A stretch of DNA of 20,260 nucleotides from a virus, in the IMG/VR virus record IMGVR_UViG_3300008110_001988, positions 1 to 20,260 of that record; one strand, given 5' to 3'. The notes under the pieces were generated by a model. The model did not search any database, had not been told where the DNA came from, and was given only the letters and a program-made list of their open reading frames with translations. Positions 1 to 20,260 of the stretch are shown in pieces. Positions within the stretch are counted from its first letter, which is position 1, and each line of letters begins with the position of its first letter. The position numbers and the translations under genes were made by a program.

Positions 1-1289
1 CCTGCATCGTGTGTTCCAGTACCACCCCCAACAGTTTGCTGAACAGGAGGGGGGTCTGTAGTTTGCCAAGTGAGCGGAGTGCCTGGTGCTGTACTAGTAT
101 CAGGTGTAAATTTAGGTTCAATTACTTGGTATTTTAAGTTCTGTTTGGTTGTCGATAGAGATGATGAGTGATAAGTACCTTCAGCACTTGTTAATATAGA
201 ACTAGTAGCAGTTATATCACTTTGATCAATAAGAAGGAATACTCTTTCTCCTGCTCTAAATGTATTAGATGGCAGATTGAAAATTAAAACAACCCTTCCT
301 TTATCATCAGATACTAATTGATCACCCAATGATCCTTTTTGTTGTAGTATAGAACTTGGGTCGACACTATGACTTGCTTCTGCAAATGCAGAAGGTATTA
401 CATTTCCATTTCCATCTAACAATCCCGGTGCATACACCGCAGGTGAGCAATATTGAGAAACAGGTTGTCTATCAAAAAACGGATACAATTTTGTATTAGG
501 TTTTAAATTACTTGCAATTATAGCAAGTTTTCTTCCTACCATATAAGGCATTAAAGATACATCTTTAACGAAATCACCTAGATCTTGAGGTGGTAATTTT
601 TGACTTTCAACTTTAATATCTCTAATTGTTATTGTTGTATTTGATTGCCAATAATTTGTACTACCTTTTTTATTAACAATTGCTGGGTTACTATATGTAG
701 TGTCAATATCTTTAAACGCACCAGCTGCAGCTGCATCAGAAAATGCTTTAGCTTGATCATTGACGATAGTCTGATCTGCTGCTTGTGTGTTAACATTAGT
801 ATTATCAAAAGTTGGATATATTTCTAAAGCACCCTTAAAATTATAAAAAGTCTCCGCACAATTGCGTGTGGTAGTGGCGTGTGGGTTTCCACCTAATTTG
901 ACATTGGTGTAATCTAATGTCAATAATCTACCAGATATTTTTATATTTGAACTTGTTGTTTTATCTACCTCAAATCCAATAAATTTTTCATAGAAATTCG
1001 GTCTGGCAAGAGAAAGTTTAGAACTGATACCTATATTCAATTCAGGTGATTGAGTATTCATAATAGTATCATCATTGAACGGATCAGCAAAAATACCGTT
1101 TTTAAAACGCTCAATACCTTGATCATTTTGTATTGATGTTGTTTTGGTATCTAGAGCCAAAGCATTAAGAACAGTATAATATTCAAGTTTTCTAATTCTA
1201 TCTTCGAGCGCACCAATTTCTTTCATGGTGTAACCTTTGATAGTATTAATACCAACCTGAACGGCTATATCTTTTCTTTTATAAGTCAT
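1..1289 (-). CDS. Large virion structural protein, downstream partner of the DUF4815 protein (partial, 3' end beyond the window)
   Basis: An open frame of 429 codons starts at ATG 1289 and runs off the left edge without a stop. Only one base separates it from the stop of the upstream DUF4815 gene (TAATATG). Near the N-terminus (about residues 20-40) is a stretch beginning YTMKEIGALEDRIRKLEYYT, which I recognise from long T4-like marine-phage structural proteins, where it follows the DUF4815 part. Around residues 265-290 the segment KLAIIASNLKPNTKLYPFFD matches the recurring 'GLKPNT..YPFFD' block of phage fibre and baseplate-periphery proteins. A Pro/Gly/Thr-rich stretch lies at the visible end. 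Family: seen by motif memory, not a database search. Role inferred: peripheral baseplate or tail-fibre structural protein. It may be the second half of a protein that is one chain in relatives. Confidence 0.8.
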   Translation of the reverse strand, partial: MTYKRKDIAVQVGINTIKGYTMKEIGALEDRIRKLEYYTVLNALALDTKTTSIQNDQGIERFKNGIFADPFNDDTIMNTQSPELNIGISSKLSLARPNFYEKFIGFEVDKTTSSNIKISGRLLTLDYTNVKLGGNPHATTTRNCAETFYNFKGALEIYPTFDNTNVNTQAADQTIVNDQAKAFSDAAAAGAFKDIDTTYSNPAIVNKKGSTNYWQSNTTITIRDIKVESQKLPPQDLGDFVKDVSLMPYMVGRKLAIIASNLKPNTKLYPFFDRQPVSQYCSPAVYAPGLLDGNGNVIPSAFAEASHSVDPSSILQQKGSLGDQLVSDDKGRVVLIFNLPSNTFRAGERVFLLIDQSDITATSSILTSAEGTYHSSSLSTTKQNLKYQVIEPKFTPDTSTAPGTPLTWQTTDPPPVQQTVGGGTGTHDA

Positions 1290-1290
1290 A

Positions 1291-4287
1291 TTATTCTGCT
1301 TCTGTAAACGTCAATGATGGATAAGGAGGCACGTAAATATCAGCTATTTTCATTCCTGAACTATTTAGCGTTGGTTGTTTAGGATTGAAAGACGGTGTAC
1401 CTGATTTAACCATCATATTACCGTCCTTTGTAATTAACAATGCATCATATCTTGGTAGATAAAATTCTACGTTATATTCAAAATTCGAATCAGGTTCAAT
1501 TGCTGCGGCGAAAGCTGGAGCATAGAATGTTGTAACATTATTTGCTGGATTAATAGTTGCTCCTGCAGATGTAGTAGAACTTACTGCTGTATTAGTAATA
1601 ATAGGTCTTACATCAATGAAATTTCTTAGATCATAAATTCCACCTGAAAGATCTTTATACACAGGAATTTCTGCTGTTGCAATGGCAATAGTGTTTGCTG
1701 GATTTGCATCATCAACCGGATATGAGTCAACAGACATAAATGTTGCTTGTGATGATGTAATATTAGGTGAAAGATGGTCTAGCTTTACTGTCAATCTTGT
1801 TGCTGAAGTAATTTGTGATTTATATTGAGGTTTGACAGAAATTTGTGCAAGACCATAATAATTATCTGTTTGACCATTATCAAAATTAAACCAATCAACT
1901 TTATCTGGATATGTATTTCCAAAACCAGCACCATAGTAAACTGAAGTAACTTTATAAACATCAGGAAGACCCAATGACCAAGGCCCTGTTGAACCTGCTG
2001 GATGACTTGCACAATTGATGTTTACATATCTATCTTTCTTTACATCCTTTTTAATAGGAACAGCAGATGTTCTTAAGATAGGAGTTTGAGCTCTTATAGA
2101 GTAAGTTGTAGTAGTATCAGGATCTATAGCAATATCAACAGACATCTGAGTAACAACACCTGAGACCTGTGCAAAAGTTATTGTATTACCACTACCTGTA
2201 AAGTCAACTAGAGATCCTTTCTTAAAGAATCTATAAAGTGAAATTGTTCCATCACCAGGTACGGCGGTAGCACTAATATTAGGTGTCAATGTAATACTAT
2301 TAGCACCATTTACAGCTGTAATTGTGTGATAGGTTGTACCAGTTGCTGTAGAATATAATTTAATATTATGACCTGTTTGAAGTATTGTATCAAAACCAGC
2401 ATTAACAGATCCAACTGTAACATTACTACAAGTTGAGTTTGATACGCCGCCAATTGATCCTGGATATACAGTAGACGAGAATAGATTTGCAGTTACATCA
2501 GTATTAAAAAAGATATTGATGTTTTCAGCTGCAATATCATCAATTGTACCAACACCGTAGTTATATCTATCAGAACCTAACGTAAATGTTGCAGCGGCCT
2601 TACCACCAGTTCTAGTAAGATTCTCAGCTGAACTTGTATCACGATATACATATGATGTTCCATTAACACCAGAATTACTTGTTAGCCTTTTTATTCCAGT
2701 AAGACCTGTATCGTATATTAGATTGCCAAGATTACCTTGAATTTGAGCTTTGCCGTTTGTTAAAACAATATCGGCAAACACTTTTCCATATGTACCATCG
2801 ACATAAAAGCTTTTTGCATCAGTTGCAAAACTGTAACCAGTGTTCATTCTTACATTGGTAATGTATAATCTATACTGGGCGTTAGGTGTACCTTTTGTAC
2901 CAGAATAATATTTAAAAGCACGAACTGTTGCAGTTCCAACAAGTGTACCCAAAGGACTAGATGCAGTAATATTTTTTGAAAGAACTTCTTGTTTTGTATC
3001 ATAAATGTTAACAGATTGCAATCCGCCAATATCAAATATACCCGCAACATCGTTAACAAATATGTAGTTACCAAAATTAACGGTGGCAATTTCATTTAAC
3101 AAATCTTGAGAACTTACACCTCTTGGAACCTCTATTCTTCTTGGTGCTTTATATTCAACCCTGTAACCATCAATATAAGCAATACCTGGTGATAGGGTAT
3201 AATAAAATGTATTGGGATTACCAGAGGCTTCAACATTTAATTGAAAAGGTTTTGCAATATAATCACCAGATTCTTCTTTTGTTCTTTGTGCAATTGCTTC
3301 ACCAATTTTACTATACACTGGATCTTCAGCAGTAAGAACTGGTGCAGCAGAAGTTGCTCCACTAAAATCTACAATAGGTAAAAATCCAGTTGGAATTGTA
3401 ACTTGTGTGTTTGAAGAATCATAAGATACCAATGAAGGAACTAATTTTAATCTATAAGCACCTGGTGCACTATAGTTTGGACTACCAATTGAATTATCAT
3501 ATAATGAAGGATCTTCTGCAGGTTTTACAATATATTCTGCAGTACTAAACCCAACCTTGATACCCGCAACATTAGAAGAATGTTCTTTGATTATAAAGTT
3601 ACCTGGGTTAGATTTAATAAAGAAACCTTTTTGGTAAATAACACCTTGACCAATATGAATACCATGTCCCACACTTAGAGCATTGACACTTGAATTTGAG
3701 TTCAGTGTATAAATTGAACCAAGATAATTAGCAGAACTTAATGGGCCAGTTTTGTCTTGAGTTGAAGAATAAACATCAATTTGTTCACTAGTTGTACTGA
3801 ATGTGCTTACTTGTGTACCTAAATTATTACCTGAATTTAGATATAATACATAAGCTCTGTTTGTATCATAACTACCAGCATCAACAGCAGATTCTGCGCC
3901 AACTTTTGCTTCAAACACGGCAGCTCTTAAACCTGTTGTGTTAGAAACCAAAAGATGTGAATTAGATAAGTGTGTAACATTATTTGCTGTATCAGAATTG
4001 CCTAAAATAAGAGTAGAAAAATCTAGTGTAGATGTATTACTATCTTTAAATCTTACCTGAGGAATATTGGGATATTGAGTAAAATTACAACCTTCAACAA
4101 TACTTCCATCTTTATAGATACTATCACCAAATCTTGAAATTTGTTTCTGGAGAATAGTTTGAAGCTGTGTTAATTCACGAGCCTGTACAGCTGTCGATGG
4201 ACGAAACAATATTCTATAATATTGTTTGTTTTCATCATAGTCATCATAAAAAGGAGCTACATTCAAGTTGGTCTGCAAATCAGCCAT
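1291..4287 (-). CDS. DUF4815-family baseplate/tail structural protein (998 aa)
   Basis: The N-terminus (residues about 10-70) carries the DUF4815 hallmark: a YDDYDENKQYYRILFRP segment followed by QARELTQLQTILQKQISRFG and a glycine-rich 'KDGSIVEG' turn. The rest is Ser/Thr/Asn-rich beta-type sequence typical of extended virion proteins. Near the C-terminus (about 940-985) a 'FYLPRYDALLITKDGNMMV..GTPSFNP' block matches the end of the family's first section. A good ribosome site, AAGGGA at 4293-4298 on the minus strand, lies five bases before the ATG and overlaps the gp8 stop. It follows gp8 directly, where T4 has its outer-wedge genes (9, 10, 11), so a peripheral baseplate or fibre-attachment role is inferred. 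The function of DUF4815 is not established. No signal peptide, membrane helix or enzyme motif was seen. Confidence 0.85.
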   Translation of the reverse strand: MADLQTNLNVAPFYDDYDENKQYYRILFRPSTAVQARELTQLQTILQKQISRFGDSIYKDGSIVEGCNFTQYPNIPQVRFKDSNTSTLDFSTLILGNSDTANNVTHLSNSHLLVSNTTGLRAAVFEAKVGAESAVDAGSYDTNRAYVLYLNSGNNLGTQVSTFSTTSEQIDVYSSTQDKTGPLSSANYLGSIYTLNSNSSVNALSVGHGIHIGQGVIYQKGFFIKSNPGNFIIKEHSSNVAGIKVGFSTAEYIVKPAEDPSLYDNSIGSPNYSAPGAYRLKLVPSLVSYDSSNTQVTIPTGFLPIVDFSGATSAAPVLTAEDPVYSKIGEAIAQRTKEESGDYIAKPFQLNVEASGNPNTFYYTLSPGIAYIDGYRVEYKAPRRIEVPRGVSSQDLLNEIATVNFGNYIFVNDVAGIFDIGGLQSVNIYDTKQEVLSKNITASSPLGTLVGTATVRAFKYYSGTKGTPNAQYRLYITNVRMNTGYSFATDAKSFYVDGTYGKVFADIVLTNGKAQIQGNLGNLIYDTGLTGIKRLTSNSGVNGTSYVYRDTSSAENLTRTGGKAAATFTLGSDRYNYGVGTIDDIAAENINIFFNTDVTANLFSSTVYPGSIGGVSNSTCSNVTVGSVNAGFDTILQTGHNIKLYSTATGTTYHTITAVNGANSITLTPNISATAVPGDGTISLYRFFKKGSLVDFTGSGNTITFAQVSGVVTQMSVDIAIDPDTTTTYSIRAQTPILRTSAVPIKKDVKKDRYVNINCASHPAGSTGPWSLGLPDVYKVTSVYYGAGFGNTYPDKVDWFNFDNGQTDNYYGLAQISVKPQYKSQITSATRLTVKLDHLSPNITSSQATFMSVDSYPVDDANPANTIAIATAEIPVYKDLSGGIYDLRNFIDVRPIITNTAVSSTTSAGATINPANNVTTFYAPAFAAAIEPDSNFEYNVEFYLPRYDALLITKDGNMMVKSGTPSFNPKQPTLNSSGMKIADIYVPPYPSLTFTEAE

Positions 4288-4296
4288 TTTATTCCC

Positions 4297-5733
4297 TTAG
4301 AAATTAAAGTATAATTTTACATCTTCAGACTTCACACCAGTTCTACTAATTGGTTGTATATTTTTATAGTAATAAACTGTTGATGAATACGGAACTAAAT
4401 CTTTATTATTTATTGTTGTAATAATGCATGTTTTACCAGTAGTAAGAGACGTTAGTGTTTCAAATGGTTGAAATGTCCCCACATCCTCAAGAACATAAAG
4501 TTTTGAAGAATCCATGTGAGCTACTGTTGCTGTTGCCTTACTAGTAAAGCCCTGCACAATTTCACCAGGGTCAAATAAACCACCTGCGTAGCTTAAGATA
4601 CCAAAATTTAACATTTGGTTAAATGTCGCAGCACTGAATGTAGATAGATTAGATACTGCAACCGGGTTATTAATTAATGCAATTTGGCGGTAATTTACCC
4701 AATCTGGAAAATTATCACCTACATTTGTACTGATGGAAATGCCTAAAGTATTACACCCCAATTCGTAAACAGCATCTGAACCATGTCCATCCTTAGGTGA
4801 GATAATGGCTCGAGCTGTTGCATCAGATCCGAAATAAGTATTATTTGTAATTGTAACATTAGCATATGTATAATTTAAACCTCTGCTTACAACTGTAACA
4901 GAAGTAATTTTACCCGTATTGGCGTCTACATCTGCAACTGCTGCAGCGCCAGTCCCATCTCCTACAATCTTCACCTGAGGATCAATTCTATAAAGAGATG
5001 TACTATCAACCCCAATAATAGGATTGGTAGTTGAGACAAATTTACCTGTAGTATTTACTATATAATTATTGATTGGTGAAAGGCTTCCGGCTCCGCCACC
5101 CGAATAAATGTAAAATGTGGAGTCTGTGTAGGCTCCACTTAATGTAGATGAATTGGTATTTGCAATTTTAAAAAATGTATTGCTTATAACATTATCAATG
5201 TAACCGTTTGCTGTAGTATAATTATTACCATTTTTAGTTACTTCAATAACATGTAAAGCACCGTTTTCAGCAAACTGTGAAACTACAGGAGAAGGTATAA
5301 TGGGGATAAAATCATTAGTAGTAAATTTGTTTGACTGTGCACCATTGATAGTATAAAGATATTTCCACTTATAACCATCAGCAGTATCAAAATCACCACC
5401 ACTCACAGTCAATGTTGGCTCATCAGTTGATGGAACCCCATAGTTGTTGAACAAGCACTTGTATACTCTATTTAAACTTGTTACCACATAATAATTTTTT
5501 GAATATAAGGCTTGATCAGTATCATCATAATAATCGTAGACTGTGTTCGCCGTCCAAGTTTTTTTCTTGTGTGTTCCGGTGATAGATGAGTTTGTTGAGG
5601 GAGGTATATTATCGTCGGGCCACTCAAAGAATTTTCCAAAAGTAATATAGTAATTTGATGATGTGTTTGCTACATCATCAATAAAATTCTTTACAAATTT
5701 TGCTTTAATATTTTGATTAAAAATACCAGTCAT
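4297..5733 (-). CDS. 8: Baseplate wedge subunit gp8
   Basis: Several landmarks match T4 gp8. An N-terminal ITFGK..EW block lies at about residues 30-38 (T4 ITFGRSEPW). ADGYKWKYLYTI at 118-129 corresponds to T4 PGDGYVWEYLFEI. YRQIALINNP at 348-357 corresponds to T4 FRQISIITNP. The C-terminus EDVKLYFNF corresponds to T4 EEINILFTF. In T4, gp8 is a dimer in the baseplate wedge bound to gp10, gp7 and gp6. This protein has 478 residues against 334 in T4; the extra length lies mainly between about residues 160 and 330 and holds two copies of a beta motif also found in the neighbouring gp7-position protein. Its start codon overlaps the upstream stop (TAATG at 5733), consistent with coupled translation. 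Confidence 0.92.
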   Translation of the reverse strand: MTGIFNQNIKAKFVKNFIDDVANTSSNYYITFGKFFEWPDDNIPPSTNSSITGTHKKKTWTANTVYDYYDDTDQALYSKNYYVVTSLNRVYKCLFNNYGVPSTDEPTLTVSGGDFDTADGYKWKYLYTINGAQSNKFTTNDFIPIIPSPVVSQFAENGALHVIEVTKNGNNYTTANGYIDNVISNTFFKIANTNSSTLSGAYTDSTFYIYSGGGAGSLSPINNYIVNTTGKFVSTTNPIIGVDSTSLYRIDPQVKIVGDGTGAAAVADVDANTGKITSVTVVSRGLNYTYANVTITNNTYFGSDATARAIISPKDGHGSDAVYELGCNTLGISISTNVGDNFPDWVNYRQIALINNPVAVSNLSTFSAATFNQMLNFGILSYAGGLFDPGEIVQGFTSKATATVAHMDSSKLYVLEDVGTFQPFETLTSLTTGKTCIITTINNKDLVPYSSTVYYYKNIQPISRTGVKSEDVKLYFNF

Positions 5734-7343
5734 TAAGTGTTTACCACCAAGGTTTCGGTCTGTATAATTTCATCAGATTGTTTACTATCAATAAGAATTG
5801 GTCTGCTAAAAACTCTATTTCCTACAGGATGCATAACTTGTTTTAATACATTAATATATTTATCAAGAGATTTTTCAAATTGAATTTCATATGAATATTC
5901 TTGGTAATAATCACTATCTGTAATATACTTATCTGCGTTTAAGAAACTACTTTCGTCTGCCCAGAAACCTTCTTCATATCCAATAGCACCAATTTCCAAT
6001 GTTAATTCAGCAGTTTTTAGATCGTCATTTTCATTATAAAAAACAAGCACTTCACCCTGTGTATTATATCCAAGACCAGATGAAACTAGTTCAACACTCT
6101 TGATGACGCCATTACCTGTTGCCAATTCTCCGGTAATTATGGCATTATTGCCCCATATTTTACCTTTACTATCAATTATACCATATCCATGAACCCTTTT
6201 TTCAAACACGTTTGTTTGAACTGAACCATTATAATTATGATCACCAGAAGAAGCACCACCAAGAGAAGCAATAGATCCAATTGTAATATTAGCTGAAGTT
6301 AAAGCCGTACCAATAATTGATTGGGAATTAGCAAGGTACATGGTAACACCATAATCATTTGCTGATATGAGTGTATTAGCGAATGAAAGTCCATTGGCAA
6401 ATGTTAATGGATTTATATTATAAGGAAAAGTAATTGTATTAGCAAGGGATTTTACTTTGAATATTGCCCCATTACCTGAAGACGCTGTCTTATAACTTAC
6501 AGTTACAGGAGAGTCAATTGCATATCCGTAACCACCATCTACCAATTTAAAATTAATATATCCCTTGGCCGTGTCATTTTGTAGTATTGAACTAACGTTA
6601 AATTTAAGGCCTTCACCAGTAGTATTTGACGTTAAAAGGATATCACCTGGTGCATGATCTTCTGATGAAAAAATTATTGAGGCGCCAACAGCTGAACCTT
6701 TGATTAAAGTAGCATCTTTAATATCTAATCCATCGTAAACTAAATATTCACCAACAACAAACGAACTTCCTGTACTACCAGTTGTAATATCAGAAAGATA
6801 AAAAACATGAGCTAATTGTTGGCCTGTGTTAACTTTTGTAGCAGAAGATACATATGCTGTCGCACCTGAAGTAGTTCCTCTAATTAATTTTTTATTATAA
6901 CTACTATTGGAACTTCTTTCTTCTACTTCAAGATACTTATTTCTTATCCATTTTCCATCAGAGGTTCTAAGCATATCTTTTTGCGGAAGATATACATTTA
7001 TTTCTAGATTGTATAGAAGTCTAAAAAGTAATTTAAGACCCTCAATGGAACCTTTTGAACGATAAACATCTATAATATGTTTTTCTAGTAATCTTTTATC
7101 AGCGAGAATATTCTTAGGAATACCTCTCATATATTTTTTAAGAAAATAATCTATGTATTCGTCTGTTACTTCATTTATATCAGTGTATTCAAGAAGCCTT
7201 CTTGATTTATAAGTAGCACCTTCTTGATCCATCCACTCATAGTAAGCCTTAACAAATTGAATAAAATTTTCACCTTCTTCCTGATAGAAGGCTGGAAATT
7301 GTTGAGCTACTAATGGTGCAATTTCTTTTAAATCAACTTGCAT
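5733..7343 (-). CDS. 7: Baseplate wedge protein in the gp7 position, with TfiL-like N-terminus
   Basis: It sits between gp6 and gp8, the place of gene 7 in T4, and is joined to both by TAATG overlaps. It has 536 residues against about 1030 for T4 gp7, so it is a much reduced form. The helical N-terminus (1-120) contains FPAFYQEEGENFIQFVKAYY and 'DVYRSKGSIEGLKLLFRLLY' (92-111), which resembles the 'FYRAKGT..GL' block of P2 gpI/TfiL-type wedge proteins; known simple baseplates pair such a protein with gp6. Two beta motifs of the form G-I-x-x-V-x-L-V-x-x-G-x-G-Y lie at 261-281 and 412-434. The C-terminal 'DSDYYQEYSYEI...MHPVGNRVFSR' (477-514) is a block recurrent in marine phage structural proteins. 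Wedge role: confident. One-to-one identity with gp7: inferred from gene order. Confidence 0.75.
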   Translation of the reverse strand: MQVDLKEIAPLVAQQFPAFYQEEGENFIQFVKAYYEWMDQEGATYKSRRLLEYTDINEVTDEYIDYFLKKYMRGIPKNILADKRLLEKHIIDVYRSKGSIEGLKLLFRLLYNLEINVYLPQKDMLRTSDGKWIRNKYLEVEERSSNSSYNKKLIRGTTSGATAYVSSATKVNTGQQLAHVFYLSDITTGSTGSSFVVGEYLVYDGLDIKDATLIKGSAVGASIIFSSEDHAPGDILLTSNTTGEGLKFNVSSILQNDTAKGYINFKLVDGGYGYAIDSPVTVSYKTASSGNGAIFKVKSLANTITFPYNINPLTFANGLSFANTLISANDYGVTMYLANSQSIIGTALTSANITIGSIASLGGASSGDHNYNGSVQTNVFEKRVHGYGIIDSKGKIWGNNAIITGELATGNGVIKSVELVSSGLGYNTQGEVLVFYNENDDLKTAELTLEIGAIGYEEGFWADESSFLNADKYITDSDYYQEYSYEIQFEKSLDKYINVLKQVMHPVGNRVFSRPILIDSKQSDEIIQTETLVVNT

Positions 7344-9133
7344 TATTGGTTAAACACATTAATAGAAATAGAAACTTTATCATAATCAATTTTTAAAAAT
7401 TTATTTTGCTGAACTATTATATCATCATAGTTTAATTTTGCATAAATGTCAATACTGTTTGTGTAATCAAAAGGATTGATATTAAATAACATATCTCCGG
7501 TCAAATAATCAATAGTTCCTATATTACTTTCAAGAATAACTTTTGTTGAATTGGGTGATAAGAAATACACTCTTAGATTACCTATTCCATCATCCGAAAT
7601 ACGAGCTTGATAAAGTGCACCATCTTTATTATAAGTAAATAAATTTGATACTATAACCTCTGATTCATCGTCAGTATATAATTTTGGAACAGGTCTATAA
7701 ATTGCATTACCGTATGTAAAATTATATCTGTTTGTGATTGTTCTTGTTGGTGTAATTTTATAGATAACCCTCAAATTAGTTTGATTACTTACAATTGATT
7801 CGTCAGCAGAATCTATCATTGAGAGTAATTTTGATTTTCTCAAATCATCACCGAAATTATTTAAATGTAATGTATCATACTGAATAATTTGATTGAGAAC
7901 CTCTGTTTTAAGAAGTTGGGTACTCTTGGATGTTAATGTAGGATCATATTTTACATCTGATACAATTTCAACAAATAGATACTCAGGATCTATAATGACA
8001 GGTTCTGCAGTAATATTCTTTGGTGTAAGAAATGCAACCACACTATTTTTTAATTCTGTAGAAAGAATAGTTGAAGTTCCATATGGAATAGCTGTAATGA
8101 TGACTTTACCAAATTGTGGTGGATCGGCATCTTCGCCACCATAGACATTTACTGTTTTAATTTGAGGAAAATTCTGCAATACAAGATTAGTATAATCTTC
8201 TTTAGTAACAGCTCTGTTTTGTGTTGTGAAATGTCTTGGTGCATTGAATCTTACTGATTCAATACTTTCTCTCTCAGACCCAACAGATGCAATTTCATTA
8301 GTAGAAACAGTTACGGAGTACAAATTATCTATTTTTGTTGTTGCAGTAAATGAACTTGCCTTGTTTGCCGCTTCACCATTTGTTGATCTGTATTTTACTT
8401 TTACAATATTACCATTTACTAGTTTATTTCCAAGCACACCATCACCAAATGTAATAGCATATTGATTTGTTAAAGCACCTTCAATAAAGAAAACCTTAGA
8501 TGAAGGATCTAGACCATATAAATTATAAGCTTGTTTGTAGACTGTATTTGAAGAATCTGTTGAGGAATTTATAACAGTGACTTTAATACTATTTGTATCA
8601 ACATTTTCTGAATTTAACACAAATGTTGATGTATTAGCTACATTAAAATATTCTGTAACTATTTTACCTTCGTATATGTAAACAGGGTCACTTGTATAGT
8701 ATCCATTGTTTCTGTTGATGATAATATTTTCGTCGGTAGTAAAAGTATAATTAACACCATCAACAGCTGTTCTTACAACATAATTCTCAGGAATAACTAC
8801 AAATGAAGGTGTCGCTGTTCCAGTATTGACATTGAATGTCACTAAAGCTTGAGCTGATGTTCTTGAACGTGGAATGTAATTTAATTCCTTAGCATGTGAA
8901 ACAACTGATTCCTTAAGACGTGATGAATCCAGGAACATCTCACTTCCTATCATGTTAAGATAATAGGAATTCATATATGAATTATACGCCAACAAATCTA
9001 AAAGAGCACTAAGATTCGAGCCTTCAAAGTCATAATCTTTGAATTCGGTTTTACTCTTTAAAAATGTCTTTAAGTTGCTTTTGATACCATCAAAGCTTAA
9101 TTCAGAAACACTTAAAAACCCTGTATTTGCCAT
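7343..9133 (-). CDS. 6: Baseplate wedge subunit gp6 (Baseplate_J type)
   Basis: The N-terminal 100 residues are strongly gp6-like: DYDFEGSNLSALLDLLAYNS (about 34-53), then MFLDSSRLKESVVSHAKELN and YIPRS. The middle third has the baseplate-J pattern, including a conserved 'FNAPRHFTTQNRAVTKEDYTNLV' region and a 'VNVYGGEDADPPQFGKVIITA' strand pair. Length is 596 residues; T4 gp6 has 660. In T4, gp6 dimers form the inner wedge ring that ties neighbouring wedges together and drives the dome-to-star change, working with gp7, gp25 and gp53. The gene follows gp25 through a TAATG overlap at 9133; a purine-rich stretch (AAGAGTAAGAT) ahead of the ATG could bind the ribosome. Nothing looks truncated. Confidence 0.93.
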   Translation of the reverse strand: MANTGFLSVSELSFDGIKSNLKTFLKSKTEFKDYDFEGSNLSALLDLLAYNSYMNSYYLNMIGSEMFLDSSRLKESVVSHAKELNYIPRSRTSAQALVTFNVNTGTATPSFVVIPENYVVRTAVDGVNYTFTTDENIIINRNNGYYTSDPVYIYEGKIVTEYFNVANTSTFVLNSENVDTNSIKVTVINSSTDSSNTVYKQAYNLYGLDPSSKVFFIEGALTNQYAITFGDGVLGNKLVNGNIVKVKYRSTNGEAANKASSFTATTKIDNLYSVTVSTNEIASVGSERESIESVRFNAPRHFTTQNRAVTKEDYTNLVLQNFPQIKTVNVYGGEDADPPQFGKVIITAIPYGTSTILSTELKNSVVAFLTPKNITAEPVIIDPEYLFVEIVSDVKYDPTLTSKSTQLLKTEVLNQIIQYDTLHLNNFGDDLRKSKLLSMIDSADESIVSNQTNLRVIYKITPTRTITNRYNFTYGNAIYRPVPKLYTDDESEVIVSNLFTYNKDGALYQARISDDGIGNLRVYFLSPNSTKVILESNIGTIDYLTGDMLFNINPFDYTNSIDIYAKLNYDDIIVQQNKFLKIDYDKVSISINVFNQ

Positions 9134-9525
9134 TATCTTACTCTTCTTAGAACTAGGTCTAATGTGACCGGTGTGGTATTATTTACTACAGAAAAAACTA
9201 TAGTTGCAGAATAAGAGTTTTCATCAGGCAGGGCCTTTACAGTTACACTATAAAGATTGGCTCTTGGTTCATAATTAATAATTGTTTCTCTAATTCTTTC
9301 TTTTAAAATATATTCAGTGTCGGGTCCTATATTTTCAAAAAGACTTTGGCGAATACCTGCCCCAATTCCAGGATTAAAAAATCTTTCATAAGGATCGGTC
9401 AATAGTAAATTACGGATAGACTTTTTGACTGCATTCTCATTAAAGAGAAGCACCAAGTCCTCCTTAATAGGGTGGACATCAAAATTAGTAGGTATATCTG
9501 AGTAAAATACTGTTGATGTTGCCAT
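9133..9525 (-). CDS. 25: Baseplate wedge subunit gp25
   Basis: This 130-residue protein matches gp25 (132 in T4) over its whole length. The N-terminus MATSTVFYSDI parallels T4 MANINKLYSDI. 'IRNLLLTDPYERFFNPGIG..IRQSLFENI' covers about residues 37-66, and the family's EPR motif is present as NYEPRANLYSV (about 84-94). In T4 and R-type pyocins, gp25 is the wedge protein whose EPR motif contacts gp6 and which seeds sheath polymerisation. Lysozyme activity once attributed to this family is not supported by known structures. A perfect TATAAATA lies immediately upstream, so this gene may begin its own late transcript, serving gp25-gp6-gp7-gp8. No Shine-Dalgarno sequence is visible before its ATG. 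Confidence 0.95.
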   Translation of the reverse strand: MATSTVFYSDIPTNFDVHPIKEDLVLLFNENAVKKSIRNLLLTDPYERFFNPGIGAGIRQSLFENIGPDTEYILKERIRETIINYEPRANLYSVTVKALPDENSYSATIVFSVVNNTTPVTLDLVLRRVR

Positions 9526-9530
9526 AAAAC

Positions 9531-9538
9531 TATTTATA
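9531..9538 (-). promoter_or_regulatory. T4-type late promoter element TATAAATA ahead of gp25
   Basis: Read on the minus strand this is a perfect TATAAATA, the consensus recognised by T4 late sigma factor gp55 with gp33/gp45. It overlaps the stop codon of the upstream gene (9534-9536) and ends five bases before the gp25 ATG at 9525. By the usual spacing (start site about 5-7 bases past the element), transcription would begin at or beside the A of the ATG. The match is seen; promoter activity is inferred. Confidence 0.6.
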
Positions 9539-11153
9539 ATGATGTTTGAACAGCCCTCAGATATGCAGGGTTATATCTTTGAATATCATTTGCTGTAGAA
9601 GCTGCAAGTCTCCAACCCCCAGTAAAAGGAGAGGAGCCAAATGGTGAGAAGGTTTCACCCACCATTACTGCGCTAAATCCTAACATAAAAGGAATTGCAT
9701 TATCTGATCTTCTCATTTCTATCATAGAATCAGAAGGTACATTCATAACATTACAGAGATTGCTATTCATAGTTGCTACATGTTGGCCAAAATAAGTATT
9801 CTGAGGAGGTAATGTAGATGAACCTGTTACCATTCTAGAGACAATTGAGGAGATTGGTAAAGAACCCCCAAAAGAAGCAAAGTTCTGCATTCCAAAACTT
9901 ACAACTCCACTTCCACCACCCATAGATGAAAATGCACCTATTCTTCTACTAAAGATTTGATCAATGGCTGGTAAGGCAACAGGAGCCTCTCCAAAGAAAC
10001 TTTTACCAGCATATGATGGTGGCTGCAACATTGGGTTATTTGCTCTTTTAGAAGTAGCTATTCTAGTTCCTATAAGCACCTCAGATAAAAATCCCCCCAT
10101 CGCACCACCACCCGACTGGGATAGTAATGCACCTGCTACAACTCCACCCAAAGAACCCAAAGAACCTAAAGCACCACCCAGTGGTGTTTGATTTAATAAA
10201 TTTCCAATAGCTGCACCACCTGCAATAGCTGCAAGAGAAGGAACAGACGTAGTTGGATTTGAAACTGATGCCAGTGCAGCAACGGAAGCTGTACCTCCTG
10301 CAACACCAACATAAGTATTAATTGCATTTCCAATTGAGCTAGTGGATAATCCAGGAAATCCACCCAAATTACCTCTATAACCTTGATTTTGGTAGGCTGT
10401 TGAAACTATAGAAGGACCTAATACCCCCAATGCTATACCAAGTTCAGCGGCTTGTAATGTATCTCCAATACTACTCTTTGAAATATCATCATATTGTGAC
10501 ATATGAGCATATTGATAACTATATCTTTGATTTACTGAAGCTACTCCTTGGCTCAAATAACCTATTTTATAGATATCCGGAATGCCTACAACACCTATAA
10601 TATTTCTAATATATTTTTTATCTGCTAATTCTGGTACACCAATGGTGTTAGAGATTTCTACTAAATTATTGTAATTTTCATTAGCAGCTAAAATATAAAA
10701 GAAATTTTCTAAAGCATCGTAAGGTATAATACCATAAGATGCAAGTTCTTGAGATTTTCTTTGAATAGCTTGTTTTTCTAATGTTGTTAAAATATAATTA
10801 CTATCGGTACGAACATAGTTAGCAGGAGCTGTAGTATTTCTTAATGATGCTCCGCTTCCAAATAATTGTGCACCAATTTGCACTGCATTATTAAAACTGT
10901 CATTTGAAGCTTTTAATTCCTGATTACCATAAAATCCGGGTTGACTAATAAATCCCTTTTGAATTAAAGCTAAGGTGTCTTTATTAATACGGGTGTTATT
11001 TGACCCTGAAGAACCCGGGGTTTGTGTACTTGATGAGTTAGATTTATCTGATCCGCCGTAGGCAACTTCTCTCCCACTTATTGTGTATGTCTGACCAACA
11101 ACAGGATTTGGAACGGCAGCAGCAATTAAGTTATCATCTCTAGAACCAGCCAT
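9534..11153 (-). CDS. Unrecognised Gly/Ala-rich structural protein between spike and gp25
   Basis: I do not recognise this 539-residue protein. The N-terminus is Ser/Thr/Asn-rich and low in complexity (30-60). Residues 115-215 look like mixed helical structure with many Tyr and Asn. Residues about 278-360 are strongly Gly/Ala/Leu/Val-rich with almost no charge (LAAIAGGAAIGNLL at 307-320; GALGSLGSLGGVVAGALL at 327-344). That pattern resembles glycine-zipper or membrane-inserting segments. A second glycine-rich part (405-432) and a Met/Pro-rich tail follow. There is no N-terminal signal peptide. The gene overlaps the spike gene at a TAATG (11153) and ends inside the gp25 promoter element. Context makes a virion role likely. 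Possibilities are a hub or spike accessory, or a protein delivered to the host membrane during DNA entry; both are guesses. It is not PAAR-like. Confidence 0.75.
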   Translation of the reverse strand: MAGSRDDNLIAAAVPNPVVGQTYTISGREVAYGGSDKSNSSSTQTPGSSGSNNTRINKDTLALIQKGFISQPGFYGNQELKASNDSFNNAVQIGAQLFGSGASLRNTTAPANYVRTDSNYILTTLEKQAIQRKSQELASYGIIPYDALENFFYILAANENYNNLVEISNTIGVPELADKKYIRNIIGVVGIPDIYKIGYLSQGVASVNQRYSYQYAHMSQYDDISKSSIGDTLQAAELGIALGVLGPSIVSTAYQNQGYRGNLGGFPGLSTSSIGNAINTYVGVAGGTASVAALASVSNPTTSVPSLAAIAGGAAIGNLLNQTPLGGALGSLGSLGGVVAGALLSQSGGGAMGGFLSEVLIGTRIATSKRANNPMLQPPSYAGKSFFGEAPVALPAIDQIFSRRIGAFSSMGGGSGVVSFGMQNFASFGGSLPISSIVSRMVTGSSTLPPQNTYFGQHVATMNSNLCNVMNVPSDSMIEMRRSDNAIPFMLGFSAVMVGETFSPFGSSPFTGGWRLAASTANDIQRYNPAYLRAVQTSL

Positions 11154-12967
11154 TATCCTACTATCTTTCTTCCTTGCAATGCAGCAACCGCATATGAAAG
11201 TTTCAATCCAGGAATTGAACTATAACAGTGTGGATCAGCACATGTAAGAACAGTACCTCCTCCTCTTTGACCTGGTTTAGCAGCTTCTACATGAACATGA
11301 ATACCACCTTCATCATTTTTTTCTAAAAGAACTTTACTATAAGGAAGATTGTCTCTAACATAAGATGCAATCTCTGCTGTAAACCCATAGTCTGGTTTAT
11401 TAGAACATCTAATATCAACAGCACCACCCGTTGAATGGTTGGTTGATTTTGGTCTCCACCAAGATGAAATATAAACTCTTGCACCAAACTTTTCATATAA
11501 AGGATCTAGAATATTCCAGGCAACGTTTTGTGCTGCAGTTAATATGTTTTTAATTTCAGATTGAGGAGCATTATGAATACCAATTATTTGACCAACTTTA
11601 ACATGCCTTGATAATTGTTCGTTACTATTATAAATTGAACTTGGTAGAGGTATACCCGGTGTTTCAGATATACCATTACCATCAGAAATTCCTGCTGGTC
11701 TATCGTAAATACCAGAGGCTATCGCCTCTGCTGTTATACCAGTATCAGTTGATTGATAAGATACACCTGCACCCTTATTGCCTGCAGCATAAGCTTCAGC
11801 TTTTGGATTTGGATTGCCACCTTCATTTTTATAAAGTGACATTTCTTCTGCTGACATAGTAGCTGCATTAAGAGGAAAGTCAGGAGCATCAAGCAATGAA
11901 GTTATATTTTTAATAATAGTATCTGCTGTCGGATATTGTGCTAGCTGTGCAGGTCCTGGATCAGTTGCAGAATCAACAGAAGGTGACCCACTTATTTGGA
12001 TATCTGTAGCTGAGCCTTTAATATTAACTTTAGCTGAAGCTAAAACATCTATAGTTGAAGTTGAATGAATTGATGCAGCACTTGTCGATGATAACTTGGC
12101 TGTACCATCAGCTTTCAAAGCAAAATCATCTTTAGTAGAAAGAGTCATTGCACCTTCAGATACAACTTCTAAAGTATCTTTTGCATTTATACTTACTTTT
12201 TCTTTTGCATAAAGACCTATATTTTGTTGTGCATCTAGTTCAACAGTTTTATCAGATCTGATAGTTAGGTTTTTAGCAGCATCAATATCTAATGTATTTG
12301 GAGTTTGAATTTGCATTTTACCGGCTGCAGTGATTCTATTATCACCTGCAACCATGGTACTCATATCTTTGGCAACTTCAACAACCTTGCTTCCGTTGTA
12401 TATCACCTCTTCAGATGAACCATCTCTAACAGAAGTGATCATATTTCTTCCTACATGAATACCTAAACTACCACCAACATTAAAATCCATATCACCTTGT
12501 GATTCAATTGTAACTTTACCATCACCTTTAAGTATAAGATGACCTTGTGCATAAACTGTCAAATCACCTCGAGGTGATATTACACCTACACCTTTTTTAC
12601 CAGTTGATATAAGATGTATAGAACCGTCTGAATCAATTACAATTGCTGCACCACTATGATGTTGCATAGTAATTGTATCAGAACCAAATGTATTATCAAT
12701 AATAACTTTGTTACCTGTTGCTGAAACAAAACCTTGAACATCAGTTGCACTACCAACACCACCCATATTACCAGCACTCGGTCCTGTATGGGTTATTGTT
12801 TGATCACTTGCTTGACCAGGTTTATCAGAAACAGATACTTCATAATACGGAGCTGGATTACCAGTTCCAATTAATTGAGGCCCATCATTTCTACCAGAAC
12901 TATCACCTTCTGGGTCTGTAACTTTTTTTACTAGGGAAGGATCATCTGCAAATCTATCTATAGACAT
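11153..12967 (-). CDS. Tail spike: VgrG/gp5-type beta-helix with C-terminal M15-type peptidase domain
   Basis: After a disordered N-terminus (1-80, Gly/Ser/Pro-rich), residues about 85-330 form a long series of short strands such as DLTVYAQGHLILKGDGKVTI and TLDIDAAKNLTIRSDKTVEL. This periodicity is that of the triple-stranded beta-helix of T4 gp5 and VgrG needles. A linker (about 330-450) leads to a C-terminal domain with the zinc-peptidase pattern HxxGxAxD (His511, Gly514, Ala516, Asp518) and HVHV (557-560), preceded by SSWWRP at 501-506. This matches the M15 D-Ala-D-Ala/L-Ala-D-Glu peptidase family; His511, Asp518 and His557 or His559 are the likely metal ligands. Peptidoglycan cleavage is inferred. 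No OB fold is present; that lies in the gene at 13316-14266. The start follows TAACATG, one base after the previous stop. Confidence 0.88.
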   Translation of the reverse strand: MSIDRFADDPSLVKKVTDPEGDSSGRNDGPQLIGTGNPAPYYEVSVSDKPGQASDQTITHTGPSAGNMGGVGSATDVQGFVSATGNKVIIDNTFGSDTITMQHHSGAAIVIDSDGSIHLISTGKKGVGVISPRGDLTVYAQGHLILKGDGKVTIESQGDMDFNVGGSLGIHVGRNMITSVRDGSSEEVIYNGSKVVEVAKDMSTMVAGDNRITAAGKMQIQTPNTLDIDAAKNLTIRSDKTVELDAQQNIGLYAKEKVSINAKDTLEVVSEGAMTLSTKDDFALKADGTAKLSSTSAASIHSTSTIDVLASAKVNIKGSATDIQISGSPSVDSATDPGPAQLAQYPTADTIIKNITSLLDAPDFPLNAATMSAEEMSLYKNEGGNPNPKAEAYAAGNKGAGVSYQSTDTGITAEAIASGIYDRPAGISDGNGISETPGIPLPSSIYNSNEQLSRHVKVGQIIGIHNAPQSEIKNILTAAQNVAWNILDPLYEKFGARVYISSWWRPKSTNHSTGGAVDIRCSNKPDYGFTAEIASYVRDNLPYSKVLLEKNDEGGIHVHVEAAKPGQRGGGTVLTCADPHCYSSIPGLKLSYAVAALQGRKIVG

Positions 12968-12968
12968 G

Positions 12969-13316
12969 TTATCCGCAATAATTATTATAGAGTGAATTTA
13001 AAGCTTGTTCTAATGTATCATTATCACTAGATATTAAAGCTGTATTTGTATAGATTGTTTGCTGTTCTGTCAAAAAGAAATTTGAAGCAAGTGATGTTGA
13101 TTTTGAATGCATGAATTTATCTATGCCTCCAATAATAACAATTGATGCTTGTGATTCACTAGCATTAGCACCTTGATAAACTGTTCCATCAACGTCAATA
13201 ATAAATGTATAACTATTATAGTTATTTAAATTTACATTTTCATTTCTTAAAGTATTAGAAAAGGAAAAATCTAAATTTTTACTATATGCCACTGCTTCTG
13301 GGCTTACCTCTTGCAT
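12969..13316 (-). CDS. Amidase_2/T7-lysozyme-like small protein lacking the zinc ligands
   Basis: The 115-residue product has a recognisable amidase_2 core. YTFIIDVDGTVYQG (36-49) parallels T7 lysozyme YHFIIKRDGTVEAG. SIVIIGGIDK (58-67) parallels SIGVCLVGGIDD. SNFFLTEQQ (78-86) parallels ANFTPAQ. However, Thr37 stands where the conserved His follows Tyr, and no residues match the known T7 zinc ligands (His17, His68, Cys130): the protein has one histidine (His70) and one cysteine (Cys114). It is also shorter than the roughly 150-residue T7 enzyme. I infer an inactive amidase fold, perhaps retained to bind peptidoglycan or as a baseplate structural piece. It lies between the gp5-like lysozyme gene (TAATG overlap at 13316) and the spike gene. 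The fold assignment is from remembered sequence similarity only. Confidence 0.65.
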   Translation of the reverse strand: MQEVSPEAVAYSKNLDFSFSNTLRNENVNLNNYNSYTFIIDVDGTVYQGANASESQASIVIIGGIDKFMHSKSTSLASNFFLTEQQTIYTNTALISSDNDTLEQALNSLYNNYCG

Positions 13317-14266
13317 TATCTTTCACGTCCTTGATTTGATGATGCTCCAGTATAACTAAAACTTGATAGTACTTTTTGAGCTTGTATTAATTTTTTTGTA
13401 TAAAAAGGAGATGTTGTATTTACAGTCCACGCTCCTCCAATTTTTTGATACGATGCATCTCTTTCATAATATATCATAGCAACTACTGCATCCTCAAGAC
13501 TTGTAGAACCTAATAATTTACCGTAAGCTCTCTTTTCTGGAGAATGAAATTCGTGCCATATAAAATCTAATTGTTGTTCTAAAGGAGGTAACCCACCTTT
13601 CTGGGGTACAACACCAAGTCCACAAAATCTACACAAATTGATCAATCTATCTTTCTGCCATTGTGCTATTCCAGCAGATACTGCACCCTTGTCATTGGGG
13701 TTATAGGCTTGTGGGTCAATGTTATTGCCCGATTCAATTTGTAGATTGCCTACGATAGCTGCACAAAGTATTTTCTTATCACCTGTTGCGGAACCTTCTT
13801 TAGCAATTCTCTCCCAGAAATAATTATAAGCTTTCTTTGCGTTATCACTACCTGTCAACTGTGTAGTTGATGGCGCACTATCTCTACTAGAGGGAACATT
13901 GATTGGTGAGGAACCTTGTGATGTATTGACACCTTCGGGGCTAGATGAACTATTGATTGATCCTTGACCACCATTAACAACCCCAAGAATAATGGGCTGT
14001 TGTGAATCAACACCATCTGCAAACATACCAACCACCCAAGAACCATTAACAAGATTATGGCTTAGATTGCCACCTGAGGTTTGACTACCTGTTGTTGGAT
14101 AAAGAACAAGAGCCCAAGGTAGATCCCCATCTGATACTTTTTCATTATTTTCAGTAGGATGAATACCAAAGATTCTTACGCGAACACGAGCTCTATCATC
14201 AGCAACTTGCTTGACTACCCCAACCCACCACCTAAATCTATCTCCATAGAAATCATCATTCAACAT
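13316..14266 (-). CDS. 5: gp5-like baseplate hub protein: OB fold plus phage tail lysozyme domain, without beta-helix
   Basis: Residues 1-100 match the T4 gp5 OB fold: WWVGVVKQVADDRARVRVRI (13-32) then FGIHP, LPWALVLYP (49-57) and PIILGVVNGG (91-100). A Ser/Pro/Thr-rich linker covers 101-140. Residues 141-300 are a phage tail lysozyme domain (PF18013-like): IVGNLQIESGNNIDPQAYNP (171-190), GAVSAGIAQW (194-203) and AMIYYERDASY (263-273). Glu178 is the likely catalytic acid. T4 gp5 instead has a T4-lysozyme-type domain and a C-terminal beta-helix in the same chain. Here the protein stops at 316 residues and the beta-helix is encoded two genes downstream. Role: trimeric hub plug on gp27 that locally digests peptidoglycan during infection. 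Joined to gp27 by a TAATG overlap at 14266. Confidence 0.88.
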   Translation of the reverse strand: MLNDDFYGDRFRWWVGVVKQVADDRARVRVRIFGIHPTENNEKVSDGDLPWALVLYPTTGSQTSGGNLSHNLVNGSWVVGMFADGVDSQQPIILGVVNGGQGSINSSSSPEGVNTSQGSSPINVPSSRDSAPSTTQLTGSDNAKKAYNYFWERIAKEGSATGDKKILCAAIVGNLQIESGNNIDPQAYNPNDKGAVSAGIAQWQKDRLINLCRFCGLGVVPQKGGLPPLEQQLDFIWHEFHSPEKRAYGKLLGSTSLEDAVVAMIYYERDASYQKIGGAWTVNTTSPFYTKKLIQAQKVLSSFSYTGASSNQGRER

Positions 14267-15615
14267 TATACTGTTCCTAATATCTTACCATTAGAACCAA
14301 CGCGCGGTGTTGATACAGATGTGTTATATTCAGATGTCTCAAGAAGTCTAGATAGGTATCCATCTTTATGTACTCTAATTGATGTAGCTGCTCTATAACC
14401 AGATGCAATAACTTGTTTTACTTCAGCAACTACAAAAAACCCTGAAAGATAGATATCAGATAATACAATATTAAATCCATGATTTTCTGGAATGTCACAA
14501 TAGATAATATCTCCTGCTTTTATATCCATATTAGCTGGTATTGTAAAAGAAAGATCTATTTGATTTAGAGCATATATTTTTTTTGTAACACGTCCAAATT
14601 TTTCTCTATAATATGGTTGTGTCATTCCTTCATCAGAATCAGTATTTTGATAATTATTTACAATATATCTGATGCGATTAGCGTACTCTGATTCAGATTT
14701 TTCATTCTTAATATATTCAATATATTCTGGAGTATTAAGTGGATGTTTACCCAAATTAAATTTACTGTCATTAGAGGCTTTAAGTTCAGTAACAGTACTC
14801 TTGAAAGATTTTTGCAGTAAACTTATTTCAAACAATTCATTTTGGTAATAACCACCAGCAACTTTTTCAATTGAGGTAAATCTTTTATTATTAACAATAT
14901 TTGTAATCTGTCTTAATTTTTCATTAGGATTGCCTGAAGGCATAAGATTTGATATTTCAGTATCAGATCTATAGATATATTTGTTGTCTCTAAGTGAATT
15001 AATCTTTTCAGGTGTATTAGTTGCATCTTCAATAAGTTTTTGCAGTGAAACGAAATTAAATTTTTCTAAATCTTCATAGAATAAGAAATAATAATAATCT
15101 TCAGGATTTTGTGATATAGCAAATTTAGTTAACCATTGAATAGCCTGATAAGGTCTTAAATTAGGAATTACTATTGTTCTGATCTTTGCAGTAGATTCGG
15201 TGACAAATTGTTTAAATAAATTAAATTTGATTTGAGTATCTTGTGCAACATATTCTGTAAACAAATCATCAGCCATCTTTTCAACTTTACTACTATAGGC
15301 ATGCGATACATACTTTCTAGTATTTTGAAGAAAGAAAGGACTAACAAGATCTACAACATACATTAAAGATCTAGCTCTGTCACCCGAGACAATATTTCTT
15401 ACACCTTTAATAATAAAAGAAAGTTTTTTAGGTATAGGTGATGTATTTTGTACTAAATTATTTTGCTGATAATAAACGGTAACTAATTCTTCACCTGTAA
15501 ATGGATAATTGACAAATAACCCAATCTGATCATTAATTAACATTTCTGCTTTGACAGATGATTCAAATATTGATTGATAAACAGAGATTTCAACAAATTG
15601 AGCCATGATGCTCAT
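14266..15615 (-). CDS. 27: Baseplate hub protein, gp27-like
   Basis: This 449-residue protein lies directly before the gp5-like gene, as expected for its hub partner, and has gp27 architecture. The N-terminal beta domain includes INDQIGLFVNYPFTGEELVT (about 27-46). Next comes DLVSPFFLQNTRKYVSHAYS (about 88-107), a helical middle with 'YQAIQWLTKFAISQ...FLFYEDLEKFNFVS', and a C-terminal beta domain with 'AGDIIYCDIPENHGFNIVLSDIYLSG'. In T4, gp27 is a trimeric torus (391 residues) joining gp5 to the tail tube. Sequence identity to T4 gp27 is low, so the name rests on architecture and gene order. Start: two ATGs compete. The one at 15615 gives MSIMAQF. The one at 15606 gives MAQF and has a weak GAG-type site upstream; neither has a strong Shine-Dalgarno sequence. 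Confidence 0.75.
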   Translation of the reverse strand: MSIMAQFVEISVYQSIFESSVKAEMLINDQIGLFVNYPFTGEELVTVYYQQNNLVQNTSPIPKKLSFIIKGVRNIVSGDRARSLMYVVDLVSPFFLQNTRKYVSHAYSSKVEKMADDLFTEYVAQDTQIKFNLFKQFVTESTAKIRTIVIPNLRPYQAIQWLTKFAISQNPEDYYYFLFYEDLEKFNFVSLQKLIEDATNTPEKINSLRDNKYIYRSDTEISNLMPSGNPNEKLRQITNIVNNKRFTSIEKVAGGYYQNELFEISLLQKSFKSTVTELKASNDSKFNLGKHPLNTPEYIEYIKNEKSESEYANRIRYIVNNYQNTDSDEGMTQPYYREKFGRVTKKIYALNQIDLSFTIPANMDIKAGDIIYCDIPENHGFNIVLSDIYLSGFFVVAEVKQVIASGYRAATSIRVHKDGYLSRLLETSEYNTSVSTPRVGSNGKILGTV

Positions 15616-15644
15616 CTTGTCTTGCCCGTTAAATTTTTCTATAG

Positions 15645-16055
15645 TTATGTATAGGGTGTCATAGTATAATTGTAGGAAGCAATTTCAGCTTCAGTGTCAG
15701 AAGGAAGACCTGTATATTCATAGTAAGCAATTGTATCACTAGTTAATGTAGATGCTAGTTTATAAGCAGACATATTATATTTGCTTTCAACATAAGCAAT
15801 AAAATCCTTATCATTCATGATCCAATCTTTATAAGGATCAATGACATTATTACAGAGATAAATTATCCAATCTAATGTTGAATCACCATATATTTTATTT
15901 GCAATAATATCTGCTCTTTCGTTATCTTTTAAAACATATGTGTAAAATTTATTATAATCTTTTAAATATTGCTGAACAACTTCTGCTTCTACAACTATAT
16001 TTGTAGCATACAAATTATTATAGGTTATTTTAGGATAATAGTTAAAGATAGACAT
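15645..16055 (-). CDS. 53: Baseplate wedge subunit gp53
   Basis: The 136-residue product carries the gp53 signature. The N-terminus is FNYYPKITYNN; then come a tyrosine-rich 'YNKFYTYVLKDNERADIIA' stretch and the family core KIYGDSTLDWIIYLCNNVIDPYKDW (about residues 54-78). The family form is 'YGD..LHWVILLMNNIIDP..DW'. T4 gp53 has 196 residues; the shorter form is usual in marine T4-like phages as I recall them. In T4 it clamps the inner wedge (gp6-gp7-gp25) and is the last inner-wedge protein to join before wedges associate around the hub. It overlaps the gp48 stop by one base (TAATG at 16055) and is followed by a 29-base gap before the gp27-like gene. Confidence 0.92.
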   Translation of the reverse strand: MSIFNYYPKITYNNLYATNIVVEAEVVQQYLKDYNKFYTYVLKDNERADIIANKIYGDSTLDWIIYLCNNVIDPYKDWIMNDKDFIAYVESKYNMSAYKLASTLTSDTIAYYEYTGLPSDTEAEIASYNYTMTPYT

Positions 16056-16948
16056 TATTGCTCTCTACCACCATTTCTTTGCCAGCTACCATTATTGCTA
16101 TCCATTGAATTGGAAGAACCGTAACCAAAATTTTCTCTTGTTTGAATGTTTATTTCCTGGAAGTGCATTCCTATATCTACAATTGTAGGTTGGCCGTCTC
16201 TAAAAAGTGCGACATTGCCACCTGTTGAACTGTTAATAGCAATGCTGGTAATAAAAGAATCATTTACAAATGGAGTAACTTCTTTTGGAAGACCTGCAAA
16301 TTCAACATTGGCAATATAAGGATAATCTAAAGCGAAACCACCAGAATTTTGTAAGATAGCTGGATGCATAAACGCTTTAATATAGTTAATCATTTTATTC
16401 ATTTTTTTAGCTTCAGATTCAGATTTTGGAGATAGTCTCCAAGTAAATTCATAAGTTTTTAATCTGACACCTTCAAAAATAGTAGTTAAGTGTGGATTTC
16501 GAACCACCCCAGCTTGTGCACTGGCAAATGCTTGAACCTGTTGACCTGAAACACCTGGTGTCAAACCACCAACTAAATCTGAAATACCAGGAGATAAGGC
16601 TAATGTTTTAAAAGCTAATTTTGATATAGTACCCGAGTCGCCACTATTATAAGCATTTTTAAAAGCTTCTGCAGCAGATTTACCAGCTGCTAACATACGA
16701 TCTTTACTCTCAACCAGATCATTACTGATATTACCTAATAAACCTAAAGATACACCATTAACATCCATATTATAAGAATCTTGTAGGTTGGTAGGCAAAG
16801 GTAGTCTTATATACCCACTTATATTTTTAGTAGGTTGTGAACCTGGTTTTGGTCTGCTATATTCTCTAAGAGTCAACCTTGTAAAGAACTGAGGTTGATT
16901 CTCTGGAAATGCATATTGTGTGACTGAAGAAGAACGCTCGTCTGGCAT
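16055..16948 (-). CDS. 48: Baseplate tail-tube cap protein gp48
   Basis: The middle and C-terminal parts match T4 gp48. VRLKTYEFTWRLSPKSESEA corresponds to T4 'NRTKVFTWDLTPRSTED' and is followed by a helix (MNKMINYIKAF) equal to T4 MAIINIYQYF. Then come 'SFITSIAINSSTGGNVALF' (T4 'CQIQSIRFDKTPNGNFNGL') and 'VDIGMHFQEINIQTREN' (T4 'FTLEITMREIITLNRAS'). Length is 297 residues (364 in T4). gp48 has a tail-tube-like fold and, with gp54, forms the platform on the hub where gp19 tube assembly begins. It is the first gene of the leftward block: its ATG at 16948 lies about 25 bases inside a late promoter element in the divergent spacer. The N-terminal 50 residues are proline-rich and unlike T4. Confidence 0.85.
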   Translation of the reverse strand: MPDERSSSVTQYAFPENQPQFFTRLTLREYSRPKPGSQPTKNISGYIRLPLPTNLQDSYNMDVNGVSLGLLGNISNDLVESKDRMLAAGKSAAEAFKNAYNSGDSGTISKLAFKTLALSPGISDLVGGLTPGVSGQQVQAFASAQAGVVRNPHLTTIFEGVRLKTYEFTWRLSPKSESEAKKMNKMINYIKAFMHPAILQNSGGFALDYPYIANVEFAGLPKEVTPFVNDSFITSIAINSSTGGNVALFRDGQPTIVDIGMHFQEINIQTRENFGYGSSNSMDSNNGSWQRNGGREQ

Positions 16949-16957
16949 TATTACCCC

Positions 16958-16965
16958 TATAAATA
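16958..16965 (+). promoter_or_regulatory. Late promoter element TATAAATA for the rightward block
   Basis: A perfect T4-type late element sits in the 44-base divergent spacer. A start site near 16971 would give a leader of about 22 bases before the gp4 ATG at 16993. There is no clear Shine-Dalgarno sequence in that leader. The element lies within the region that the opposing promoter would transcribe. Confidence 0.7.
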
Positions 16966-16972
16966 TTCTTAT

Positions 16973-16980
16973 TATTTATC
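16973..16980 (-). promoter_or_regulatory. Late promoter element GATAAATA for the leftward block
   Basis: On the minus strand this reads GATAAATA, fitting the NATAAATA form reported for late promoters of marine T4-like phages. A start site near 16967 would give a leader of about 18 bases ahead of the gp48 ATG at 16948. It faces, and lies only seven bases from, the opposing TATAAATA. Confidence 0.6.
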
Positions 16981-16992
16981 GGTATTTTTGAA

Positions 16993-17436
16993 ATGGCATA
17001 TAAAGGTAAGTTTCATCCTAAATCCCCTGAAAAGTATAAGGGGAATCCTACTAATATAATCTATAGAAGTCTATGGGAAATGAGATTCATGCGTTACTTG
17101 GATTCTCATCCTAGTGTGATACAATGGTCTTCAGAAGAGATTATTATACCTTATATTAGTCCAATTGATAAGAGAGTTCATAGGTATTTTCCTGATTTCT
17201 GGGTCAAAATGAGATCCTCTGAAGGGGCAATAAATACTGTTATAATAGAAATTAAACCTTCAAAGCAAACTAAGATACCAGTCAGTCCAGAAAAATTAAC
17301 TCGTAAATTTATAAACGAAGCCAGAACATATAGTGTCAACGTTGCTAAATGGAAGGCTGCCCAAGAGTTTTGTGATGACAGAAATTGGCAGTTTAAGGTA
17401 ATGACAGAAAAAGAATTAGGATTAGATAAGATCTAA
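16993..17436 (+). CDS. 4: Head completion nuclease gp4 (T4 gp50/gp4/gp65 family)
   Basis: The 147-residue protein has the conserved layout of T4 gp4: YKGKFHPKSPEKYKGNPTNI (3-22), YRSLWEMRFMRYLD (24-37), SSEEIIIPYISPIDK (46-60) and HRYFPDFWV (63-71). The last contains Asp68, and VIIEIKP (83-89) contains Glu86 and Lys88. Together they form the PD-(D/E)xK nuclease core (Asp68, Glu86, Lys88, with Glu29 a likely further acidic residue). In T4, gp4 acts after DNA packaging, closing the head and preparing it for tail joining. It is the first gene of the rightward block, behind a late promoter element, and overlaps the next gene by TAATG at 17436. The start is fixed by the conserved N-terminus. In T4, gene 4 adjoins gene 53; here the neighbour's side is inverted. 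Confidence 0.92.
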   Translation: MAYKGKFHPKSPEKYKGNPTNIIYRSLWEMRFMRYLDSHPSVIQWSSEEIIIPYISPIDKRVHRYFPDFWVKMRSSEGAINTVIIEIKPSKQTKIPVSPEKLTRKFINEARTYSVNVAKWKAAQEFCDDRNWQFKVMTEKELGLDKI

Positions 17437-18041
17437 TGGGAATATTTACAAACGTACTTGAAAGAGGTCGTACTGGAAGAACCACTAGTGGTATCATAAA
17501 ACCAGGTACAGATGAAGCCCGTGACTGGTACAGAGAACTAGCATTGTCTATTAGAAGTGTTAAGGTTGAAAATGTCATAAGACAGAATCAACAATATAAT
17601 AGAATGCAAATTAAACCAGGGTTTCTTTACCTCTTTAATTATGATCCTAAAACAAAAGAAGATCTACCTTATTATGATAGATTTCCTCTGGTATTTCCTT
17701 TTGAAAAGACTGAAGATGGTTTCTTGGGTTTAAATTTACATTACATTCCACCTATCTATAGAGCTAGGTTGATGGATAACCTTTACGGGCTTGTTAATAA
17801 TGAAAGATATGATGAAACCACAAAGTTAAGAATGTCCTATAGAATGTTAAATTCTGCAGCCCGCTATAAATATTTTAAACCTTGTGTTAAAAGATATCTT
17901 TCAAGTCATGTAAGAAGTAAATTTTTACAAATACCAGCTAATGAATGGGACATTGCTTTGTTCTTACCATTAGAAAGATTTACAAAGAAATCAAAGAGCA
18001 CAGTATACAGAGATTCAAGGATAATTATAAATGGCGTTTAA
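17436..18041 (+). CDS. Conserved T4-like virion/packaging-associated protein, possibly gp2 DNA end protector
   Basis: The 201-residue product has a block LPYYDRFPLVFPF (about 77-89) followed by 'GFLGLNLHYIPPIYRARLMD'. I recall this pair from uncharacterised or gp2-annotated proteins next to gene 4 in T4-like phages. In T4, gene 2 (DNA end protector, 274 residues) also lies beside gene 4, so gp2 is the best guess, but I cannot align it to T4 gp2 from memory. The C-terminal half is basic (many Lys and Arg: KYFKPCVKRYLSSHVRSK, ERFTKKSKS), fitting a DNA-contacting or head-tail junction role; that is inference. It starts in a TAATG overlap with gp4 and its last 11 bases overlap the next gene. No membrane segment or enzyme motif seen. 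Confidence 0.85.
   Translation: MGIFTNVLERGRTGRTTSGIIKPGTDEARDWYRELALSIRSVKVENVIRQNQQYNRMQIKPGFLYLFNYDPKTKEDLPYYDRFPLVFPFEKTEDGFLGLNLHYIPPIYRARLMDNLYGLVNNERYDETTKLRMSYRMLNSAARYKYFKPCVKRYLSSHVRSKFLQIPANEWDIALFLPLERFTKKSKSTVYRDSRIIINGV
17865..17872 (+). promoter_or_regulatory. Possible internal late promoter element TATAAATA
   Basis: A perfect TATAAATA lies inside the preceding coding region, about 160 bases before the tube-initiator start at 18031. It could support extra late transcription of the gp54-gp26-tape measure genes. It also encodes Tyr-Lys-Tyr in frame, so chance in AT-rich coding DNA is a real alternative. Confidence 0.3.
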
Positions 18042-18765
18042 TATCAATGATATGCTTGGTGCCTTAAATGGTGCAGGTGGTCTTACAAAGGCTTCAAAAT
18101 TCTTTGTAGAGATATATCCACCAAGAGCTTTTCCGGCTGATTATAATTTATTCTTTCTTTGTGATAGTGCATTACTGCCCGGTGTAAGTTATCAAACCGA
18201 AGATATTAAAATGAGTGGTTATGGTAATTCAGAAAAAAGACCCTCAAGTACAACTTTTGGAGATACCACACTTTCTTTTTATAATGATTCCAGTGGCAAA
18301 GTATTGACATTTTTTCATCAATGGATGCAGGCTGTTTACAATTTTAATTCAAATATAAACCCGTCAGGTACATCTAAAGGTGTACCAATGGAAACATTTG
18401 CATATCCAAAAGAATATTATGGTATAGTAAATATATCTCACTTTGATGATTCCGGTGAAAATATTATTACATATACGCTCAATGAAGCTTACCCTATAGC
18501 TATCGGTGATATACCTGTTGATTGGGGACTATCGGATCAATTGATAAAGGTTCCAGTTGCCTTTGCGTATACGTACTGGACAGCAGAAACATTAGATCCA
18601 GGTTATGTTGATACGAGATCACAAGCTAATTATTATACAACTGAGGCAACTGCAGCCCGTGTTGATTTTGAACTCAAAGCAATCAGAGAATTATTGTTTA
18701 TTACTTCACCTTCACAAACTAGCAGGGCTGTAAATCAGTTTTCTAATCTTTTAACATTTTTATAA
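18031..18765 (+). CDS. 54: Tail-tube-fold protein, probably baseplate-tail tube initiator gp54
   Basis: The pattern is that of the gp19/gp54 tube fold. FFVEIYPPRAFPADYNLFFL leads to CDSALLPGVSYQT, corresponding to T4 gp19 'FQVEISYLGQNFTFQCKATALPAG'. Later 'YTLNEAYPIAIGDIPVDWGLSDQLIKVPVAFAYTYWT' parallels gp19 'IEIKGLWPTNVGELQLDWDSNNEIQTFEVTLALDYWE'. At 244 residues it is longer than gp19 (163) and shorter than T4 gp54 (320). Its place next to gp26 and the tape-measure candidate, rather than beside a sheath gene, favours the tube initiator gp54 over the major tube gp19; that choice is inference. An AAGGA at 18017-18021 stands nine bases before the ATG and fixes the start. The ATG lies 11 bases inside the previous gene. 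Confidence 0.75.
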   Translation: MAFNINDMLGALNGAGGLTKASKFFVEIYPPRAFPADYNLFFLCDSALLPGVSYQTEDIKMSGYGNSEKRPSSTTFGDTTLSFYNDSSGKVLTFFHQWMQAVYNFNSNINPSGTSKGVPMETFAYPKEYYGIVNISHFDDSGENIITYTLNEAYPIAIGDIPVDWGLSDQLIKVPVAFAYTYWTAETLDPGYVDTRSQANYYTTEATAARVDFELKAIRELLFITSPSQTSRAVNQFSNLLTFL

Positions 18766-18768
18766 TAT

Positions 18769-18773
18769 AAGGA
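18769..18773 (+). promoter_or_regulatory. Shine-Dalgarno site of gp26
   Basis: AAGGA lies nine bases before the gp26 ATG at 18783 in the 17-base gap after the gp54 stop. It is one of the few clear ribosome sites in the window, where most junctions depend on TAATG overlaps. Confidence 0.6.
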
Positions 18774-18782
18774 TACTTTGAA

Positions 18783-19478
18783 ATGGCGTTACCCAAAATT
18801 AAACATCCAACATACCCTGTTACTATACCTTCTACTAAAGAAAATATTAATTTAAGACCGTTTACTGTCCAAGAAGAAAAACTTCTTCTTATGGCTAGGT
18901 CATCTGATAATACAGAAGATGCTATTAGTTCTGTCAAACAAATAATTCAAAATTGTATTATGGAAAATGTAGATGTTGAAAAACTTGCAACATTTGATAT
19001 TGAATATTTGTTTATAAAATTGAGAGCTAAGTCTGTTGGTGAAATTGTAGAATTAGAATATACAGATCCAGAAGATAATGAAGTCATTAAGTTTAAAGTG
19101 AATTTAGATGAAATACAAGTAATTATAAATCCTGATCATAAATCTAAATTTAATATCACAGAAGAAATTGGTGTTGTAATGAGATATCCTACACTTAAGG
19201 AAATCAGTGTGATGAATGTCAATGAAAATGCAGATAACTCGGTTATTGAAATATTATTTAAATGTATTGATAAAATTTATGATGAAGATAATGTTTATAC
19301 AGATTTTACAGAACAAGAATTAAATGATTTTATTAATAGTCTACCTATAGAAAGTATGGAAAAAATTCGCAATTTTTTTGAAACTATGCCATCTATAGAA
19401 CATGATGTAAAACTAAAGAATAAATCAGGTAAAATGCTTGAGGTTAAGCTAAAAGGTCTCAACAATTTTTTTCGATAA
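18783..19478 (+). CDS. 26: Baseplate hub assembly protein gp26 (T4_baseplate family)
   Basis: The 231-residue product (T4 gp26 has 208) has the T4_baseplate-family layout: a short N-terminal 'MALPKIKHPTYPVTIPSTK', then FRPFTV-type 'LRPFTVQEEKLLLMA' (25-39). Next come 'FDIEYLFIKLRAKSVGEIVELEY' and a C-terminal 'ESMEKIRNFFETMPSIEHDV' helix region typical of the family. In T4, gp26 is needed for hub formation. In marine relatives and many other myophages a protein of this kind precedes the tape measure and is a candidate tape-measure chaperone. The final codons read AAT TTT TTT CGA TAA, providing a slippery run that may join this frame to the next ORF. The stop overlaps the next ATG (TAATG at 19478). 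Confidence 0.88.
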   Translation: MALPKIKHPTYPVTIPSTKENINLRPFTVQEEKLLLMARSSDNTEDAISSVKQIIQNCIMENVDVEKLATFDIEYLFIKLRAKSVGEIVELEYTDPEDNEVIKFKVNLDEIQVIINPDHKSKFNITEEIGVVMRYPTLKEISVMNVNENADNSVIEILFKCIDKIYDEDNVYTDFTEQELNDFINSLPIESMEKIRNFFETMPSIEHDVKLKNKSGKMLEVKLKGLNNFFR

Positions 19479-19504
19479 TGACCGGATATAGTAATATTGC
19501 GGTC
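19466..19504 (+). promoter_or_regulatory. Candidate programmed -1 ribosomal frameshift signal between gp26 and the gp51-like ORF
   Basis: The heptamer T TTT TTT at 19466-19472 is in the correct phase of the gp26 frame (AAT TTT TTT). After a seven-base spacer comes a hairpin: GACCG (19480-19484) pairs with CGGTC (19500-19504). An inner ATAT/ATAT stem (19486-19489 with 19494-19497) closes an AGTA loop, with a G-T pair and one bulged G between the two stems. A -1 slip leads straight into the frame of the 59-residue ORF. All elements are seen; activity is inferred. Confidence 0.6.
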
Positions 19505-19657
19505 TATTATAACACCCTTTTTTCTTTAGTTCAACACCATAAATACTCATTAACAGAGGTATATGATATGTATCCTTATGAAAGAGATTTATTCTTGGAA
19601 CTTTTAATGAAACATATTAAAGAATTAGAAGAAGAAAGAAAGAGACGTAATGGCTAA
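19478..19657 (+). CDS. 51: Small gp51-like hub assembly ORF; possible frameshift extension of gp26
   Basis: A 59-codon frame starts at the ATG inside TAATG and ends at TAA 19655-19657, eight bases into the next gene. The protein is helical and charged: YSLTEVYDMYPYERDLFLEL (23-42) followed by MKHIKELEEERKRR (44-57). The block 'D(M)YPYE' recalls the short second ORF of tape-measure chaperone pairs (lambda gpT type) and small ORFs called gp51 in marine T4-like phages; T4 gp51 itself has 249 residues. It has no Shine-Dalgarno site within about 20 bases of its ATG. Expression could be by stop-start coupling or as a roughly 290-residue gp26 fusion through the -1 slip signal. Both could occur. Its position between gp26 and the tape-measure candidate suits a chaperone role. 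Confidence 0.7.
   Translation: MTGYSNIAVYYNTLFSLVQHHKYSLTEVYDMYPYERDLFLELLMKHIKELEEERKRRNG
19538..19545 (+). promoter_or_regulatory. Possible late promoter element CATAAATA
   Basis: NATAAATA-type match inside the gp51-like ORF, about 105 bases ahead of the tape-measure candidate. One such match is not rare in DNA this AT-rich, so support is weak. Confidence 0.25.
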
Positions 19658-20260
19658 AGGTCCTAAAATTACAACCGGCACTGGAAGTAATGTAGGTTTT
19701 TCTAGGGAATATTCTAATACTCCAGAGGGTAAATCTCAAATTGAAAATCTTCTTCGAAAAATAAAAGAAGCTGAGGAAAAAAATATTACTGCCCAAAGTG
19801 AGTCGGCAAATGCGCAACAAGATGCAGCTGAAAAAATAGAAGTAGCAGCTGAGAATTTGAGTGAAGCTTCTGAAAAAATAATTGAAAATACACAAGAACA
19901 AATTAAATTAAATGATACTGTGAAGAATTATTTTAATTCATTTAAATCTTCTTTTAAACAATTTGCTGATTCTTTTCAATCTCAAACAAATGACAATACA
20001 GAAGCACAGCCAGGTAGAGCTTCAAGACCTGGCAGACTTAATAGTTTAGATGAAAAATTAAATACTCTAATTGACATTAATCAAAATATCCTTAACGCCA
20101 CTTTAAATAATAATCCTTTGCTTTATGATATTTTACAAGCCTTACTGTTAAAAAGTGCAATAACCGGTGGTGGTGGTAAAGGGGGTGGTCGTGGAGGTAA
20201 TACAGGTGGTGGTCCTACTAATCCTCCTCGTGGTAGAGGAAATGGTGGCGGAGGAGGCGG
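19650..20260 (+). CDS. Probable tail tape-measure/hub protein, N-terminal part (3' end beyond the window)
   Basis: The frame opens at ATG 19650, overlapping the previous stop by eight bases, behind a purine-rich AAGAAAGAGA stretch, and stays open to the right edge (203 codons). Residues about 26-95 are Glu/Ala/Lys/Asn/Gln-rich and predicted coiled coil (IENLLRKIKEAEEK; AAEKIEVAAENLSEASEKII). A short hydrophobic helix 'LLYDILQALLLKSAI' lies at about 154-168. From about residue 172 the sequence becomes a Gly/Arg/Pro-rich low-complexity run. Coiled coil plus position directly after gp26 and the small chaperone-like ORF fit a tape measure (gp29 role in T4: length ruler inside the tube). No homology to T4 gp29 is recognisable in the visible part. 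It could also be another large virion protein. Confidence 0.65.
   Translation, partial: MAKGPKITTGTGSNVGFSREYSNTPEGKSQIENLLRKIKEAEEKNITAQSESANAQQDAAEKIEVAAENLSEASEKIIENTQEQIKLNDTVKNYFNSFKSSFKQFADSFQSQTNDNTEAQPGRASRPGRLNSLDEKLNTLIDINQNILNATLNNNPLLYDILQALLLKSAITGGGGKGGGRGGNTGGGPTNPPRGRGNGGGGG
20166..20260 (+). repeat. GGT/GGA-rich low-complexity tract encoding a Gly/Arg linker
   Basis: Repeated GGT, GGA and GGC codons give a Gly-rich peptide with scattered Arg, Pro and Asn, to the window edge. Base composition jumps to strongly G-rich on this strand compared with the AT-rich surroundings. It follows the helix at about residue 168 of the host protein. Confidence 0.7.

Follow-up and report, generated by a model that had tools for sequence, protein, structure and literature searches.

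Tail assembly chaperones made by -1 frameshifting are well known in other phages. In lambda, the proteins gpG and gpGT, which Xu, Hendrix and Duda are said to have described in 2004, are reportedly two isoforms made by a -1 shift and encoded between the tube and tape-measure genes. Siphophages with frameshifted chaperones have the locus order tube, chaperone, tape measure, as the locus described here does with its tape-measure candidate. The lambda slippery site (G GGA AAG) differs from the T TTT TTT site of the present locus, the lambda proteins are those of a siphophage, and our searches found no sequence relation between gpG/gpGT and the proteins of this study.

Among T4-like phages, gp26 and gp51 were identified as tail assembly chaperones (TACs) by Vladimirov, Gautam, and Davidson (2022; Virology 566:9-15, doi 10.1016/j.virol.2021.11.003), according to two papers that cite that work (PMC12846349 and PMC10274946). 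As cited there, these TACs are the same gene pair as the one considered here, with a short form and a long form that has an extra C-terminal domain. The 2025 paper on phage Adele (PMC12846349, citing Vladimirov et al., 2022) refers to poly-T signals for -1 frameshifting in the TAC-N genes of T4-like phages, while the PRFect paper (PMC10274946), citing the same source, refers to separate short and fused long genes in some T4-like phages; the present locus, in contrast, has no separate long gene but a frameshift site and a covarying hairpin. Phage Adele and the Vandenendeviridae/Andersonviridae, as presented in PMC12846349, also have a short ORF with a -1 frame that is open in all genomes, and likewise a poly-T motif near its 3′ end, ahead of the tape-measure gene. 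The motif in these other families is GTTTTT (PMC12846349), whereas here it is T TTT TTT, and T TTT TTY in relatives; the covarying hairpin of the present clade has no counterpart mentioned in that paper's account of the Adele signal. The original prediction for this locus knew of no described gp26-gp51 frameshift in T4-like phages, a view that the 2022 TAC identification and the poly-T signals cited from it correct. The gp26/gp51 chaperone frameshift is of a kind already known, and the evidence added here is the covarying hairpin and the loss of start codons. In the annotated phage records examined, none has the gp26 and gp51 ORFs joined.

The DNA analyzed here (the window), from an environmental T4-like phage, is the whole stretch of 20,260 nucleotides at positions 1 to 20,260 of viral record IMGVR_UViG_3300008110_001988, with a G+C content of 33%; all features given below lie on its plus strand. 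Our main reading, to which we assign a probability of about 0.93 from sequence comparison, is that a programmed -1 frameshift would yield a short gp26 form and a long, gp51-extended form that act as tail assembly chaperones. The zero-frame ORF of gp26 (18783..19478; TAC-N-like) encodes 231 amino acids (26.8 kDa), and matches Pfam PF12322 (T4_baseplate; E=5e-63, 213 bits against a curated cut-off of 24.5) and PHROG 150 (baseplate hub; E=3e-68). Its 3′ end reads AAT TTT TTT CGA TAA, which places the heptamer T TTT TTT (19466..19472) in the zero-frame phase. A 7-nt spacer (19473..19479), in which gp26 terminates in the zero frame (TAA, 19476-19478) and an overlapping ATG begins, separates the heptamer from a putative stimulatory hairpin (19480..19504) composed of an outer stem, GACCG/CGGTC (19480-19484/19500-19504), and an inner stem, GATAT/ATATT (19485-19489/19494-19498), with an AGTA loop and one bulged G at 19499. 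The -1 frame (19472..19657) has no stop before the gp51-like ORF and forms an extension of 61 codons, ending at the stop at 19657. The slip product would read NNFF-SIMTGYSNIAVYY, with a predicted slip-spanning junction peptide of GLNNFFSIMTGYSNIAVYY (the junction reads FFSIMTGYSN) and a predicted fusion of 291 amino acids (34.1 kDa). The heptamer, seven-base spacer, five-pair outer stem with inner AT stem, open -1 frame, and forms sharing about 230 residues with a tail of about 60 had all been called in the original prediction, and each was recovered on recomputation.

The extension constitutes a gp51-like C-terminal domain. The ATG ORF inside it (19478-19657) matches PHROG 634 ("baseplate hub assembly catalyst"; E=5e-17). 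A second match of this ORF, to the C terminus of the gp26-family profile PHROG 150 (positions 250-282, E=0.0025), gave a first hint of fused family members. A search of NCBIfam with gp26 and gp51 returned no match.

Conservation of the junction was examined in 72 IMG/VR loci with gp26, of which 69 have a complete junction, giving 70 with the window (32-100% identity to the window; 42 after de-duplication at 95%), and in 79 additional, distant loci from a profile search (mostly 37-45% identity), for a set of 121 relatives. Every one of the 70 complete close junctions carries the heptamer in phase (in the de-duplicated set, 38 TTTTTTT and 4 TTTTTTC), as do 79/79 distant loci (46 TTTTTTC, 32 TTTTTTT, and 1 TTTTTTA). 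It also occurs in isolate phages of Synechococcus, Sinorhizobium, Stenotrophomonas, and Pseudomonas, and likewise in those of Aeromonas, Vibrio, Cronobacter, and Agrobacterium. Exceptions are RHph_I1_18, with T TTT TTA placed further upstream, the Tevenvirinae, and two phages from a different arm, the Ackermannvirid CBA120 and Vibrio D495, from which T TTT TTY is absent. In the latter two (L077 and L079), gp26 ends in GAG ATT TTC ATT TAA or TCA CTT TTC AAG TAA, and the -1 frame is open into a gp51-like tail despite the lack of a heptamer, possibly by way of a different slip site (TTTTC).

Two explanations that dispense with ribosomal slippage bear directly on the T-run. Under the first, a conserved Phe-Phe pair would simply be written TTT TTT by codon bias, next to an incidental hairpin, as the AT-richness of the window and the conservation of the pair at the protein level might allow. 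However, the amino acids and the codon use of each phage (relatedness ignored) predict T TTT TTY in only ~52 of the 121 relatives, and it was observed in nearly all, the sole exception being T TTT TTA. At the first slip codon 54/54 sequences have TTT, as compared with 457 TTT to 226 TTC among all Phe codons of the same genes; the heptamer is retained in phages with 47-55% G+C; and in DLP6 (GC3 0.75), with its 13 Phe codons, TTT is used at the slip site and nowhere else. Within gp26 there is another in-phase T TTT TTT (19373-19379, upstream Asn-Phe-Phe, ~90 nt before the slip site), which serves as a natural negative control: it is present at only 5/34 sites, and the -1 frame entered from it stops within 7 codons, so that it was also rejected as a slip site in its own right. 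Together with the covariation at synonymous sites described below, these comparative data lead us to reject codon bias, which we regard as having a negligible chance of being correct. Under the second explanation, RNA polymerase would slip on the T-run, so that the mRNAs vary in length and a portion of them join the two frames. Bacterial polymerases are known to slip on long runs of A or T, and a run of seven T is present here. This mechanism is independent of reading-frame phase, yet the phase is invariant; it would need no downstream hairpin at a fixed 7-nt spacing; and 46 of the 79 distant relatives have only six T followed by C. Transcriptional slippage is thus disfavored, and we consider it very improbable.

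Programmed ribosomal frameshifting is further supported by the hairpin. Folded alone, the hairpin region of the window has a predicted energy of -8.9 kcal/mol (z -2.7), with 1/200 shuffles as stable. In a gap-free alignment of 33 distinct core-clade sequences, in all of which the spacer is 7 nt long, 97% of outer-stem cells are paired (24-44% in slid controls), and changes on both sides occur in 3/5 outer-stem pairs, which 0/500 shuffles reach. The central pair (columns 24-42) takes all four Watson-Crick forms, C-G (25), G-C (4), A-U (1), and U-A (1), and has changed ~7 times on a gp26 tree in which two out-of-clade sequences are included as well. Both members of this pair fall at wobble positions, one in a Thr codon (ACC/ACG/ACA/ACT) and the other in an Ala/Ser codon (GCG/GCC/TCG/TCT/TCA), so that the protein does not explain their coupling. 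In another relative (L049), GGTGG/CCACC stands in place of GACCG/CGGTC, which keeps the stem while swapping Thr/Val for Val/Thr between the arms. The same structure is recovered unaided by RNAalifold. The alignment of junctions from relatives that had been proposed as a check thus returned a conserved T-run phase, spacer, and stem, the last with covariation.

A single universal hairpin for all T4-like phages was not found, and distant clades fold differently. Two close sister sequences, L028 and L055 (3675-3730), have a broken outer stem (GACGG/GGGTT and GACAG/GCATT) and retain the heptamer and the 7-nt spacing; these may use another stimulator. In L059 and in distant groups there are other or weak structures, such that the hairpin is non-uniform outside of the core clade. 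Several distant, cyanophage-like loci (L112, L116, L118, L119, L138, L144, and similar ones) have T TTT TTC followed by a perfect hairpin, GGTCCATATGGACC, and in four others (L135, L140, L161, and L162) the stem is long and of the type TATGGCTCAT..TTGAGTCATA. From their sequences, the stimulators look clade-specific.

Stop/start overlaps of the TAATG type are common in phages, and the gp51-like ORF could instead be translated by re-initiation at the TAATG after termination at the TAA, giving separate gp26 and gp51 proteins; this overlap had been raised originally as a competing or parallel route. Close to the junction, the -1 frame has an ATG in the window and in 25 of 41 other close relatives. 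The ATG at 19478 has no Shine-Dalgarno-like sequence upstream (CTCAACAATTTTTTTCGATAATG), as had been claimed for the small ORF, unlike gp26, which is preceded by AAGGATA, and the next downstream ORF, which is preceded by a purine-rich stretch. The -1 frame is open in all untruncated loci of the relatives, but 59/121 (16/42 close and 43/79 distant) have no ATG in this frame before the conserved core, and 38/121 (9/42 close and 29/79 distant) have no ATG, GTG, or TTG, while the heptamer is always kept. Over the tree, the ATG was gained or lost ~7 times. Coupling of this type requires neither the phase of the T-run nor a covarying stem, and in T4 the fused form exists as a single gene (see below). 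Relatives were also examined for loss of the T-run or stem with retention of TAATG, and the opposite pattern was found. Since the ATG has been lost repeatedly and the heptamer never, re-initiation is rejected as the main route, and we view it as improbable.

Comparison with T4 further supports the fusion. When a profile was built from the predicted fusions, its short-form part matched T4 gp26, and its positions 23-279 of 292, straight across the -1 junction, matched T4 gp51 (249 aa). T4 gp26 is homologous to the short form of the window, and T4 gp51 to the whole of its fusion. The two T4 genes lie on opposite strands, and T4 gene 26 lacks a terminal T-run (its end reads AAA GAG TTC TTT GAG), as opposed to the single locus with a frameshift signal in the window. 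Because T4 gp51 is collinear with the fusion and gene 26 lacks the T-run, T4 appears, on sequence grounds, to encode both isoforms as genes, with the long form separate; this is the arrangement that the PRFect paper, in its citation of earlier work, describes for some T4-like phages. The earlier statement that T4 makes gp26 and gp51 separately is accordingly correct as to the two genes, although T4 gp51 is a full-length protein (short form plus tail) and not the tail alone. It seems reasonably probable that, throughout the large marine/cyanophage-like arm of the T4-like phages, gp26 and gp51 form a single frameshifted gene whose covarying stimulatory hairpins differ from clade to clade, that a free-standing gp51 is there an annotation artefact, and that the T4 lineage later escaped this arrangement via a separate long gene.

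The position of the locus is informative regarding its function. Directly upstream is the tail tube protein gene (18031..18765; PHROG 45, E=1e-34; Pfam PF23849, E=5e-14), and directly downstream is the start of the ORF of a tape-measure candidate (19650..20258, the window ending at 20,260), so that the order is tail tube, gp26/gp51, tape-measure candidate, in agreement with the predicted location ahead of this candidate. In a contig whose gp26 is identical to that of the window (L001), the downstream ORF has 766 amino acids (L001:3868-6168), and is Gly-rich with repeated TLLSI-type segments. This ORF has no significant match to tape-measure families, its PHROG matches being weak (best, PHROG 3590, 1.5e-5, of unknown function). 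In RHph_I1_18 and phiM12, a gene shortly downstream at the homologous position is annotated as tape-measure-like. An AlphaFold2 model of gp26 (pLDDT 86) matches models of gp26 from other phages. Searches of the PDB with this model by fold found no significant known chaperone (HK97 gp13, 2OB9, in Foldseek: E 2.5, prob 0.09, TM 0.21/0.37), and a PDB sequence search gave no match. As no solved chaperone matched significantly, the case for a chaperone role is built on synteny, the logic of two isoforms, and published work.

Frameshifting could be real with products that are solely baseplate-hub assembly factors, as the T4 annotation, which puts gp26 and gp51 in baseplate hub assembly, would suggest. 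We find this unlikely in view of the order of tube, gp26/gp51, and tape measure in the window phage and related phages, the two-isoform logic, and the published identification of gp26/gp51 as TACs, as cited in PMC12846349 and PMC10274946. By analogy to lambda G/GT, the best reading is that gp26 (231 aa) and gp26-gp51 (291 aa) would be the short and long isoforms of a tail assembly chaperone; the T-run and hairpin almost certainly cause a -1 slip, and so the two proteins would be two forms of one chaperone. For the slippage and its efficiency we infer the following course. Most ribosomes would terminate at 19476-19478, releasing the short form. A minority would pause at the hairpin 7 nt downstream with two Phe codons on T TTT TTT, both tRNAs would re-pair one base back, and reading in the -1 frame would then run through the gp51 region to give the long form. 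The shared part may bind tube subunits and/or itself, and the tail of the long form may recruit or coat the tape measure, as in the lambda analogy.

Two baseplate genes that the public records examined list as separate would thereby become one gene with two products, and a link would be drawn between the long-puzzling gp26 and gp51 of T4 and the proteins that act as tape-measure chaperones in other tailed phages. Covariation at synonymous sites, loss of start codons, and retention of TTT in G+C-rich phages are a stronger test than the usual slippery-motif call, and on this basis hundreds of T4-like genomes could be recoded by annotation pipelines. In L017, the conserved core of the -1 extension is seven residues shorter (around YPYERDL) than in near-identical relatives; this may reflect genuine variation or a misassembly. 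In three isolate loci, L073 (S-RIM8), L079 (D495), and L086 (Melnitz), the annotated gp51 begins at internal starts, well past the -1 junction, and in three others, L077 (CBA120), L083 (S13), and L084 (Ah1), the -1 extension is present without any annotation.
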